Source: Sulfobacillus thermosulfidooxidans DSM 9293 (lineage in GTDB: Bacteria > Bacillota > Sulfobacillia > Sulfobacillales > Sulfobacillaceae). Taken from it: 64,000 nucleotides of DNA. The notes below the pieces were generated by a model. That model did not search any database and was not told the origin of the DNA. It worked only from the letters and a program-made list of their open reading frames with translations. Shown piece by piece: positions 1 through 64,000 of this stretch (positions are counted from its first letter, which is position 1; every line of letters begins with the position of its first letter). The translations under genes and the position numbers were made by a program. Location of the stretch: contig NZ_FWWY01000001.1 in NCBI RefSeq assembly GCF_900176145.1, positions 3,267,011 to 3,331,010 of the forward strand, in the 5' to 3' direction.

Positions 1-1080
1 TCCGGAACACTCATTGAGGGGATTGAACGGTGGAATCAACGCAAAAAATACCTTACCGAAGAGGACGTCATGGTTCGGGCTCGGGAAGCGATTCGTTGGC
101 ATATTGCCCACGGTGTTCTTTATATCCGTTCCCACGTGGATGTTTCAGATGATTCCCTCACCGCCTTAAGAGCCTTGTTGCGGCTTCGCCAAGAGCTGCC
201 CCCAGGGGTCATTCTTCAACTCGTGGCCTTTCCTCAAGATGGTATATTTTGTCGTCCTAATGGACCGGAATTAATGGAAGAAGCTCTTAAACTTGGTGCC
301 GACGTCGTCGGCGGCATTCCGCACTACGAATGGACGCGGGAAGACGGTATCAAAGATATTCAATTAGCGTTTGATTTAGCTGGAAAATATCACCGGTCTA
401 TTGATATTCATTGCGACGAAACCGACGATGATCACTCCCGGTTTCTTGAAACCATGGCGAAACTGACACTGGATAATCAGTGGGCAGGAAGAGTCACAGC
501 GAGTCACACCACCGCTATGGCATCATATAATGAAGCCTATGCCTTTAAACTCATGCGTATGCTCAAAGAGGCAGGCGTTGCGATTATCGCCAATCCGCTC
601 GATAATATCGTCTTACAAGGTCGTTTTGACCAATATCCCAAAAGGCGAGGAATGACCCGGGTTAAGGAATTATTACGGTCGGGGATCTGTGTAGGCGCAG
701 GTCACGATTCTATCGTTGATCCATGGTATCCATGGGGAACCGGAAATCCTCTGTTTGTGGCCAGCATGTTGGCGCATATTGCTCAAATGACGGGCGCCGA
801 CGAGTTAGACGCCGTGTTATCCACCGTTACGACGAATGCGGCTCAAATTATGACGATATCTTCTTACCCGCCAACCTTATCCGTTCACGAAGGGCAACCA
901 GCTAATTTTGTGATCTACCCCGTGGCGGACAAAGTTGATCTCATTCGTCTCATGCCACTGCCAAGATGGGTCGTAGCGGCCGGACAAATCCTTGCCCACA
1001 CCGAACCGCAGACCACACAACTAGCGTGGTCACCCGATCAATTTGAGCCAGTCACCTTTCATTCCCCAAGATTCTTATAG
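1..1080 (+). CDS. codA: Cytosine deaminase, 5'-truncated by the window edge
   Basis: Metal-dependent amidohydrolase converting cytosine to uracil and ammonia in pyrimidine salvage. The frame is open from base 1, so the N-terminus lies outside the window. An internal ATG at 70 is not the true start: the residues before it (SGTLIEGIERW) already match the family. Visible landmarks, in order, are the substrate-loop segment around LQLVAFPQDGI, the IHCDE motif (metal/catalytic His and Glu), ASHTTAM (metal His), the highly conserved LQGRFDxYPKRRG stretch, and GHDS (catalytic Asp). The alignment to E. coli CodA recalled from memory is close to the C-terminus. No partner permease (codB) is visible on this side. 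The next gene is convergent. Confidence 0.93.
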   Translation, partial: SGTLIEGIERWNQRKKYLTEEDVMVRAREAIRWHIAHGVLYIRSHVDVSDDSLTALRALLRLRQELPPGVILQLVAFPQDGIFCRPNGPELMEEALKLGADVVGGIPHYEWTREDGIKDIQLAFDLAGKYHRSIDIHCDETDDDHSRFLETMAKLTLDNQWAGRVTASHTTAMASYNEAYAFKLMRMLKEAGVAIIANPLDNIVLQGRFDQYPKRRGMTRVKELLRSGICVGAGHDSIVDPWYPWGTGNPLFVASMLAHIAQMTGADELDAVLSTVTTNAAQIMTISSYPPTLSVHEGQPANFVIYPVADKVDLIRLMPLPRWVVAAGQILAHTEPQTTQLAWSPDQFEPVTFHSPRFL

Positions 1081-1110
1081 CTCATCAGCAATGCGCAATA
1101 TGTTGTTTTC

Positions 1111-1167
1111 CGCATCAAGATGCCTAGAAAATCCTATCGTGGCATTTTGATGCGGTGCCACGTGGCA
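1111..1167. repeat. Hairpin plus palindrome after codA
   Basis: Bases 1111-1124 and 1141-1154 form a 14-bp inverted repeat with one G-U type mismatch and a 16-nt loop. Bases 1156-1167 (TGCCACGTGGCA) are a perfect 12-bp palindrome. No T-run follows on the plus strand, so this is not a classical terminator. It may stabilise or end the codA message; its role is unknown. Confidence 0.45.
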
Positions 1168-1169
1168 GG

Positions 1170-1208
1170 GCAAAACAAAAAACCGTCTAGTAAATCACTC
1201 TAGACGGT
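1170..1208 (-). terminator. Rho-independent terminator of the DUF2892 gene
   Basis: Bases 1182-1190 and 1200-1208 (ACCGTCTAG / CTAGACGGT) form a perfect 9-bp stem with a 9-nt loop. On the minus strand the stem is followed by TTTTTGTTTT. It lies 30 bases after the stop of the minus-strand gene ending at 1238. Confidence 0.8.
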
Positions 1209-1237
1209 AACAATGGCACAAAACAATCACATGTTCT

Positions 1238-1444
1238 TCACGGTTTGCGAATGGGACAAGTCCTGATGCCAACTAAGCGATACAATCCACAAAATCCCGT
1301 AACACCTGTCACGATGGCCACGACCGCTAACACACCAAAAATCCATTCGCCCACACTGCCCCCGGTTTTGTTAAACGCTAAAATGGCGAATATCACACCG
1401 AAAACCACACGCAAAATCCGATCGGTTCGTCCCTCATTAATCAT
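1238..1444 (-). CDS. Small DUF2892 (YgaP-like) inner membrane protein
   Basis: A 68-residue protein with two hydrophobic helices (about residues 11-26 and 32-55). It begins with the NEGRxDRILR segment typical of DUF2892, the membrane domain found alone or fused to rhodanese in YgaP. The start is ATG at 1444, preceded by GGGAGG at a good distance. DUF2892 proteins are often found with sulfur-transfer genes, which fits the persulfide-related operon 2.5 kb away, but no function is proven. It is monocistronic with its own promoter, tandem palindromes and terminator. Confidence 0.8.
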   Translation of the reverse strand: MINEGRTDRILRVVFGVIFAILAFNKTGGSVGEWIFGVLAVVAIVTGVTGFCGLYRLVGIRTCPIRKP

Positions 1445-1474
1445 GATGTTAACCCTCCCTGGTTTGTTGTTAGT

Positions 1475-1533
1475 AGTTATTTTAATAACTCCGCTGTTAA
1501 TTTAACAGTATTCTCCATGACGTCACTTGTCAA
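1475..1533 (-). promoter_or_regulatory. Promoter with two adjacent palindromic operators for DUF2892
   Basis: On the minus strand TTGACA (1533-1528) is followed after 17 bases by TACTGT (1510-1505). Two perfect palindromes sit at and just downstream of the -10: CTGTTAATTTAACAG (1494-1508) and AGTTATTTTAATAACT (1475-1490). Both contain GTTA/TAAC half-sites, and their centres are about 18.5 bp apart. This is the arrangement expected for a repressor covering the start of transcription; the regulator is not identified. Confidence 0.55.
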
Positions 1534-1663
1534 TGGGTTATCCTCAGGTTTTTGTTCAAAAACTCTGATGTCTTTGCACCGTCTTTATCCGGCGTCCAAG
1601 GGGGCATAAATCGTGATACCATGTAGATAGTGCATCATATCAAAATCAAATGGGAGGATATCT

Positions 1664-2002
1664 ATGTCGCAACAAAAACCCGTAATCGACAACCAAATCT
1701 CCATCACTCCCGACATGTTAAGCCAATTAGAAGTCTTTATTACACAGCCCGATCGCCGGACCAGTGATATTTTTGCCGAACGCAATTTTCCTCTTGATCA
1801 TCATCTTAATCTTCACTGGATTATTAGGCATGATATTTTTGAGGGCGTCGTTATGCATCTCAGCCTGATTGATACGGAAGAATACCGGCACATAGCGGGG
1901 TTTGATAAATCCATTACCACCGCCCACGACATCGAAGGGGAGTATGTTCTCCAAAATTCCTCAGCCTTATACCGTCTTCATGTTTACCAGTCCTCTCATT
2001 GA
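1664..2002 (+). CDS. Hypothetical protein, 112 aa
   Basis: I do not recognise this protein. It starts at ATG 1664 behind a clear GGGAGG 8 bases upstream, which favours it over the overlapping minus-strand reading frame. It is acidic, rich in Asp, His and Ile, has no membrane segment, signal peptide or cysteine, and looks like a small soluble cytoplasmic protein with mixed alpha/beta character. It stands alone between convergent and co-directional neighbours. The stop codon lies at the edge of a 10-bp tandem duplication (2001-2020). Confidence 0.6.
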   Translation: MSQQKPVIDNQISITPDMLSQLEVFITQPDRRTSDIFAERNFPLDHHLNLHWIIRHDIFEGVVMHLSLIDTEEYRHIAGFDKSITTAHDIEGEYVLQNSSALYRLHVYQSSH

Positions 2003-2020
2003 TCCAACGAGATCCAACGA
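2001..2020. repeat. 10-bp tandem duplication
   Basis: GATCCAACGA occurs twice in direct succession, the first copy overlapping the stop codon of the preceding gene. It looks like a simple slippage duplication. Confidence 0.6.
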
Positions 2021-2341
2021 GAGAAACCTTGAGACCATCCAGACCTCGGCACCAGAGGAGTCCTTAGCCTAGTTTAAACAGTTAAAAGGACTGATGCGCA
2101 CACTCAGTTAAACCCCATCATCTGATCCAGTAAAGGTTTCAATTCATGAAATTTCTTAGAACAAGTTTAAGAGACATTCATCAAGACCTGTCACAATGAA
2201 GAAATCGCTTAATGTTTATTGATTGAATCCCATCACGATGAAAATAAGGGAAGAGTAACTGTCGAGAAATAACTCTTGTGTTATCAAGTTTATGGACAAG
2301 CAGAAGGTGAACGCATTTTCCAAAAACTACATAACGGGTAT
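2021..2341. other. Gene-free AT-rich stretch upstream of the transglutaminase gene
   Basis: No convincing reading frame, RNA gene or repeat was seen. A reading frame open from 2276 only extends the downstream gene artificially: it lacks a ribosome binding site and is crossed by the likely -10 element at 2342. Confidence 0.5.
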
Positions 2342-2347
2342 TATAAT
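2342..2347 (+). promoter_or_regulatory. Likely -10 element (TATAAT)
   Basis: A consensus TATAAT lies 31 bases before the GTG start at 2378. No good -35 hexamer is present at 16-18 bp, so an activator or alternative recognition is possible. Confidence 0.4.
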
Positions 2348-2377
2348 ACGTATGTCAATTATTGGGGAGGCGAGATC

Positions 2378-3562
2378 GTGAAACGGAGCCGGCTAGCAAC
2401 GGGAGCTTTAGTCTTGGTGTTTTCCGGAGTCATTACGCTCACGCCACATGCGTATGCCGCCAACCAAACCGTAAGTATTTCCTCCCCCGATGCCGTCACC
2501 TCTTTACCGGCCCATTATGTTTTTACCCAAACCATTACCCTGACCAATACCGAAAACGCATCCGCCTATGATGTCAAGGCGAACATTGTTTTACTCCCCC
2601 CTGAAACCAGTTATTCCCAGGTTTCCCTCACGGGAGAAAGCATCAAACCGGTGGCGGTCCACCATGATCAATACGGGAATTTAATTGGGACATTTGTTTG
2701 GAGTACATTAGCTCCCCATCAAACGGTCACCTTAACATTGCATTATGCTGATACATCCTATGATGTCAGTTACAAACTTCCCAAAGTTTATCCTACATAC
2801 AACATCCACAGCGTGGTCTATCAAACATACACCAATCCTCAACTCGAAGCGCAGGAGGTCAACACCGATTCCCCTGTCTTAGAACATATTGTCGCCCAGG
2901 TGATTCGACCCGGTGAAAACCCTGAGCAAGAAGCCCATGCGCTTTTTGAGTGGATTGTGAAAAACATTCGGTATAACTATACGCTGCAAGCCTCCGGAAG
3001 TGCCGTCGCGACGGCAGAAAGTCATTTAGGCATCTGTAGCGACATTGCCGATCTTTATGTGGGCTTATTACGAACAGCCCACATTCCTGCGCGCTTTGTG
3101 GGAGGATATGTGACTAATAATGGTAGTGGACAAGGCGGATTTCATCAATGGACGGAATTTTATCTGCCATCTGTGGGTTGGGTTGTGGCCGATCCAACTT
3201 GGGGAGCCTATGGATATTTTGCCGCATTACAAGACAATTGGCATATCGCCTTGTATGATGGCATCCGTAAGGACATCGTGATTCATTGGTCCTATTCACC
3301 CCAATTATTGTCTGCTCAAGACGCTTCACACCAAATCCGGATTCATTATCAATATCATTTTTATGCTTCGGCACAACAAGCGGCCGCGCCTTCGGAACAA
3401 GCACCGCCCATTGTGCATCCTCAAAGTGCCAGTGCGAGTGTGTCCCATGATCCGCCTGCTACGGCCCCCACGCGTCAGCAAAACCCATCTCTGTGGCAAC
3501 AAGTAACGCGCTGGCTCGATCACACGGCCACATTACTTGTCCATTGGCTCGGCCATTTGTAG
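2378..3562 (+). CDS. Secreted transglutaminase-like (papain-fold) protein
   Basis: A predicted extracytoplasmic protein of 394 aa. The GTG start at 2378 is chosen because GGGGAGG precedes it and it yields a classic signal peptide (basic VKRSR, hydrophobic core, AYA cleavage site near residue 28). A beta-rich N-terminal domain of about 150 residues precedes a transglutaminase-like core with the expected triad: Cys in HLGICSD, His in HQWTEFY and Asp in VVADPTWG. The Pro/Ala/Gln-rich tail ends in a short amphipathic or hydrophobic helix (WLDHTATLLVHWLGHL) that could contact the membrane. Such proteins act as proteases, cross-linkers or amidases at the cell surface; the substrate here is unknown. 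Confidence 0.82.
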   Translation: MKRSRLATGALVLVFSGVITLTPHAYAANQTVSISSPDAVTSLPAHYVFTQTITLTNTENASAYDVKANIVLLPPETSYSQVSLTGESIKPVAVHHDQYGNLIGTFVWSTLAPHQTVTLTLHYADTSYDVSYKLPKVYPTYNIHSVVYQTYTNPQLEAQEVNTDSPVLEHIVAQVIRPGENPEQEAHALFEWIVKNIRYNYTLQASGSAVATAESHLGICSDIADLYVGLLRTAHIPARFVGGYVTNNGSGQGGFHQWTEFYLPSVGWVVADPTWGAYGYFAALQDNWHIALYDGIRKDIVIHWSYSPQLLSAQDASHQIRIHYQYHFYASAQQAAAPSEQAPPIVHPQSASASVSHDPPATAPTRQQNPSLWQQVTRWLDHTATLLVHWLGHL

Positions 3563-3598
3563 GGGCATCACATGGAAAAACCTCATAAGAACATGCCA

Positions 3599-3645
3599 AA
3601 ACACGCTGCCCAATCCTGGAACGGAAGCCGGGCAGCGTGTTTTAT
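3599..3645. terminator. Bidirectional terminator between convergent genes
   Basis: Bases 3600-3611 and 3630-3641 form a perfect 12-bp stem (AACACGCTGCCC / GGGCAGCGTGTT) with TTTT on the plus side and TTTTGG on the minus side. It serves the transglutaminase gene and the DsrE operon. Confidence 0.85.
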
Positions 3646-3657
3646 ATCCTTCACGAT

Positions 3658-4002
3658 TTAAAAACTGAGAATTGCATATCCTTCCCGAGCCCAACGGGAA
3701 AAGGTTTGATTGGCCATGAGCAATGCGATATCCAGCGCCCGAGCCGCATCTTCCACCTGGTACGATTTCACGAGGTTCGTACATGCCTCTAAGAGAATCC
3801 CCCTCTGCCGCAGCTCCTGCATCATCTGACGGACATCATCAGGAGCCGAAGCTAAAAGGGCTGTTGATTCTGCAAAGAAAAAGACTTCTAGATTGTCCGG
3901 ACGTTCGGCTTCTGGCAATTCTGCAGTATGTAGAGCGAGAGACAAGGCCACCCGAACACGCTGGGGAGTATCCGATGCAATCATAATGCCTAATTTTCCC
4001 AT
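3658..4002 (-). CDS. DsrE-family protein
   Basis: A 114-residue cytoplasmic protein of the DsrE/DsrF-like fold. It opens with GKLGIMIASDTPQRVRVAL and contains the family's VFFFAESTALL strand-helix and the RGILLEACTNLVKSY segment, whose Cys is the position used for sulfane-sulfur transfer in related proteins. The start is ATG 4002 behind AAGGAGAGAGG; an upstream TTG at 4026 is less likely. It is the last gene of a three-gene minus-strand operon with an MFS carrier and a persulfide-dioxygenase-like hydrolase. The setting suggests sulfur relay or detoxification, by inference. Confidence 0.75.
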   Translation of the reverse strand: MGKLGIMIASDTPQRVRVALSLALHTAELPEAERPDNLEVFFFAESTALLASAPDDVRQMMQELRQRGILLEACTNLVKSYQVEDAARALDIALLMANQTFSRWAREGYAILSF

Positions 4003-4037
4003 ATTACCTCTCTCCTTATTTTTCAAATCTCACATTT

Positions 4038-5288
4038 TTACCCAATTTTCTGGTGTTGATGCACCACTAACCGAGGCAAAGTTTCTGGTAATCGCCACCA
4101 ACTTAAGATGGTCGTCATCAATAATAATATCCCCACGACCAAAATGGTCATATGAAGCGAACTCGCTGTACTAATAGCCCCGAGTAGCAGAGCAGCCACA
4201 GCATAACCTCCGTCCCGCCAAAGCCGGAACACACCGGTGATGCCACCCCGGTGAGCGGGCGGTGCAATATCAGACACAGCCGATGACAAATTGGGATAAA
4301 GCAGTGCGGTCCCGAGCCCTCCCAAACCCGCACTTAAAACCCACAGTCCCACATGGTGAAAGAGATATAGTCCTAACACGCCGATGGCATTCAAAGTCAA
4401 TCCCATCAGGATGGGCTTCCGCCGGCCAATATGATCAGATAGAAGTCCCGTACCAAATTGTGCTAATCCCCATGTGCCTGCGTAAACCCCTGCCACCAGT
4501 CCAATTTGAGGCAAACTTACATGTTCACTAGCCAAATACAGGGGCATAATCCCCCACATCAAGGTATCAGACCACTTATTAATTTGGCCATCTAAAGACA
4601 ATGTCGATAATCCGGGATTTTTCCACGTTGTCTCGGCAAAAGCATCTTTCAAATCGAGGGGTGATAGGCTTTTGGCGTGGGAACTCTGCGTATGTTCTAA
4701 TAATGCAAACTCCCGCGTCTCTCGTAGTAAGGTTATCGTCGATAATAGACCTAACAGCGCAACCACTTCGGCCAATACAAAGGGAATAGGCCGTAATCCA
4801 AATTTTGCTGCTAACAAGGCCGTGACCCAGCCGCTTGCAGCCAAGCCCAAATACCCGGCTCCTTCATCAATACCCACCGCTAAACCCCGTCCTTGGGGCC
4901 CGACTAAATCGATTTTTCCTACACTAGTCATTGTCCATGCCAATCCTTGATTAAGGCCTAACAAAATGTTCGCTCCAATTACCCAATTCCAATTGGGAGC
5001 AAATGCCAACAACACGGGCACAGGCAAGCCGATAATCCATCCCCACATTAAGACCTTTTTACGGCCCACCCGATCTGACCAATGCCCTGCAAACAAATTC
5101 ACAATCGCCTTACTTAAACCAAAGGTTGCGATAAAGCTCAAAATCAACATGCCATTAGTCAAATGGAATGTGTCTTCGGCCATCACAGGTACGATGGTGC
5201 GTTCACTTCCCAGCAAGGCGCCCACAAAAACAACAAGCAAGACCAAAAGAAAAAATTGTGTACGGTTGGCTTTAATCCCCAATTTCAT
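4038..5288 (-). CDS. MFS transporter in the sulfur operon
   Basis: Major facilitator of 416 aa with about 12 predicted membrane helices. The MFS signature between helices 2 and 3 reads GHWSDRVGRKKVL, and its echo in the second half reads GLLSDHIGRRKPIL. The start codon overlaps the stop of the upstream metallo-hydrolase by 4 bases (ATGA), so the two are translationally coupled. Substrate cannot be read from sequence. Co-transcription with persulfide and DsrE-type genes suggests export of a sulfur compound, or of another compound handled under the same ArsR control. Confidence 0.85.
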   Translation of the reverse strand: MKLGIKANRTQFFLLVLLVVFVGALLGSERTIVPVMAEDTFHLTNGMLILSFIATFGLSKAIVNLFAGHWSDRVGRKKVLMWGWIIGLPVPVLLAFAPNWNWVIGANILLGLNQGLAWTMTSVGKIDLVGPQGRGLAVGIDEGAGYLGLAASGWVTALLAAKFGLRPIPFVLAEVVALLGLLSTITLLRETREFALLEHTQSSHAKSLSPLDLKDAFAETTWKNPGLSTLSLDGQINKWSDTLMWGIMPLYLASEHVSLPQIGLVAGVYAGTWGLAQFGTGLLSDHIGRRKPILMGLTLNAIGVLGLYLFHHVGLWVLSAGLGGLGTALLYPNLSSAVSDIAPPAHRGGITGVFRLWRDGGYAVAALLLGAISTASSLHMTILVVGILLLMTTILSWWRLPETLPRLVVHQHQKIG

Positions 5289-6103
5289 GAGGACATACCA
5301 TCCTTAATTACCACATTTACCTCGGCTGCCCTGGTCAGATCAGAACTCCGAGCCAAATCCCAATATTCCCGGGGATCCGCATTGCCTCGGTTGATTTCGC
5401 GAATTAAATGAAATTGCCTAGGTTTGGGCGGGAGATTTTGTAGAAGAAATTGTTCAAGATCCTTCGCGTCCAGATACCGAAAAGCCGGATTTGTCTCCCG
5501 TTCATATCCTAAAGTACTATGAGGTTTGCCGGAGAGCCCCCGTCCGCAGACAGATCCTGCATAAGCTCCTGGCCAAACTTCAATATAATCAGGCAACATA
5601 TTGAGCCGGTCATGAAGCGTCTCGTACATCGATTGAGCCGATTCTTGAGGGGCAAGGTCGGGACGGCCCACATCACCCACCATGAGACTATGTCCTGTTA
5701 ACAAAAACCACGGCATATGGGGATTGCGGCTGCGATCTGTTCCCAATAGCGCGATATGTTCTGGGGTATGTCCGGGAGTGTGCACCACACGCAAAGCCAC
5801 GTTCCCGACTTCCAAGATGTCGCCGTCTTTAACACGATCAACCGGATACACGAAAGGAGCTAACTCGTGGGCAACCAAATGCGCATTCGTTTCTGCACAT
5901 AACCGCCTGGCTCCAGAAATATGGTCGGCATGAATATGGGTATCCAGTACTAAGGTAATTTTTAAGCCGAATTGCTCAGCATCTTGAAGATACGGTGAAA
6001 TATCCCATGCCGGATCAATAACGGCCGCCACACCTTTTCCCGGACAGGCTAGAAAGTACGAAGCTTGAGACTGGTCTCCCCACAGATGTTGGCGAAAAAT
6101 CAT
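5285..6103 (-). CDS. Metallo-beta-lactamase-fold hydrolase, persulfide dioxygenase-like
   Basis: A 272-residue MBL-fold enzyme. The metal motif THIHADH (about residues 55-61), HTPGHTPEH (about 110-118) and the later VGDVGRPDL aspartate match the ETHE1/Blh persulfide dioxygenase branch, in which a single iron oxidises glutathione or low-molecular-weight persulfide to sulfite. It differs from glyoxalase II in the VGDVGRPDL block. It is the first gene of an operon with an MFS carrier and a DsrE protein, divergent from an ArsR-type regulator; BigR/SqrR-controlled blh operons have a comparable architecture. The start at ATG 6103 has no strong ribosome binding site, so the exact start is moderately certain. 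Confidence 0.8.
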   Translation of the reverse strand: MIFRQHLWGDQSQASYFLACPGKGVAAVIDPAWDISPYLQDAEQFGLKITLVLDTHIHADHISGARRLCAETNAHLVAHELAPFVYPVDRVKDGDILEVGNVALRVVHTPGHTPEHIALLGTDRSRNPHMPWFLLTGHSLMVGDVGRPDLAPQESAQSMYETLHDRLNMLPDYIEVWPGAYAGSVCGRGLSGKPHSTLGYERETNPAFRYLDAKDLEQFLLQNLPPKPRQFHLIREINRGNADPREYWDLARSSDLTRAAEVNVVIKDGMSS

Positions 6104-6135
6104 GACCTATTCCCCCATTCATATATCAATCTATG

Positions 6136-6170
6136 TGGATACACTAATATGATATGTGCTATACTGTCAA
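6136..6170. promoter_or_regulatory. Overlapping divergent promoters of the persulfide operon and arsR-like gene
   Basis: On the minus strand TTGACA (6170-6165) is followed after 18 bases by TAGTGT (6146-6141). On the plus strand TGGATA (6136-6141) is followed after 18 bases by TATACT (6160-6165). The two promoters occupy the same DNA, so one regulator bound here could control both. An imperfect ATATCA/TGATAT dyad (about 6120-6157) is a candidate ArsR operator. Confidence 0.5.
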
Positions 6171-6230
6171 TAGCGTGTTACCATAAGTCATCAAATAAAA
6201 ATTTCGGGAACTAGAAGGGATTTATGACGA

Positions 6231-6578
6231 ATGACCGAACCGAGTCACCGAGCCTCTATTATCCAATCATCCATTTCGTTTGATCGAGCACTCAAAGTTT
6301 TGAGTGACCCGACGCGCCTTGAAATTATGCGCTTATTAGGGAATTCGGGTGAATTGTGTTGCCGCACCGTTCCGATGGACAGCGATCATCAAGAAGTAGG
6401 GCTGTGTGTACAAGACTTGGTGACGCATATGAAATTACCTCAATCGACTGTGTCCCATCATCTCGGCATGTTGCGCAACGTTGGGCTTGTCACGACCTAT
6501 AAAGATGGGGCGTGCGTCTATTATATTCGTAATGATCAGGCCTTAAACGCCATTAAATCCGAATTGAATAAGTTATAA
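6231..6578 (+). CDS. ArsR/SmtB-family repressor with extra cysteines
   Basis: A winged-helix repressor of 115 aa. The helix-turn-helix reads LVTHMKLPQSTVSHHLGMLRNVGLV, followed by the beta wing DGACVYYIRND. Cysteines occur as a CC pair before an insertion (GELCCRT), in GLCVQDL at the start of the recognition region, and in the wing. The classical ELCVCDL metal site of ArsR is altered to GLCVQDL, so redox or persulfide sensing, as in SqrR/BigR, is possible but not shown. It is divergent from the persulfide-dioxygenase-like operon, which it presumably controls. GAAGGG lies rather far (11 nt) from the ATG. Confidence 0.82.
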   Translation: MTEPSHRASIIQSSISFDRALKVLSDPTRLEIMRLLGNSGELCCRTVPMDSDHQEVGLCVQDLVTHMKLPQSTVSHHLGMLRNVGLVTTYKDGACVYYIRNDQALNAIKSELNKL

Positions 6579-6611
6579 GACTGCTAAAACAATGGTTGGA
6601 TCAAGCATACT

Positions 6612-7865
6612 TTATGTTAAAGGGGATTTCGATAAGCCACGTGTGGGGTCATATTGACCCATCACGCGCGGAAAGATTACAATGTATCCCAGTTGTAGAG
6701 CTGATGCAAGCACAAACGGCCAATCAAGAGAACCCATACCCATTAGCCATCCGCCAATCGCGGGACCAATGGACGCTGGCACCGTCCATGACACGGCATT
6801 TAAACTCGACGCAAATCCCCGTCGTTTATCGCGAACCAGGCTGACACTAAAAGCTTGCCGTGTCCCCATCGAACCCCGGTTTACCACCGAACGGAGAATA
6901 TAAAGAATGGCAGCAGGAAGAAATGATGGCATAAAGGCCATAGAAATGAGCGCGATAACACCGATGAACCGGGGCCATACAATGGATCCCATGAGCCCTA
7001 TACGCTGCGAAACTTTTCCTATAGCCAACGAAGACAGACCTGTCAATAGGAACGTGAGTCCATAGACCGGTCCAATAGCCTTCGGACCGACGCCAAAGCG
7101 CACAGAAAACCAGTAGGGCAACAATGGCGCAATCAGGCCCACACCTAAAGAATTTATTGTGTTAACCAAGGCCAATAATGATAGCGCCTTATTCTCCTGG
7201 TGTCTTAGAGTTGTTTCATCGATGCTCGACACATTTTCGGCTACGGGTTCGGTGGCCTGGGGTTTTGGCTCGGGAGTCCACCAGATTTGAACGGCGTTGA
7301 TGACTCCGATGACAATGGTCAACCAAAACAATGGATCGAAACGGACAACAGGTTGAGTTCCGGTCAAAAACCCCGGTAACACGCCTGCTAAAAATGACCC
7401 GATTGCCATCCCCCAAAAGGTTAAAGCCGCATTCACACTAAATAATGATCCACGTCTAAGAGGCGGAATCACACTCGCCAACCATGCCTGTTCTGCCGGT
7501 GCAAACGGTCCCGAAGATCCATTGGCTCCCCGTCCAAAAGCAAAGAAAATGGCTACCACAATTAATACGATACGGAGATGGGTAAAGACAATCAACAACG
7601 TTCCTAGGACCAGCCCCGCTTCGTAAAATAACAAGAAAGGTTTCCGCCCATACTGGTCACTAATTAATCCAACCACAATACTTAAAAGAGCACCGGTGAG
7701 ACCACTGGCCATTAATAATAAGCCTATAGCGGCTGCTGACCAATGCATCGCGTGCAGATAGAGAACAAAATCGACAGCCAAGGCTCCTTGAGAAACACTT
7801 CGCAAAAACCTAATTGTCATTAATGACCGTGCCACCAAAGGAATATCTCGCCACCACGTAGTCAT
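6612..7865 (-). CDS. MFS transporter
   Basis: Major facilitator of 417 aa with about 12 membrane helices. The MFS loop motif between helices 2 and 3 is GLISDQYGRKPFL. The central cytoplasmic loop carries a charged, Glu-rich stretch (about residues 200-225). The start is ATG 7865, with GAAGG 8 bases upstream; a GTG at 7874 abuts the ribosome binding site and is unlikely. It is convergent with the arsR-like gene. The family resembles drug or metabolite exporters; substrate unknown. Confidence 0.82.
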   Translation of the reverse strand: MTTWWRDIPLVARSLMTIRFLRSVSQGALAVDFVLYLHAMHWSAAAIGLLLMASGLTGALLSIVVGLISDQYGRKPFLLFYEAGLVLGTLLIVFTHLRIVLIVVAIFFAFGRGANGSSGPFAPAEQAWLASVIPPLRRGSLFSVNAALTFWGMAIGSFLAGVLPGFLTGTQPVVRFDPLFWLTIVIGVINAVQIWWTPEPKPQATEPVAENVSSIDETTLRHQENKALSLLALVNTINSLGVGLIAPLLPYWFSVRFGVGPKAIGPVYGLTFLLTGLSSLAIGKVSQRIGLMGSIVWPRFIGVIALISMAFMPSFLPAAILYILRSVVNRGSMGTRQAFSVSLVRDKRRGFASSLNAVSWTVPASIGPAIGGWLMGMGSLDWPFVLASALQLGYIVIFPRVMGQYDPTRGLSKSPLT

Positions 7866-8047
7866 CCGCTTCACCTTCTTTATCCCAGTGTAGCGAGAGG
7901 CGCGCGAATACTCAACGTGCTTCCCATTGCAGGAAATAAGAGGAATCAGTACACTGGGAAAAAAGAGGTACGCCCAATTCTCGTATGATCAATTCCGCAG
8001 GAGTATTGTGCTGGAGATTGGGATTATTTTGGCAAGGAGGTCAACCG

Positions 8048-8323
8048 ATGCGTTTAAGTCAAGAACAAGTCGCTCAGGAACTTCAACATATGACGGGATG
8101 GGAATGGATTGGTGATGCTATTCGCAAGGAATTTATCTTTCGGGATTTTACCCAAAGTGTAGCCTTTGTGGATCGCATGGTTGAGCCTGCCAACACCATG
8201 GATCATCATCCCGATGTCGATATTCGGTATAACCGTGTTCAGGTGACGTTAACCACGCACGATGAAGGTGGTGTGACCGAAAAAGATCTGCAACTGGCTA
8301 AACAATTAGACGCCTTGAGTTAA
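8048..8323 (+). CDS. Pterin-4a-carbinolamine dehydratase (PCD/DCoH)
   Basis: A 91-residue protein that dehydrates 4a-hydroxytetrahydropterin, recycling the cofactor of aromatic amino acid hydroxylases. It can also salvage molybdopterin-like pterins in bacteria lacking such hydroxylases. The hallmark is MDHHPDVDIRYNRVQVTLTTH, with the catalytic HH pair and the later Asp. The start is ATG 8048 directly behind AAGGAGG; an in-frame ATG at 7985 has no ribosome binding site. No pterin-dependent hydroxylase is visible nearby, so the pathway partner is unknown. Confidence 0.88.
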   Translation: MRLSQEQVAQELQHMTGWEWIGDAIRKEFIFRDFTQSVAFVDRMVEPANTMDHHPDVDIRYNRVQVTLTTHDEGGVTEKDLQLAKQLDALS

Positions 8324-8329
8324 TCTTTT

Positions 8330-8878
8330 TTAACGTATCGCCTTACGTTTCAACGGGAAACTTCCGAGTATTCGGCACCCCGGCACTCCCGGTTGTACGT
8401 TGACCCACTCAACTTCTGATATCTCCCAGTGCAACTCGTGACGATGTTGTTCCACCGCCTCCAAAAGGCGTGCGACCTTCTCTTCCGATACAGGTCGTGC
8501 ATAGCGTGCAAGAGTAATGTGAGGAACAATGGTTTGATGTTTTCCCTCATAAGGTGGATAGGCGCGAAATTTATTCCATATCGTGTGAAACAGGGTGACC
8601 AATTGGGGCGTTGATGACACTTTCAAGTAATAAATCACCTCGTCAGGCATGTCAAAATGATCGAGACAATCAAATTGAATCCGAAACGTCTCTATTCGGC
8701 CCACTAATTTTTTCAATTCTGGCGTGACAATTTTTGTTTTCGGTTCGTCCGCGAAGGGAAAATGCACGGTAACATGAGCGGGCAATTGCCGCGCCGAGGG
8801 ATCGCCTTCAAGACGTAGACGTTCCAGAGCCTCGGGCAAAGCTACAGGAATGATAAGAGCATTGCCATCAATGCTCAA
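8330..8878 (-). CDS. 2H phosphoesterase / 2'-5' RNA ligase-like protein
   Basis: The protein carries the two His-hydrophobic-Thr-hydrophobic motifs of the 2H family, HVTVHFPF and HITLARYA, about 105 residues apart. The family hydrolyses or forms 2',5' or cyclic phosphodiester bonds in RNA or nucleotides. I favour TTG 8878 (GGAAAGG just upstream, giving 182 aa, the usual size). The frame is open back to 9028, but that extension has no ribosome binding site and no family match. It is convergent with the PCD gene, only 6 bases apart, with no obvious terminator between. Confidence 0.72.
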   Translation of the reverse strand: MSIDGNALIIPVALPEALERLRLEGDPSARQLPAHVTVHFPFADEPKTKIVTPELKKLVGRIETFRIQFDCLDHFDMPDEVIYYLKVSSTPQLVTLFHTIWNKFRAYPPYEGKHQTIVPHITLARYARPVSEEKVARLLEAVEQHRHELHWEISEVEWVNVQPGVPGCRILGSFPLKRKAIR

Positions 8879-9279
8879 TGATCCCTTTCCTTTGTCTGTC
8901 CGCCACAAATATGGTGACTTAATCCTTGTCAGCTCCTTTAATCCCCATGGTTCGCAAAATGTGCTATAAACCCCGTCCCCACTTTGCATGATAGCCATTA
9001 TTCTACAAGGCATTGTGTCATTCGCCAAATCATTTTTTGTTTACGGACTAAGACACGCGGATGACCATCCATGGCAACGGACAATCCTCTACGCAATGTG
9101 ACGAAACATCGTATCAAATTTAGCATTTCCGGTGCAGATAAGGTATGCTTAAAATCAGTATCGGGTTAATATCAGGACATGTCTAGCCCTTTGCACATTT
9201 TTTGACACGGGCATATCAATTATCCATTTGGGATTATAGTCTGTTGCGGATGATGACATATGGAGTGAATCCTTGACAC
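8879..9279. other. Gene-poor divergent intergenic region
   Basis: This stretch lies between the 2H phosphoesterase start and the next MFS gene. It contains only weak promoter-like hexamers (for example TATAGT near 9236 and an isolated TTGACA near 9211) and the open but unsupported upstream extension of the 2H gene to 9028. No RNA gene or repeat was seen. Confidence 0.4.
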
Positions 9280-10485
9280 ATGGAAGCATGGAGACGCAAT
9301 TTATATGTTTTATGGATCACCAATTTTATCATGGGATCCAGCATGAGTCTCGTCATACCGTTCCTCCCCATCTATATTCAACAATTAGGGATTCATCAAC
9401 TAAGTGCATTAGAACGTTGGTCAGGCCTTGTATTCTCAGCGACCTTTATGGTTTCTGCCTTTGTCCAACCACTGTGGGGTCGCCTTTCTGACCGAGTAGG
9501 ACGTAAAGTCATGCTGATTCGCAGTGGTATCGGCATGGCTTTGGTCATGGCCTCCATGGGATTTGTGCATCATGTCTGGCAACTGTTTGCGTTGCGCGGA
9601 TTATTAGGAGCCGTCGCTGGCTTTATTGTTTCAGCCACCGCGTTACAAGCCACCCAAACACCTCCCGAACAGGCGGGACGAGCTTTGGGTACTTTGCAAA
9701 CCGGCGCAGTCGCTGGCAATCTCATTGGCCCGTTTTTAGGAGGGGTATTAGCAGACACTATTGGAATTCGTCACGTCTTTTTCTTAACCGGAATCCTTCA
9801 AATTTTGGCGACGCTATTGGTGATCTTCTTTGTCCAAGAAAATTTTCGACCCAGTCCAGCGGCCACCCGCATGTCCGACCGCGAATTTTTGCGTAAAATG
9901 CGGCAAACCGGTATTATATTGCCCTTATTTGTCGTCACCTTAGTCATTCAAATGGGTTATCTGAGCATCGAACCTATTGTGACGATTTACGTCCGCCAAC
10001 TTGAACCCCATGCAAAAAATATTTCCACCTTGGCCGGCGCCACATTTGCGGCCATTGGTCTTGGTAACATCATCAGTGCACCGCGCCTGGGGAAGTTAGC
10101 GGACAAGATTGGCGCCCAGCGTGTGCTCTTAGTGTCGTTGGTCATAGCTGCGGTACTCTATCTCCCGCAAGCTTACGTACATAATGCTTATCAACTCATG
10201 GTGCTGAGGCTGATTTTGGGACTCGCCGTTGGCGGCTTGCAGCCGTCAGTGCAAGCTCTCATTCGGCGGTACACACCGACTTCCTTGCAAGGCCGTGCGT
10301 TTGGTTTTAATAGTAGTTTTCTTTTTGCGGGAAATTTAGTAGGCCCTTTATTAGGCGGTTTTGTCAGTAGTATTTGGCACATCCAAAGTGTATTTTATGT
10401 AACAGCCATTCTTCTTTTCATTGACGCCATGTGGCTCTACTACGCGATAATCCGTTTTCGTTCCCGTATCTTGCCCGCATCCTAA
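9280..10485 (+). CDS. MFS multidrug-type efflux transporter
   Basis: A 401-residue major facilitator resembling the MdtG/YttB drug-efflux group. It opens with WRRNLYVLWITNF, has the loop 2-3 motif GRLSDRVGRKVML, a helix-5 efflux-type motif region (GTLQTGAVAGNLIGPFLGG), and a second copy of the G-P-rich motif near helix 11 (FAGNLVGPLLGG). About 12 helices are predicted. The first residues match relatives, supporting ATG 9280 although GGAG is 15 bases away. It probably exports hydrophobic compounds; the actual substrate is unknown. Confidence 0.83.
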   Translation: MEAWRRNLYVLWITNFIMGSSMSLVIPFLPIYIQQLGIHQLSALERWSGLVFSATFMVSAFVQPLWGRLSDRVGRKVMLIRSGIGMALVMASMGFVHHVWQLFALRGLLGAVAGFIVSATALQATQTPPEQAGRALGTLQTGAVAGNLIGPFLGGVLADTIGIRHVFFLTGILQILATLLVIFFVQENFRPSPAATRMSDREFLRKMRQTGIILPLFVVTLVIQMGYLSIEPIVTIYVRQLEPHAKNISTLAGATFAAIGLGNIISAPRLGKLADKIGAQRVLLVSLVIAAVLYLPQAYVHNAYQLMVLRLILGLAVGGLQPSVQALIRRYTPTSLQGRAFGFNSSFLFAGNLVGPLLGGFVSSIWHIQSVFYVTAILLFIDAMWLYYAIIRFRSRILPAS

Positions 10486-10514
10486 AAAAGAGTTGTGACG
10501 ATGATGCATGTTGA

Positions 10515-10540
10515 TGTAACCTTTTCATAGCATTGGACGT
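10515..10540 (+). promoter_or_regulatory. Candidate ECF-type autoregulatory promoter
   Basis: TGTAAC (10515-10520) followed after 17 bases by CGT (10538-10540) resembles the TGAAAC-N16-CGT promoters of ECF sigma factors. It lies directly upstream of the ECF sigma gene, as expected for autoregulation. Confidence 0.45.
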
Positions 10541-10573
10541 TATACTTGGTGAAAGCAGATTGTCTTAAAGGGG

Positions 10574-11098
10574 TTGCCTTCAACGAACGCGCAAGATGAA
10601 CGGCATTTTACGCAATTTATGGAGGAATATGGGGACAAGGCATTACGTTATGCTTTCGTCACCTTACATGTTCGCGATGACGCAGAGGATGTGGCTCAAG
10701 AAGCGTTTGTTCGTTTATGGCGCCACGCCAAGCGCCATGGAGTCGATAATTTGAGCCCAGCTCTACTCTTTCATACGTTGACAAACTTATGTCGTGACCG
10801 CATGCGATATTACAAACGGCATCCAGAAGACCCGACAGATATTTTGGAGACGACCCAGCAATCCGCAATGGACGAGATTCCTTTATTAATGGATGATATG
10901 AATGTGCTTGAAGCGGTTATGCAATTAGGTGTGGCAGAACGCCAATGTATTCTTCTGTTTTACTATATGGATCGCTCTTTAAAGGAGACGGCTACAGCGC
11001 TTGGCGTTAGTGAGCAAGTTGTTAAGACGCGGTTATACCGCGCCCGGCAGCATCTACGTCCCCTTCTTGAACCTATCTGGAAGGAGGGCCTAATATGA
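10574..11098 (+). CDS. ECF RNA polymerase sigma factor
   Basis: A group 4 sigma factor of about 174 aa. Region 2 spans the first ~80 residues (RDDAEDVAQEAFVRLWRHA is the core-binding and -10-recognising block). Region 4 covers about residues 110-165, ending in the helix-turn-helix SLKETATALGVSEQVVKTRLYRARQHL that reads the -35 element. No zinc or extra C-terminal domain is present. The TTG start at 10574 touches an AAAGGGG, so the true start may be a little downstream. The stop overlaps the ATG of the next gene by 4 bases, the usual sign of a sigma/anti-sigma pair. Confidence 0.88.
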   Translation: MPSTNAQDERHFTQFMEEYGDKALRYAFVTLHVRDDAEDVAQEAFVRLWRHAKRHGVDNLSPALLFHTLTNLCRDRMRYYKRHPEDPTDILETTQQSAMDEIPLLMDDMNVLEAVMQLGVAERQCILLFYYMDRSLKETATALGVSEQVVKTRLYRARQHLRPLLEPIWKEGLI

Positions 11099-12576
11099 CC
11101 GATCATTTGCACGACAAGTTAGGGGAACGTTTAGATCATGCTCTCGGCGAAGGCATGGGATTGTATTTTAATACGCATTGGCATCCTAAAAAGGTCGTAC
11201 GTCGCCAAAGCTATCTCCGCCGTACGGTCATGGGCGCGGTAGCCGCGTCGGTCGCCGGATTAGTGCTTGTGCCTCACCTACACCCGATCCGTCAAAGTCA
11301 GGCATCCAGCAGTGAAAGGACTCTCGCAGCTCCGGCTTTATCCTCGTCGATTAAGCAAGTGCTGCAGCAATTTTCCGATGAACAGGTTCAGGTTATCGAT
11401 ATGTCACCGGTCTATGCCAAATATCCTATGGCAGTTCCGACAGGTCATGCTTTAACATTATCCGGTAAATTTACCCTGGGCCAGATCACAGGAACTTCCC
11501 TGGTATTAAAATTGGATAATCGGCGCAATGTTCTGGGAGGCACATTATTTTCTCAAGGCGTTCCTATCTATGACTTTGTTGGCCATGATGCAACCAATGG
11601 GCAAGTGATCAGTCCCCATCCCAGTTCCACCCCATTAAAAGGAACATGGGTTGCCGGATTACCAACACCGATTACATCATTTGCGGCAGCTGGTCCTTAT
11701 ATTTATTTGACGCACAATAATACGTGGGCGGTATTACACGGCCAAAGCAAAGCATACTGGGCGGTATCTCCGGGTCCTGAGACTAATAATATGATTGATA
11801 CAATTTCGGCGCTGCCGAACAAGCCTAATGACGTTTTATTAGTCGAGGAAAATCCTTCAGGTCAATCAGTAGGATATGTGAGTACCGACCGCGGACGGCA
11901 TTGGACAACATGGGCCATCGGCGCCGCGACCTTTTCCAATGTTGTGGCAATGGACCATCACTATTGGGCTATCGTCAATGGGACGTTGCAAGTCAGTCAA
12001 ACTGGGATCACCTGGAACACTTTGCTTACATTGAATACGAAACGGTGGCAGGTTGAAGATTACGCGATCAATCCGGCCAACTCCCAACAAATTGCCGTGG
12101 CCTTGGTTCCCGTAGCGGGAACTGGAATTGGCCCCGTATTAGAAACGCAAAATGGCGGACAAAGCTGGCACCAACTTCCTCATTTTCCTGCGTTAGGAGC
12201 TGCACCGTCTAGCATGGTCATGTCCCCTAGCGGCGGAATTTCCGCACTCGTCAACCTCTCCAATCCTGTCCTGGTCAGATACTCTCCTACCACCCACCGG
12301 TGGACGGCAATTGCCGTGCCTAGTAATGGGCAGCAAGTGGGAGTTGGACAATTAGCCGCTTCGCCCAATGGGGACTTATTTTATGGTTCGCCTACAGGAG
12401 CTATCTATCGCTGGGTAAAATCTGATTCTCAATGGCAGTACATTGCGCCTCCATCGGCTAGCGCGGCTGATTCGTCAGCACCCTACCCTTTAGAAGCCAT
12501 TGGCAACCATCAAATTCTTGCCGGCTACGATAATGGATGGTCAATCTTTGTTATTTCGCCATCATCCTCACGGTAA
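11095..12576 (+). CDS. Membrane-anchored beta-propeller protein, probable anti-sigma/sensor
   Basis: A 493-residue protein with a short basic cytoplasmic N-terminus (about 45 aa), one membrane helix near residues 46-62 (VMGAVAASVAGLVLVPHL) and a large extracytoplasmic domain. That domain contains BNR/sialidase-like repeats, for example STDRGRHWTTW and TQNGGQSWHQL, consistent with a beta-propeller. It is translationally coupled to the ECF sigma gene, so a role in sequestering and releasing that sigma is the natural inference. The cytoplasmic part lacks the HxxxCxxC zinc motif of ZAS anti-sigma domains and is unusually short. GGAGGG precedes the ATG. Confidence 0.7.
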   Translation: MTDHLHDKLGERLDHALGEGMGLYFNTHWHPKKVVRRQSYLRRTVMGAVAASVAGLVLVPHLHPIRQSQASSSERTLAAPALSSSIKQVLQQFSDEQVQVIDMSPVYAKYPMAVPTGHALTLSGKFTLGQITGTSLVLKLDNRRNVLGGTLFSQGVPIYDFVGHDATNGQVISPHPSSTPLKGTWVAGLPTPITSFAAAGPYIYLTHNNTWAVLHGQSKAYWAVSPGPETNNMIDTISALPNKPNDVLLVEENPSGQSVGYVSTDRGRHWTTWAIGAATFSNVVAMDHHYWAIVNGTLQVSQTGITWNTLLTLNTKRWQVEDYAINPANSQQIAVALVPVAGTGIGPVLETQNGGQSWHQLPHFPALGAAPSSMVMSPSGGISALVNLSNPVLVRYSPTTHRWTAIAVPSNGQQVGVGQLAASPNGDLFYGSPTGAIYRWVKSDSQWQYIAPPSASAADSSAPYPLEAIGNHQILAGYDNGWSIFVISPSSSR

Positions 12577-12613
12577 AAGACACCGCCCGAGCCAGCAATC
12601 GGGCGGTGTCTTT
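12576..12613. terminator. Bidirectional terminator
   Basis: Bases 12576-12590 and 12599-12613 form a 15-bp perfect stem (AGACACCGCCCGA as core) with an 8-nt loop and A/T flanks. It lies between the convergent propeller and thiolase genes and includes the last base of the propeller stop codon. Confidence 0.85.
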
Positions 12614-12635
12614 ATAGATCCTTATTCTCCAGCCG

Positions 12636-13778
12636 TTAAACCCGTTCGATAATGGTCGCTACAGCCATTCCCCACCCAATACACATAGTGATTAATGCAT
12701 AGTGGCCATTTGTAACTTCTAAGTGATTTAAGGCGGTTAAAACTAACCGGCCTCCTGAGGCACCTAGAGGATGACCAATCGCAATGGCACCTCCGTGTGG
12801 ATTGACCTTGTTCCAATCGGGATGGTATTCTTCTCCCCACGCTAACACCACCGATGCAAACGCCTCATTGACTTCGAACACATCAATATCATCAAATTTC
12901 AAGCCCGCTTTGTCCAACACTTTTCGGGTAGCGGGAATCGGTCCGGTTAACATGATAACCGGGTCGACTCCTACAACACTCATGGCCACAATTCGCGCAC
13001 GCGGCGTATACCCATAACGGTTAATCGCATTTTCCGAAGCGAGTAATAATGCGCTGGCTCCATCACTAATTTGACTGGAATTGCCAGCTGTAACCACACC
13101 ATCAGGTTTAAAAGCAGGACGCAAGGTCGCCATCTTTTCAAGATTTGTATCGGCTCTTGGGCCCTCATCGGTTCGGACGGTATGCATCTCCCCGTCATCG
13201 CCTGGGACCGTGAGATCAAAGGTTTCTTTGTCAAAATAATGGTCATGTTGTGCGGCAATCGCCCGCATATGACTTTGATACGAATAGGCATCGAGGGCTT
13301 CCCGGTCTAAGTGCCACTTTTCAGCAATGAGTTCCGCAGAAATGCCTTGAGGAACAATTTGATATTGCGCGAGTAATTGATTACTAAAGGTCGAACCATC
13401 CGAGCCCATGGGAACCCGGGTCATCGACTCAACCCCAGCAGCAATGACCAGATCATGCGTGTCTGACTTGATCGCTTGCGCCGCTTGATTCACCGTTTCC
13501 AGACTCGAGGCACACATGCGGTTGACCGTCGCTCCTGGTACTTCAACAGGAAAGCCGGCAATTAACGGAGCAAGCCGTCCAATATTAAATCCTTGCTCTC
13601 CGATTTGTGTGACACACCCTAACCGCACATCTTCCACGGTTGCGGGATCGGTGTGCGTACGAGAAACCAGGTGCTGTAATGTGACGGCCGCTAAATCATC
13701 CGGACGGATATTTTTTAAGATGCCATTGCGTCGACCAAACGGGGTACGAATACCATCAATTATATACGCTTCGGTCAC
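12636..13778 (-). CDS. Acetyl-CoA C-acyltransferase (thiolase)
   Basis: A 380-residue thiolase that cleaves 3-ketoacyl-CoA, or condenses two acetyl-CoA, in the cytoplasm. The nucleophilic Cys is in NRMCASSLET (about residue 86), followed by the family's NEAFAS, the IGHPLGASGGR histidine block and the C-terminal CIGWGMAVA cysteine block (family consensus CIGGGM, so Gly to Trp). The start is GTG 13778 behind AGGAGG. The gene is co-directional with an SCP2 protein and an acyl-CoA dehydrogenase 3.4 kb upstream. The two insertion elements between them suggest a disrupted fatty-acid degradation operon. Confidence 0.9.
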   Translation of the reverse strand: MTEAYIIDGIRTPFGRRNGILKNIRPDDLAAVTLQHLVSRTHTDPATVEDVRLGCVTQIGEQGFNIGRLAPLIAGFPVEVPGATVNRMCASSLETVNQAAQAIKSDTHDLVIAAGVESMTRVPMGSDGSTFSNQLLAQYQIVPQGISAELIAEKWHLDREALDAYSYQSHMRAIAAQHDHYFDKETFDLTVPGDDGEMHTVRTDEGPRADTNLEKMATLRPAFKPDGVVTAGNSSQISDGASALLLASENAINRYGYTPRARIVAMSVVGVDPVIMLTGPIPATRKVLDKAGLKFDDIDVFEVNEAFASVVLAWGEEYHPDWNKVNPHGGAIAIGHPLGASGGRLVLTALNHLEVTNGHYALITMCIGWGMAVATIIERV

Positions 13779-13889
13779 TTGGGCTTCCTCCTACCTCAAT
13801 GTTTTGTCCTGTTTCCTAACCCTTTCACAATCTTTCAAGGGATTTCGCTTCGGTTCCCTCTCGAACGGTCTTTCATTACCGTGACCACG

Positions 13890-14067
13890 TTAGCGAACCC
13901 TACCATGTCTCACAGGGTCTATGCCCGACCAATCCTTCGTTCAGCTTGACGTGCGGTAGTAATGACGTGGGAGCCGGACTCGTATACGGGGTCATTTCAC
14001 CGAGTGAAAGCCCAACAGGAGGGAGACGACTTCCCACGCCCGAGACAGAACCGAAGCCCCTCCATCG
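13890..14067 (-). ncRNA. Candidate guide (bridge/seek) RNA region of IS110-family element 1
   Basis: This non-coding stretch follows the recombinase stop and is rich in inverted repeats. CGTGGGA (13966-13972) pairs with TCCCACG (14032-14038), enclosing TTTCAC (13995-14000) with GTGAAA (14004-14009) and flanking GGG/CCC. A further ACCCT/AGGGT pair lies near 13898-13917. IS1111-group elements encode their target-choosing RNA downstream of the recombinase gene. The RNA itself, its strand limits and its loops are inferred only. Confidence 0.4.
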
Positions 14068-15321
14068 TTACGCGGCGGTCGACACCTCCCCCAGGGGGAA
14101 CAGTCGCGCCGCATCATACGCCTGTCCGTGCTTCATGCACGCCCAGGCCACCCGGAGGAGCTTCGTCGCGACCGCCACCATGGCGGCTTTCGGGGCGAGC
14201 GGATGCGCCGCCCGTCGGGTGAGCGACTGATACCAGGCCTTCCACTGGGGATCCTTGGCCACCGCGACGCACGCGGCCTGATACAGCACGGCACGCGCGG
14301 CGGGACGTCCCCGTTTGGCAATATGCGTTGGGCCTTGGCGGTGTCCCGAGCTGGTTTGGGTGAGATTGAGTCCCGCCATTTTCTGCGCTTGGCGCGCATC
14401 GGCGAATCGGGACAAGTCCCCCAACTCGCCCAACACCGTGGCAATGACCTGGGGCCCGAATCCCGGAATGCTGAATAACGGCTGAGCAGGAGTCCAGTCC
14501 TCTAAAATGGCGGCTTGCGCGGCTTCAATGGCCGTTTGCGCGGCGAGCGCCGCGCGCCAACTCCGAAGATAGGAGGCGAGTTGGAGACGCGCAGTCGCCC
14601 GGCCTACGGGAATCCCAATGGAGTCCACGGCGGCCTGGTGCAAGGCGTGGGCGCGTTTAGCGCCGACGCGATGTGTGGTGGCGGCCTTAAACTGGTCCGC
14701 TATCGCATCCACGGACTGCGCTAACACCAAGTCCGGCGTCGGGAGCGTATCCAGCGTCGTCAGCGCCGCTTTCCCATCCCACGCCTTGAAGACCGTGAAG
14801 AATTCCGGAAAGTATTGATGGATCCAGCCGGCAATGCGCGCTCGCCATCGCATGACGTCCTGGTGGTGCTGCCGACGCGTCACCGCCAACGTGGCCAGCT
14901 GGGCCAGCGCGCCGCCGCGCGGCTCCCACCGGAACCACCGGCCATCATAGACGAGTCGGGCGATAACCCGGGCATCCTTGGCGTCGGTCTTGGTCGGGGT
15001 ATTGTCATCCAATTCCTTGAGTCGATGGACGTGAGCCGGCTGCACCAGCACCACCTCCGCGCCGTGCGCACGGAGCCAATGGGCCAACCCAACCCAATAG
15101 TGCCCGGTGGACTCCATGCCAACGCGGACCTCCTCGGACGGCCGCCGCTCCCACATCGCCTCAAATCCCGCACGGGTATTGGCGAACCGAAAGGCTTTAC
15201 CGACAGGCCGCCCGTTCGTGTCCAGCCATTGCACATAATGCCAGTCCTTCGCCACGTCGATGCCGCCCACCCCCAGTCCTTGCTTTCTTCCGTCGCTCTG
15301 CTCTACACTGTGCTTAGCCAT
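14068..15321 (-). CDS. IS110-family transposase/recombinase 1
   Basis: A 417-residue DEDD-type recombinase. The RuvC-like N-terminal domain starts with GGIDVAKDWHYVQW (first catalytic Asp), then GMESTGHYW (Glu) and PTKTDAKDARVIARL (Asp pair). The C-terminal Transposase_20 domain has the helix-hairpin FSIPGFGPQVIATVLGELGD and the serine-bearing NLTQTSSGHRQG block thought to form the covalent DNA link. The start is ATG 15321 behind AGGGGGG. The sequence is more GC-rich than neighbouring host genes. It shares only family-level similarity with the recombinase at 15806-17041, so the two elements arrived separately. Intact. Confidence 0.92.
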   Translation of the reverse strand: MAKHSVEQSDGRKQGLGVGGIDVAKDWHYVQWLDTNGRPVGKAFRFANTRAGFEAMWERRPSEEVRVGMESTGHYWVGLAHWLRAHGAEVVLVQPAHVHRLKELDDNTPTKTDAKDARVIARLVYDGRWFRWEPRGGALAQLATLAVTRRQHHQDVMRWRARIAGWIHQYFPEFFTVFKAWDGKAALTTLDTLPTPDLVLAQSVDAIADQFKAATTHRVGAKRAHALHQAAVDSIGIPVGRATARLQLASYLRSWRAALAAQTAIEAAQAAILEDWTPAQPLFSIPGFGPQVIATVLGELGDLSRFADARQAQKMAGLNLTQTSSGHRQGPTHIAKRGRPAARAVLYQAACVAVAKDPQWKAWYQSLTRRAAHPLAPKAAMVAVATKLLRVAWACMKHGQAYDAARLFPLGEVSTAA

Positions 15322-15398
15322 TGAACTGTGCCCCCCTGAATTTGGTTGTTGTTCGCTACTCCAACCCTATCAGAGGGGCCATTCTTTACTCAATCCCT

Positions 15399-15455
15399 AA
15401 ATACGCCCCGGACACTTTATTACAGGATTCTCGTATAAAGAAATTGATTCTGCTA
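15399..15455. other. Host remnant between the two IS elements
   Basis: A short, AT-richer stretch lies between the two GC-rich elements. Read on the minus strand it could continue the interrupted reading frame that starts at 17065 for some codons, but the element borders are not precise enough to prove it. Confidence 0.25.
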
Positions 15456-15469
15456 CCCTGAGGCTTTAT

Positions 15470-15800
15470 CTTGAGGCCTGCCTCGCGGCCAGCAGCAATC
15501 GGCATTCGGGATGATCAGGCTTGCCAGATCGGGTTTCGTCGGCGATGCTCGAAGAAGAGTCGGGACGATTCAAGACTGCATTCCTCCTGCCGGATTGACG
15601 GCTTCGAAAGTCTGTGAGTCGGCGACGCCGCTTCGTCACAGTTAACGCGCGGGATGCCGCTCCCCCCGTGGAGACCCGTGGCACCGGTCTATCGCAACAC
15701 CGCGGGTGGCGATGACGGCTTATAAGCGAGGTTGCGGCGAAGGCGTCGGCGCGTCGGCGAAATCCCGTTCCCGATGCATTCCTCCGCGAAGGGAGGTGAA
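15470..15800 (+). ncRNA. Candidate bridge RNA region of IS110-family element 2
   Basis: About 330 bases of GC-rich, non-coding, repeat-laden DNA precede the recombinase gene. Visible pairs include GAGGC-CT-GCCTC (15473-15484), CTGTGA (15612-15617) with TCACAG (15635-15640), CGGCG-A-CGCCG inside that hairpin (15620-15630), and a duplicated CCCGTGG around 15664-15680. In IS110-group elements the bridge RNA with target- and donor-binding loops is encoded in this upstream end. The RNA is inferred; its ends are unknown. Confidence 0.45.
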
Positions 15801-15805
15801 ATCCC

Positions 15806-17041
15806 ATGGATAGCGTGTTGTACGTCGGTATTGACACCAGTCTCGGGGCTCACGTCGTCTGCGCGATGGCGGCGGATGGCCAGGTCGTCGCGCGGACGAC
15901 CGTCCCCAACGATCAGGCGGGGGCCGAGCAATTCGTCGCCTGGCTGCACCCCCACGCCGCGCCGTACGCGCGGCTGGCCATTGGCGTCGAGGCCACGTCC
16001 GTGTACCATGTGCCGCTGATGGAATGGCTGACGCAAACCCCCGACTTGCAGCGGTGGCAACCCACCTGGTACGTCCTCAATCCGAAAGTCGTCCAGAAAT
16101 TCCGAGAGACCTATGTGGATCGGGGCAAAACCGACCGAGCGGATGCCGCCCTGATTGCGGATGTCATGCGGTTTGGGCGCGTCACGCCCTGGACCCCGCC
16201 GGATCCGCGCTATGCGGCGTTGCAGGTCTTGACCCGCCATCGTCGGCAGCTGAGCCACCTCATCACCCAAGAAAAAAATCGCGCGTTGGTGCAATTGTTT
16301 TGTGTCTGGGGGCAGTATGCCCATACGGAGGAGCCGTTTTTCTCGAACGTCTTTGGGGTAGCGTCGCAAACCGTGTTGGAACGCTACACGCCCGATACGC
16401 TGGCAGCCATCCCGCTGGCGGATCTGGTGGCGGAAATCGCGGCGGCCGGTCGCCAACGGCTGAAAGCGCCCGATGACATTGCGCAGACCTTGCACCGCTT
16501 GGCGCGGCGCGCCTTTCGGTTGCATCCGGACGAGCAGGACGCGCGGCACCAAAGCTTGGTCCTGCATTTGGACACCATCCGGGCCTTGGAACATCAACAA
16601 CAGGCGCTGGACAAAGTGATTGCCCGTGACATGCAGGCGTTTCGCCAAACCCTGACCACGATTCCGGGGATTGGTCCGGTCTATGGCGCGGGCCTCTTGG
16701 CCGAAATCGGTCCCATCGAACGATTTCCGTCGGAAAATGCCTTGGCCAAATATGCGGGGCTGACCTGGCGCCCGCATCAATCGGGGAATTTTGATGCCGA
16801 CATCCGTCCGCTGACGCGGACGGGGAACGTCTATTTGCGGTACTACTTCATCGAAGCGGCGGAGAGGGTCCGGGTGCGGGACCCGCAGTTCAAAGCCTTT
16901 TACGAGAAGAAGTACCACGAAGCCACGCACCACGCGCATAAGCGGGCGTTGGTCTTGACGGCACGCCAGTGGGTCGGCGTGGTCTACGGGATGCTGACCC
17001 GGGGCCAAATCTACGACGAAAGGAAGTTGATGCCGCACTAA
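15806..17041 (+). CDS. IS110-family transposase/recombinase 2
   Basis: A 411-residue DEDD recombinase. The N-terminal RuvC-like domain shows YVGIDTSLGAHVV (Asp), IGVEATSVYHV (Glu) and RGKTDRADAALIADV (Asp pair). The C-terminal Transposase_20 domain carries TIPGIGPVYGAGLLAEIGP and the LTWRPHQSGNF block with the conserved Ser. GGGAGG precedes ATG 15806. Intact and GC-rich. A 458-codon open frame on the opposite strand is an artefact of its base composition. It is only distantly similar to the neighbouring IS recombinase at 14068-15321. Confidence 0.92.
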   Translation: MDSVLYVGIDTSLGAHVVCAMAADGQVVARTTVPNDQAGAEQFVAWLHPHAAPYARLAIGVEATSVYHVPLMEWLTQTPDLQRWQPTWYVLNPKVVQKFRETYVDRGKTDRADAALIADVMRFGRVTPWTPPDPRYAALQVLTRHRRQLSHLITQEKNRALVQLFCVWGQYAHTEEPFFSNVFGVASQTVLERYTPDTLAAIPLADLVAEIAAAGRQRLKAPDDIAQTLHRLARRAFRLHPDEQDARHQSLVLHLDTIRALEHQQQALDKVIARDMQAFRQTLTTIPGIGPVYGAGLLAEIGPIERFPSENALAKYAGLTWRPHQSGNFDADIRPLTRTGNVYLRYYFIEAAERVRVRDPQFKAFYEKKYHEATHHAHKRALVLTARQWVGVVYGMLTRGQIYDERKLMPH

Positions 17042-17082
17042 AGGGATTGACAACTGATTTGCCATTATCTACCACCTCCTTT
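17042..17082 (-). pseudogene. Start of a gene apparently cut by IS element 2
   Basis: On the minus strand AAAAGGAGGTGG is followed at good distance by ATG (17065) and eight codons (MANQLSIP) running into the end of IS element 2. The ribosome binding site is among the strongest in the window and follows the SCP2 gene in the same direction. This looks like the next gene of that operon, truncated by the insertion. The rest of the gene cannot be identified on the far side, so its identity is unknown. Confidence 0.4.
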
Positions 17083-17183
17083 TAGGCAGGTTTATGTTGA
17101 CCTGGCCCTGTTCGTCGTTGTCCTAAGCTGATCGGTTCTTGACATTTAACCGCGGGACTTTGCATGTGAAGCAATGTGCCGGC

Positions 17184-17507
17184 TTAACTGATCAATGTTT
17201 GTAGTTTTAAGGCCATACTCATATCCCCTGTAACGGACAATTTACCGCTCATAAAAGCACTCATGGGATTCAATTTGCCTTCAGCCAAATCCTTAAAGTC
17301 TTGCGCGGCCATGGTAATCGTCACACCCGCATCATTGGCTTTGCCAGCTTCCACACGGGCGCCATCTGGGCTAACCCGAACACAATAATCCCCGGCATCA
17401 TCACCCGTTAAAATGAATTGATATACGCCTGTAGAGCCCGCTAACTGGGTGTTCGTTTTCTGAGTTAAGCGGTCTTGAAGTTGATCAAATACTTCTTTTG
17501 TCGTCAT
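17184..17507 (-). CDS. SCP2 sterol-carrier domain protein
   Basis: A 107-residue stand-alone SCP2 domain, a small lipid- or acyl-CoA-binding fold. Typical features are the beta-sheet core (YQFILTGDDAGDYCVRV), the VTITMAAQDFKDLAEGKLNPMSAFMSGKLSVTGDMSMALKL segment with the conserved DF..L..G...P..A...GK....GD pattern, and the C-terminal helix. It lies 48 bases downstream of an acyl-CoA dehydrogenase on the same strand, so the two are surely co-transcribed. It probably delivers or buffers acyl substrates for beta-oxidation. Confidence 0.87.
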   Translation of the reverse strand: MTTKEVFDQLQDRLTQKTNTQLAGSTGVYQFILTGDDAGDYCVRVSPDGARVEAGKANDAGVTITMAAQDFKDLAEGKLNPMSAFMSGKLSVTGDMSMALKLQTLIS

Positions 17508-17555
17508 CTGTCTATCACTCCCCCAATGAACATGTTGAAATCTGACTTGGCACCA

Positions 17556-18695
17556 TTACATCATGCGGGTCATCACGCGTTTTTGAATTTGGGTTGTGCC
17601 TTCATAAATAGACATAATTTTGGCATCTCGTAACCATTTTTCAACCGGATAATCACGCATATATCCGTAACCACCTAAAATCTGAACGGCATTCGTGGCG
17701 ACTTCCATGGCCATATCCCCACAAAAAGCTTTCGCCATGGATCCTTCCATATTACAAGATTTACCTTCATCTGCTAACCATGCGGCGCGATAAGCTAGTA
17801 AACGGCCTGCTTCAATTTTGGTTAACATATCGGTTAAGGTGAACGATATGGCTTGATTATAATAAATCGGCTTGCCGAATTGGACCCGTTCTTTCGCATA
17901 GGACAGCGCATATTCATAAGCGGCCCGTGCCACTCCAACGGCAGCAATAGCGACGGTAGGTCGCGAATGCTCGAGCATCTTCATTGCTCCAAGGAAGGCC
18001 ATATTTTCTTCACCCAGACGATTTTCAACAGGCACATGCACATCATCAAATCGCACTTCCGCTGTGTGACTGGCCCGCAAGCCTAATTTTTTAAATTTCT
18101 TGCCTGACGAAATTCCAGGCGTCTTCCCATCGACGATAAAAGCTGACACGCCCGCATATCCCGCTTCGGGATTGGTCTTCGCAAATACCACGTAGACATC
18201 GGCAATGCCTCCGTTTGTGATAAACGTTTTGGTGCCATTAATGACATATTCATCACCTTGGCGCACTGCACGGGTCGTCATGCTCACAACATCAGAGCCA
18301 GCGCCTGGTTCTGTCAAGCACATGGCACCTAAACGCACCTGATCGGGATCGCAAAACAATGGCAACCACTTTTTCTTTTGCTCTTCAGATCCCATTTCCA
18401 AAATCGGTATCGACGCGAGTCCGATCCCGCCAATGGCTGTTGCAATACCCGCGCAACCCCAAAACAGTTCCTCGCCAACCACTAAGCTAGAAATGAGATC
18501 CGGAACCCCATTACCGCCGTATTCTTCTGGAATGGTATAAGACAATAGCCCCACTTTCGCGGCTTTCTTTAACACATCCCAAGGCATTTCTTCGTGCTCA
18601 TCATAGTAGGCGGCTACTGGACGTATTTCTTTCTCGGCAAACGTATGAGCCCATTCTTTTAACTCGCGCTGTTCTGGAGTTAATTCGAAGTTCAT
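17556..18695 (-). CDS. Acyl-CoA dehydrogenase
   Basis: FAD enzyme of 379 aa that introduces the 2,3-double bond into acyl-CoA. It has the three-part family layout: a helical N-domain, a middle beta domain with MCLTEPGAGSDV and FITNGG (FAD contacts), and a C-terminal helical domain with ARVQFGKP-like AKERVQFGKPIYYNQ and the catalytic Glu in IYEGTTQIQ. The start is ATG 18695 behind GGGAGGGAGT; an in-frame ATG-less extension to 18725 is unlikely. It is the first gene of the SCP2/(thiolase) operon, with an extended -10 just upstream. Similar but not identical to the second dehydrogenase at 57278-58456. Confidence 0.93.
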   Translation of the reverse strand: MNFELTPEQRELKEWAHTFAEKEIRPVAAYYDEHEEMPWDVLKKAAKVGLLSYTIPEEYGGNGVPDLISSLVVGEELFWGCAGIATAIGGIGLASIPILEMGSEEQKKKWLPLFCDPDQVRLGAMCLTEPGAGSDVVSMTTRAVRQGDEYVINGTKTFITNGGIADVYVVFAKTNPEAGYAGVSAFIVDGKTPGISSGKKFKKLGLRASHTAEVRFDDVHVPVENRLGEENMAFLGAMKMLEHSRPTVAIAAVGVARAAYEYALSYAKERVQFGKPIYYNQAISFTLTDMLTKIEAGRLLAYRAAWLADEGKSCNMEGSMAKAFCGDMAMEVATNAVQILGGYGYMRDYPVEKWLRDAKIMSIYEGTTQIQKRVMTRMM

Positions 18696-18733
18696 GGCAC
18701 TCCCTCCCATCCCAATAACTTGCAACCAGACTT

Positions 18734-18742
18734 ATTTTACCA
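18734..18742 (-). promoter_or_regulatory. Extended -10 promoter of the acyl-CoA dehydrogenase operon
   Basis: On the minus strand TGGTAAAAT (18742-18734) fits the TGnTATAAT pattern. It lies between the stop of the DUF885 gene and the dehydrogenase start. Confidence 0.45.
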
Positions 18743-18765
18743 TATCAAATTTATGCAGAGTACAA

Positions 18766-20439
18766 CTATTTGGACTCGGAAAATAGAAGTTTCTCTAAGA
18801 CGGGAAACATCGGCATGCCGTGACTCAACAACGCATCATGAAAGCGTTGTAACGTAAAGGCCGATCCCCATCGTTCTTGAGCCTTGCGCCGCAGATGCAA
18901 GATTTGAAACTTTCCCCACGTATAAATCAAATAAAAGGGGTCTTGCGTTCCCCTTAGCGTTTCCCGTTTCGCACCCATAGGCGTCATAAAGCACTCGGTT
19001 TCAAAGAATTTTTGGGCGTCATCCAGCGTGAAATCCCCCCGGTGTAAGCGGATCGCCACGATAAAGCGCCCCAGGCGTTCGAGGGCTTCTAATAGGTAAC
19101 TTATTTGTAACGCTAAATTACCATCACCGTAACCCTGTTCCATCATCAGTTCTTCGGTATAATGAGCCCATCCCTCGATAAAGGCCCCAGAACCAAAAAT
19201 GCGGCGGACCGTACTAGACGTTTTGGGAATCTGTAAAAATTGCACAAAATGCCCCGGATACACTTCGTGAATGGAAATCATCTGCATCGTGGCTTTATTC
19301 AGGGTTTGTAGTTGAGCTTCTTGATCCTCAAGTGACCATGAGGAATCGGGCAACGTGACTTGATAATAAGCCTGACGTGAGGACTGCTCAAAAGGTCCGG
19401 GAGGGACGATGGAGGCTAATGTGGTGAGACGCATAAATGCGGGAGTTTCGACCACACGAGGATGAACGCTTTGCGGGATGCTCACCAGTTGCTGGCGTTC
19501 TACAAAATCACGCAACTGATCTAAGAGCTGGCTGGTGTGTTTAAGTAGGGTATCACGCGACCAATGGTCGTGCCGAATGTGGGCAATCACTTGCTGGGGA
19601 TTGGTTGAAGGCTCATATTGTGCAACGAGGACTTGTAATTTTCCCTGCAAACGTTCGAGTTCCTTGTCCGCCATACATAGTAATTCATCCAAGGAGGCTT
19701 CGTTGCCTTCGAGCCAATAGAATTTTTCCCAATACCGCTTGGGCCCTAAACGATAATCTCCATGGGCCTTTGGTTTTATTTTTGTCTTTAAATCATCGAC
19801 AAAGTTTTCATAAGCCTGGGCAGCTTGTTCACTGGCCTCCGCAATGTCCTGTCGTAAACGGCTGTTAACATCTTGGAATGCCTGCGGTATATCGTCACGG
19901 AGAAAGGGAAGGGTCCGGGTAAACTGATCGATGGCCATATCCACATAGAGTGCGGGGGGATTATCCAATTGTCTTAAGCCAGCCATAAGAAAACCGGGAA
20001 CTTGACGCAAACGTTCTAATAACGCCTGGCCCCGGCTGTCCGCGGTACCAAATTGACCTCGTGCAAGACTTAACAAACTTGCGCTAATCACCGCATTAAA
20101 GAGATTGGGATCTTTTCGTTCCGGATGATCTCGTGTCACATCAAGCCATAACGACTCGACATTAAATTTTAACGTCATATAGTCTGCCCAATCTTCACGA
20201 TCCAGGGTCTTAGGATTAATCCGGTTCAGCGCTGTGCGCGCTTGGCTCAGTGTCTTTTCGAAGACTTGGCGGGACGCTTCGCTGACAGGTGGCAATGCTT
20301 CATCCCAGTCATGTAATCCCAAATCTGTCGCGACAAACGGAAAGTGTTGGAGATAGATTTCTAATGTCATTTCGGCGATAGGGCGTAATTCTTCATCTTT
20401 TGGTAATCCCGCATAAAATTCTCGGTTGCTAACCTTCAT
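18766..20439 (-). CDS. DUF885 family protein, probable metallopeptidase
   Basis: A 557-residue soluble, largely helical protein of the DUF885 group, which has a zinc-peptidase-like active site. The diagnostic HEVYPGHFVQ motif (HExxPGH) lies near residue 390, followed by FIEGWAHYTEELM with a third ligand and a GTQDPFYLIYTWGKFQI block near the C-terminus. No signal peptide is present. The start is ATG 20439 behind AGGAGG; another ATG two codons upstream is too close to the ribosome binding site. Substrate unknown; likely an intracellular oligopeptidase. Confidence 0.82.
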   Translation of the reverse strand: MKVSNREFYAGLPKDEELRPIAEMTLEIYLQHFPFVATDLGLHDWDEALPPVSEASRQVFEKTLSQARTALNRINPKTLDREDWADYMTLKFNVESLWLDVTRDHPERKDPNLFNAVISASLLSLARGQFGTADSRGQALLERLRQVPGFLMAGLRQLDNPPALYVDMAIDQFTRTLPFLRDDIPQAFQDVNSRLRQDIAEASEQAAQAYENFVDDLKTKIKPKAHGDYRLGPKRYWEKFYWLEGNEASLDELLCMADKELERLQGKLQVLVAQYEPSTNPQQVIAHIRHDHWSRDTLLKHTSQLLDQLRDFVERQQLVSIPQSVHPRVVETPAFMRLTTLASIVPPGPFEQSSRQAYYQVTLPDSSWSLEDQEAQLQTLNKATMQMISIHEVYPGHFVQFLQIPKTSSTVRRIFGSGAFIEGWAHYTEELMMEQGYGDGNLALQISYLLEALERLGRFIVAIRLHRGDFTLDDAQKFFETECFMTPMGAKRETLRGTQDPFYLIYTWGKFQILHLRRKAQERWGSAFTLQRFHDALLSHGMPMFPVLEKLLFSESK

Positions 20440-20506
20440 AAACATTCCTCCTAAAAGCGCTTTAGGTTTTGCAAACACTTCTCGTGAATAAGAGAAAAAC
20501 GCAGCG

Positions 20507-21544
20507 CTAATGAAGTGCCATCAGAGCGATAACGACTGACAACAAATTTAAGGTCGCGTGAGCAATGGTTGATGGAATCAAAGATCCGGTTTTCCAATAG
20601 ACCAAGTTTAAAATCATCCCCGCGAGAGTTAATGGAATTAGCAACGTGAGGTTCATGTGCGCTACGCCAAATAGTACTCCGGCCACCACTGTAGCCCAAC
20701 CTAATCCCCATGCCGGTCGTAAGGTACCAAATAAAATACCGCGAAACAAAATTTCTTCGGCAACTGGTGCCATGATGACAATCGCCACAATCATCAAAAA
20801 GGCTATGAGTCCTAAGTGTCCACTTAATCCTTTGGCATAAACAAATGGATTATTAGACTGAATCTTGATATGTGCTGCCTTTATTTCCCATTCGACTACT
20901 AGCGCGATAATACCCGACATCATGACGCCTATAGTAATGCCCCATCCCACCAAAGGAAGAGTCTTCGCGTTCCACTGATAGTGACGGCGTAGAAAAGACT
21001 GGGTCACATGATGGCGTGTGAGAATCATCAAAACGATTAACAGTTCAGTCGGCGGCGTCAGCAAATAGGCTGCTAGAAGTAACGATAAATTCGTAGACAA
21101 GGTGGCAAGATGGCCCAAGAGTAGTGAAACCGACAAAGCAACAGAGACCAAAATAAGAATTATGAAACCTAAGAATCCATCTCGAGGTCGCATGCGGCCA
21201 ATTTCGGCCCGTTGACTCCACCACGCGATAATGACGCCGAGAAGAAGTTCAGTCAGGGGAAGCACCCAGCGATCCACGATCCTCAATGGGGACAACCAAA
21301 TGCTCCACATAGCCACCACAATCATCACAGCGGCTATCCCAGGACGTCTCACCACATAGCTTAGACCCCCAGCGGCAATGCTCACGCCTAATGCGGTAAT
21401 GATGATCATGCTGGGATTGACAAAATGCACCAATAGATCGGACAGAATGCCCATAACCAACCATAACACCAAGGCCCCAATCGCTTTCTTCAGTCGCTCC
21501 GCCTCCTCCGTCTGTCTAGTATGGTACAATATTCCTGATATCAT
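20507..21544 (-). CDS. CPBP-family intramembrane metalloprotease
   Basis: A multi-pass membrane protein of up to 345 aa with about nine hydrophobic helices. The CPBP (Rce1/Abi) signatures are present in order: APVAEEILFRGILFG (catalytic EE and R), FGVAHMNL (His), and IAHATLN (His/Asn). The family cleaves prenylated or other membrane substrates; here the role is unknown. ATG 21544 has no ribosome binding site of its own and sits in the lexA leader, so the true start may be a GTG/TTG somewhat downstream. Divergent from lexA. Confidence 0.8.
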   Translation of the reverse strand: MISGILYHTRQTEEAERLKKAIGALVLWLVMGILSDLLVHFVNPSMIIITALGVSIAAGGLSYVVRRPGIAAVMIVVAMWSIWLSPLRIVDRWVLPLTELLLGVIIAWWSQRAEIGRMRPRDGFLGFIILILVSVALSVSLLLGHLATLSTNLSLLLAAYLLTPPTELLIVLMILTRHHVTQSFLRRHYQWNAKTLPLVGWGITIGVMMSGIIALVVEWEIKAAHIKIQSNNPFVYAKGLSGHLGLIAFLMIVAIVIMAPVAEEILFRGILFGTLRPAWGLGWATVVAGVLFGVAHMNLTLLIPLTLAGMILNLVYWKTGSLIPSTIAHATLNLLSVVIALMALH

Positions 21545-21561
21545 GAGGAGGATGATAAAAT

Positions 21562-22152
21562 GTGATTGGAGAACGCCAACAAAAAATATTGAATTACATT
21601 CAAGATTTTCTTGCTAAAAATGGGTATCCTCCCTCCGTACGCGAGATTGGTAAGGCCGTCGGATTAAGCTCAACTGCCAGTGTGGCCCGACATTTGAAGG
21701 CTTTAGAAAAAGAAGGATATATCTCGCATCCACCTGCCAAACGGCGAGCCTGGACTATGGGCACTGGTCATAACACTCGATCCATTTCTCTTCCGTTGGT
21801 TGGGAATATCACCGCAGGGGTTCCCATATTAGCCACTGAAGTCATCGAAGAACATCTCAATTTTCCCGCTTCCCTTTTTCGTGTTCATCCGGATTTTCTT
21901 CTGCGGGTCGTGGGCGATTCCATGATTGGTGCCGGGATTTTTGACGGTGACCTGGTTGCCGTACAAAGCACATCGGCTGCCCATGACGGAGACATTGTCA
22001 TTGCTTTGTTAGGCGATGAAGCCACCGTCAAATATTTCTACAAAGATCCTCACGGCATCCGTCTTATGCCGGCTAATGAACGTTATCAACCCATTATTTC
22101 ATCCGACGTTCAAATTTTAGGAAAGGTCGTGGGTCTTATTCGCAGCCTTTAA
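21562..22152 (+). CDS. lexA: LexA repressor
   Basis: SOS repressor and autoprotease of 196 aa. The N-terminal winged helix has PSVREIGKAVGLSSTASVARHLKALEKEGYI. The linker holds the Ala-Gly cleavage site in ITAGVPI (about residue 86). The C-terminal S24 domain has the catalytic Ser in GDSMIGAGI and Lys in EATVKYF. The start is GTG 21562, ten bases after GAGGAGG. No perfect SOS box was found upstream, although TACAAT (21525-21530) is a plausible -10. It overlaps the convergent ynbB-like gene by 36 bases. recA lies 22 kb away in the same window. Confidence 0.95.
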   Translation: MIGERQQKILNYIQDFLAKNGYPPSVREIGKAVGLSSTASVARHLKALEKEGYISHPPAKRRAWTMGTGHNTRSISLPLVGNITAGVPILATEVIEEHLNFPASLFRVHPDFLLRVVGDSMIGAGIFDGDLVAVQSTSAAHDGDIVIALLGDEATVKYFYKDPHGIRLMPANERYQPIISSDVQILGKVVGLIRSL

Positions 22153-23334
22153 TGCAGAGATTCCTTGGTCGACGGCCATCACGGTATGCCATTTGGACAA
22201 CCCGCCTTGTAAATACGCGATGTAAGGCGGTCTGATGGGGGCATCACAGGATAGTTCCAACGATCCTCCGGCAACAAATCCGCCCGCGGCCATAATGACA
22301 GGATCCGCATATCCCGGCATCGACCACGCTTCAGGAACCACATAGCCATCAATGGGCGAGACACGCTGCACAGCACGGCACAGTATTTCAATTTTCTGGG
22401 CATCACCTAATCGAATGGCAGTGACAATGTCACTGCGGGGAAATTGCTCAGGCAACGGATCAACAGCAAAACCTTCAGCAGCAAAGGCATGAGATGCATA
22501 GATGCCGCCCATGAGGGCTTCGCCCACCATCATCGGTGCCAAAAACCATCCTTGCGCAATCAAACGTAATATTGATCCTGTAGGTCCGACCTCATGACCA
22601 ATTCCCGGAGCCAGTAACATCTCTCCCACCGCTTCAACGAGCACTTGTTTCCCTGCGACATAAGCCCCCGTAGGCGCCACACCCCCGCCGGGATTTTTTA
22701 ATAAGCTGCCAACAATCAAATCGGCTCCCCAATCGGTCGGTTCTTCTTCTAAGGTGAATTCCCCATAACAGTTATCGACCACTAACCACGCGCCCAACGA
22801 ATGGGCTTTTTCCGCAATCTGCCGAATTTCGGCAGCATGAAACGAGGGGCGCGATTGATACCCGCGTGAGCGTTGGATGTACACCACACGAGGAGGGGGG
22901 GCTTGCTGGGGCCAAATGGGCATTCCTGTGCTGTCCGTGGGCAATACGCTCACGTCTATCCCCCGGCTGGGCAAACTGGTTCTGGAATTGCCAAAAATCA
23001 GCGGTTGAAGCGTATCATAAATGGGACCATTGGCCAACCATAAATGATCGCCCGGACTTAAGAGAGCACGCAAAGCGGTGGCTAAAGCGTGTGTTCCGGA
23101 TGCCCATTGAGGACGAACCATGGCCGCTTCCGCATGCATAATGGTGGCGACAATCTGGTCTAATCGTTCTCGGCCGCGGTCACCATAGCCATAGCCGGTA
23201 CTTCCCCCTAAATCCGAAGTGGACAGGCCGCTTTCACTAAAGGCCTTAGCGACCCGGGTTACATTCGCCGCGACAATGGCTTCGACGTGAAGCCATGTCT
23301 GGCGGGCCTGCTTTAAAATATCAGGATTTTGCAA
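22117..23334 (-). CDS. PLP-dependent YnbB-like methionine gamma-lyase family protein
   Basis: A 405-residue aminotransferase-fold enzyme of the YnbB group, annotated elsewhere as methionine gamma-lyase or aluminium-resistance protein. It has the family's GGSTGYGYGDRGRE start block, WASGTHALATALRALLSPGD, the cofactor Asp in VVDNCYGEF, and the Schiff-base Lys in GSLLKNPGGG. The start is TTG 23334 behind AGGAGG. It follows a SpoVK-like ATPase and a small GTPase, as ynbB follows spoVK-ynbA in Bacillus subtilis. Its biochemical role is not firmly established in any organism. It overlaps the lexA 3' end. Confidence 0.87.
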   Translation of the reverse strand: MQNPDILKQARQTWLHVEAIVAANVTRVAKAFSESGLSTSDLGGSTGYGYGDRGRERLDQIVATIMHAEAAMVRPQWASGTHALATALRALLSPGDHLWLANGPIYDTLQPLIFGNSRTSLPSRGIDVSVLPTDSTGMPIWPQQAPPPRVVYIQRSRGYQSRPSFHAAEIRQIAEKAHSLGAWLVVDNCYGEFTLEEEPTDWGADLIVGSLLKNPGGGVAPTGAYVAGKQVLVEAVGEMLLAPGIGHEVGPTGSILRLIAQGWFLAPMMVGEALMGGIYASHAFAAEGFAVDPLPEQFPRSDIVTAIRLGDAQKIEILCRAVQRVSPIDGYVVPEAWSMPGYADPVIMAAGGFVAGGSLELSCDAPIRPPYIAYLQGGLSKWHTVMAVDQGISALKAANKTHDLS

Positions 23335-23422
23335 AAGATAAGGCCTCCTACGCCAGATTCATCGTCGGTATCATACACTATTTTGATCGATGGGGAAAAT
23401 GGCAGTAAGCCGGCCGAATGTA

Positions 23423-24034
23423 TTACGCATCCAGGTGACGCAAGGTAAACGCTTTGACCTCTTTAAAACCCCGGCGGGTTAGAGCTGACACACCAATGAC
23501 GGGGATGCCCTTAAAGTGTTCACGCACGGCGTGCAAATTATCGATCGCCCCCGGTTTGTCGATTTTGTTACCAAGAATAAGATACGGGGCGATGCGTTTG
23601 CTATAATTCGCCATCTCGTCATCAAGCGGTCCAAAGGATTCGATCCGTTTTGAGCCCACACTGCTCAGATCAATCATATGCAAAATCACATTCGCCTCTC
23701 CCATCCGAATTAATGTATTAGCCATGGCTTGGCGAATCTCGGCTTGATGATGGATGCCTTCTGTAAGCCCCACACTATCGACAATCCATAGGGTTTTCTT
23801 TTGTCGCCCCGTCATAATCTCAATGCTCATACTTTGAATTGTGAGGGTCTTATGTGGTTTTTGCGACACCAATTTATGCCGCGCTTCATCTAAAGACAAT
23901 GATATTTTCTTGGTGGGAATTTCTTTGCGTTCTGTCCATTGCAGACGAATCTCCTTAACCCCTAAGTATGCCGCGAAGTTAATAACAAATAGGGATTTAC
24001 CGACATTAGGCTTCCCAATGACTAGGGCCTCCAT
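23423..24034 (-). CDS. Small P-loop GTPase at the HflX position
   Basis: A 203-residue stand-alone G domain. The P-loop is GKPNVGKS (G1, about residue 8), the DxxG motif appears as DSVGL (G3), NKID is G4 and SAL is G5. The switch-I region is unusual, with a basic stretch (KKISLSLDEARHKLV). It lacks the long N-terminal domain and YTNAGKS P-loop of HflX. ATG 24034 overlaps the stop of the SpoVK-like ATPase by one base and has GGAGGG upstream. The coupling suggests that the GTPase and the AAA ATPase act together; function unknown. Confidence 0.78.
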   Translation of the reverse strand: MEALVIGKPNVGKSLFVINFAAYLGVKEIRLQWTERKEIPTKKISLSLDEARHKLVSQKPHKTLTIQSMSIEIMTGRQKKTLWIVDSVGLTEGIHHQAEIRQAMANTLIRMGEANVILHMIDLSSVGSKRIESFGPLDDEMANYSKRIAPYLILGNKIDKPGAIDNLHAVREHFKGIPVIGVSALTRRGFKEVKAFTLRHLDA

Positions 24035-25044
24035 TACCACCCTCCTTCCACATCAGCCCAGGTCAGGGTCATGAGATCGTCACGACTGGTGGAATCAATA
24101 TGGCTCACTAATCGCACGGCCTGGCGCCGGATGGCCCGTTCTATGATGTTACGAACCAGACGCGCATTGCCAGCATTGGTATGCCAATGTCCTTGGCTTC
24201 GGGTCAAAAATTCGGTCAATTGACGGTCAGCTTCAGTAGTCAAATGATACTGGCGCTCTAACAACATCGAGCGGGCTATCGCCATCAATTCTGAGGCGGC
24301 ATAGTCGGGAAAGTGCATATGAATGGGAAACCGCGATAATAATCCCGGATTGGTCGATAAAAACCATGCCATCTCATCGGGGTATCCCGCCAAAATCAAC
24401 AAAAATTCATCGCGATGATCTTCCATCGCCTTCACCAAGGTATCGATCGCTTCCTTCCCAAAATCTTTTTCACCGCCCCGGGCCAAAGAATACGCTTCAT
24501 CAACAAACATCACACCTCCTAAAGCCCGTTTAATCACCTCCCGGGTTTTCTGCGCTGTATGCCCAATGTATTCTCCAACCAGGTCTGCTCGTTCCACTTC
24601 GAGCATATGTCCTTTGGGCAATACATCAAGGGCCTGAAAGAGACGGCCAATAATTCGCGCGACGGTTGTTTTACCAGTGCCCGGGGCTCCTGAAAAAATC
24701 ATATGCAGTGTCTGCGATGCACTCACGAGCCCTAATTGTTGCCGGCGTTGTTGGACCTCAACATAGGCACGGATTTCATGCACCATTTGCTTGACTTCTT
24801 TAAGTCCTACTAAGTCATCTAATTCGCGTAAAATGCTCTCTACTCGCTTATGTCGGGTTTCCCCAGTAAAATGGCTCGCTGTTCGCTGAAATGGATTGGT
24901 ATTGGGACCACCGCGGGTATCCAGTTGCGCTAAATACCGTACGGCCTTGTCCGATGCCAAATGTCCAGATTCGAACCACGCTATGACTTCCCTCGAAGTC
25001 AAAGGATTTTTAGGATATTCAGGATCATTCATCGCATCCAGCAT
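24034..25044 (-). CDS. SpoVK/CbbX-like AAA+ ATPase
   Basis: A 336-residue single-ring AAA+ protein. An N-terminal helical region precedes DDLVGLKEVKQMV, Walker A GAPGTGKTTVA, the pore-loop region, Walker B MFVDEAYSLARG, sensor 1 (LILAGYPDEM) and the arginine-finger segment NPGLLSRFPIHM. This is the CbbX/SpoVK clade, whose members remodel RuBisCO in autotrophs or act in spore maturation in Bacillus. The start is ATG 25044 behind GGAGGGG; an open extension to 25278 is better read as a structured leader. Gene order (spoVK-GTPase-ynbB) favours the sporulation-type assignment. Confidence 0.85.
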   Translation of the reverse strand: MLDAMNDPEYPKNPLTSREVIAWFESGHLASDKAVRYLAQLDTRGGPNTNPFQRTASHFTGETRHKRVESILRELDDLVGLKEVKQMVHEIRAYVEVQQRRQQLGLVSASQTLHMIFSGAPGTGKTTVARIIGRLFQALDVLPKGHMLEVERADLVGEYIGHTAQKTREVIKRALGGVMFVDEAYSLARGGEKDFGKEAIDTLVKAMEDHRDEFLLILAGYPDEMAWFLSTNPGLLSRFPIHMHFPDYAASELMAIARSMLLERQYHLTTEADRQLTEFLTRSQGHWHTNAGNARLVRNIIERAIRRQAVRLVSHIDSTSRDDLMTLTWADVEGGW

Positions 25045-25102
25045 GATTTCCCCTCCGCCAACGGACATCACTAATCTATACGCAGGCGGCAAGAAAATGC
25101 TG

Positions 25103-25146
25103 CCTGTCCAGGAAAAGACCCGGACTAAGGGTCTTGAACCGACAGG
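25103..25146 (-). promoter_or_regulatory. Structured leader with alternative hairpins upstream of the SpoVK-like gene
   Basis: In the minus-strand transcript AAGACCC (25135-25129) can pair with GGGTCTT (25121-25115), followed by a few T, inside an outer CCTGTC/GACAGG stem (25146-25141 with 25108-25103). Alternatively GTCCGGG (25125-25119) can pair with CCTGGAC (25112-25106), which sequesters the terminator arm. The two folds exclude each other. It may be the terminator of the upstream peptidase gene, an attenuator, or both. Confidence 0.4.
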
Positions 25147-25232
25147 ACTTGTTCCCTCAATCCGGGCGTGTGCTCGCAGGCAAGCAAAAGACCCACTGCA
25201 ACCAGCTGCGCTTAAGGCCTCATCCGCATGAA

Positions 25233-27245
25233 TCATGTGTGCGGCGAAAGTCCTAATTGGCGAAATTGGAAAGTCCAAATATCGGTTTCTTCTTCTAATT
25301 GTTGCTTGCGAGTTTTTCCCACGCCATGACCGGCTTGCGGTTCAACCCGAAGAAAAATCGGATAGGATGACCCAGTAGCCTGCTGCAGCCGGGCGGTCAT
25401 CTTTCTAGCATGCAATGGATGCACCCGATTGTCATGCGCTGAGGTAAAAATTAAAATCGCGGGATATTTCGTATGAGGAACCACATGATGATAGGGCGAA
25501 TAGCGTTGCAACCACTGCCAATCAACCGGATTATTAGGATCGCCATATTCACGTTTCCATAACGCGGCCACTAAAAACCGGTCGTAGCGCAGCATATCTA
25601 ATAATGGCACGCCAATGATGGCCGAACGGATTAATTCCGGGTGCTGCGTGACGATAGTGCCAGTCAACAGGCCCCCATTGCTACGTCCAGTAATTCCCAT
25701 CATATCGGGGCGACTATATCCTTCTGCTACTAAATGGCGTAACACACTCACCATATCGTCAAATACGTTTTGTTTTCGGTCCCGCATACCTGCTTGATGC
25801 CATGCCTCGCCAAATTCACTACCACCCCTTAATCCGGCAACGACATATAATCCGCCCGATTCCAGCCACAGATGGATTCCTGGAGAATAAACAGGTTGAT
25901 AAGCAATATTGAATCCACCATACCCTCCTACAATGGCTGGGCGGACCCCAGTGGGAAGGCCTTGTTTTTGGGCCAAGAAAATGGGAATGAGGGTGCCATC
26001 CTTTGATTTCACAAATTCCTGCCAGATGCGAATTCCCTGGGTACTCTTGAATTGTGTACCCCAAATCTTTAATTCTGGGTCCAAGACAGACCACGAATAG
26101 ACTTGAGGCGGCTGATCAAAAGAGGTCCATTCGATAAAAACGCGGTCATGACTTGCGTCTGCTTGCAGTCCTAAAACGGTCCCCATTCCTTGATGGGGCA
26201 AGTCGATAGGCGTCATTTCGCCATCATCATGAAGAAACGCCAAATGGCTCCGTGCCTGGTGAAAGGACAGAAGCACAAGGCCGCTATCTAAAGGCACAAC
26301 AGACTGAACGGGCTCAGTCAGCGAGGAAACCCATAAGGGGATCCACTGATGATCAGAACTATTCCATTTCCATATTTGAGATGGCTCAGTAGGATGATGA
26401 TAAAGACCGAATAATTCCTCGTGACGCCAAAATGGCTCAAGTCTTTCCGTGGTCCCATCAAAAATGTCAGTGGATATGATCGTCGATGGTTCGAATGCGT
26501 CATGGTTCAGTGTCAGAAGGGAGACCCGGTTAGCAGTCCACCCCCGGTGAGTTTCAATGACGAGTTGGCGACCCTCTTGATCCCCCGTGAGACGAAATGT
26601 TGTCGTGGGATCGGGATCAGAAAACACTTCCTTATCATCGTGATAATCCGTGCCCAGTTGATGACAATACACACGCTGGCCATAGTACTGTGGGTGGCCC
26701 TTTGAATCAACGGGATAGCGCGTGTAATAAAATACCGATTGATGCATTGGCATAAATACAGAAGCCCAACGTGTACCGGGAATGGTATCATCTAATAGCC
26801 TATTACGCGCCCAATCATAAATATATAGTGTACTCCATTCGTCCCCTTGATTGGAAACCCCAAAAAGGACAAATTTCCCGTCTTCGGATAACGTAAACCA
26901 GTCAATCGCTTGCGGCAATTCGGCTCGACCTGGATCATAGATGGTTTGGGAGTGGGTGTGACCTGGTGGAAGACACTCTAAGGTCGCTTGATTCGCCCCT
27001 GGCTGACGGCGTAAAAAAGCCATCACGCCCTGGCGGACCTGAGGCACATGGGTTTCTTCGCGCGTCATGAGGGTATCAAGCCGCTGATATATAGGCTCCC
27101 AAAAAGTATCGGCGTGCAAGGCCCTGATTGTTTTGTGATGTTGTTCCGCCTCAAAGTGCCGGTTCGCCTCGGTGTCGTCTTCTAAATAACGAAAGGGATC
27201 ATAAATCACAAATCCATGCTCGTGATCATCGTGCTGTGTCGTCAT
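25233..27245 (-). CDS. Prolyl oligopeptidase family (S9A-like) serine peptidase
   Basis: A 670-residue cytoplasmic serine peptidase. The N-terminal part (about residues 60-400) is a beta-propeller that gates access. The C-terminal alpha/beta-hydrolase domain carries the catalytic Ser in GRSNGGLL, Asp in SAHDNRVHP and His in QAGHGVG. No signal peptide is present, so it is presumably intracellular and cleaves short proline-containing peptides. The start is ATG 27245 behind GGGGG; a frame open to 27278 lacks a ribosome binding site. It is followed by the structured leader of the SpoVK-like gene. Confidence 0.88.
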   Translation of the reverse strand: MTTQHDDHEHGFVIYDPFRYLEDDTEANRHFEAEQHHKTIRALHADTFWEPIYQRLDTLMTREETHVPQVRQGVMAFLRRQPGANQATLECLPPGHTHSQTIYDPGRAELPQAIDWFTLSEDGKFVLFGVSNQGDEWSTLYIYDWARNRLLDDTIPGTRWASVFMPMHQSVFYYTRYPVDSKGHPQYYGQRVYCHQLGTDYHDDKEVFSDPDPTTTFRLTGDQEGRQLVIETHRGWTANRVSLLTLNHDAFEPSTIISTDIFDGTTERLEPFWRHEELFGLYHHPTEPSQIWKWNSSDHQWIPLWVSSLTEPVQSVVPLDSGLVLLSFHQARSHLAFLHDDGEMTPIDLPHQGMGTVLGLQADASHDRVFIEWTSFDQPPQVYSWSVLDPELKIWGTQFKSTQGIRIWQEFVKSKDGTLIPIFLAQKQGLPTGVRPAIVGGYGGFNIAYQPVYSPGIHLWLESGGLYVVAGLRGGSEFGEAWHQAGMRDRKQNVFDDMVSVLRHLVAEGYSRPDMMGITGRSNGGLLTGTIVTQHPELIRSAIIGVPLLDMLRYDRFLVAALWKREYGDPNNPVDWQWLQRYSPYHHVVPHTKYPAILIFTSAHDNRVHPLHARKMTARLQQATGSSYPIFLRVEPQAGHGVGKTRKQQLEEETDIWTFQFRQLGLSPHT

Positions 27246-27304
27246 AGAACCCCCTGGCAATTCATGACCTCTAGTCATCTCATCAAAGAGTTATTCGCGG
27301 ACTA

Positions 27305-28513
27305 ATGACCCATTTCCTGCCTCAATACATATCTTTCCTGTCATCTTGTCATGCTAAGGGCGTTTTATGGAGAGAACTTAAGGGGGCGATCCCGGCGATT
27401 ATCCCGTTTCGACGGCAACTTCATCCTTTGTGGTTTTTTGCCCAAACCTTTGTCATCGGGTTAGATTTATACATTGTTTCGCCACTGTTGCCAGCTATCT
27501 CAAGACAATATCACCAACCTCCTAGTATGGTGAGCCTCCTCGTTACCATATTTGCTTTAACCTATGCCATCTCCTCTCCCGTTTGGGGTATATTTGCTGA
27601 CCATTACACGCGTCGACGGCTGGCTTTGTTAGGATTATTGCTCTTTCTCGGAGGCGATCTCCTAACCGCTCTCGAGCCCCCCTTCCGCTATCTCCTATGG
27701 AGTCGCGCCATCGCTGCGGTAGGTGCCGCAGGTTTTACTCCCAGTCTTTATGCCTATATTGCTGATACCACGTTCATTCATCACCGGGGACGAACGATGT
27801 CTATTGCCTCCGCGGGTTTTTCTTCCGCCACCTTTTTAGGGATTCCCTTGGGACTGATCATCGCCGATGTTTGGACATGGTCTACCGCGTTTTGGCTGAT
27901 CTTTGTCTTGGCTCTGTTATCGTGGGGTATCACGTGGAAATTTTGGACCGTGTCAAAACATGATATCGTTCCCCAAAACCCAAGCATTTGTCCCGACAGT
28001 CGTCTCGCGGTGAATTATATTGTGACCGCCCTAGCGTATGCAGGCTTTGGAGCGGTTTACACCTATCTACCATTGGACCTTACGCAATCTTATCATTTTA
28101 GTCCTCTTCGTCTGACGGTCTTTATGATGGCTTTTGGTTTATTCGGGTTATTAGGTACGTTAGGGGCTGGATATCTGAGTGATCGTGTAGGCCATCTCCG
28201 GGTCATCCGTTGGGCCCTACTGGCAGAAACATTGCTTCTCCTCGGGTTGAGACATCCTTGGACCGGAGCCATCCTCTGGCTCGGGCTATTGCTGTTTTCG
28301 TTGGTGACGTCATATACTCCCGTCCTTAAGGCATTGGTTAGTGCCAAAGGGGCAAAGGGATTAGCCTTGTCGTGGAATAATGCAGCCATGTACTTTGGAT
28401 TGTCTTTGGGCGCGTTGGGTATGGGCATGCTCTGGCCCTACGGCATGACAACGATTTATTTAAGTGCCACCATTTTTACCACGCTTGCCTATGTGATGAC
28501 CCTGAGATTGTAA
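27305..28513 (+). CDS. MFS transporter
   Basis: Major facilitator of about 402 aa with 12 predicted helices. The loop 2-3 motif is GIFADHYTRRRLAL, with a weaker counterpart GYLSDRVGHLRV in the second half. The first 40 residues (to LHPLWFFAQTF) are hydrophilic and atypical, and ATG 27305 has no ribosome binding site, so the real start could be downstream at a rare codon. It is divergent from the prolyl oligopeptidase gene. Substrate unknown; similar carriers export sugars or drugs. Confidence 0.78.
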   Translation: MTHFLPQYISFLSSCHAKGVLWRELKGAIPAIIPFRRQLHPLWFFAQTFVIGLDLYIVSPLLPAISRQYHQPPSMVSLLVTIFALTYAISSPVWGIFADHYTRRRLALLGLLLFLGGDLLTALEPPFRYLLWSRAIAAVGAAGFTPSLYAYIADTTFIHHRGRTMSIASAGFSSATFLGIPLGLIIADVWTWSTAFWLIFVLALLSWGITWKFWTVSKHDIVPQNPSICPDSRLAVNYIVTALAYAGFGAVYTYLPLDLTQSYHFSPLRLTVFMMAFGLFGLLGTLGAGYLSDRVGHLRVIRWALLAETLLLLGLRHPWTGAILWLGLLLFSLVTSYTPVLKALVSAKGAKGLALSWNNAAMYFGLSLGALGMGMLWPYGMTTIYLSATIFTTLAYVMTLRL

Positions 28514-28583
28514 AGGATTTGGACATGTTTTCCACTTTTGGATCATATCATGCACTAAATTCATTAATGACGGAGGGATGTGA

Positions 28584-29528
28584 ATGATTCAAGCGCCACC
28601 TATGCGCTCGTGGGTTAGAAATGCTAGTCGTTGGCCGCTTCGTATCATCGCCGGGGTCTTTGCCCTCAGTTTAACCACCGTAATGCACGGCACTCTCACC
28701 CCCAATGTCAGCCGGTCCAATCCCACGGATGCGCCGAAGCCAACGCACGTAGAACCGGCACCGATTCCTAAAAATCGTCCCCTTCCTGTTATTAAACCGA
28801 TGCCGAAACCCTTGACGCGCCCACCCAGGGTGTATCACATTCAATGGGGCGATTCGCTGTGGGCAATTTCAAACAAATTCCATGTATCAATTCAGGAACT
28901 GGAAGAACTGAATCATTTGACTTCAACGACCATCTACGCCGGTCAAACCCTGCTTATCCCCCAAACTTATGTCGTAAAACCCCACGACACATTAAATACT
29001 ATTGCGCGTCAGTTTAAAGTCTCGCTGGTGGCGTTGTGGCATGAAAATCGTTTATTGACGGATAAACTGCAACCCGGGCAAACATTGGTCATTCCCTATA
29101 CGGGACAAGCGGTCGCTAGCTACCAGGCACCCGCCGCGCCGCTCGCCTCGCCAACAAGCCCTTCCCTTCCCTATTCACGGGAGGACTTTCGCTTGCTCGC
29201 TCATTTAGTCCATGCGGAAGCCGGGAATCAGCCCTTCATTGGTCAAGTTGCTGTCGCTGCCGTCGTTCTCAACCGTCTTAAAACACCAGGTTTTCCGAAA
29301 ACCATTCCCCAAGTCATTGAGGAACCCGGGCAGTTTGAATCAGTAAGCAATGGCACCATTTGGAGTCCCGCTAACTCGATAGCCTATTTGGCTGTGAGTG
29401 CGGCCCTAAAGGGGTGGGATCCCACCCACGGCGCCCTCTTTTACTATAATCCGTCCTTACCCTATGATAACTGGATGAATAGCCTACCCATCACCGCCGT
29501 AATCGGTGACCAAGTATTTTGTCGTTAA
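28584..29528 (+). CDS. SleB-like cell wall hydrolase with two LysM domains
   Basis: A 314-residue exported protein. A basic N-terminus and membrane helix (about residues 18-36) are followed by a Pro-rich linker, LysM 1 (YHIQWGDSLWAISNKFHVS, about 84-126), LysM 2 (YVVKPHDTLNTIARQFKVS, about 130-172) and a Hydrolase_2 (SleB/CwlJ) domain starting at SREDFRLLAHLVHAEAGNQ with the catalytic Glu. Such lytic transglycosylases degrade spore cortex or cell wall peptidoglycan. The start is ATG 28584 behind GGAGGG. It is convergent with miaA, overlapping by 4 bases. Confidence 0.88.
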   Translation: MIQAPPMRSWVRNASRWPLRIIAGVFALSLTTVMHGTLTPNVSRSNPTDAPKPTHVEPAPIPKNRPLPVIKPMPKPLTRPPRVYHIQWGDSLWAISNKFHVSIQELEELNHLTSTTIYAGQTLLIPQTYVVKPHDTLNTIARQFKVSLVALWHENRLLTDKLQPGQTLVIPYTGQAVASYQAPAAPLASPTSPSLPYSREDFRLLAHLVHAEAGNQPFIGQVAVAAVVLNRLKTPGFPKTIPQVIEEPGQFESVSNGTIWSPANSIAYLAVSAALKGWDPTHGALFYYNPSLPYDNWMNSLPITAVIGDQVFCR

Positions 29529-30484
29529 CGAGATAAATGAAACGTTTGTTGCGCGTGTTGAACAATTTGTTGAATCACACGGTCTGTGCCAAACAACGAT
29601 AAATCCAACCATCGTGCCATTTTTTCCGATCGAAACCAGGTCAGTTGCCTTTTCGCGTATTGTTTCGTATGTAAAATAATGAGTTGGTTACGCTCCGTCT
29701 CCGAAGACAAGCCGTAAGCCCAGTCAACCGTTTCTCGATAACCGATTGCCGATAACGCTTGTGATTTGCGGGGAACTCCCTGCTTTAATAGAGCTAGCAC
29801 TTCATCCGCAAGTCCCGCTGCAAGCATTTGCTCTGTTCGTATTTCGATTCGTTGATGGAGTTCTCGCAAGGGCCTGGTCAACACCCAATACGCCACATGA
29901 TAAGGACTGTCGTGACCGGTCCGCGGAAGAGGTTTGCCTGTACTCCAAAACACTTCTAATGCACGGGTTAACCGGTGGTGATCTTGCGGAGCAATAGCCT
30001 GGTAGCTTACCGGGTCCACGGTTTTAAGCAACTCACGAATGAGTTCCCAGCCATGTTCATCGCCAATCATCCGAATATGATGGCGAAGAATGCGGGATAA
30101 CTCGGGATTTTGCGGCGAAAACAAGTAGTTTTGAACCAGCGCGCGAATCCATAATCCGGTACCTCCGACGAGAATCGGTAGATGACCGCGGCCGGCAATC
30201 TCGGCAATAACTTGTTTGGCGTACGCCTGATAATCTGCAACCGAAAAAGCCGACCATGGACTCACAATATCGATTCCAAAGTGCGGAATGTTTTGGCGAT
30301 CTTCGGGGGCTATTTTAGCCGTTCCAATATTAAGTCCTTGAAAAACTTGTCCTGAATCGCAGGACACAATTTCTCCATGGAGTGCTTGCGCTATAGAAAG
30401 GCTAATTTCCGTCTTCCCCACGGCCGTCGGCCCGGCCAAAATGAGTAGCGGTTGTTTACCCCTTTCGTCCAAAACGGCGGTCAA
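29525..30484 (-). CDS. miaA: tRNA dimethylallyltransferase
   Basis: Transfers a dimethylallyl group to A37 of tRNAs reading U-starting codons. The P-loop is GPTAVGKTE (about residues 18-26), followed by the tRNA-contact motif VSCDSGQVFQGLNIGTAK, the PHFGIDIV block, LVGGTGLWIRAL, and the C-terminal QYAKRQLTWFR segment. Length (319 aa) is normal. It overlaps mutL by 29 bases. TTG 30484 abuts GGAGG, so a start a few codons downstream (TTG at 30472) is possible. It ends the ppx-mutS-mutL-miaA operon; hfq, which follows miaA in Bacillus, is absent. Confidence 0.92.
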   Translation of the reverse strand: MTAVLDERGKQPLLILAGPTAVGKTEISLSIAQALHGEIVSCDSGQVFQGLNIGTAKIAPEDRQNIPHFGIDIVSPWSAFSVADYQAYAKQVIAEIAGRGHLPILVGGTGLWIRALVQNYLFSPQNPELSRILRHHIRMIGDEHGWELIRELLKTVDPVSYQAIAPQDHHRLTRALEVFWSTGKPLPRTGHDSPYHVAYWVLTRPLRELHQRIEIRTEQMLAAGLADEVLALLKQGVPRKSQALSAIGYRETVDWAYGLSSETERNQLIILHTKQYAKRQLTWFRSEKMARWLDLSLFGTDRVIQQIVQHAQQTFHLSR

Positions 30485-32183
30485 CCTCCTCTAGCGTCAG
30501 ATGCAGTGTAGTGGGCCGTCCATGGGGACATCCCCTCGGATCATCGACCGTTGCCATCATGTCCAGCAAGGCTTGCATTTCGTCAATGGTTAGTACCCGG
30601 TAGGCTTTGATAGCGGCCTTGCAGGCGGCTAAGGCGTATCGGGTTTCTTGCGTCCAAAATATGGGATGATCATGGTGATGTTCGCCATCGGTTAAGGATT
30701 CGAGAACGGTACGGATAATGCCACCGCTATCGCTAGAGGAATTCATAAGACCTTGAGGAATTGCTCGAACCATTAAGGTGGTGCCCCCCACTTCTGTAAT
30801 ATCAAAACCCATTTCAAAAAACATGTCGCGATACTCGCGCCATTTAGCCCATTCGCCCGGTAAACACGTATAGGTATAAGGAATTAAAAGCGGTTGCGCC
30901 ACCAAGATTTCTTGGCCCTGACGACGAAACTGTTCATAGTATACCCTCTCATGAGCAGCATGCTGATCAATGAGATAAAGACCTAAAGGACCTTGAGCAA
31001 TAATGTACTTCGCTTGCCACTGAGCCAAGGGAATTAAGGCTTTGTATTCATCGTGTAAGACGGGAACAGCCCCGGGACCCGTGTCCGGTGACCAATTCCA
31101 CGACGGCATGGACGACTCCGAATCTTGCCATGATACATAAAGTTGTGCGGGCTTCTCAATGCTGACAGAGGCGACCGATAGAGGTTCCGAAGGTGAATTG
31201 GCAGCCAAAGAGGCTTGCACGGCATGGTATAATTTTCCGGCAATAAACCGTTCATGGTCTAAACGCACTTCCGATTTCGTCGGATGGGCATTGGGATCGA
31301 CTTCCGATCCATCCACGGTAATGAAAAGCCAAAAATACGGGTAACGCCGATCGGGAAGATGAGGACGAAACGCCTCTTCGATGGCATTTCGTAAAACCCA
31401 ATTGTTAACCCAACGCCGATTAATGTATAAACTTTGCCCCTGCCGTGTTCCCCGGTTTTTTATCGCAGGACAAACGAATCCTTGAATGATGAGTCCCTCT
31501 TGTTCGTATTGAACGGGTAATAAGCTATCCGCAATCTCGCTGCCAAACAATTGCAGGATGACATCTGGAACTTGCCCATTCCCTAGGGTATGCCACAAGA
31601 TTTTTTCGCCGTCGCGCAGTGTTATGGCCACGTCGGCATACCCGATCGCATAATGCTGCAATAATTGCTGGATGGCCCCCAGTTCCGCATGGGCCGATTT
31701 AAGGGCTTTCAACCGCGCTGGCACATTAAAAAATAATTCCTCGACCCGGATCAATGTTCCTTCAGCCATGGGCGTCGGAACTAATTCGCCAATCTGGCCC
31801 CCATCAACGACCAGGTGAAACCCATAAGCCTGGTCGCGGAGACGGGAGAACAAATGGGTACGGCTGACGGCGGAAATTGCTGCCAGGGCTTCTCCACGAA
31901 ACCCCAGGGTCATTGACCGGGTTAAGTCCTCTAACACCTCGATTTTTGAGGTGGCGTGCCGCCGAACCGACAAAACAAGGTCCTCCCCATCCATGCCCAG
32001 CCCGTCGTCTTGCACGGCAATAAGCTGCCTTCCTCCATCTTCAATTTGCACATCAATATGTGTCGCCATGGCATCGAGACTATTTTCGACGAGTTCTTTG
32101 ACAACGGATGCGGGACGCTCCACCACTTCACCCGCAGCAATCTGGTCGGCAACCAAGGGATCGAGAATGTGGATTCGACTCAT
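30456..32183 (-). CDS. mutL: DNA mismatch repair protein MutL
   Basis: A 575-residue GHKL ATPase that links MutS recognition to strand cleavage. The N-terminal ATP site shows ELVENSLDA, QDDGLGMD and TLGFRGEALAAI. The C-terminal domain carries the endonuclease motif DQHAAHERVYYE and the CPHGRPT block, so this is a nicking MutL as expected for bacteria without MutH. ATG 32183 overlaps the mutS stop by 4 bases and has AGGAG upstream. It is the third gene of the mismatch repair operon. Confidence 0.96.
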   Translation of the reverse strand: MSRIHILDPLVADQIAAGEVVERPASVVKELVENSLDAMATHIDVQIEDGGRQLIAVQDDGLGMDGEDLVLSVRRHATSKIEVLEDLTRSMTLGFRGEALAAISAVSRTHLFSRLRDQAYGFHLVVDGGQIGELVPTPMAEGTLIRVEELFFNVPARLKALKSAHAELGAIQQLLQHYAIGYADVAITLRDGEKILWHTLGNGQVPDVILQLFGSEIADSLLPVQYEQEGLIIQGFVCPAIKNRGTRQGQSLYINRRWVNNWVLRNAIEEAFRPHLPDRRYPYFWLFITVDGSEVDPNAHPTKSEVRLDHERFIAGKLYHAVQASLAANSPSEPLSVASVSIEKPAQLYVSWQDSESSMPSWNWSPDTGPGAVPVLHDEYKALIPLAQWQAKYIIAQGPLGLYLIDQHAAHERVYYEQFRRQGQEILVAQPLLIPYTYTCLPGEWAKWREYRDMFFEMGFDITEVGGTTLMVRAIPQGLMNSSSDSGGIIRTVLESLTDGEHHHDHPIFWTQETRYALAACKAAIKAYRVLTIDEMQALLDMMATVDDPRGCPHGRPTTLHLTLEEVDRRFGRKG

Positions 32184-34738
32184 CCGCTACTCCTTTCATC
32201 CAAACTTGCCCGCTTCACGCGCTCGCGCCAGTCTTGAAGCCATAGCCATGCTTCACGAGGAGAAAGGTCATCCAACTCGAGAAGTCTTAACGCATCCAGC
32301 AATTCTTGTCCTAAGGGATCAGGGCGAAACCAGGTGACTTGTTGTACAGGTTGCGTTAATTCCTGCGTCTGTTCTTCCCACATCGTTAACAGATGACGCG
32401 CCCGCGTGAGCAATGTTTTAGGAAATCCTGCTAATTCAGCAACCTCAACCCCATAGGAACGCGATGCGGCACCACTGATGATACGGTGCGTAAAGACCAA
32501 TTGTCCGGTTTTCGGGTCATGAATCACTTCCACGGTAAAATTAACCATGCGTGGATGGCTATCTGCCAACTGGGTGAGTTCATGGTAATGAGTTGCGAAC
32601 AAGGTTAAAGGTGCCGAGGGCGTTGCCAGACGTTCGACAACGGCCTGAGCAATCGCCATCCCATCAAAGGTTGAGGTCCCCCGTCCCAGCTCGTCCAAAA
32701 TAACCAGGCTTTCGCGATCGCTTTGGCGCAGGATCCACGCCATTTCTTCCATTTCTACCATGAACGTACTTTGGCCTCGATAAATATCATCGTCCGCACC
32801 AATTCGGGCGTAAACACCCGAAAAAACGGGTAGACGCAGATACTCACACGCCACCGGAGCTCCAATATGCGCCATAATCACATTAAGGGCTAACGCCCGC
32901 ATAAACGTGGACTTGCCTCCCATATTCGGTCCGGTAATCAGCATGACCCGGAGATCTTCGGGTAATGTAACGGATGTCGGCACAAAATGCGGCGTTAGGG
33001 TCTCTAAAATGGGATGCCGCAACCCCGTGATTTCCATATCCCGTGTTGAACCGTCCTGCCACTCAGGAAAAGTATAAGAACGCATGACCGCCACTTCAGC
33101 TACCGCACTATACACATCTAGTGTCGCCAACCAACGGGCTAGCTGATTTAAAGGTTCACTATGCGTTTGCACGAGTAAAAGGAGTTCCCGACCCCGTTCA
33201 TATTCCAGCGTTTTGACACGATCTAAAGCTTCCAAAATCGTCCGCTCGAGGTCCAAGAGAGCATCACTGGTATAACGTTCAGCATTCGCCATTGTCTGCC
33301 GCCGTCGCCAGTCTTCGGGAACTTTGTGAGTTTGTCCCCGGCTCACTTCCAAGTAATAGCCAAAGGTGCGGTGATATCCCACTTTCAATGTTTTGATTCC
33401 CGAACGATCTTTTTCATCTTGTTCAAGGGCTGCCAGTGCTTCCCGTTGATTCGTAATGATCGACCGCAGGCGATCGATCTGGGCATCTACACCCTCTTGA
33501 ATAATGTTGCCCTCATCCCACTTATTCGGCACGTCCTCTTTCAGCACGCGTAATCGTAACAAGATGTCTGAAATCACATCCAATGGGGGCAGAACTGGCA
33601 AAAGATCTGGCGGCATATCCTGCACCATCTGATAGATGTCCAAACTTGTGGCTAAGGTTTTAGCGATAGCCACGAGATCTTTGGGTGTGGCCATACCTAG
33701 AGCCACCCGGGAAACCTTTTTGGAAAGATCGCCTAGGATTTGTAACCGTTCGCGAACTTGTTTACGCACAGCAAGCCGTGTCATAAACCATTTGATAGCC
33801 TGCTGGCGCAATAAAATTTGGCTTTGGCATGTTAAGGGTCGTTCCAACCACGCTGCTAACAAGCGCGAACCCATAGGCGTCAGCGTCTTATCTAAAATAG
33901 AGAGAAGACTCGGACCGTCATTAGACAACACATGTAACTGATTCAAAGTTCGCGCGCTCACCGCCATTTGTTGGCCGGGATGAAACCACAAAATATTGGT
34001 CAAGTGCACCGGTTCACGGTGTTCCAAGTCGGTTAAATAGCGCCACAGTACAAAAAGTGCAGCCTGCGCCGTAGGGTGTTCGACCAGTCCAAAAGTGCGT
34101 AACCCGGCGGTTTTGAATCTCTGCGCCAAAAATTGCTCTAGGTCCCTGGGGGACAATATTTTATTAAACCATGATCCATCCGAAACAGCCTTACCCGCTA
34201 AAAGAATATCCGTTTCCCAATTCGTCAAGTATTCTTGGGGATGCCACCGTTCCCACTCTTCTTGAATCCATGTCGCCATTCGGGCATTGACCCGTTGTTC
34301 CGTGAAATATACCGAGCCCGTGGCCAATTCCGCGATAACCAAAGCCCAATCACGCTTGGTCACATAGAGAACAGCAAAGCGTGTGGGCTTGTCGTCCGCT
34401 TCATCAACAAAGGTCCCCGGTGACACCACCCGAATAATTTCTCGCTCGACTAAGCCCTTCGCAAAGCGAGGATCTTCCATTTGTTCAGCAATGGCAATGG
34501 TAAAACCTTTCTCTACCAACTTGCGCAAGTATTGGTCTACCGCGTGATAGGGAACCCCACACATCGGCGTCACTTTATCTCGGGTAGTTAATTGCACATC
34601 CAAGATCGGTGCCGCAATTTCTGCATCCTCACCAAATAGTTCGTAAAAATCTCCTAACCGGAAAAACAACAGGGCTTCCGGATGTTGTTGTTTCAATCGT
34701 TGATACTGTTCTTGCATTGGTGTCAGTTTAGCGGTCAT
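32180..34738 (-). CDS. mutS: DNA mismatch repair protein MutS
   Basis: Mismatch recognition ATPase of 852 aa. The N-terminal domain has FFRLGDFYELFGEDA, including the Phe-x-Glu mismatch-reading motif. Connector, lever and clamp domains follow. The ATPase domain has Walker A GPNMGGKST, Walker B VILDELGRGTSTFDG and the FATHYHEL histidine. The C-terminal helix-turn-helix dimerisation part is present. Its start overlaps the stop of the upstream Ppx/GppA-like gene by 4 bases. Confidence 0.97.
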   Translation of the reverse strand: MTAKLTPMQEQYQRLKQQHPEALLFFRLGDFYELFGEDAEIAAPILDVQLTTRDKVTPMCGVPYHAVDQYLRKLVEKGFTIAIAEQMEDPRFAKGLVEREIIRVVSPGTFVDEADDKPTRFAVLYVTKRDWALVIAELATGSVYFTEQRVNARMATWIQEEWERWHPQEYLTNWETDILLAGKAVSDGSWFNKILSPRDLEQFLAQRFKTAGLRTFGLVEHPTAQAALFVLWRYLTDLEHREPVHLTNILWFHPGQQMAVSARTLNQLHVLSNDGPSLLSILDKTLTPMGSRLLAAWLERPLTCQSQILLRQQAIKWFMTRLAVRKQVRERLQILGDLSKKVSRVALGMATPKDLVAIAKTLATSLDIYQMVQDMPPDLLPVLPPLDVISDILLRLRVLKEDVPNKWDEGNIIQEGVDAQIDRLRSIITNQREALAALEQDEKDRSGIKTLKVGYHRTFGYYLEVSRGQTHKVPEDWRRRQTMANAERYTSDALLDLERTILEALDRVKTLEYERGRELLLLVQTHSEPLNQLARWLATLDVYSAVAEVAVMRSYTFPEWQDGSTRDMEITGLRHPILETLTPHFVPTSVTLPEDLRVMLITGPNMGGKSTFMRALALNVIMAHIGAPVACEYLRLPVFSGVYARIGADDDIYRGQSTFMVEMEEMAWILRQSDRESLVILDELGRGTSTFDGMAIAQAVVERLATPSAPLTLFATHYHELTQLADSHPRMVNFTVEVIHDPKTGQLVFTHRIISGAASRSYGVEVAELAGFPKTLLTRARHLLTMWEEQTQELTQPVQQVTWFRPDPLGQELLDALRLLELDDLSPREAWLWLQDWRERVKRASLDERSSG

Positions 34739-35490
34739 AAATCACTTGTCCCCGTTTCCTGATCCTTGCCCAAAGCACAGGCCAACCAAATCCCTTGGAG
34801 AAAACCATAAGGGGAATAGGTTACCTTAGACCAGCGATAATGTCGCATAATCTCCTGAATGACCTTCAGACCGTTCGGAAAAATAGCCTTTCTCACCGGA
34901 TCCATAAAATTGAGACGCTCAGGATGGCTTATGATGTGTTCCGCTACGCTTTCAATATCCGTTAGCGGCATGACCCGTTGCCCAATGAGTAACGACAAGG
35001 CATGGGCTGTTCCTCCCACCACATATGGCTCTTCGGCGTGAATATCTTGAGGCCACTCGAGTGGACGAGGGGTGGTGGCTGCCCCAATAGGCAGGGAGAT
35101 AATATGCTGGGAGGAGGCAAATTCCGTACTTCCGCCCCCGATGTCGATAATCCAATCCATTTGAGGTTCTAAGGCTTTCACAGCGAACCACGTTAAATGT
35201 CCTTCCATCTGCCCGTCAATAGGCCATAGAGGCCATCCCCAGCGATGAATAGATGTGGCGAGATGTGGCAACTGGCGAATCGCCTCACCGCCTGCCGCCA
35301 ATCGTCTTGGACAGTGAAACTGGTCTGCTAGTTGGGTAAATCGTGCCAAGGTTTGGTCCAACTGAACGGGCGCATCCTTTGCAAATAGATTCACCACCGA
35401 TTGCTCATAAACTATCGGCGTAGAGAGATTGTTGGCAATCAATAAAGCCGTCGTCGTCGACCCAATTTTTAAGACTGCGATGGCACTCAT
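34735..35490 (-). CDS. Ppx/GppA-like phosphatase domain protein (short)
   Basis: A 251-residue protein of the actin/hsp70-like ATPase superfamily. It shows the N-terminal phosphate 1-like AVLKIGSTTTALLI and the DIGGGSTEF motif of exopolyphosphatase/guanosine pentaphosphatase. It is about half the usual size of PPX and lacks the HD-like C-terminal domain, so it resembles short Ppx1-like forms. AAGGAG precedes ATG 35490. It is coupled to mutS by a 4-base overlap, an unusual partner for mismatch repair. Activity on polyphosphate or pppGpp is inferred from the fold only. Confidence 0.75.
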   Translation of the reverse strand: MSAIAVLKIGSTTTALLIANNLSTPIVYEQSVVNLFAKDAPVQLDQTLARFTQLADQFHCPRRLAAGGEAIRQLPHLATSIHRWGWPLWPIDGQMEGHLTWFAVKALEPQMDWIIDIGGGSTEFASSQHIISLPIGAATTPRPLEWPQDIHAEEPYVVGGTAHALSLLIGQRVMPLTDIESVAEHIISHPERLNFMDPVRKAIFPNGLKVIQEIMRHYRWSKVTYSPYGFLQGIWLACALGKDQETGTSDL

Positions 35491-35570
35491 GGTATCTCCT
35501 TGTCTGTGATAGATTGCTCGGCTGTCTTCAATGTGTCAGTATTATAGCAAATTCTTGTTTAGAGGCAGGC

Positions 35571-36098
35571 ATGAGCATGACCGGAGAGGAAAGACGAGCA
35601 TGGCTTAAAGATCATCTAAAAGGCACTACGCCTATAGCGGGTCATGAATTATCGGCGTTATTAGGCGTGAGCCGCCAAGTCATTGTCCAAGATATTGCCC
35701 TGTTGCGTGCCGAGGGCTATCCCATTATCTCCACTCCGCGGGGCTACTTGTTTTGGGAAAAACCGACGGGAAGCATCCGCACAGTCGTTGCGGTGAAACA
35801 TGCCTCGTCCCCTGAGGTAGTGCGGGAAGAATTGACCACAATGGTGAAGAGTGGTGTCACTGTCGTTAATGTCATTGTCGCCCATCCATTATACGGGGAA
35901 CTGGTGGGAAACTTAAACTTAAGCACTCTGGACGATGTCGACCGCTTTATGCAAAACATGCAACAAATGGGAGCGAGCTTACTATCGGAGCTCACCGACG
36001 GTGTACATCTTCACACTCTCGAAGGAGCGCCCGACACGATTGAACGGGCAAAATGGGCCCTCGCGCATAAAGGATTTTTATTGCAAGCGAGTTCATGA
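35571..36098 (+). CDS. NiaR-type transcriptional repressor (HTH_11 plus 3H domain)
   Basis: A 175-residue regulator. The N-terminal winged helix-turn-helix reads IAGHELSALLGVSRQVIVQDIALLRAEGYPI, and the C-terminal 3H domain contains conserved histidines in VAHPLYGELVG and DGVHLHTL. The family represses NAD biosynthesis and niacin uptake when nicotinic acid is abundant, binding a metal through the 3H histidines. The start is ATG 35571 with GAGGCAGG; a frame open to 35514 has no ribosome binding site. No nad or niacin gene is adjacent, so the regulon lies elsewhere. Confidence 0.85.
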   Translation: MSMTGEERRAWLKDHLKGTTPIAGHELSALLGVSRQVIVQDIALLRAEGYPIISTPRGYLFWEKPTGSIRTVVAVKHASSPEVVREELTTMVKSGVTVVNVIVAHPLYGELVGNLNLSTLDDVDRFMQNMQQMGASLLSELTDGVHLHTLEGAPDTIERAKWALAHKGFLLQASS

Positions 36099-36148
36099 CG
36101 CGGGTAAAATAAACAGATGGAATTTTCGCGGGAAGGAATTGTCAAAGC

Positions 36149-37387
36149 TTGAACACAAGACGGAGAATTGCATTAGCGCTAACATCCATACTGGGGACTT
36201 TTGCTCTGTCCACGTCCGTGTATGCGGCGTCTGCACCACCCACCCCTCCATCGCTATCCGCCCAGGGAGCCATTTTAGTTGATGCCAATACCGGACAAAT
36301 TCTCTATGGCCGCCATATCCGGCAAGAATTTTATCCGGCATCCATCACCAAGATCATGACAGCCTACCTGGCCATTACTCACGGCTGGAACAAAACGGTG
36401 CATGTGTCGGTAGAAGCCCAAAATCAACCGGGATCCAGTTGCTATCTCCGCGCCGGACAGGCCTACCCCATGCCCCGCGTCGTGACCGCCATGATGATGG
36501 TCTCGGGTAATGATGCCGCCTATGCCATTGCGCAGACTGTTGGAGGAAGTGTTCCTCATTTTGTGCAAATGATGAACCAAACGGCACAGAGGTGGCATGC
36601 CCCAGGCATTCATTTTGCCAATCCCAGCGGTCTACCCAATCCTCATCACGTCGTGAGTGCATTGGGCATGGCCATTATTACCGAGCATGCCATGGCTAAT
36701 CCTATCTTTCGGCAAATCGTTGCCACCAAAGTTGCGTCATTACCACCCGATCCCACGCCCCGCATTTATTACAACCAAAATCGCCTCCTTTATACTTACC
36801 CGGGCGCTATCGGCGTCAAAATTGGATATACCATCGAAGCCGATGAAACGATTGTCGGCGCAGCCCAGCGTCACGGTGTGACGCTTATTGAAGTCTTATT
36901 AAAAGATACGCCCGCAGGATTATGGCCCGATGCTGCCAACTTATTAAACTGGGGATTTCAACATTTTTCATTAGTGCATCCCATCAAAGCCGGAGCTATT
37001 TTGGGCACTGTTGACATCGGCCACCGCCCGATATTGGTGAAAAGTGGAGCGAATTTAAACTATTTAGCCTATCCGGGCGAATCGATTCACCCCATACTCC
37101 ACTTTGTTCCTAACAATCATTTAGCATCCAAACCGATTACGCGCAATGAACTAGTTGGCTCGGTTCAAATCAGTATTAATGGACAAGATGTTGGGTCTTT
37201 ACCCCTCATCAGTTTGTCCACCATGGCTCCATACCAAAAATCTTTCGTCTGGCGGTGGAAATGGATCGAATCGACCCTAGCCGTGATGATTTTGATAAAA
37301 TTGCTTTCTCGTTATCGCTCTCGCTATCGCCGGCGGAAAACCTTGCGTGTAAATCCCTGGCATCTACGAGGTAGTGACTCGCGCTAA
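36149..37387 (+). CDS. D-Ala-D-Ala carboxypeptidase (S11) with altered KTG motif
   Basis: A penicillin-binding protein of 412 aa, exported by a signal peptide ending near VYAAS (residue 27). The SxxK nucleophile is in PASITKIM, SxN appears as VSGND, and the third motif reads KIG (GVKIGYT) instead of the almost invariant KTG. A C-terminal membrane helix (about residues 370-385) followed by a very basic tail anchors it, as in DacA/DacF. The enzyme trims the terminal D-Ala of peptidoglycan stems; the T-to-I change may lower or alter activity. The start is TTG 36149, 11 bases after GGAAGGA. Confidence 0.87.
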   Translation: MNTRRRIALALTSILGTFALSTSVYAASAPPTPPSLSAQGAILVDANTGQILYGRHIRQEFYPASITKIMTAYLAITHGWNKTVHVSVEAQNQPGSSCYLRAGQAYPMPRVVTAMMMVSGNDAAYAIAQTVGGSVPHFVQMMNQTAQRWHAPGIHFANPSGLPNPHHVVSALGMAIITEHAMANPIFRQIVATKVASLPPDPTPRIYYNQNRLLYTYPGAIGVKIGYTIEADETIVGAAQRHGVTLIEVLLKDTPAGLWPDAANLLNWGFQHFSLVHPIKAGAILGTVDIGHRPILVKSGANLNYLAYPGESIHPILHFVPNNHLASKPITRNELVGSVQISINGQDVGSLPLISLSTMAPYQKSFVWRWKWIESTLAVMILIKLLSRYRSRYRRRKTLRVNPWHLRGSDSR

Positions 37388-37501
37388 AAATCGGCCAGGC
37401 GTTGTTCGATATTCAGCATTTTTTCATAAACATAAAGTATTCTCGCAGAGCGCACGGCTTGGCGCTGGTGCAAAACCCGATAAACGAAAAGGAGAATAAC
37501 C

Positions 37502-38098
37502 GTGGCGATTGTGCACAGTATTACCAATGGACTTTTAGCGCTGGGTGTGATGGGCGTATTTATTGGAATGTTTTTAGAAAGCGCTTATATCCCAGTGCCT
37601 TCCGAAATCATTTTACCGTACGCGGGCTATCTGGTTTTTTTGCATCGCGCCACATTATTAGAGGCCATGCTGGCGGGACTTCTTGGAGGAATTTTTGGCG
37701 CCGTGTTTGCCTATTGGATAGCTCGTTACGGTGGGCGTCCTCTCATCGAACGTTATGGCCGCTACGTTTTCATTCATCACAAGCAAATTGATCGTGCCGA
37801 TGCCTGGTTCCGGCGACACGGCGATGGCGCGGTTTTTTTTGGACGCCTATTACCCGGTATTCGCACCTATATTTCCTTACCGGCTGGCGTTGCAGCCATG
37901 CCATTTGGGCGCTTTTTTCTGTTCTCCCTTTTAGGCGCATTGCCATGGACGGTGCTGTTTACCTATATTGGATTTGTCCTTGGTCATAATTGGCAGCATA
38001 TTGGCAAGCTGGGCGAATATTTTGCAGGATTTGTTCTTATTCTCTTCGTGGCTTGGCTGGCCATGTTGTGGAAAGGTCGCGCCAAAGCCAATCGCTAA
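37502..38098 (+). CDS. DedA-family membrane protein
   Basis: A 198-residue integral membrane protein of the DedA/SNARE-associated family, now linked to undecaprenyl-phosphate or phospholipid flipping. The diagnostic stretch near the start is FLESAYIPVPSEIILPYAGYL, followed by the basic-acidic FFGRLLPGIRTYISLPAGVAAMPFGRFF re-entrant region, in which the Arg and Gly residues are conserved. Four to five helices are predicted. The start is GTG 37502 behind AAAAGGAG. Its 3' end overlaps the convergent membrane protein gene by 62 bases, so the two messages are complementary there. Confidence 0.87.
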   Translation: MAIVHSITNGLLALGVMGVFIGMFLESAYIPVPSEIILPYAGYLVFLHRATLLEAMLAGLLGGIFGAVFAYWIARYGGRPLIERYGRYVFIHHKQIDRADAWFRRHGDGAVFFGRLLPGIRTYISLPAGVAAMPFGRFFLFSLLGALPWTVLFTYIGFVLGHNWQHIGKLGEYFAGFVLILFVAWLAMLWKGRAKANR

Positions 38099-38636
38099 TT
38101 TCCCACCAAATGAGCCAGGGGATCATCCACCAAACATAGGGAACGGGGGGCCATGATAGAGGCCAAAGAGCTCGACTCAAATCTTCAAACCCCACCGCTC
38201 CTAAGCTGACGATGCGAAGAACGTCTCCCCACCGGGCAAAAGGATTTAGCCAATCTTGCAACGCATAGGGTAGAACAAGCCCCGCAAGAAAGCCAGCGAA
38301 AATTCCTACCAGATCGCTTGTTCCGACCATTAACATAAAGAGGGTGCCAGCGGCCTCTAGGGGTTCGACCCACGTTGCCGTAAGTATGCGGTTGGCCGTT
38401 TGATGATGATGAATGTCCATGGCCGCCTTTGTAACGAGGATGAGACCGGCCGCAAACCACCATCCTTGTAAGGATATACTCGCTGTGGTGTGCCACAATA
38501 AAAATAGCAACACAAAGATTAAGATCCAGGCCAGCACTGTAGAAAGATGGTGAACGATACGTCCTTGGTGATATAGCCCCGTGCCACCTTGAAATCCAAC
38601 AAGCAAGGCCGATCCCAATACCCAAAATTCCTTCAC
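38037..38636 (-). CDS. Uncharacterised multi-pass membrane protein
   Basis: I do not recognise a family. The 199-residue protein has about five hydrophobic helices, an internal HHHQT stretch, and a C-terminus rich in Trp (YVWWMIPWLIWWEISDWLW). GTG 38636 lies 10 bases after the GH18-like gene on the same strand, with a GGGA ribosome binding site, so the two form an operon. The C-terminal 20 codons overlap the 3' end of the DedA gene on the other strand. A membrane partner or spore-related role is possible but unproven. Confidence 0.6.
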   Translation of the reverse strand: MKEFWVLGSALLVGFQGGTGLYHQGRIVHHLSTVLAWILIFVLLFLLWHTTASISLQGWWFAAGLILVTKAAMDIHHHQTANRILTATWVEPLEAAGTLFMLMVGTSDLVGIFAGFLAGLVLPYALQDWLNPFARWGDVLRIVSLGAVGFEDLSRALWPLSWPPVPYVWWMIPWLIWWEISDWLWRDLSTTWPAKPRRE

Positions 38637-38645
38637 GCTATCCCT

Positions 38646-39722
38646 CTACTTTCGTGGAATCACGGACCAAAAATTCGGCTCTTCGAAACCCAAACGCCAT
38701 AACGAAATCCCTGCAAGATGATCGTGACGGGCCAAATTAATGCGGGCCTGTGCCGAACGCGTGCCCATGTAATAGACAATATGCTTGATGCCCGAAGCGG
38801 CAGTATAAGTAAACCAGTTTTGGGAATCCAGATAATTATAGTGGGCATGGACTCCATATTTATGAAGTAACTGGGGAACCTCTTCATCAGGTACGGTTTT
38901 GGCGGGACCTGCATGCCCATTATCAACCCAGTCATAACCATACATACCGATTGCCAGCACAATTTTACTTGCCGGCACCTGTTTCAGTGCGGCCTTAATG
39001 TTGTCTTGAACCCACCCAAAAGGGGCCACGGGACCAGGCGGTCCACCGCTATAGTGGTGATCATAAACCATCACCACCAAATAATCAGCCGCCTTAGCCA
39101 GGGCGGAGTAATCATCGGCCCCATTAATCGAATAGGGTAATCCCACCAGCGGAAAGACAGAGACACCAATCGTTTTATGGAGCGCATGCAGCTTGCTCGC
39201 CAAGTCCGTCACAAATAGAGACAAACCTGCCCGCGCACTGGGCTTAAGTAATTCGAAATCGATATTGACCCCATCTAGGTGATCTGTTTTTACGACCGAC
39301 ACTATATTTGTAATCGCTTGTTGCCTGGAGGCGGCCGTTAAGAGGACTTGCGAACTGCCTCCCGCATTGGTAAACAGGGGCATCACCGCCACATGGTGCT
39401 GATGCGCGAGATGGACAACGTAATTGTCATACCCGATATCTGTAACACTTCCACTGGGATTAACCTGGAACCAACGGGGGCTTACCGTCGTGAGTTGGTT
39501 GAGATGAGCTTGAAACGAACTCTCAGAACCGGGATGACCACTAGCCGGCGAATAGTTTTGATAAAATCCAATCACTTGAAAGTGCGAAGAAGACGACGGG
39601 TTGACGCGTGATGGATGGCGTGTCAAGGTAATGAACAATATTATGACCAAAACACCGCCGAGTCCCCACGCGACCCAATGCTTATACTCACGCCACCATA
39701 TTTCCCATGGTTTGTCCATCAT
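38646..39722 (-). CDS. GH18 family protein, YaaH/SleL-like
   Basis: A 358-residue protein with an N-terminal membrane anchor (about residues 19-34) and an extracytoplasmic TIM-barrel. The GH18 catalytic block reads HLDGVNIDFELL (DGxNxDxE with the acid Glu), as in YaaH/SleL cortex N-acetylglucosaminidases rather than true chitinases (DGxDxDxE). The later YDHHYSGGPPGP and YGYDW segments belong to the same subfamily. LysM domains present in YaaH are missing; a membrane anchor replaces them. Probably acts on peptidoglycan during spore formation or germination. Confidence 0.83.
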   Translation of the reverse strand: MMDKPWEIWWREYKHWVAWGLGGVLVIILFITLTRHPSRVNPSSSSHFQVIGFYQNYSPASGHPGSESSFQAHLNQLTTVSPRWFQVNPSGSVTDIGYDNYVVHLAHQHHVAVMPLFTNAGGSSQVLLTAASRQQAITNIVSVVKTDHLDGVNIDFELLKPSARAGLSLFVTDLASKLHALHKTIGVSVFPLVGLPYSINGADDYSALAKAADYLVVMVYDHHYSGGPPGPVAPFGWVQDNIKAALKQVPASKIVLAIGMYGYDWVDNGHAGPAKTVPDEEVPQLLHKYGVHAHYNYLDSQNWFTYTAASGIKHIVYYMGTRSAQARINLARHDHLAGISLWRLGFEEPNFWSVIPRK

Positions 39723-39783
39723 ATGTCTTCCCCCGTCCCTGATAATCTTTCTCTTGTAGTATGGTCGGGAGAAGGGAGTTCAT

Positions 39784-40002
39784 TCAGCCACTGCGGTGGT
39801 GGGCATGATGCTGGCGAAGACGGGTCCGCAGAAGACGATTCTCGTGTTCCAGCCGCTGAATTCGCCATTGCTTTTCTTGGCTTTGTACGGTTAATAAATG
39901 CATGAGAACCCGGCGGCTAGACCGAAGACGTAATAATTTCTCCTGCAACGCCGCGATCTCTCCTTGTAACCGAACAATTTCTTCATTCGGATCGCGATAC
40001 AT
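39784..40002 (-). CDS. Short coiled-coil protein
   Basis: A 72-residue, highly charged helix with heptad-like Leu spacing (IVRLQGEIAALQEKLLRLRSS ... IQRLEHENRLLRTRL), ending in a His-rich tail. No family is recognised. ATG 40002 has AAGAAGG upstream; an ATG at 40026 has none. It lies 61 bases upstream of the GH18-like gene on the same strand and 140 bases after pepA. It may oligomerise or act as a small scaffold; function unknown. Confidence 0.5.
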   Translation of the reverse strand: MYRDPNEEIVRLQGEIAALQEKLLRLRSSRRVLMHLLTVQSQEKQWRIQRLEHENRLLRTRLRQHHAHHRSG

Positions 40003-40091
40003 CTGTGTGTCCCTTCTTTCCGCCATTTGGTTGTTCTTGACCTAGTATACCGTTTTGCCTGGGAAAATATTCCTGAGCCGAATCCAACAAA

Positions 40092-40128
40092 AAGCAAATC
40101 CCCTGGATCAGAGATGTCCAGGGGATTT
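40092..40128 (-). terminator. Terminator downstream of pepA
   Basis: Bases 40096-40107 and 40117-40128 (AAATCCCCTGGA / TCCAGGGGATTT) form a perfect 12-bp stem. The minus strand continues with TTTGCTTTTTGTT. It ends the long recA-pepA gene block. Confidence 0.85.
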
Positions 40129-40144
40129 CATTTGGGAGAGAAAC

Positions 40145-41611
40145 TTAGGCAAGCATATGCGCTAATTCCACAAAAGTCCGAACCATAACGCCCGTGGCAC
40201 CATCCACAGCGTTCAGCGGTCCTTCTTTCGTCCATGCCGTTCCGGCAATGTCCAAATGGGCAAAGGGAATACCGCCCGCAAATTCCCGAATAATCATACC
40301 CCCGGTAATGGTGCCAGCGTCCCGCCCAGGAGAATTTTTAATATCCGCCACTTTTGATTTGTATAGCTCTTTGTACTCAGGGTAAATTGGTAAGCGCCAA
40401 ATGCGTTCACCTACCTTGTCCCCCGCTTCAATCACCTGCTCCGCCAATTTATCATCATCCGCGACAAGTCCTGTGGCTTCATGCCCCAACACGACCAAAA
40501 CAGCCCCGGTCAAGGTCGAAGTCTCCACAATCCAATTGGGCCGCAAATGTGCCGCATAACTGACGGCATCGGACAAGGCTACGCGACCTTCTGCATCGGT
40601 ATTGGTGATCTCGATGGTCTTCCCGTTAAAGGCCCGAACAACGTCCCCCGGTTTGTAGGCCGATCCCGATGGCATATTTTGAGCGATAGCCATTAAACCG
40701 ATGACGTTTACCGACGGTTTGGTCTCGGCAATCGCACACATCGCTCCTAAAACAGCGGCGGCACCCAACATGTCATATTTCATGTCTTCCATTCCGGCAG
40801 ATGGTTTCAAACTAATCCCACCGGAATCGAAGGTAATACCTTTTCCGACCAGAGCTAATGTCTTATCAGCATGTGCATCATAACGCATCAGGACGAGACG
40901 CGGCGGATACACACTACCTTGTCCGACCCCTAATAAGGCCTCCATGCCCAATTCCTTAAGGCGCATTTCATCAAACACTTCCACACTAAACCCATGACGG
41001 CGGCCCGCATCCACCGCTTCTTCAGCGAGAAGCTCCGGATACAATTTATTCGACGGGCGAAATCCTAAATCCCGTGTATAGTTTTGCGCGTTGGCGACCA
41101 CTAACCCCACGTCGACCCCCTCTTGCGCCGATTCCACGTGGCCAATATTGGTCAAATATAAATCGGCCACGTGTCGGTCGACGGGTTCCTGATGGTATCC
41201 AGCGAATTTCCACGATCCCAAGACCCATCCTTCTGTCGCAGCCAATGCCGCATCTTTTTCGGAAAAACTTCCTTGGGGCAATGCCGCGGCGACCGATTGC
41301 ACTTTCATTTTTTCGCTAATCTGGGCAAGTTGTCCAAAAACTTTTCGTACAACATTCGCGGTCAATTCGGATTGTTTTCCTAACCCGATAAATACCACGC
41401 GCCGAGTAAGCACACCTGGGACGGGCAATGCAGTGAGCGTCTGTAACAATTTTCCCTCAAATTCCCCCCGTGCCATCGCATCGCTTAAAAGGGTTTGGTA
41501 GGCTTCAGGCATATGTTCGCGGTCGGTCCCGTTCTCATTTTCATAGACTCCTACTGCCACGAGTTCAGCCGGAACCTTAAAACGGTCATCGACCTTTAAC
41601 TGCACTTTCAC
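40145..41611 (-). CDS. pepA: Leucyl aminopeptidase (M17)
   Basis: Two-zinc cytosol aminopeptidase of 488 aa that releases N-terminal residues from peptides. The N-terminal macro-like domain precedes the catalytic domain with GKGITFDSGGISLKP (metal and active Lys), DMLGAAAVLGAM, and the signature ITNTDAEGRVALSDA. Length is typical. GTG 41611 follows AGGAGG at 7 bases. It lies 11 bases downstream of the M19 dipeptidase gene, forming a peptide-catabolism pair at the end of the block. Confidence 0.94.
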   Translation of the reverse strand: MKVQLKVDDRFKVPAELVAVGVYENENGTDREHMPEAYQTLLSDAMARGEFEGKLLQTLTALPVPGVLTRRVVFIGLGKQSELTANVVRKVFGQLAQISEKMKVQSVAAALPQGSFSEKDAALAATEGWVLGSWKFAGYHQEPVDRHVADLYLTNIGHVESAQEGVDVGLVVANAQNYTRDLGFRPSNKLYPELLAEEAVDAGRRHGFSVEVFDEMRLKELGMEALLGVGQGSVYPPRLVLMRYDAHADKTLALVGKGITFDSGGISLKPSAGMEDMKYDMLGAAAVLGAMCAIAETKPSVNVIGLMAIAQNMPSGSAYKPGDVVRAFNGKTIEITNTDAEGRVALSDAVSYAAHLRPNWIVETSTLTGAVLVVLGHEATGLVADDDKLAEQVIEAGDKVGERIWRLPIYPEYKELYKSKVADIKNSPGRDAGTITGGMIIREFAGGIPFAHLDIAGTAWTKEGPLNAVDGATGVMVRTFVELAHMLA

Positions 41612-41622
41612 GTTGTATCCTC

Positions 41623-42603
41623 CTATGTGTTTGAATTGAAGTCAGACCACCGTTCCAAAAAGAATCGCAGATAATTTCCCCCGAAAATACGATCAATAGT
41701 CTCGTCGGGAATTCCACGATCACTCATGCGGTCCGCCAATACTGATAAACGGGTAACATCTTCGAGGCCTGTCACCGGTTTTTCCACACCGTCAAAGTCA
41801 GAACCGAGGCCAAGATGCCGATCATCACCAACCAAATCTAAATGATGTTGGGCATGGTCCACCACACGGTCGACATCCTGAGCACCGCCTAAGAATTCAC
41901 GCACAAAAGTTAGCCCTTGAATACCGCCATGACGGGCAAGAGCGAGAATTTGGGCATCGGTCAGGTTCCGACGATGGTCAGCCAACGCGCGGCAATTGGA
42001 ATGAGACGCAATCACGGGCCGTTGAGAAATTTCCATCACGTCCCAGAACGCTGCATGGCTCAAGTGCGACACATCTAAGACCATTCCGATCCGGTTAATT
42101 TCTTGGATAATTAGTCGACCAGCTCGGCTAACGCCACCGCCGCCGGGATCTTCCCCAGCGCCATCCGCTAACGCATTGCGTTCGTTCCATGTTAGACTCA
42201 TGAGACGAAAGCCGAGCCGGTATAATACCCGCACAAGCCTAGGATCTGTTCCGACCGCTTCAGACCCCTCGATAGACATTACCACACCTATCTTATCAGA
42301 ACTTAGCACCCGGTCCAGAGATGCTTTATCAAAGACGGGAACGACGTCGGATGAAGCCGCTTCGACTTCTGTATAAAATTGATCGACGAATGTCAATAAA
42401 CGGGGAAGGGCGCGCTCGGGTTTAAATTCTGGTTCCACCCAACACGACAAAAATTGCAGTTTATGACCGGCTTGTTTCATGCGAGGAAAATCAAGCTGTC
42501 CCTCTTGGCTGGCTTCATATAAATGACGCTGACCTTTTAGAGCAGCTAATAGACTATCTGCATGCGTATCCACGACCGGCATTTCATGACCATGCCACAA
42601 CAC
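41623..42603 (-). CDS. Membrane dipeptidase (M19, renal dipeptidase family)
   Basis: Zinc dipeptidase of 326 aa. The metal ligands are seen in PVVDTHADS (HxD), the Glu in SIEGSEAVG, and the His residues in DVSHLSHAAFWD and ASHSNCRAL. The substrate-side Asp lies in GLGSDFDGVE. No signal peptide is present, so despite the family name it is probably cytoplasmic, cleaving dipeptides including those with D-residues. The start is GTG 42603 behind GGGGGGA. It is flanked at short distance by ymdB and pepA on the same strand. Confidence 0.9.
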   Translation of the reverse strand: MLWHGHEMPVVDTHADSLLAALKGQRHLYEASQEGQLDFPRMKQAGHKLQFLSCWVEPEFKPERALPRLLTFVDQFYTEVEAASSDVVPVFDKASLDRVLSSDKIGVVMSIEGSEAVGTDPRLVRVLYRLGFRLMSLTWNERNALADGAGEDPGGGGVSRAGRLIIQEINRIGMVLDVSHLSHAAFWDVMEISQRPVIASHSNCRALADHRRNLTDAQILALARHGGIQGLTFVREFLGGAQDVDRVVDHAQHHLDLVGDDRHLGLGSDFDGVEKPVTGLEDVTRLSVLADRMSDRGIPDETIDRIFGGNYLRFFLERWSDFNSNT

Positions 42604-42617
42604 CGCGTCATCCCCCC

Positions 42618-43397
42618 TTATTCTCGATAGAAAATTCTTTTGACCTCACGCGCTCGACCGGACTGTTCATCAATATCGACAATCAGACCGCCGAATTGCC
42701 CTGGACCTGTCGCCGTATCAAAGCGTACGGGCATTTGCGTTTTCAATTTTTGAATAACTAATTCGGTTTTCACGCCAATGACGGAGTCCCTAGGACCTGT
42801 CATACCTAAATCCGTGATGAAAGCAGTACCTTGGGGTAAAATCCGTTCATCCGCAGTCTGCACATGCGTATGCGTTCCCACAACCACGGAAACTTTTCCA
42901 TCCAAATACCACGCCAAGGCTGCCTTTTCCGATGTTGTTTCGGCATGGAAATCCACTAAAATCACCCGCACCTCGGGAGCTAAACTGTCAAGGACCCGGT
43001 CAATGGCCGCAAACGGATCATCATATTGAAAAGGCATGAATGCGCGTCCCGCCAGATTAATCACGGCTACAGGAATGCCGTGAATGCCAGTGACCACATA
43101 GCCGTGTCCTGGAGTTCCTAGAGGCAAATTCAGAGGCCGCAGTAAGGCAGGGACATCATCGAGAAACTCCAAAACTTCTTTTTTGTCAAAAATATGGTTG
43201 CCCGATGATAAAACGTCCACGCCCGACGCCAGAAGATCATCCATGATTTCGTGGGTCAATCCATTTCCCCCGGCTGCATTTTCCCCATTTGCCACAACCA
43301 GCGTCACGCCATTTTCTGCCTTAATAATGGGAATAGCCGACTTCAACATGCGCCGGCCTACTTTTCCCACGACATCGCCTACCAATAAAACCTTCAT
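42618..43397 (-). CDS. ymdB: YmdB-family metallophosphoesterase
   Basis: Calcineurin-like phosphoesterase of 259 aa that hydrolyses 2',3'- and 3',5'-cyclic nucleotides and affects biofilm and motility decisions in Bacillus subtilis. The motifs, in order, are VGDVVGKVGRRM (metal Asp), VANGENAAGG, SSGNHIFDK (GNH), VDFHAETTSEK and VVGTHTHVQTADE. Its usual neighbour rny (RNase Y) is not present between recA and this gene. The start is ATG 43397 with AAAGGCAGGA upstream. Confidence 0.93.
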   Translation of the reverse strand: MKVLLVGDVVGKVGRRMLKSAIPIIKAENGVTLVVANGENAAGGNGLTHEIMDDLLASGVDVLSSGNHIFDKKEVLEFLDDVPALLRPLNLPLGTPGHGYVVTGIHGIPVAVINLAGRAFMPFQYDDPFAAIDRVLDSLAPEVRVILVDFHAETTSEKAALAWYLDGKVSVVVGTHTHVQTADERILPQGTAFITDLGMTGPRDSVIGVKTELVIQKLKTQMPVRFDTATGPGQFGGLIVDIDEQSGRAREVKRIFYRE

Positions 43398-43438
43398 CCT
43401 ATCCTGCCTTTCACCGTGAGCAGATATCTGTGTGTTGT

Positions 43439-43951
43439 TTAGGTGTTAAACACGACCACCCGACCTTCATCGCGGAGCGCTACGAGATGACCGTGCGCGT
43501 CTTGACTTAAGGCCTCCAAGTTGGCCTGTATCGTTTCTTCTTGGAGCATCAGTTCTTCTTCCAATAAGTCATGGGTATCGGTAACCACATCTTGTTCGAA
43601 CCAGTCGTGGAGCACTTCAATCATCATGCCCACTTCTTCCACCGATACGGTATCGATGTCGCGGCGGAGTTCAATAATGGTGGCTGTATCCCAATCCAAA
43701 CGATCTAATTCAATCAGCGACAGAGGCCGACCTGTAACCCACCGGTAAGTTTGCAACACATCAACGAGCTGATCAGTTAATGCAGACCACGTTTCATCAC
43801 CAATTGTTTTTCGAACAATAAATGTCATATTCAATGTTCGATCATCCGGATTAAACTGAACACTATTAATTTCCGGATAGCGCATCATTACCGTAATTAA
43901 AGCTCCCAGTCCTCGTGTGCTGCTTCCCCAACCTGACGATGATAGGTTCAT
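43439..43951 (-). CDS. Uncharacterised acidic protein, 170 aa
   Basis: I do not recognise this family. The protein is soluble, acidic and free of cysteine, with beta-strand-rich first half (INSVQFNPDDRTLNMTFIV) and a long acidic helical second half (about residues 110-150, rich in Glu, Asp and Leu). The start is ATG 43951 behind GGAGGG. It sits where rny is found in Bacillus (between recA/recX and ymdB) but has no KH or HD domain. Co-directional spacing suggests it belongs to the same transcript. Confidence 0.65.
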   Translation of the reverse strand: MNLSSSGWGSSTRGLGALITVMMRYPEINSVQFNPDDRTLNMTFIVRKTIGDETWSALTDQLVDVLQTYRWVTGRPLSLIELDRLDWDTATIIELRRDIDTVSVEEVGMMIEVLHDWFEQDVVTDTHDLLEEELMLQEETIQANLEALSQDAHGHLVALRDEGRVVVFNT

Positions 43952-44061
43952 TCGGCACCCTCCCTTTCCGGCCGTCAAACGCCTTTATGCTATCATACGT
44001 ATCATCCAACGAATCAGTCAGTTTTTCCTATTTTTGACTAATGGATATTCCCTCCGACGTC

Positions 44062-44352
44062 TTATAACGTGGGAGGTTTCCATTTATCGGTATTTTCTAA
44101 ATGACCATCAGGATATAATGACAGAAATTTTTCTTTTAATTCGGCAGCTGTTTCAGGATATTTGTCGTCTTTTACACACGCTTCTACTGGACACACATCC
44201 GCACATTGCTGGGTTGTATAAAAACCATAACACTCCGTACAATGTCCCGGATCAATCACATAGATATCTTCTGCCTCACTAATGGCTCCGTTAGGACATT
44301 CGGGTTCGCATGCCCCACACGAGATACATTCTTCAATGATTTTAAGAGCCAC
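44062..44352 (-). CDS. 2[4Fe-4S] ferredoxin
   Basis: A small electron carrier of 96 aa with two cluster motifs: CISCGACEPECP and CTECYGFYTTQQCADVCPVEAC. The second has the insertion (between the second and third Cys) seen in YfhL-type and Allochromatium-type ferredoxins, which have very low potentials. A roughly 30-residue C-terminal extension follows. GTG 44352 with AAAGGAG 8 bases upstream is preferred over GTG 44361, which touches the ribosome binding site. It overlaps or touches the recX stop, suggesting co-translation; the redox partner is unknown. Confidence 0.88.
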   Translation of the reverse strand: MALKIIEECISCGACEPECPNGAISEAEDIYVIDPGHCTECYGFYTTQQCADVCPVEACVKDDKYPETAAELKEKFLSLYPDGHLENTDKWKPPTL

Positions 44353-44354
44353 AG

Positions 44355-44828
44355 TTAACACTCCTTTTCTGTTGCTGGCGCATTATCCGGGCCTGCTAAC
44401 TGCCATGCCACTGCCGTGGGAAATCCTCGACGGATTAAGTAGCGGCCAAACCGAAGTCGTTCCCGCGGTTCGTTCATATCGTACCGCTCCTCAAGAGCTT
44501 CGGCAATCTTTAGCCAATCAATCGCCTGGATTCGTTCTTGGAGGATGTTGTCCCAAATCTCGCGGGATAGTCCTCGTGACATCAGGCGGTGGCGAATCAA
44601 ACCCGGCCCCATAGTTTGTGTCGCAAGACATTGTTCAATAATCTGGCGGGCAAGCCGGAAATCATCTAACCACCCTTCATCGATGAGCCGGCTTACCGTT
44701 TGTTCTACCAGAAGTTGATCATAGCCCTGTTCTCGCAGGCGTTTTGCCAGACACGCACTGCTATAGTCGCGATATCCCAACCAACGCAGTGCTTGAATGT
44801 AGGGATCTTTATTCGATGTCCTGCTCAT
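44355..44828 (-). CDS. recX: RecA-regulatory protein RecX
   Basis: A 157-residue all-helical protein made of three-helix repeats, which binds along the RecA filament and limits its activity. Recognisable segments are [46 protein letters not shown] and [16 protein letters not shown], the last matching the RecX core. The start overlaps the recA 3' end by 20 bases, the usual recA-recX arrangement. Confidence 0.92.
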
Positions 44829-45846
44829 CGGGGGTCCCTAACGACACTAAAGACGAACTGGCTTGGAAATGCTGGCGAATCTTTGCGTCCAGTTCTTGCG
44901 CAAGCTCAGGATTGTTTTTGAGAAATTCCCGGGTGTTTTCTCGCCCTTGGCCTAAGCGCAAATCACCATATGCATACCAGGCGCCGCTTTTTTGCACAAG
45001 ACCAATTTCTACCGCAAGATCTAAGATACTGCCTTCGCGGGAGACGCCTTCCCCATATAAAATATCAAATTCTGCCTGTTTGAAGGGGGGAGCCACTTTG
45101 TTTTTTACCACTTTCACACGCGTTCGGTTCCCTACCACTTCTGTACCTTGTTTTAAGCTATCAATACGCCGGACTTCGAGCCGAATGGACGAATAAAATT
45201 TTAGGGCTCGTCCCCCCGGCGTGGTTTCGGGGTTTCCGAACATCACCCCAACCTTTTCACGTAGTTGGTTAATAAACACGGTCACGGTATTGGATTTGGA
45301 GATCGCCCCTGTTAACTTCCGCAACGCTTGAGACATTAATCGCGCCTGGAGTCCCACGTGGGCGTCCCCCATTTCTCCCTCGATTTCGGCCCGAGGAACA
45401 AGAGCCGCCACCGAGTCGACCACTACAATATCTACAGCGCCAGACCGGACAAGAGCTTCAGCGATTTCCAGGGCTTGTTCTCCAGTATCTGGCTGGGAAA
45501 TTAACAAGTCATTGAGATTTACGCCAAGTTTTCTCGCATACAGCGGATCTAACGCGTGTTCCACGTCAATAAACGCCGCTACGCCCCCGGCTTTTTGGGC
45601 TTCAGCAATAGCATGCAAGGCTATAGTGGTTTTTCCAGAGGACTCTTGTCCATAAATTTCCACTACTCTGCCTCGGGGCAATCCCCCTACTCCCATCGCA
45701 ATATCCAAGGGAAGGCAACCCGTCGAAATCACATCGATCGCAGTTTGCCCAGATGCTTCCCCTAATCGCATTATCGATCCTTTACCAAATTGTTTTTCAA
45801 TTTGTGCGAGCGCCAGATCCAATGCCTTGTTCCGGTCCATCGCCAT
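44809..45846 (-). CDS. recA: Recombinase RecA
   Basis: A 345-residue recombinase that forms filaments on single-stranded DNA and triggers LexA cleavage. It shows the family start ([23 protein letters not shown]), Walker [10 protein letters not shown], Walker [16 protein letters not shown]-binding loops L1 ([14 protein letters not shown]) and L2 ([16 protein letters not shown]). The C-terminus is short and not strongly acidic. ATG 45846 follows GGGGAGG at 10 bases. A CGAA-N4-TTCG dyad (45879-45890) upstream is only a possible LexA site. Confidence 0.97.
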
Positions 45847-45919
45847 AGTTTCTTTTCCTCCCCTGCTAACCTAACTCACGAAACTATTCGCTAGAACCTC
45901 AATAATCTCCTCTATCTTT

Positions 45920-47506
45920 TTACCGCGGCCGAGCCGGCTCCATATTAACGGATTTTCCGCGAATAACAATAGAACCCATGTTTTGAAGAACTTTAGCGGC
46001 GGCATCTTTTGGCATTTCAACAAAGGTAAACCGGTCATAAATGTCAATGAGCCCGATTACACTTCCTGAAATATGAGCCCCTTCCGCTAATCCCCGAACA
46101 ATATCCGCTGGGGAGACCCGGTCCATTCGACCAAGGTTCAAAAACAGCCGGACCATTCCGGGTTCAGCACCTGTCTCGCCAAATTCGCCTTCCACGGGCT
46201 GATCATGCCCTTTATCGAGCATTAATCGTAATGCGGCTGCCGCAATATCTACGCTATCATAGGATTGAGCTAATTCCATGACAATATCTTGATAGGCTGG
46301 CAACACGCCGCGTTCAATTTCATCAGCCAATCGATTTTTCAACGCTTCGCGTTGTTTCTCTGCCACATCCTCTTGGGTCGGCAAAGGACGACGTTGTAAC
46401 CGCACCCGCAAAATCCGTTCCATTTGGCGAAATTGGCGAAATTCCTTGGGCAATACGAGAGTTATCGCGGTACCACTCCGCCCCGCCCGACCTGTTCGTC
46501 CAATACGGTGCACATAGGTTTCAGTATCTTGGGGAAGGTCATAATTAATCACATGCGTGACGTTATCAATGTCGAGACCGCGTGCGGCTACATCTGTCGC
46601 GACGAGAATCTCGCTCGCACCCTCTTTAAACCGCTTAAGAACACGATTTCTTTGGACCTGGTTCAAATCGCCATGAATAGCTTCAGCAGAATATCCCCGG
46701 GCTTGTAATCCCTCGGCCAATTCATCGACGCGTTTTTTCGTTCGGCAAAAGATGATCGTTCTTTCAGCGCTTTCCATATCCAAAATACGTGACAACCCAT
46801 CAAGCTTTTCGTGCTCCCGCACTTCATAGTACACTTGTTCGATTTTGGGAACCGTTAGCCGTTCAGGACTAATCGAAATATGCTCAGGGTTTTTCAAATA
46901 TTTCCGTGCCAATCGCGAAATGGCTTCCGGAACTGTCGCTGAAAACAGCATGGTCTGCCGTTCCGTAGGAATGTTTTGTAGAATAAACTCGACATCTTCG
47001 ATAAATCCCATATCAAGCATTTCGTCGGCTTCATCTAAGACCACCATACGCACTGAATCCAGTTTCAACGTACCACGGCGGATATGATCCATGACACGTC
47101 CTGGCGTTCCAATGACCACTTGAGCGCCGTGCTCCAATGCTTTAATCTGACGATCATAAGATTGTCCCCCATAAATGGGTACGACTTTGACCCCAGAATG
47201 CCGCCCAATTTTTGTAATCTCTTCAGAGACCTGAATTGCCAACTCCCGGGTTGGCGCCATAACCAAAGCCTGAACCTTTTTGCTTCGGTGATCCAGCCGT
47301 TCAACGATAGGCACCCCGAAGGCTGCCGTTTTTCCTGTTCCGGTTTGGGCCTGACCAATCAAATCATGGCCTTCCAGAATTAAGGGAATCGTTTTGACCT
47401 GAATGGGGGAAGGCTCCTCAAAGCCCATTTCCTCCAATGCTTTGAGCACAGGCATGGATAACCCCATGCTTTTAAATGTTTCTAACTTTACGGATTCCTG
47501 TTCCAT
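45920..47506 (-). CDS. DEAD-box RNA helicase with DbpA-type RNA-binding domain
   Basis: A 528-residue helicase of the DeaD/CshA group. Helicase motifs visible in order are Q motif (GFEEPSPIQ), AQTGTGKT (I), PTRELAIQ (Ia), TPGRVMDH (Ib), VLDEADEML (II), FSATVP (III), IIFCRTKKR (IV), ATDVAARGLDI (V) and HRIGRTGRAG (VI). A C-terminal DbpA-like RRM (about residues 450-525, FLNLGRMDRVSPADIV) binds structured RNA. The protein probably assists ribosome assembly or mRNA turnover. It lies between cinA and recA, where Bacillus has no gene. AAAGGAG precedes ATG 47506. Confidence 0.93.
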   Translation of the reverse strand: MEQESVKLETFKSMGLSMPVLKALEEMGFEEPSPIQVKTIPLILEGHDLIGQAQTGTGKTAAFGVPIVERLDHRSKKVQALVMAPTRELAIQVSEEITKIGRHSGVKVVPIYGGQSYDRQIKALEHGAQVVIGTPGRVMDHIRRGTLKLDSVRMVVLDEADEMLDMGFIEDVEFILQNIPTERQTMLFSATVPEAISRLARKYLKNPEHISISPERLTVPKIEQVYYEVREHEKLDGLSRILDMESAERTIIFCRTKKRVDELAEGLQARGYSAEAIHGDLNQVQRNRVLKRFKEGASEILVATDVAARGLDIDNVTHVINYDLPQDTETYVHRIGRTGRAGRSGTAITLVLPKEFRQFRQMERILRVRLQRRPLPTQEDVAEKQREALKNRLADEIERGVLPAYQDIVMELAQSYDSVDIAAAALRLMLDKGHDQPVEGEFGETGAEPGMVRLFLNLGRMDRVSPADIVRGLAEGAHISGSVIGLIDIYDRFTFVEMPKDAAAKVLQNMGSIVIRGKSVNMEPARPR

Positions 47507-47517
47507 TGACGACTCCT

Positions 47518-48789
47518 TTATCGTGTGTTGATTTCATCAAAATTGGGGCGCGCATAAGATTCGGACAGACCTAGCATGTCCCATAACAAAGTCAGCGCCA
47601 TTTCCACAGCGGCTTCCCGTACGCCTTCACGGTCAGCAGAAATGACGCGACGCCTCACTTCACTACCTTTTGGGCCTGCGACAGATGTATAAAACGTTCC
47701 CACCGGATTATCCGAATCTCCGCCCCCTGGTCCTGCATAACCGGTCGTACTGACACCCCAATGAGTGCCATACTTTTGTCGAATACTTTGTGCCATCGCT
47801 AAAGCACATTCAGCACTTACGGCTCCGTATTGTTCCAGAATACTTACCGGAACACCGTATAATGCTTTGATGCGATCAGTATATGCAACCGCTCCTCCAG
47901 CCACACATAGAGAAGCTCCCGGTACGTTAATCAATGTGGCCATGAATAATCCACCGGTTAAAGATTCCATGGCACTGATAGTTTCTTGTCGTTGACTGAG
48001 CGTCTCGATCAGAACCGTGGTACGATCAACATGCGTTAATTCGTATAAGCGGCTCGTCACACGTCCCTTAATCCAAGCCACGGCCCGTTCATTCAGCACC
48101 CACTGCTGTGGCGAAGTCGATGACTCCACCCGCACGTCGACTTGACCCGGTCGTGCATAAATGCCTGTTTTGGGATGTTGCCCTGAAAGCAAGGGTAGCA
48201 ATTGATGTGCGATAACCGATTCATCCATATCAAAAGATGTTAAGGTTCTTCGAATCACCGGATGACTCAGCGGCCCTTGACGCAACCATGGCAATAAAAA
48301 ATCACGAGCTACCCCTTGAAGTTCTCTGGGAGGACCAGGCAGGAGAACGGTCACGCCTGACACATCCTCGATGAGTTGCCCCGGGGCTTGCCCATGGGGA
48401 TTTTGCCAGACTGTAGCTCCTGTAATCACTTGAGCTTGTCGCGACACAGATTCCTGCCAACCTATATTCCGTCCATGATGGGCAGCTATATAATCTATCG
48501 TGGTCGAATCTACGATGAGATCCCGGTGATAATAGCGAGCTACGGCGTCTTTGGTCAGATCATCGGCGGTCGGGCCTAATCCGCCTATCACAATCACGAG
48601 ATCCACATGCTGATGCATCCACTCTAATGCTTGCGATATGGCCGTTACATCATCCCCAACAACCATGTGCCATTTGGTATGAATTCCGACCGATAACAGC
48701 TGTTGTGCCAGCCACGCGGCATTGGAATTGATCACTTCACCGCTTAAAACTTCATCGCCTACCGCCACGAGGCCGGCAAGATTAAACAC
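47518..48789 (-). CDS. cinA: CinA-like protein (competence/damage-inducible, NMN deamidase)
   Basis: A 423-residue two-domain protein. The N-terminal MoCF-like/COG1058 domain begins AGLVAVGDEVLSGEVINSNAAWLA and contains VIGGLGPTADDLTKDA; it hydrolyses ADP-ribose or related pyrophosphates. The C-terminal PncC-like domain has ESLTGGLFMATLINVPGAS and TTGYAGPGG, matching nicotinamide-mononucleotide deamidase, which recycles NAD by-products. GTG 48789 follows CGGAGGG. cinA next to pgsA and recA is a conserved Firmicute arrangement. Confidence 0.93.
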   Translation of the reverse strand: MFNLAGLVAVGDEVLSGEVINSNAAWLAQQLLSVGIHTKWHMVVGDDVTAISQALEWMHQHVDLVIVIGGLGPTADDLTKDAVARYYHRDLIVDSTTIDYIAAHHGRNIGWQESVSRQAQVITGATVWQNPHGQAPGQLIEDVSGVTVLLPGPPRELQGVARDFLLPWLRQGPLSHPVIRRTLTSFDMDESVIAHQLLPLLSGQHPKTGIYARPGQVDVRVESSTSPQQWVLNERAVAWIKGRVTSRLYELTHVDRTTVLIETLSQRQETISAMESLTGGLFMATLINVPGASLCVAGGAVAYTDRIKALYGVPVSILEQYGAVSAECALAMAQSIRQKYGTHWGVSTTGYAGPGGGDSDNPVGTFYTSVAGPKGSEVRRRVISADREGVREAAVEMALTLLWDMLGLSESYARPNFDEINTR

Positions 48790-48884
48790 GCCTGTCCCTC
48801 CGTACTATCAGGTATTATGATCATGCCATATTTAGGGTAGAAATACAACTGTCTGACAACTCCGTGGCTTTGGGCGGGATGAAA

Positions 48885-48913
48885 CGAAAAACGGGCGCGA
48901 AAACGTCGCGTCC
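48885..48913 (-). terminator. Terminator after the FtsH-like gene
   Basis: GGGCGCGA (48893-48900) pairs with TCGCGTCC (48906-48913) with one mismatch. On the minus strand the stem is followed by GTTTTTCG. It separates the FtsH-like pair from cinA. Confidence 0.65.
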
Positions 48914-48918
48914 GCCTA

Positions 48919-50388
48919 TTATGAGGCTATTAAAGACCTTACGGTTTCACCGGGTAATGTTTCATGCTCTAAAAGATTATCGGCTAACGTTAATAGTTCT
49001 TCTTTGTGCTGGCTAATGAGTTCATCCACAATGGTCTGCTGTTCGGCAATAATGTCTCGAATGGTCTGATAGAGTAAATCAGCCGATAAGGCTTCCTCAT
49101 GAATGACACCCAGCGGGGATAATCCCGATAGAACCATTTGGCGGGCGACATCCCACGCTTTTTCAAAATCATTAGCCGCCCCCGTGCTTTGTTCTCCCAA
49201 AATGGTACGTTCGGCCGTTGATCCGCCCAAAAGCACTTGAATCTCCGCTTTCAATTCGGAAACTGTCTGGAGCAGCCGGTCATCCTCGGGAGCATGGCGG
49301 ACAAACCCGAGGGCCATGCCGCGTGGGGCGATCGTGATGGATGATACAGAGCCAGGGGAAACCAGTTCACCCACAATGGCGTGACCACTTTCATGGATCG
49401 CAACACGCCTCAGATCTTCATGCCGCAGCGTCCGGTCCATTCGTTCCCCAAGCATCACTTTATCTACCGCTTGCCGTAAATGGTGGGTGGTAATGAATTC
49501 CGCGTTGTCACGCATTGCTAAAATCGCCGCTTCATTACACACACTTTCGAGGTGAGCTCCGGAAAAACCAAATGTCTCCCGCGCGATAGTGTCCAAATCG
49601 GCATTCGCGTCTAATGGTTTATTCCGTGTGTGCAACCGCAAGATGCTTAGGCGTCCCTCACGATCAGGTAAGTCGACGCGAACCAGCCGGTCAAATCGTC
49701 CAGGACGCATCAAAGCCTGGTCTAATAAGTCAACGCGGTTGGTAGCAGCCATGACCAAAATTCGCACATCATCGCCATGGACTGGCATCCCGTCCATTTC
49801 CACGAGCAATTGATTGAGCGTTTGATCATATTCTAAATGGGATTGGTTACTACCCCGTTTGCCCGCCATCACTTCAATCTCGTCAATAAAGATAATGGCA
49901 CTGGATTTGCCCTCTTTACGTGCCAGGTTACGGGCATCTTGAAATAACTGCCGCACTCGCTGAGCGCCAACTCCTGCATACATTTCAACAAATTCCGATC
50001 CTGACGCAGACAAAAACACCGATTCGGTATATTGTGCTGCAGCCTTGGCCAGTAAGGTTTTTCCCGTACCCGGAGGGCCAGTTAATAAGATACCTTTGAG
50101 GGGACGAATCCCGAGCCGGTTGATAACTTCCGGTTTTAAAATGAACTCGAGCGCTTCCTTTAATTCATTTTTGGCGGTTTGCTGGCCACCGATATCTTGA
50201 AAGGACGTCGAAACCTGGCTGACTTGAATTTTTCGGGTATTGCGCGTGCCTAGCCGGTTTAAAATGCCAGTAGCATAGACGGCAACACCAAGTCCCAGCA
50301 ATAAAACCAAGGGCCAAATATCCACGCCATCAAGACCTAAAAACACCAGAAGGGCTAACACAGTTCCGATGATAATTTCTCGCATCAT
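48919..50388 (-). CDS. Short FtsH-like AAA+ zinc protease
   Basis: A 489-residue FtsH relative. Two N-terminal helices (about residues 4-17 and 24-40) are separated by only a few residues, so the extracytoplasmic domain of FtsH is missing. The AAA module has TGPPGTGKTLLAKA, SEFVEMYAGVGAQRVR (pore and following helix), IIFIDEIEVM and the RPGRFDRLV arginine-finger region. The M41 domain has HESGHAIVG (HExxH; FtsH usually HEAGH) and a later GAANDFEKAW with the third ligand Asp. About 120 residues shorter than FtsH. ATG 50388 overlaps the stop of a small membrane protein by 4 bases, suggesting a joint complex. Confidence 0.85.
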   Translation of the reverse strand: MMREIIIGTVLALLVFLGLDGVDIWPLVLLLGLGVAVYATGILNRLGTRNTRKIQVSQVSTSFQDIGGQQTAKNELKEALEFILKPEVINRLGIRPLKGILLTGPPGTGKTLLAKAAAQYTESVFLSASGSEFVEMYAGVGAQRVRQLFQDARNLARKEGKSSAIIFIDEIEVMAGKRGSNQSHLEYDQTLNQLLVEMDGMPVHGDDVRILVMAATNRVDLLDQALMRPGRFDRLVRVDLPDREGRLSILRLHTRNKPLDANADLDTIARETFGFSGAHLESVCNEAAILAMRDNAEFITTHHLRQAVDKVMLGERMDRTLRHEDLRRVAIHESGHAIVGELVSPGSVSSITIAPRGMALGFVRHAPEDDRLLQTVSELKAEIQVLLGGSTAERTILGEQSTGAANDFEKAWDVARQMVLSGLSPLGVIHEEALSADLLYQTIRDIIAEQQTIVDELISQHKEELLTLADNLLEHETLPGETVRSLIAS

Positions 50389-50906
50389 GCTCCCCCACCC
50401 CCTAATCTTAAGGGCATGACTTGATCAAGCCAATGATTTTGCGATTGTAAGCTCACAAAGATATGATGATTGCCTAACTCGACCGTAGCCGTCATGTGAT
50501 GATCTTTCGCTAATGTTTGAATGCTTTTATTCATCGCGACATATTGCCCTGTCGCTTCTCCCTGCGCAATGATTAATCGTAACGTATTGACCATTGCATT
50601 CATTGTAGGGCTAGCATGGTCGCGGATAATAATCTGACGAGGATTATGGCCAGTAATTTGTGTGCTGGTATTGTCAATCGCCTCATAGGTTGTCATAAGG
50701 TTAGCGTCTTTGCTTAAACTGACCGTTACGGTACCTTGCGGGGACACCTGAACCTGGCGCACTCCATTAATCCGACTAATCGATTGCATCAGAGGCGAGC
50801 GGATGGCAGAGCGAAGATAGATCCATTGGACACCGCGCAACACTGCAAACACGGCGATAAAAACAGCAAAAATCATGAAAACTTGTTTGACAGAAAACTT
50901 CATCAT
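50385..50906 (-). CDS. Unknown single-pass membrane protein coupled to the FtsH-like protease
   Basis: A 173-residue protein with one N-terminal helix (about residues 8-24) and a roughly 145-residue domain, probably outside the membrane. No family is recognised. The domain shows alternating beta strands (VRQVQVSPQGTVTVSLS) and helix (MNAMVNTLRLIIAQ), reminiscent of small periplasmic folds. It is translationally coupled to a short FtsH-like protease that lacks its own extracytoplasmic domain, so it may supply that function; this is an inference. GGAGG precedes ATG 50906. Confidence 0.65.
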   Translation of the reverse strand: MMKFSVKQVFMIFAVFIAVFAVLRGVQWIYLRSAIRSPLMQSISRINGVRQVQVSPQGTVTVSLSKDANLMTTYEAIDNTSTQITGHNPRQIIIRDHASPTMNAMVNTLRLIIAQGEATGQYVAMNKSIQTLAKDHHMTATVELGNHHIFVSLQSQNHWLDQVMPLRLGGGGA

Positions 50907-50966
50907 CCCGACTCGCCTCCTTTACGGTTGATTAACAAAACTGAATAAAAAAGCTGAACACAGGGC

Positions 50967-50975
50967 AGTATATCA
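50967..50975 (-). promoter_or_regulatory. Extended -10 promoter of the FtsH-like pair
   Basis: On the minus strand TGATATACT (50975-50967) fits the extended -10 pattern TGnTATAAT. It lies about 60 bases before ATG 50906. No good -35 is visible. Confidence 0.4.
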
Positions 50976-51046
50976 CAGCACCATCCTCTTTGGTTGCGTA
51001 AATGCTTGTCTAAATAGGAGGAATCCAACAAAGTTGGGCAAGGTTA

Positions 51047-51553
51047 TCAGTTTTTAGGCCAATAGTGGTAGAAATACTCCCAACCTGTCCACATCGTTAA
51101 AATAATAGCCACAGCCCACAATCCATCAGCAACCCATCCACTTAATACAGCGGAAGCGCCGAGCGCAAATAATTGACTGGTAGTTTTCCACTTTGCGGGA
51201 TAGCTCGCCGTCATCGTGGTACCTGCAGGTAACACAGATCGCAAGCCGGTGATGGCTAATTCACGCAATAACACAATGAAAAGAAGCCAGGCGGAAAGCC
51301 GGCCCGTCGCAATTAATGCTAAGCCGGCTCCAAGAACAAGAATCTTGTCGGCCAGAGGATCCAAATAGGACCCTACTCGCGTCGTATGCGTAAGATGCCG
51401 GGCGAGTTTTCCGTCAATAAAATCCGTCAATCCCGCCACAATAAAAATGATTAAGCCAATCCAATGCCACGCGGCCGATGGCTGAAGCCAGAAGGCAATC
51501 ACCACCGGAGTTAAAAGCACTCGCGATAACGTCACATAATCGGCGACGTTCAC
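51047..51553 (-). CDS. pgsA: CDP-diacylglycerol--glycerol-3-phosphate 3-phosphatidyltransferase
   Basis: A 168-residue integral membrane enzyme making phosphatidylglycerol phosphate. The CDP-alcohol phosphotransferase motif is complete: DFIDGKLARHLTHTTRVGSYLDPLADK (pattern DG-AR-G-D-D). Four to five membrane helices are predicted. GTG 51553 overlaps the rimO stop by 4 bases and has CGGAGG upstream, so it is co-translated with rimO. The order rimO-pgsA-cinA-recA follows the common Firmicute arrangement. Confidence 0.94.
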   Translation of the reverse strand: MNVADYVTLSRVLLTPVVIAFWLQPSAAWHWIGLIIFIVAGLTDFIDGKLARHLTHTTRVGSYLDPLADKILVLGAGLALIATGRLSAWLLFIVLLRELAITGLRSVLPAGTTMTASYPAKWKTTSQLFALGASAVLSGWVADGLWAVAIILTMWTGWEYFYHYWPKN

Positions 51554-52866
51554 ATCAAAGCCTCCGCTGTCAAGTCATATTCGCGCGTTCCAGAAATTCG
51601 AACCGGAATGACCTGTCCAGGAGCATACCGTCCCTTAACATAGGTCACGCCGTCGATGCCTGGAGCATCCATGACCCCTCGTCCCACGCTCACGGTATCA
51701 CCCATTTCTTCAATCAATAAGGGAACGACGCGACCGATATGACGGCCCCGCACTGATCCCACTAATTTTCTTTGCACCAACATGGCTTCGCGGCGCCGAC
51801 GTTGTTTGACCGATTCTGGAACCGGATCCCCCAGTTTTTCGGCCCGAGTTCCTTCTTCATGCGAATACGTAAAGACCCCCACGTGATCGAATTGCATAGT
51901 CTGAATAAATTCTAACAACGTCTCAAAATGTTCGTCGGTCTCACCAGGAAACCCCACAATAAATGTCGTGCGGAGCGTAATGTCCGGTATTGCGTCACGA
52001 ATCATATTAATAACGCGCTCTGTCTTGTCCCGGCGAAATGGTCGACCCATTTTTTGAAGTAAATCGGGATGCGCATGTTGAAGGGGCATGTCAAGATAAG
52101 GAGCTACCACAGGCAAATCTCTCATCGCGTGCACTAATTGCGGAGTAATTTGTGTGGGATAGCTGTACATAATACGCACAAAGACCAAATCAGGAATTTC
52201 CTGCAAAGCGTATAACAACCGGGGAAGCTCGGGATGTCCATATAAATCATGGCCCCAAATGGTAGAGTCTTGAGCAACCAAGATTAATTCACGGACTCCT
52301 GATGCTACGAGTTGTCGTGCTTCGCCAATGATGTCTTGAAGAGGTCGACTCCGGTAGCCTCCACGCATTTGAGGAATAGCACAAAAACTACAGCTGTGAT
52401 CGCATCCTTCGGCAATTTTTAAGTAAGCTGTGTAATGGGGAGTGGTGAGTTTGCGGGACGTCTTGACGCCACTCACCGGCATTTCTCCCCAAAAATGGGG
52501 TCGTGTACCGTGCAATGCCCCTTCCACCGCTTCCACGATCCGGTGGAACTCACCGGTGCCGACCATGGCATCGACCTCCGGCAAATCGTCCCACAGGGTT
52601 TGTTGGTATCGCTGGGAAAGGCATCCCGCCATGACGAGTGCTTTAAGTTGTCCCTTTTCGCGATATTGATTCATTTCTAATATGGTATCGATAGATTCTT
52701 GTTTAGCGGAATTAATAAATCCGCAGGTATTGACAATTAACACATCGGCTTCCGTGGCTTCAGGAGTTAATTGATAACCAGCTTCTTCTAATAGTCCGAG
52801 CATCACTTCGGAATCTACTCGGTTCTTGGGACAGCCTAATGAAACCATCCCAACTTTCGTCGTCAC
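51550..52866 (-). CDS. rimO: Ribosomal protein S12 methylthiotransferase
   Basis: Radical SAM enzyme of 438 aa that adds a methylthio group to an Asp of ribosomal protein S12. The N-terminal UPF0004 domain holds SLGCPKNRVDSE and VNTCGFI with cluster cysteines. The radical SAM motif is CDHSCSFC, followed by GEARQLVASGVRELILVAQD, typical of RimO rather than MiaB. A C-terminal TRAM domain ends the protein. GTG 52866 with GAGGTGAT upstream is chosen over the open frame to 52920, which lacks a ribosome binding site. Confidence 0.93.
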   Translation of the reverse strand: MTTKVGMVSLGCPKNRVDSEVMLGLLEEAGYQLTPEATEADVLIVNTCGFINSAKQESIDTILEMNQYREKGQLKALVMAGCLSQRYQQTLWDDLPEVDAMVGTGEFHRIVEAVEGALHGTRPHFWGEMPVSGVKTSRKLTTPHYTAYLKIAEGCDHSCSFCAIPQMRGGYRSRPLQDIIGEARQLVASGVRELILVAQDSTIWGHDLYGHPELPRLLYALQEIPDLVFVRIMYSYPTQITPQLVHAMRDLPVVAPYLDMPLQHAHPDLLQKMGRPFRRDKTERVINMIRDAIPDITLRTTFIVGFPGETDEHFETLLEFIQTMQFDHVGVFTYSHEEGTRAEKLGDPVPESVKQRRRREAMLVQRKLVGSVRGRHIGRVVPLLIEEMGDTVSVGRGVMDAPGIDGVTYVKGRYAPGQVIPVRISGTREYDLTAEALM

Positions 52867-53022
52867 GACAATCACCTCGCACGTATCATAGCGTAGCCAC
52901 GCGGGAAAATAAAGAGGCAAACTCTTGTGGACGTTCTATTTGCAAAGTTTGCCAACTATGATGCTACTATGCAGGACATTGCGATCGTTCTCCCTGCTAT
53001 GAGCATGAAGGAGGTTTTTATT

Positions 53023-53787
53023 GTGCGCATTGTCACAGTTAGTCGCAAGGTGCTGCGTTACGTGATTGTTGCCGTGATTATGGCTACGGTGATGAGCGTC
53101 GGATTATGGGCCACCGATCACGACATGACGACGTCAGCACACGCTGCCACATTACCCGCCCAAGACCGGTACTCGCTGCGAGATGTTGAAACCAACCAAA
53201 AAGTCGCCGCTTTGACATTCGACATCTCATGGGGAACCGTCATGCCTCCCAAAGTTCTTGCGATTTTAAAAACCGATCACGTCCCTGCCACTATTTTTGT
53301 CTCCGGTCCCTGGGCCAAACAACATCCAGATATTGTCAAAGCCTATGCTCAGGCTGGCATCGAAGTCGAATCGCATGGTTGGGCACATGTCAATTATTCG
53401 GGACTATCCAACCAAGGCATTGTCGATAACCTGATGAAAACAGATCAGGTTATCCAACAAATCACTGGGCAAAAACCGAGTTTTGTTCGACCGCCGAATG
53501 GCGATTTCAATAGTCGCTCCATTTTAGCAGCGCGATCTGTCGGCTATACCACGGTCACATGGGGAACGGACTCGCTTGATTGGATGAATCCAGGCGTTGC
53601 CACCATTATTCGACGCGTGACCACCCGCATTCACCCCGGCGATATTATCCTGATGCATGCTTCAGACACATGCAAACAAACCGATATAGCCCTTCCCACA
53701 ATCTTGCAATCATTACGTGAAAAGGGCTATAAGTTGGTTACGCTTAAACAATTATTGACCTATGGCAAACCTATTTACCGCGGCTAA
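53023..53787 (+). CDS. Polysaccharide deacetylase (PdaB-like)
   Basis: A 254-residue exported protein with an N-terminal membrane helix or signal (about residues 12-29) and a NodB-homology domain. Motif 1 is LTFDISWGT, lacking the second Asp of TFDDG, as in the sporulation protein PdaB. Motif 2 is SHGWAHV (metal His pair), motif 3 RPPNGDFN, followed by WGTDSLDW and LMHASDT. Expected to deacetylate peptidoglycan sugars in spore cortex or wall. GTG 53023 follows AAGGAGG; an open frame from 52927 has none. Convergent with, and overlapping by 17 bases, the next carboxypeptidase gene. Confidence 0.87.
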   Translation: MRIVTVSRKVLRYVIVAVIMATVMSVGLWATDHDMTTSAHAATLPAQDRYSLRDVETNQKVAALTFDISWGTVMPPKVLAILKTDHVPATIFVSGPWAKQHPDIVKAYAQAGIEVESHGWAHVNYSGLSNQGIVDNLMKTDQVIQQITGQKPSFVRPPNGDFNSRSILAARSVGYTTVTWGTDSLDWMNPGVATIIRRVTTRIHPGDIILMHASDTCKQTDIALPTILQSLREKGYKLVTLKQLLTYGKPIYRG

Positions 53788-54940
53788 ACCGGGACCGGAG
53801 CCATTGCCAGAATGATTGATGCACCGTTTTCACGCCATCAGCCTCCATGGTTTCCAAACTTGCCACGTAAGCGGGTTGGCCGGTGGCAATCACCGAGACA
53901 AAACCCGCTGGTTGATGGCGTTTAACGGGTGCACTCAACAAAATCGGGCGAACATAGATCTCATAAGTTTCTTGATTCGGCAAAGACAGCCATAAGGGTT
54001 TTGTTACCTGCACTGGCACGGTAGGGGTTTGGCCTTTTTGCACGGGAATTCGTGCCACTTCTTCACCCGGCCGCATAATTTCAGTTGTCGACCAGTGTTC
54101 AAATCCCCACACCAATAAATTCTTGGCATCCGCATAACGATCCTGACTATGTAAAACCACAGCAATTAAATCTTGACCATTTCGTGTAGCGGACGCGACT
54201 AAGCATTTTCCGGCTGCGTCCGTTGTTCCGGTTTTGATGCCGGTAGCATCGGGAAATGTGTAGAGTAACTGGTTGGTATTGTGCAAGGTTCGTTTCGTTT
54301 TGTGACGCAGCTCCATGATATGGCCTTCCCGGGTGCCCACAATCTTGCGAAATACGGGAAGGGTCATAGCATATCGTGCAATCAACGCCAAATCGTAGGC
54401 GGTCGAAAAATGCCCGGGCTTCGTTAGGCCATTGGGATTCTCGAACTGGGTATTGAATGCGCCTAATTCTTGGGCTTTCATATTCATTTGAGCCACAAAT
54501 TTTGACACCGAACCAGCATCTGCTTCAGCTAAGGCTACCGAGGCATCATTGCCTGACCTCATTAATAGCCCATAAAGCAGGTCATAGACGGTATATTTTT
54601 GCCCCGGGGCAATGTGCAGTGCAGATCCCACGGTGTATGCCGCATTTTTGGATATCGTCACGGTCTTGGATAGATGACCATGTTCAATAACTAAAATAGC
54701 TGTCATCATTTTAGTCACACTAGCAGGATCCAGTTGTCGAAACGCATCTTTCTCATACATGATCGCCCCAGTACGAGCATCCATCAGAATGGCCCCACGC
54801 GCGGTGATATGCGGACCTTGTTGAGAAACGACATGAGACCGAGAAACGGACCTGGAAACCGAAGGTTTTGCGGAATGGTGATAAGCGGCTGGTGTTGTTG
54901 TCAACCCAACCGCTAAAAGTGTGGAAACTAAATTCAGCAT
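53771..54940 (-). CDS. D-Ala-D-Ala carboxypeptidase (S11)
   Basis: A DacF-type penicillin-binding protein of 389 aa with a signal peptide (about residues 1-19). All three active-site motifs are canonical: PASVTKMM (SxxK), RSGND (SxN) and GIKTGTTDAAG (KTG). A C-terminal beta domain follows, ending in an amphipathic basic helix (FWQWLRSRFSRGK) for membrane attachment. It trims pentapeptide stems. GAGGGAAG precedes ATG 54940. It is the better-conserved counterpart of the S11 enzyme at 36149-37387, which carries KIG. Confidence 0.92.
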   Translation of the reverse strand: MLNLVSTLLAVGLTTTPAAYHHSAKPSVSRSVSRSHVVSQQGPHITARGAILMDARTGAIMYEKDAFRQLDPASVTKMMTAILVIEHGHLSKTVTISKNAAYTVGSALHIAPGQKYTVYDLLYGLLMRSGNDASVALAEADAGSVSKFVAQMNMKAQELGAFNTQFENPNGLTKPGHFSTAYDLALIARYAMTLPVFRKIVGTREGHIMELRHKTKRTLHNTNQLLYTFPDATGIKTGTTDAAGKCLVASATRNGQDLIAVVLHSQDRYADAKNLLVWGFEHWSTTEIMRPGEEVARIPVQKGQTPTVPVQVTKPLWLSLPNQETYEIYVRPILLSAPVKRHQPAGFVSVIATGQPAYVASLETMEADGVKTVHQSFWQWLRSRFSRGK

Positions 54941-54998
54941 GCTCTTCCCTCACTGTCGGTTTTTCCTTATTGTGACCGACTTCATGAAAAGCATGCGA

Positions 54999-55892
54999 TT
55001 AGCCTTGGAAGGTCATATCGAGTACGTAGCTCGGACTTGGAAGCGGAACATTCTGTCCATCAACACTCACGTTCACCGCATGAGAACCCAAGATCACGCC
55101 GACCGACTGTGACCCACTAAATGTCACATGTTGTCCTCCATAATACAATTTACCTGGCTGGGGCACCCCATTCACGATGCCTTCGACCCAGCAATCATTG
55201 GTAAAGCTTAAACTGACAGAAATAGGTGTCTTACTGACAGTGTAATTCGCATAAAAAAGTTTCCCACTTTGGCTCGTGGTCTGAAGGCTAATATTCACCG
55301 AGCTGGCGCTTGTATTATGGTGTGATGCGGAAGTTGTCCGCTTTTTGGAATGATGCGTTGTCGAGGGCTCGACCGGTTTGGTGGCCACATGCGCATGAGT
55401 ATGATGGGAAGAATGCTGCAGCATAATAAGTCCCCCCACAAAGAGCACGGCCAATGCCGCTAACAACCACACCAAGATAGATGGGCTTGAATAATCGGGG
55501 GCTTCTCCCGGTTCGCGACTAAACCGGCGTTTGCGCGGAGGGGGTTCTGAACGCAATGAACGGCTCGTGCTATGCGTATATAATCCTGTTCTGGCCAAAG
55601 GCTCCATCGGCAAAATGGGAGGATGATCGATGGGCTGTCCAATTTGACGCCGACGTTCTTCCACCAGTGCGTCCCCATCGAGATCGACCAGTCGCCCATA
55701 ATTCTTTAAAAATCCTTGCCCATAAACTTCTCCAGGCAAATCATCCCACCGGTTTTGTTCCAAAGCGAGAATATATTCGCGACGGATATGCAAGGCTTCA
55801 CTGACTTGATCGATAGATAGACGCCGCCTTATGCGGGCCTGATTAAGAACTTGGCCAATGTTAATCGGTCCGTTATTGGCTGACGTATCCAA
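54999..55892 (-). CDS. RodZ-like helix-turn-helix membrane protein
   Basis: A 297-residue protein in the RodZ layout: N-terminal HTH_25 (INIGQVLNQARIRRRLSIDQVSEALHI, about residues 10-75), a basic linker, one membrane helix (about residues 140-160, ILVWLLAALAVLFVGGLIML), a Ser/His/Thr-rich linker, and a C-terminal DUF4115 domain (about 195-297, FTNDCWVEGIVNG). RodZ links MreB to the membrane and helps maintain cell shape. I prefer TTG 55892 (AGAAGGGAG upstream); ATG 55970 would add 26 residues but has no ribosome binding site. It follows asnS closely. Confidence 0.82.
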   Translation of the reverse strand: MDTSANNGPINIGQVLNQARIRRRLSIDQVSEALHIRREYILALEQNRWDDLPGEVYGQGFLKNYGRLVDLDGDALVEERRRQIGQPIDHPPILPMEPLARTGLYTHSTSRSLRSEPPPRKRRFSREPGEAPDYSSPSILVWLLAALAVLFVGGLIMLQHSSHHTHAHVATKPVEPSTTHHSKKRTTSASHHNTSASSVNISLQTTSQSGKLFYANYTVSKTPISVSLSFTNDCWVEGIVNGVPQPGKLYYGGQHVTFSGSQSVGVILGSHAVNVSVDGQNVPLPSPSYVLDMTFQG

Positions 55893-55979
55893 TGTGTTCT
55901 CTCCCTTCTTATTCCCGTTCCCGTTTTTTGAGAGGCTCGGTGACATAGGCCTTATGGTATACGTGTCCATTAAACGGCA

Positions 55980-57272
55980 TTAAGGCCACAAGCGATTAAG
56001 TGTTCGCGCAAAAGGAATTGTTTCACGAACATGATCCAACCCACAGATCCACGCCACAACCCGTTCAAGCCCCATCCCAAAACCACTATGGGGAACAGAA
56101 CCGTAACGTCTAAGGTCAATATACCAGCTATACACCGCGGGATCCAGGTGATGCTGACGGATTCGCTCCTCAAGAAGAGCTAAGTCATGAATCCGTTGGC
56201 TACCCCCAATGATTTCACCGTATCCTTCGGGTGCAAGCATATCCGCAGCCAGGGCTAACTCAGGATTTTGCGGATCAGGCTGCATATAAAAGGCCTTTAA
56301 TGACACCGGAAAATGGGTGACAAACACGGGGCGATCAAACATTTCCGCTAAAGCCGTTTCATGGGGAGCTCCCATGTCTTCTCCCCATTTGAGATCAAAT
56401 CCCACGGACCGTAAGCGCTCAAGCGCTTCATTATACGTAATACGCGGAAAAGGCGGTTTCACCTGTTGTAGGCGCGTAATATCACGCTCGATGGTCTGTA
56501 ATTCATTGTGCCGGGTTTCCAAAACATATTGCACGATGTAACTTACCAGTTGTTCTTGCCACATCAAATTCTCTTCGAATTCACAAAACGCCATTTCCGG
56601 CTCAACCATCCAAAATTCCATTAAATGCCTTCTGGTTTTTGATTTTTCTGCCCGAAAGGTCGGTCCAAAGGAATATACCCGACCTAAGGCCATGGCTAAG
56701 GCTTCCATGTAGAGCTGCCCGGACTGCGACAAATAGGCTCGGTCATCAAAATAATCAATGGGAAATAACGTCGTGCTGCCCTCTGCAGCGGCTGGAGTAA
56801 TCACGGGCGGATCAGCCACGATAAAACCATTGTCGTCTAAAAACTGGCGGGTAGCATGGATTATGGCTGCCCGAATACGCAAGATCGCGGCTTGCCGTGG
56901 ACTTCTAATCCACAGGTGACGATGATCCATCAAAAAGTCCACCCCATGCTCCTTAGGAGCTATCGGGTAATTATCACTAAGGCTAATGACCTTCAGTGAC
57001 TCCACTTCCAATTCGACTCCGATGGGAGCCCTTTTATCGGCATGAAGATGGCCACGAACCTGTACAGCGGTCTCTTGGCTCAATTCTGACCAATTGTTTA
57101 CTCCCTCTAACAGCGCGTCGGGGCTTTTCACCACACATTGAATCACCCCTGTACCATCTCGCACGACAATAAAATGAATCTTGCCAGAAGACCGGTAATG
57201 CGTCACCCAGCCTTCAATCGTGACGTCCTGCCCTACATAGTCTGCACTCGCATTGATGTAAACTTTGTTCAT
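55980..57272 (-). CDS. asnS: Asparaginyl-tRNA synthetase
   Basis: Class II synthetase of 430 aa. The N-terminal OB-fold anticodon-binding domain (about residues 1-105) is followed by the catalytic core, with motif 2 FRAEKSKTRRHLMEF and motif 3 GFGMGLERVVAWI. The C-terminus ETIPFARTLNRLWP resembles AsnRS rather than AspRS. ATG 57272 is six bases after the upstream dehydrogenase gene, with only AGGA near it, so translation probably depends on coupling. Confidence 0.9.
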   Translation of the reverse strand: MNKVYINASADYVGQDVTIEGWVTHYRSSGKIHFIVVRDGTGVIQCVVKSPDALLEGVNNWSELSQETAVQVRGHLHADKRAPIGVELEVESLKVISLSDNYPIAPKEHGVDFLMDHRHLWIRSPRQAAILRIRAAIIHATRQFLDDNGFIVADPPVITPAAAEGSTTLFPIDYFDDRAYLSQSGQLYMEALAMALGRVYSFGPTFRAEKSKTRRHLMEFWMVEPEMAFCEFEENLMWQEQLVSYIVQYVLETRHNELQTIERDITRLQQVKPPFPRITYNEALERLRSVGFDLKWGEDMGAPHETALAEMFDRPVFVTHFPVSLKAFYMQPDPQNPELALAADMLAPEGYGEIIGGSQRIHDLALLEERIRQHHLDPAVYSWYIDLRRYGSVPHSGFGMGLERVVAWICGLDHVRETIPFARTLNRLWP

Positions 57273-57277
57273 TCCTG

Positions 57278-58456
57278 TTAAAAGCCCCCATGCTCCATAT
57301 TGCGAAAGATAACAAGCCGCTGAATTTGATTGGTGCCTTCATATATTTGTGTGATTTTTGCATCGCGCATCATGCGTTCTACCGGATAATCCCGAATATA
57401 CCCATAACCACCTAATAATTGCACAGCATCCGTCGTCACCCGCATGGCCGTGTCCGAACACATCAATTTGGCCATGGCTGAATACCGCGTAACCTCTTTG
57501 CTAGCGTGACTCTCAAATCCCGCCGTTTCAATGATTTCCGCTGCGCGATACAACAATTGTCGGCTGGCTTCAATTTGGGTTTGCATATCCGCCACCATAA
57601 ATTGCAAGCCTTCAAATTGGCTCAAGCTTGTACCAAATTGCTGACGTTGATATAGGTAATCTAAGGCGACATCAAGAGCCCCTTGGGCGATCCCTAGCGC
57701 CTGCGCCGCGATGCCTGGCCGTGTGCGGTCCAACGTGCGCATGGCTATTTTAAAACCTTCGCCTTCGTCTCCCAAACGATTGCTGGCATCGACCAAGACG
57801 TTATCAAATAACAATTGTGCGGTTTGAGATCCCTTAATTCCCATTTTCTTTTCAATGCGCCCAACCATGACACCTGGCTGATCAAGTTCCACGATAAATG
57901 CTGAAATCCCGCGTGTCCCTTGGGACGGGTCTGTGGAAGCGAAAACGACCATCGTCTTAGCCAGTCCGCCATTGGTGATAAAGACTTTACTACCCGTTAG
58001 ACGATAATGATCGCCCTCACGAATGGCCCGTGTTTTGGTTCCTCCCGCATCTGACCCGGCTTCTGGTTCTGTTAACGCAAACGCAGAAAGTCGTTCGCCC
58101 CGCGCTATGGCCGGAAGATATCGGCGCTTTTGGTCTGTGTTGCCTGCAATAAGAATCGGCATTGCCCCCAGATGTTGTGCAGCAATGATGAGAGCGGATG
58201 TTGCACAGACGCGGGCGATTTCTTCCACGGCTATGCAAAATGTCAATAAATCGGCCCCACCCCCACCATATTCTTCCGGCATAGCCACGCCGAGTAATCC
58301 ATATTCTCGAAATAACTCGACGATGTCCCATGGAAATTCGCCCGATTCGTCGATCTCTTGAGCACGCGGTTTGACTTTATCTTCAGCCAGCCGTCTGACG
58401 GTTTCCCGAAATAGTTGCTGTTCGTCAGTTAATCCAACATGAGTAAGATTTGCCAC
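57278..58456 (-). CDS. Acyl-CoA dehydrogenase
   Basis: A 392-residue FAD enzyme of the short/branched-chain acyl-CoA dehydrogenase type. Features are MPEEYGGGGADLL, ALTEPEAGSDAGG and FITNGGLA (FAD), a conserved RQQFGTSLSQFEGLQF and the catalytic Glu in IYEGTNQIQRL. It is a paralogue of the enzyme at 17556-18695, placed upstream of asnS rather than with other beta-oxidation genes. GTG 58456 follows GGGGGAAG. Chain-length preference cannot be read from sequence. Confidence 0.92.
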   Translation of the reverse strand: MANLTHVGLTDEQQLFRETVRRLAEDKVKPRAQEIDESGEFPWDIVELFREYGLLGVAMPEEYGGGGADLLTFCIAVEEIARVCATSALIIAAQHLGAMPILIAGNTDQKRRYLPAIARGERLSAFALTEPEAGSDAGGTKTRAIREGDHYRLTGSKVFITNGGLAKTMVVFASTDPSQGTRGISAFIVELDQPGVMVGRIEKKMGIKGSQTAQLLFDNVLVDASNRLGDEGEGFKIAMRTLDRTRPGIAAQALGIAQGALDVALDYLYQRQQFGTSLSQFEGLQFMVADMQTQIEASRQLLYRAAEIIETAGFESHASKEVTRYSAMAKLMCSDTAMRVTTDAVQLLGGYGYIRDYPVERMMRDAKITQIYEGTNQIQRLVIFRNMEHGGF

Positions 58457-58629
58457 GGGTGCTTCCCCCTGTCCGCCAAATATTCCAGTTTATTTTAGCA
58501 TGTTTTCCATCTTGCCAGGAGCAACACCCCATTTTCTCAGGCTATCACCTCATTGCTTGGCGTTGGAGATGATCGGTTTCCAGTTCCCCGGTGTAAGAAT
58601 GTTTTCCATCATACGTGTTGGGATTTTCT

Positions 58630-58668
58630 TTGTGTGATTTCGCGAAATTCGGTAAAATAGACGGTAAA
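58630..58668 (+). promoter_or_regulatory. Promoter with a palindrome in its spacer
   Basis: TTGTGT (58630-58635) and TAAAAT (58653-58658) are 17 bases apart. The perfect palindrome ATTTCGCGAAAT (58637-58648) occupies the spacer, and a direct repeat CGGTAAA (58650-58656, 58662-58668) overlaps the -10. This is a strong candidate operator for the gene at 58733. Confidence 0.55.
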
Positions 58669-58732
58669 CCCGTAGTCATACGGAAAAATATTTGTGGCCA
58701 GTCCATTAGGTAGGTCTATAGGGGGTGGCGTC

Positions 58733-59356
58733 ATGCCTGCAAGCCGAGAAACAATCAGCATGCCGATTTTACCAATCAAAGGTATTCTCTTTCCGGGAGC
58801 CAAAACCCGGCTACGGATCCAGGATCCCGCGCACAAACTGATGGTGAACTACTGCATTCAACAAGACACCGCGCTATGTGTTTGTAAAGAACGAGTGAGT
58901 GATGATAGTCGGTCCAACGCACAAGAAATCGAACCATCGAACATCGGCACATCTGCGCGCATTTTGCAGGCCCAAGACGTCGAAGATGGTTCCATGGATC
59001 TCGAACTGACAGGTATTAGCCGCATTAGCCTCTTATCATACCGGCATGGCAATAAATATATGGTCGGTCAATTTAAATATCTTCCTGATTTAGACGATTC
59101 TGTGCCCACGTTGTTAATTGACGAAGCCATTGCATTAAGTTCGGAAATTTGGAGTTTTGTCACAACCGAAAGAACGCGTCCGCAATTGCCGACTGAACCT
59201 GAAGCGCTATCCTATTGGATCGCCGCCCATGTGCCGCTCACGGTCGAAGCGCAACAAGAATTGTTAGAATTGCGTACAACCCGGACGCGATTGGCGAAAG
59301 AGGTTTCGATTTTAAGGTCGCTCATGGATCATATGCGAACCGAACAAACCAGTTGA
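58733..59356 (+). CDS. Stand-alone LON substrate-binding domain protein
   Basis: A 207-residue protein similar to the N-terminal domain of Lon protease (PF02190). It has the opening LPILPIKGILFPGAKTRLRI-like pattern, a central beta domain with the CVCKERVSDD and GTSARILQAQDVEDGSMDLELTGISRI segments, and a helical C-terminal coiled part. No ATPase or protease domain follows. Such proteins are of uncertain function, possibly adaptors. The start is ATG 58733 behind GGGGGTGG; an open frame from 58694 lacks a ribosome binding site. It is preceded by a palindrome-bearing promoter. Confidence 0.75.
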   Translation: MPASRETISMPILPIKGILFPGAKTRLRIQDPAHKLMVNYCIQQDTALCVCKERVSDDSRSNAQEIEPSNIGTSARILQAQDVEDGSMDLELTGISRISLLSYRHGNKYMVGQFKYLPDLDDSVPTLLIDEAIALSSEIWSFVTTERTRPQLPTEPEALSYWIAAHVPLTVEAQQELLELRTTRTRLAKEVSILRSLMDHMRTEQTS

Positions 59357-59368
59357 TCACGATAATTT

Positions 59369-60733
59369 TTAACGAAAATCATCGGACGTAAAAATCCTCT
59401 CAAGAACCGGCAAAATGTGGTGCACAATCACCGATGCCCAGTACCGGCGATTCAACGAAAATCGATCAATGTCTGAACGGGGATCGAGGTCATAAAGACT
59501 TGCAGAAATCTGGTTAAGGAAAGTCACCGTAAGATTTCCTGCATGATTCTTTCTAGGCCAATGAATTTGAACTGCCAAAGGAAGAGAACGGTGGCGGATG
59601 GTCCACAGTCCCGTATGCGAACTAAGCTTATCAATCATCCATGAAGAGCCCAAGCGTATCCGGCGGGGAATACGCATGGCTGGCAGCCTCGGCCAAGAAT
59701 ATCCTTTAAGATTTTCTGTGGCCATTTCTTTCCAACGGCTAGCCTGTGCCCGTTCCATGAGTGACATCCATGTATGCTGTTCACTATAAACAAGGGGTGT
59801 CATCACGGACTGTAGATGAAAGATTGGAAAATGATGCATTTCTTGGCGCATGATTTTCACAGCATGCCGAGTCAGAGGCCGCTGATTTAATGTGTAATGC
59901 GCCTCAAGCCGGGTACCTTGTTTCCATCGTTTTAAAGATACTTGAGTGGACCACCATGCATTCCAACGGGGGCTAGACCACTGCATTGTCGCCCGTAATC
60001 CTCGGGGTTCAGGCCAATGCGAAACTCCGTCCCAAAATTGGGATTGATCGCCGGAAATTTTTAGACCTAACCAGCTCAGTCGGACGGGCAGACCTAAGAT
60101 GGTGTTGGGATTATGAAGCTGCTCTTGGCGCCAACTGACTTTCACAGGACGCGTGCCTAATCGATTGGCGAGTTGTTGCCACCACAGTTGCAATATGGAC
60201 TCATGGTTATCTGCCGCATTGATGCGCCATTCCTCCATGCCGTAGGGATGCTGCCATTGTTCAAACACACCAAAATCTGTCCGCGCCGCCTGTTGCAGGC
60301 GACCTTGCTCCCACCATTCAATCTGATCCAGAGTCCGCCATGCTGCCGGATCCCAACTATCAATAACATGCGACCAAATCCATGAATTGTGCGGAGCGCG
60401 AACAATCACAGTCCGTGGATTCCAGGCAATCCAGGCATCGCCCCCACAGGGGATGAATAGACTATCAGGGCCAGACGCTACCAAAAAATGTAACAAATAA
60501 CGCCAAGTTAATTGAACCTCCATGGGGTTCAACCAACCTTCCAATTCCAGCGGAGAGTGAGACCATGGTAGCCATGGCTCTAATTGTGTCAGACTTTTTC
60601 CCTTTAACAGTAAGGTCCGCGCTGTGATATCTTTTTGAAGTCCTCTGAGCCATTCTTCCGTTTGCTGAACATCTGTCCAAAATCCGCGCGTGATAGTTGA
60701 GATGTTCGGCGAGAACTGCGCAATTAATTGCAA
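59369..60733 (-). CDS. Uncharacterised tryptophan-rich protein, 454 aa
   Basis: I do not recognise this protein. It is soluble, has no signal peptide or membrane helix and contains about 34 Trp (roughly 7.5%), several as WW pairs (IEWWEQ, QLWWQQ, NAWWST). There are only one Cys and many Gln/Arg/His residues. No catalytic motif is apparent. I favour TTG 60733 behind GGGAG; the frame continues to a GTG at 60745. It is divergent from the peptidoglycan-binding propeller gene with 139 bases between, and convergent with the LON-domain gene, 12 bases away. Confidence 0.65.
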   Translation of the reverse strand: MQLIAQFSPNISTITRGFWTDVQQTEEWLRGLQKDITARTLLLKGKSLTQLEPWLPWSHSPLELEGWLNPMEVQLTWRYLLHFLVASGPDSLFIPCGGDAWIAWNPRTVIVRAPHNSWIWSHVIDSWDPAAWRTLDQIEWWEQGRLQQAARTDFGVFEQWQHPYGMEEWRINAADNHESILQLWWQQLANRLGTRPVKVSWRQEQLHNPNTILGLPVRLSWLGLKISGDQSQFWDGVSHWPEPRGLRATMQWSSPRWNAWWSTQVSLKRWKQGTRLEAHYTLNQRPLTRHAVKIMRQEMHHFPIFHLQSVMTPLVYSEQHTWMSLMERAQASRWKEMATENLKGYSWPRLPAMRIPRRIRLGSSWMIDKLSSHTGLWTIRHRSLPLAVQIHWPRKNHAGNLTVTFLNQISASLYDLDPRSDIDRFSLNRRYWASVIVHHILPVLERIFTSDDFR

Positions 60734-60872
60734 GGAATCTCCCACCTATGACCGTTATGACGTTATGACCAGTATATCAAAGTCGTGCCCGTTTCTTCGC
60801 CAGATCTATTCATCACGTGTCGTAGTCACCTTTTGGCGAATCGTGCATATGTTTCCAGTAGGAGGGAAAAAG

Positions 60873-62666
60873 ATGGCAAATTTTCAAAGCAACTTGCCGG
60901 AGTACGCGTTCGGATCGCGCACTCTCCGGTTTGAAGTCCCCAATATTCGGGGCACCGATGTCAAAGTTTTTCAACGCATTTATGACACCATGTTAGAATT
61001 GATGAATCCGCCCCTTGGTCCTATGGGGTCGCGAATCCTCATTGACGGAATCTTTGGTCCAGAAACTCACCAAGCCGTGTTAAATGTTCAAAGTTATTTT
61101 GGTATTGGCCAAGATGGCATTATCGGTCCACAAACGTATAACGTGTTGGGCCAAGATGCCAAAGCCTATGGTGGTCCGGCTTTTGGCAGTCGCCTACTGG
61201 GTCCTGGTGACCAAGGAGGTGATGTCACCGTTTTGCAAAACCGTCTAAACTGTCTGTGGTACGCGGAAAAATTATTCGACCCTGCTGATGGACTATTTGG
61301 CAATCGTACTCAACAAGCTGTATTAGCTTTTCAAGGCGATAATCTCACCTATCGTCATTGGAAATTACCGTTTGATGGAACGGTCGATGCCTCGACGTTT
61401 AATATTCTATGGATTTCCACGTTCACTGGCGGTCGCAATTTGTTTGAAGGCAGGAATGGATTTGATACAGCTGGGCTACAAGTGATCTTGAAAAATCTCG
61501 CTTTTTATCGTGGACGTGTTGATGGGTATTATGGTCAGGCTACAAAAGAGGCGGTAAAAGCCTTCCAAAAGGTTGCCGGAATTACAGTCGACGGGATTGC
61601 TGGTCCCCAAACCTTTCACGCATTAGGTCTCACCAACCGGGTTTTTTGGTATTCGCTTGATGAGCGTCCCCGCTCTCTCATCGGCAACTTGAATACCATT
61701 GTCGAAATTTCTTCCACCGTTGATCCCATTAACCACGACAATAATCCCTATGCCATTACTATCGCGCCGTACACGTTCGATGACACTCATACCGTCCTAA
61801 AACATGGGGATTTGGTAGTTTCAAACATTAATAACGCATCTGGTGTCATGGGATTAGGCACCACGTTAGAACGCATTGTCAATGGCCAACCTGAGCGATT
61901 TTTCGGGGAAGCGAAATCCCCCATTGCTGTCGCCATAAGCAATTTAGGTCCGCCATGGATTGCCGATTACGGTTTGAATCCCAATGGTGCCGACGGTTTA
62001 GTCCAAGTCATTACACCGAACGGAACCCTGTTTAGTGGAGGCAATATCCGGCGCCCTTTGTTTGCTGGGCCTTGGGGAATGCAGTTCAATTTTGGGGAGT
62101 TTTACGGTCTTACGCCCGCATTCTTTTCAACAAACGTGCTCACGGGCACCATAGACAGAATGACGCATTTTCATCCACCCAATTTTAATGGAGATACCGT
62201 AGTCCGGCAAATCGGGTCAGGATTTGCCCACACTGGCACCACCATCTCCACGGTCTTCGGTCCTCAAGGGCTCGTCTGGCTTCCCATAGGTGACGTCCTG
62301 TACGTTGCAGACGGAGCCGATAGCCGTATTAGCGCCTTGTCTCCTGCTACAACGACCTCGTCTGATCTTAACAATGGGTTAACTGTTTATCATGGCGCCC
62401 CGTTAAATAAGCCAGCGGGGCTGGCGTTAAATCCGGAAAATGGGCATCTAGTTGCAGTAAACCAGGGCAACAATGAAGCCATCGAACTTAATCCGCGGAC
62501 AGGACGCGTCATGTCACGAAAAACTTTAGACCCCACACCAGTCAATCCGGTGACGGGTCAAGGCTCGGCTTTATTTGGCATCGCCATCGCTGTCGATGAC
62601 AGTGGCGACTTACTCGTATATTACACCGATGATAATACCAATACGCTCAACTTACTCAAACGCTAA
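60873..62666 (+). CDS. Triple peptidoglycan-binding / beta-propeller protein without signal peptide
   Basis: A 597-residue protein. Three PG_binding_1 repeats occupy about residues 25-255: GIFGPETHQAVLNVQSYFG, GLFGNRTQQAVLAFQ and GYYGQATKEAVKAFQKVAG. The rest (about 270-597) is beta-rich with NHL-like turns (VAISNLGPPWIADYG, VLYVADGADSRISAL, GLALNPENGHLVAVNQG), consistent with a beta-propeller. The start is ATG 60873 behind AGGAGGG; neither this nor the open frame back to 60690 provides a signal peptide. It might be deposited on spores by the mother cell or exported by a non-classical route; unproven. Confidence 0.75.
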   Translation: MANFQSNLPEYAFGSRTLRFEVPNIRGTDVKVFQRIYDTMLELMNPPLGPMGSRILIDGIFGPETHQAVLNVQSYFGIGQDGIIGPQTYNVLGQDAKAYGGPAFGSRLLGPGDQGGDVTVLQNRLNCLWYAEKLFDPADGLFGNRTQQAVLAFQGDNLTYRHWKLPFDGTVDASTFNILWISTFTGGRNLFEGRNGFDTAGLQVILKNLAFYRGRVDGYYGQATKEAVKAFQKVAGITVDGIAGPQTFHALGLTNRVFWYSLDERPRSLIGNLNTIVEISSTVDPINHDNNPYAITIAPYTFDDTHTVLKHGDLVVSNINNASGVMGLGTTLERIVNGQPERFFGEAKSPIAVAISNLGPPWIADYGLNPNGADGLVQVITPNGTLFSGGNIRRPLFAGPWGMQFNFGEFYGLTPAFFSTNVLTGTIDRMTHFHPPNFNGDTVVRQIGSGFAHTGTTISTVFGPQGLVWLPIGDVLYVADGADSRISALSPATTTSSDLNNGLTVYHGAPLNKPAGLALNPENGHLVAVNQGNNEAIELNPRTGRVMSRKTLDPTPVNPVTGQGSALFGIAIAVDDSGDLLVYYTDDNTNTLNLLKR

Positions 62667-62667
62667 G

Positions 62668-62702
62668 CGCATCCAGGAGCCTTTATTAGGCTCCTGGATG
62701 CG
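62668..62702. terminator. Strong bidirectional terminator
   Basis: Bases 62668-62681 and 62689-62702 (CGCATCCAGGAGCC / GGCTCCTGGATGCG) form a perfect 14-bp stem with a 7-nt loop. It ends the propeller gene and overlaps the last codons of the convergent FetB-like gene. Confidence 0.75.
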
Positions 62703-63459
62703 TGTTAATCAATTGTTGGGATGGCGTGAACGCCACACGGGACAAAATGAACCCTAACAATGTACTGGTAATCATGACCGCCGTAGCGAGCACTAGCATC
62801 ACCATAATCTGTAATTCTACAGCGGAAATGGGATTATCTCCAGCCAAAATAGCTCCTGTCATCATTCCCGGTAATGTGACCAGTCCTACCGTTTTCATTG
62901 AATCGAGGGTCGGAATCATTCCGCTTTTTATGGAAGGAGACAGGACCTGTTGAATAGCCGTTTCGGGCGTGGCCCCGAGGCTTAAATACGTCTCGACCCA
63001 GTCCCGCTTAATTTTAAGGTCTTCAAGAAATCGGCTCAAAACCAACCCACTGGCAATCATGGAGTTGCCAATAATCATTCCCCCCACAGGAATAACATAG
63101 CGAGGAGTCGATTGAATAATGGTCAGGACTAATAACAGGGCTAAAGTTAAAATCGTCCCGGAGGCGATCGCTAAAGTCGTCCACCAAAAAATTCTAGGAA
63201 TTCCTCGACCTCGTCGACTGGCATTTTGACTGGCAATCAATATCATGAGCAATAACATCAGGAAGGTCCAGTACCAATGGTTAGCTTGAAAGATGACATT
63301 AAGCACAAGTCCGACGAGAAACAGTTGCCCAAAGGTGCGTATAGTTCCTTCCAGAAGGTCCCGTTCCAAACCATATCGCCGCACGCGAGAAATTATCATA
63401 CCCATGGCAATGAGAACCAGCAACAAAATGAGTTTACCCGGTGCCAAAGCTAAATGCAT
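62686..63459 (-). CDS. FetB-like ABC transporter permease (UPF0014)
   Basis: A 257-residue membrane protein with about seven helices, of the UPF0014/FetB family that exports iron with an ATPase partner. Conserved parts are VIPVGGMIIGNSMIASGLVLSRFLEDL, LSLGATPETAIQ (coupling helix, with the E/G pattern), and LPGMMTGAILAGDNPISAVELQIM. ATG 63459 immediately follows the stop of the ATPase gene. Iron export would fit an iron-rich acidic habitat, but the cargo is inferred from the family. The 3' end overlaps the bidirectional terminator. Confidence 0.88.
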   Translation of the reverse strand: MHLALAPGKLILLLVLIAMGMIISRVRRYGLERDLLEGTIRTFGQLFLVGLVLNVIFQANHWYWTFLMLLLMILIASQNASRRGRGIPRIFWWTTLAIASGTILTLALLLVLTIIQSTPRYVIPVGGMIIGNSMIASGLVLSRFLEDLKIKRDWVETYLSLGATPETAIQQVLSPSIKSGMIPTLDSMKTVGLVTLPGMMTGAILAGDNPISAVELQIMVMLVLATAVMITSTLLGFILSRVAFTPSQQLINTHPGA

Positions 63460-64000
63460 TTAAGACAACACTCCTTGTTGAGAGTTCCCAAAAAACCGCT
63501 CAGTAATGTCCTGACCAATTTCATGCCATTGTCCATGTAGAGCAACTGTTCCGGATTCTAAATATAAAATGTCGTCCGCATATCGCTCGACTTCATCCAA
63601 AAAATGGCTCACCCAAATAACTGCTAATCGATCCTGCCATTGTCGAAACAAATTTTGAATCAAATCCCCAATTTCAATGCGACTGCGCGGATCTAATGCC
63701 GCAGTGGGTTCATCCAGTAAAATAACATCGGGACGGTTAGCTAAAACCCGGGCTAGGGCAACCCGGTGACGCTCGCCTCCGCTTAGTTCACGGGCGGAAC
63801 GCTGTAAATAACTCTTGGGGAGAGACACCATATCCAGATATTCTTCGGGATTTACTGTTTCTTTCCAAATCCGGGGCCCAGCCAGAATATTGTCCAATAC
63901 GCTCCCTTCTAGCATCACGGCACCTTGCAAGGCCAGACCCACGCGCTTACGTAAGAGCGGAATTGGCCATTGTTCATAGGGTTTATCCATAAACCATCTT
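63460..64000 (-). CDS. FetA-like ABC transporter ATPase, 5'-truncated by the window edge
   Basis: The C-terminal ~180 residues of an ABC ATPase. Visible are the Q-loop region (VGLALQGAVMLEGSVLDNIL), signature ELSGGERHRVALARV, Walker B VILLDEPTAALDP and the H-loop VIWVSHFLDEV. Walker A is beyond the window. The frame is open to base 64000, so ATG 63990 is internal. It is coupled without spacing to the FetB-like permease, together forming an iron-export-type transporter. Confidence 0.9.
   Translation of the reverse strand, partial: RWFMDKPYEQWPIPLLRKRVGLALQGAVMLEGSVLDNILAGPRIWKETVNPEEYLDMVSLPKSYLQRSARELSGGERHRVALARVLANRPDVILLDEPTAALDPRSRIEIGDLIQNLFRQWQDRLAVIWVSHFLDEVERYADDILYLESGTVALHGQWHEIGQDITERFFGNSQQGVLS

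Follow-up and report, generated by a model that had tools for sequence, protein, structure and literature searches.

The window analysed here, a stretch of 64,000 nucleotides of Sulfobacillus thermosulfidooxidans DSM 9293 (contig NZ_FWWY01000001.1, positions 3,267,011 to 3,331,010), carries on its forward strand a gene for an ECF sigma factor followed directly by a second gene, whose product is a membrane protein bearing a propeller-like outer domain. The features of this two-gene unit are collected in Table 1.

Table 1. Features of the sigma factor operon, in window coordinates
Feature	Position	Strand	Basis or remark
Putative autoregulatory ECF promoter	10515..10542	+	TGTAACC (-35, 10515-10521), N16, CGTTA (-10, 10538-10542)
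Shine-Dalgarno AAAGGGG of the sigma gene	10567..10573	+	sequence; AAAGGGG/AAGGAG-like in orthologs
Probable sigma start codon ACG	10583..10585	+	codon conservation, spacing
ECF sigma factor gene	10583..11098 (10574-11098 with TTG)	+	Pfam, NCBIfam
Partner gene, encoding the proposed membrane-bound anti-sigma factor and its outer propeller	11095..12576	+	493 aa; order-wide ortholog
Predicted cytoplasmic tail, residues 1-43	11095..11223	+	alignment A2, AlphaFold2 model
Predicted single membrane helix, about residues 44-62	11224..11280	+	hydropathy
Small beta region outside the membrane, preceding the propeller, residues 99-162	11389..11580	+	five strands in the model
YCF48/BNR-like beta-propeller, residues 180-491	11632..12567	+	Foldseek, VIA-align, Ycf48 profile match

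The ORF caller placed the upstream gene at 10574-11098 (+) and read 174 amino acids from a TTG start. The product matches Sigma70_r4_2 (1.1e-12) and Sigma70_r2 (1.5e-8) in Pfam and scores 70.3 bits against a cut-off of 42.9 with the sigma70-ECF superfamily profile of NCBIfam; having regions 2 and 4 only, it is a sigma factor of the ECF type. The solved sequences nearest to it are SigL, SigW and SigE, with CnrH at 1.4e-8, and the group of 39 orthologs to which it belongs is well separated from the next ECF factors, E-values jumping from 1e-52 to 5e-23 between the two. The ECF-like promoter that the first-pass annotation had read ahead of the pair is borne out, with TGTAAC (10515-10520) and CGT (10538-10540) lying 17 nucleotides apart. 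Its strict form, GTAACC-N16-CGTT, is found 5′ of the sigma gene in 34 of 39 orthologous loci and in none of 19,500 shuffled regions, and the relaxed form GTAAC-N16..18-CGT in 36 of the 39. That the promoter is autoregulatory is supported by its position and its conservation.

The partner gene shares the four bases ATGA with the end of the sigma gene, an overlap that recurs in 31 of 39 loci. It had been described in the first-pass annotation as encoding about 45 cytoplasmic residues without a ZAS domain, then a membrane helix and a BNR-type propeller outside, and each part of this description holds. The membrane stretch begins at about residue 43 (ortholog median 44); the HxxxCxxC signature occurs in 0 of 39 partner orthologs, which sets the protein apart from class I (ZAS) anti-sigma factors, and no cysteine precedes the membrane helix in 38 ortholog rows, nor in L018 (alignment A2). 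In the AlphaFold2 model, whose mean pLDDT is 81.4, the tail contains two helices (residues 8-21 and 31-49) at low pLDDT (about 46-61), the former followed by F-x-x-x-W-x-P. The full N-terminal motif, G-x-x-x-D ... F-x-x-x-W-x-P, is kept even in family f2, where whole-protein identity falls to about 30%, and its residues D14 and P31 are invariant in 35 of 35 rows of an alignment that takes in 35 of the 40 partner loci (L013, L032, L033, L035 and L036 were omitted for contig or stretch ends or an unclear start). Beyond the membrane, a PVYxxYP motif is conserved in the beta region before the propeller.

For the outer domain, Foldseek with the partner model returned YCF48 on top (E 1.5e-11, TM 0.71 on the target), Ycf48 was also reached at 9.6e-5 when PDB sequences were searched by profile, and VIA-align delimited a propeller at about residues 180-491 with Z of about 21-23, a score tied among many unrelated propellers. 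Seven blades can be counted from the strand list of the model, and blade number and profile similarity together place the domain with YCF48/BNR propellers. Matches to sequence families are weak: Pfam gave weak hits to BNR and DUF6242, the BNR match below its cut-off; NCBIfam gave an F510_1955 glycosylhydrolase match at 3.5e-5, also below cut-off; and neither collection gave a TolB or PD40 match at E 1. The partner thus shares its fold, and a weak profile match, with YCF48/Hcf136-type propellers and differs from them in carrying a membrane helix and a cytoplasmic tail on the same chain; to our knowledge there is no ground for expecting a photosystem function of it.

The partner was present in 40 of 61 genomes searched, namely 40 of the 42 genomes of the same order and none of the 19 from elsewhere in the class; the two order genomes in which it was not found are 61% and 71% complete. 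Of 398 genomes searched across the phylum, three had it, each of them from the same family, and a scan of viral contigs yielded no relative. Homologues without an adjacent sigma gene, named in the first-pass annotation as a finding that would speak against the pairing, were looked for and not found: the sigma gene immediately precedes the partner in 39 of 39 testable loci from three families, the fortieth partner (L013) having been left out of this count as it starts 20 bases from a contig end. In a second collection the two genes are neighbours in 24 of 26 loci, and the other two are cut at contig ends. The next gene after the pair encodes a thiolase on the opposite strand and is retained in 20 of these 26 loci, so that synteny accounts for part of the adjacency of sigma and partner; the 4-base overlap is the more specific evidence of pairing. 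Beyond these two, the operon has no conserved gene. Sigma factor and partner are, by sequence, an orthologous unit of the taxonomic order to which the window belongs, and the partner is likely to be an anti-sigma factor because it is inseparable from the sigma gene in all 39 testable loci and carries a tail motif kept across the order, and because the search gave no homologue standing without a sigma gene.

Two described systems bear directly on this reading. In Thermoanaerobacter tengcongensis, the N-terminal part of Tt-TolB, with a membrane helix at residues 39-61, binds the ECF factor Tt-RpoE1, and the presence of Tt-TolB inhibits transcription, a role demonstrated by two-hybrid assay and in vitro transcription (PMC3397946). 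Like the partner gene in the window, the anti-sigma gene lies directly downstream of the ECF gene, and the autoregulated promoter of Tt-RpoE1, tGTTAC-N16-CGTC, is close to TGTAACC-N16-CGTTA (PMC3397946). The two proteins also share a short cytoplasmic N-terminus, one membrane helix in nearly the same place (39-61 against about 44-62) and a large outer domain, which is however a TolB domain in Tt-TolB and YCF48/BNR-like in the partner; binding and inhibition were shown for Tt-TolB, whereas the role of the partner is predicted from sequence. The other precedent is the class II anti-sigma domain of CnrY, in which two helices wrap around sigma2 and sigma4 without a ZAS (PMC4598750, PMC7406223). 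The partner resembles CnrY (with CnrH) and NepR in its short cytoplasmic domain, which lacks a zinc motif and would likewise form two helices (PMC4598750, PMC7406223, PMC8103513), although these helices are predicted at low confidence and sequence similarity is not detectable, and whereas CnrY works with a separate sensor, CnrX, the sensor would here be fused to the tail. By analogy, the two-helix domain of CnrY is likely to be the structural counterpart of the tail. Class I domains, by contrast, have four helices and average about 100 residues (those below 50 were excluded in the survey described; PMC7406223), whereas the partner has two predicted helices and a cytoplasmic stretch of about 43 residues, which does not place it with zinc-less class I factors either.

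Sequence searches with the tail returned little. A profile search of solved structures gave chance-level matches (best E 0.078, to a DNA repair protein) and no match to CnrY, and a 28-member set searched against Pfam likewise gave chance-level matches only. The suggestion of the first-pass annotation that the partner represents an unrecognised anti-sigma class therefore survives in half: an anti-sigma role is likely from the pairing and the tail motif, while the claim to a new class gives way before the precedents of Tt-TolB and CnrY. The tail may form a family of its own, though no new principle.

The genome scan that the annotation had called for was carried out with GTAACC-N16-CGTTA, a pattern taken from the promoters conserved ahead of the sigma genes. 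Across eight Sulfobacillus genomes it matched 69 sites against 17 for the reversed pattern, seven of the 69 being the sigma promoter itself (the regulon tables cover all 69, together with all 28 sites of genome G013 and 22 additional loci of the family, L149-L170). An ORF of at least 150 aa starts 30-130 nt downstream of 53 of the 69 sites and of 3 of the 17 reversed-pattern controls; such an ORF has a hydrophobic N-terminus at 33 sites against 1 control and a lipobox at 27 against 0, and only 12 of the 69 sites, against 15 of the 17 controls, lie inside a long frame. At 4000 random window points the corresponding counts were 1119 for the ORF, 192 for the hydrophobic N-terminus and 24 for the lipobox. 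The consensus extends beyond the search pattern, with T after CGTTA in 47 of 61 sites and G before it in 40 of 61. A looser pattern, TGTAAC-N16..18-CGTTA, was discarded: it gave 6 sites in the window's own genome against 11 in the reversed control, with no excess.

The own genome has seven GTAACC-N16-CGTTA sites. Besides the sigma operon, their predicted targets comprise three lipoproteins, of which one is a BNR/sortilin-type propeller, the precursor of an L,D-transpeptidase, a protein of 53 residues and a secreted one of about 440 aa. The L,D-transpeptidase gene carries the site in all eight Sulfobacillus genomes, and its full-length version (L088) has YkuD and PG_binding_1 domains in Pfam; the corresponding frame in G004 (L065), unlike L088, has an in-frame stop near its N-terminus. 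The 53-residue protein is nearly identical in four genomes (L071, L085, L086, L087), each time with the same promoter ahead, and L071 has no Pfam match. The site did not prove to be a general feature of propeller genes: in the own genome, only 1 of 5 gene regions found by PF15902 has it in its exact form. Outside the genus, two genomes of g7 stand out for very large numbers of the site (G013 with 28 against 0 reversed, G021 with 42 against 2) and for expanded secreted-protein targets. Of the 28 sites in G013, 17 have an ORF of the kind described, with a hydrophobic N-terminus in 15, and the ten of these 17 ORFs that were scanned include PSII_BNR propellers, an S-layer domain, Acyl_transf_3 and DUF459 proteins. 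Among eight genomes of f2 and f3 an expansion is not evident, the sites numbering 10 to the control's 5 and including some that are the sigma promoter; several f1 genomes, such as G014 and G022, likewise show no excess. The analysis predicts a regulon of envelope genes, mostly lipoproteins and secreted proteins, and through it the proposed link of the switch to the wall or surface is supported indirectly.

A further element of the operon, which like the regulon is absent from the first-pass annotation, concerns how the sigma gene begins. The TTG chosen by the ORF finder (10574) abuts the Shine-Dalgarno sequence with a spacing of 0, and nine bases further on lies an ACG. In the alignment column that contains it, Thr is present in 24 of the 32 f1 and f3 sequences and is encoded by ACG in 24 of 24, whereas across 74 comparable columns of the sigma gene the next highest share of a single codon is 0.74 and the median 0.42; even the next Ala codon varies (GCG 10, GCA 8, GCT 4, GCC 1). 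The ACG stands 7-11 nt after the Shine-Dalgarno in 25 of the 32 f1 and f3 loci (L030 included); of the rest, three have CTG at 8-9 nt, two have GTG at 7 nt and two are unclear, and the seven f2 loci have GTG. An in-frame TGA separates the Shine-Dalgarno from the ACG in L014; in L023 an in-frame TAA comes first, and GTG takes the place of the ACG. The sigma gene therefore probably starts at ACG 10583 and not at TTG. A conserved codon other than ATG, GTG or TTG at a proper distance from the Shine-Dalgarno is the arrangement known from Streptomyces sigR, which has an IF3-repressed GTC start, an annotated GTG inside the Shine-Dalgarno and an ATGA overlap with rsrA (PMC5472188). The window pair has the ATGA overlap in common with sigR-rsrA and would also share the conserved non-canonical ECF start and the canonical codon misannotated at the Shine-Dalgarno. 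The parallel has its limits: the codon is GTC in one case and ACG in the other, Streptomyces belongs to another phylum, RsrA, in contrast to the partner with no zinc motif, is a redox-sensing anti-sigma factor of the zinc type (PMC5472188), and control by IF3 was tested in sigR whereas the ACG parallel is drawn from sequence.

Taken together, we favour, at a probability of roughly three in four, the view that Sulfobacillus and its order use the pair as an ECF sigma/anti-sigma switch that senses the envelope. In the resting state the tail of 43 residues would bind and hold the sigma factor, most likely with two helices clamping its two domains in the manner of CnrY, and the extracytoplasmic YCF48-like propeller would take up a signal at the cell surface. 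The tail would then release the sigma factor through stepwise proteolysis or a conformational change; candidates for PrsW-type (site-1) and M50/RasP-type (site-2) proteases are present in the genome. Free sigma factor is predicted to read GTAACC-N16-CGTTA promoters, namely those of its own operon and of lipoprotein, L,D-transpeptidase and secreted BNR propeller genes. The near-cognate ACG start, proposed from conservation, may keep the sigma factor scarce relative to its inhibitor, an effect suggested by the sigR precedent. Somewhat less firmly, though still with good confidence, we hold that the ACG start is kept across the family (with CTG or GTG similarly placed in a few members) and that Streptomyces sigR would thereby gain an independent counterpart, a second ECF sigma factor held scarce by a forbidden-looking start. 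In the present case it would serve an envelope switch that senses through a propeller and is predicted to control, among other outputs, secreted propellers with the fold of the sensor itself.

Several other explanations can be envisioned. The partner might be a membrane co-sensor or activator whose tail tethers the sigma factor or is needed for its activity, with inhibition exerted elsewhere; a tail that lacks sequence similarity to known anti-sigma domains and is modelled at low confidence would suit such a role, which we nonetheless consider improbable given that architecture, gene order and overlap match those of a proven anti-sigma factor, Tt-TolB, and that the operon offers no conserved third gene to supply the inhibitor, only a thiolase gene on the opposite strand. 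More improbable still is the proposal that the propeller gene is a mere co-transcribed target, one of many secreted propellers and without a regulatory role. Other predicted targets of the same promoter do include secreted BNR propellers, and hhalign ties the sensor to them with a probability of 93.8, a figure that comes from one local match of only 123 columns in a comparison with five target propellers. These targets, however, start with signal peptides or lipoboxes, whereas the conserved cytoplasmic motif with D14 and P31 belongs to the partner only, as does the coupling to sigma at every testable locus.

The reach of the regulon and the start of the sigma gene invite doubts of their own. 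The sites outside the operon could be served by other ECF factors, so that the sigma factor regulates only itself: the own genome has 19 Sigma70_r2 matches, surplus sites are few in f2 and f3, and some sites neighbour other ECF genes, as at L063, which lies behind a sigma/ZAS pair, and L079, ahead of an ECF gene, where another sigma could use the sites. We regard this as unlikely, since none of the other sigma genes inspected (G000 and G004) has GTAACC-N16-CGTT upstream of itself (L125 has a one-base-shorter variant near its start), and since G013 and G021 each have one ECF match to the query at 1e-10, yet 28 and 42 sites. Equally doubtful to us is a start at TTG 10574 or ATG 10619, with the invariant ACG an ordinary Thr codon or an element acting at the RNA level. 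The codon three before the ACG is TTG, GTG or ATG in many orthologs, and those of f2 have a usable GTG there; against this, the TTG leaves no spacing to the Shine-Dalgarno, the same codon is TGG in L006, L008, L012 and L031 and GAT in L022, L014 has its TGA after that codon, and L023, the only f1 row without Thr that has the same local layout, carries its GTG exactly where the others have ACG.

Literature searches joining anti-sigma factors, ECF sigma factors and beta-propellers listed no description of this system, nor did those with BNR, Ycf48 or sortilin among the first 15 of 364 matches, and in the library searched no work joining Sulfobacillus with ECF and anti-sigma was found. The switch proposed here offers a concrete predicted regulon and a testable two-part mechanism for the envelope of acidophilic Sulfobacillus. 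If the ACG start is real, weakness of the start codon may recur as a way of setting sigma:anti-sigma ratios, and annotated starts that fall on a Shine-Dalgarno sequence would be a cheap route to more cases.

Some smaller observations attach to the locus and its relatives. In four of four f2 loci of genus g12 (L037, L038, L039 and L040) the partner seemingly starts with CTG right after the sigma stop codon, which would be a second weak start within the operon. Genome G000 has a second ECF gene (L041, contig C1, about 1954657-1955121) followed by a 432-residue partner that likewise lacks a zinc motif and joins a single membrane helix to a short tail in the cytoplasm. In the window, two transposase-like ORFs lie 3′ of the thiolase gene, at 14068-15321 (-) and 15806-17041 (+), which we take from their appearance to be of the IS110 type.
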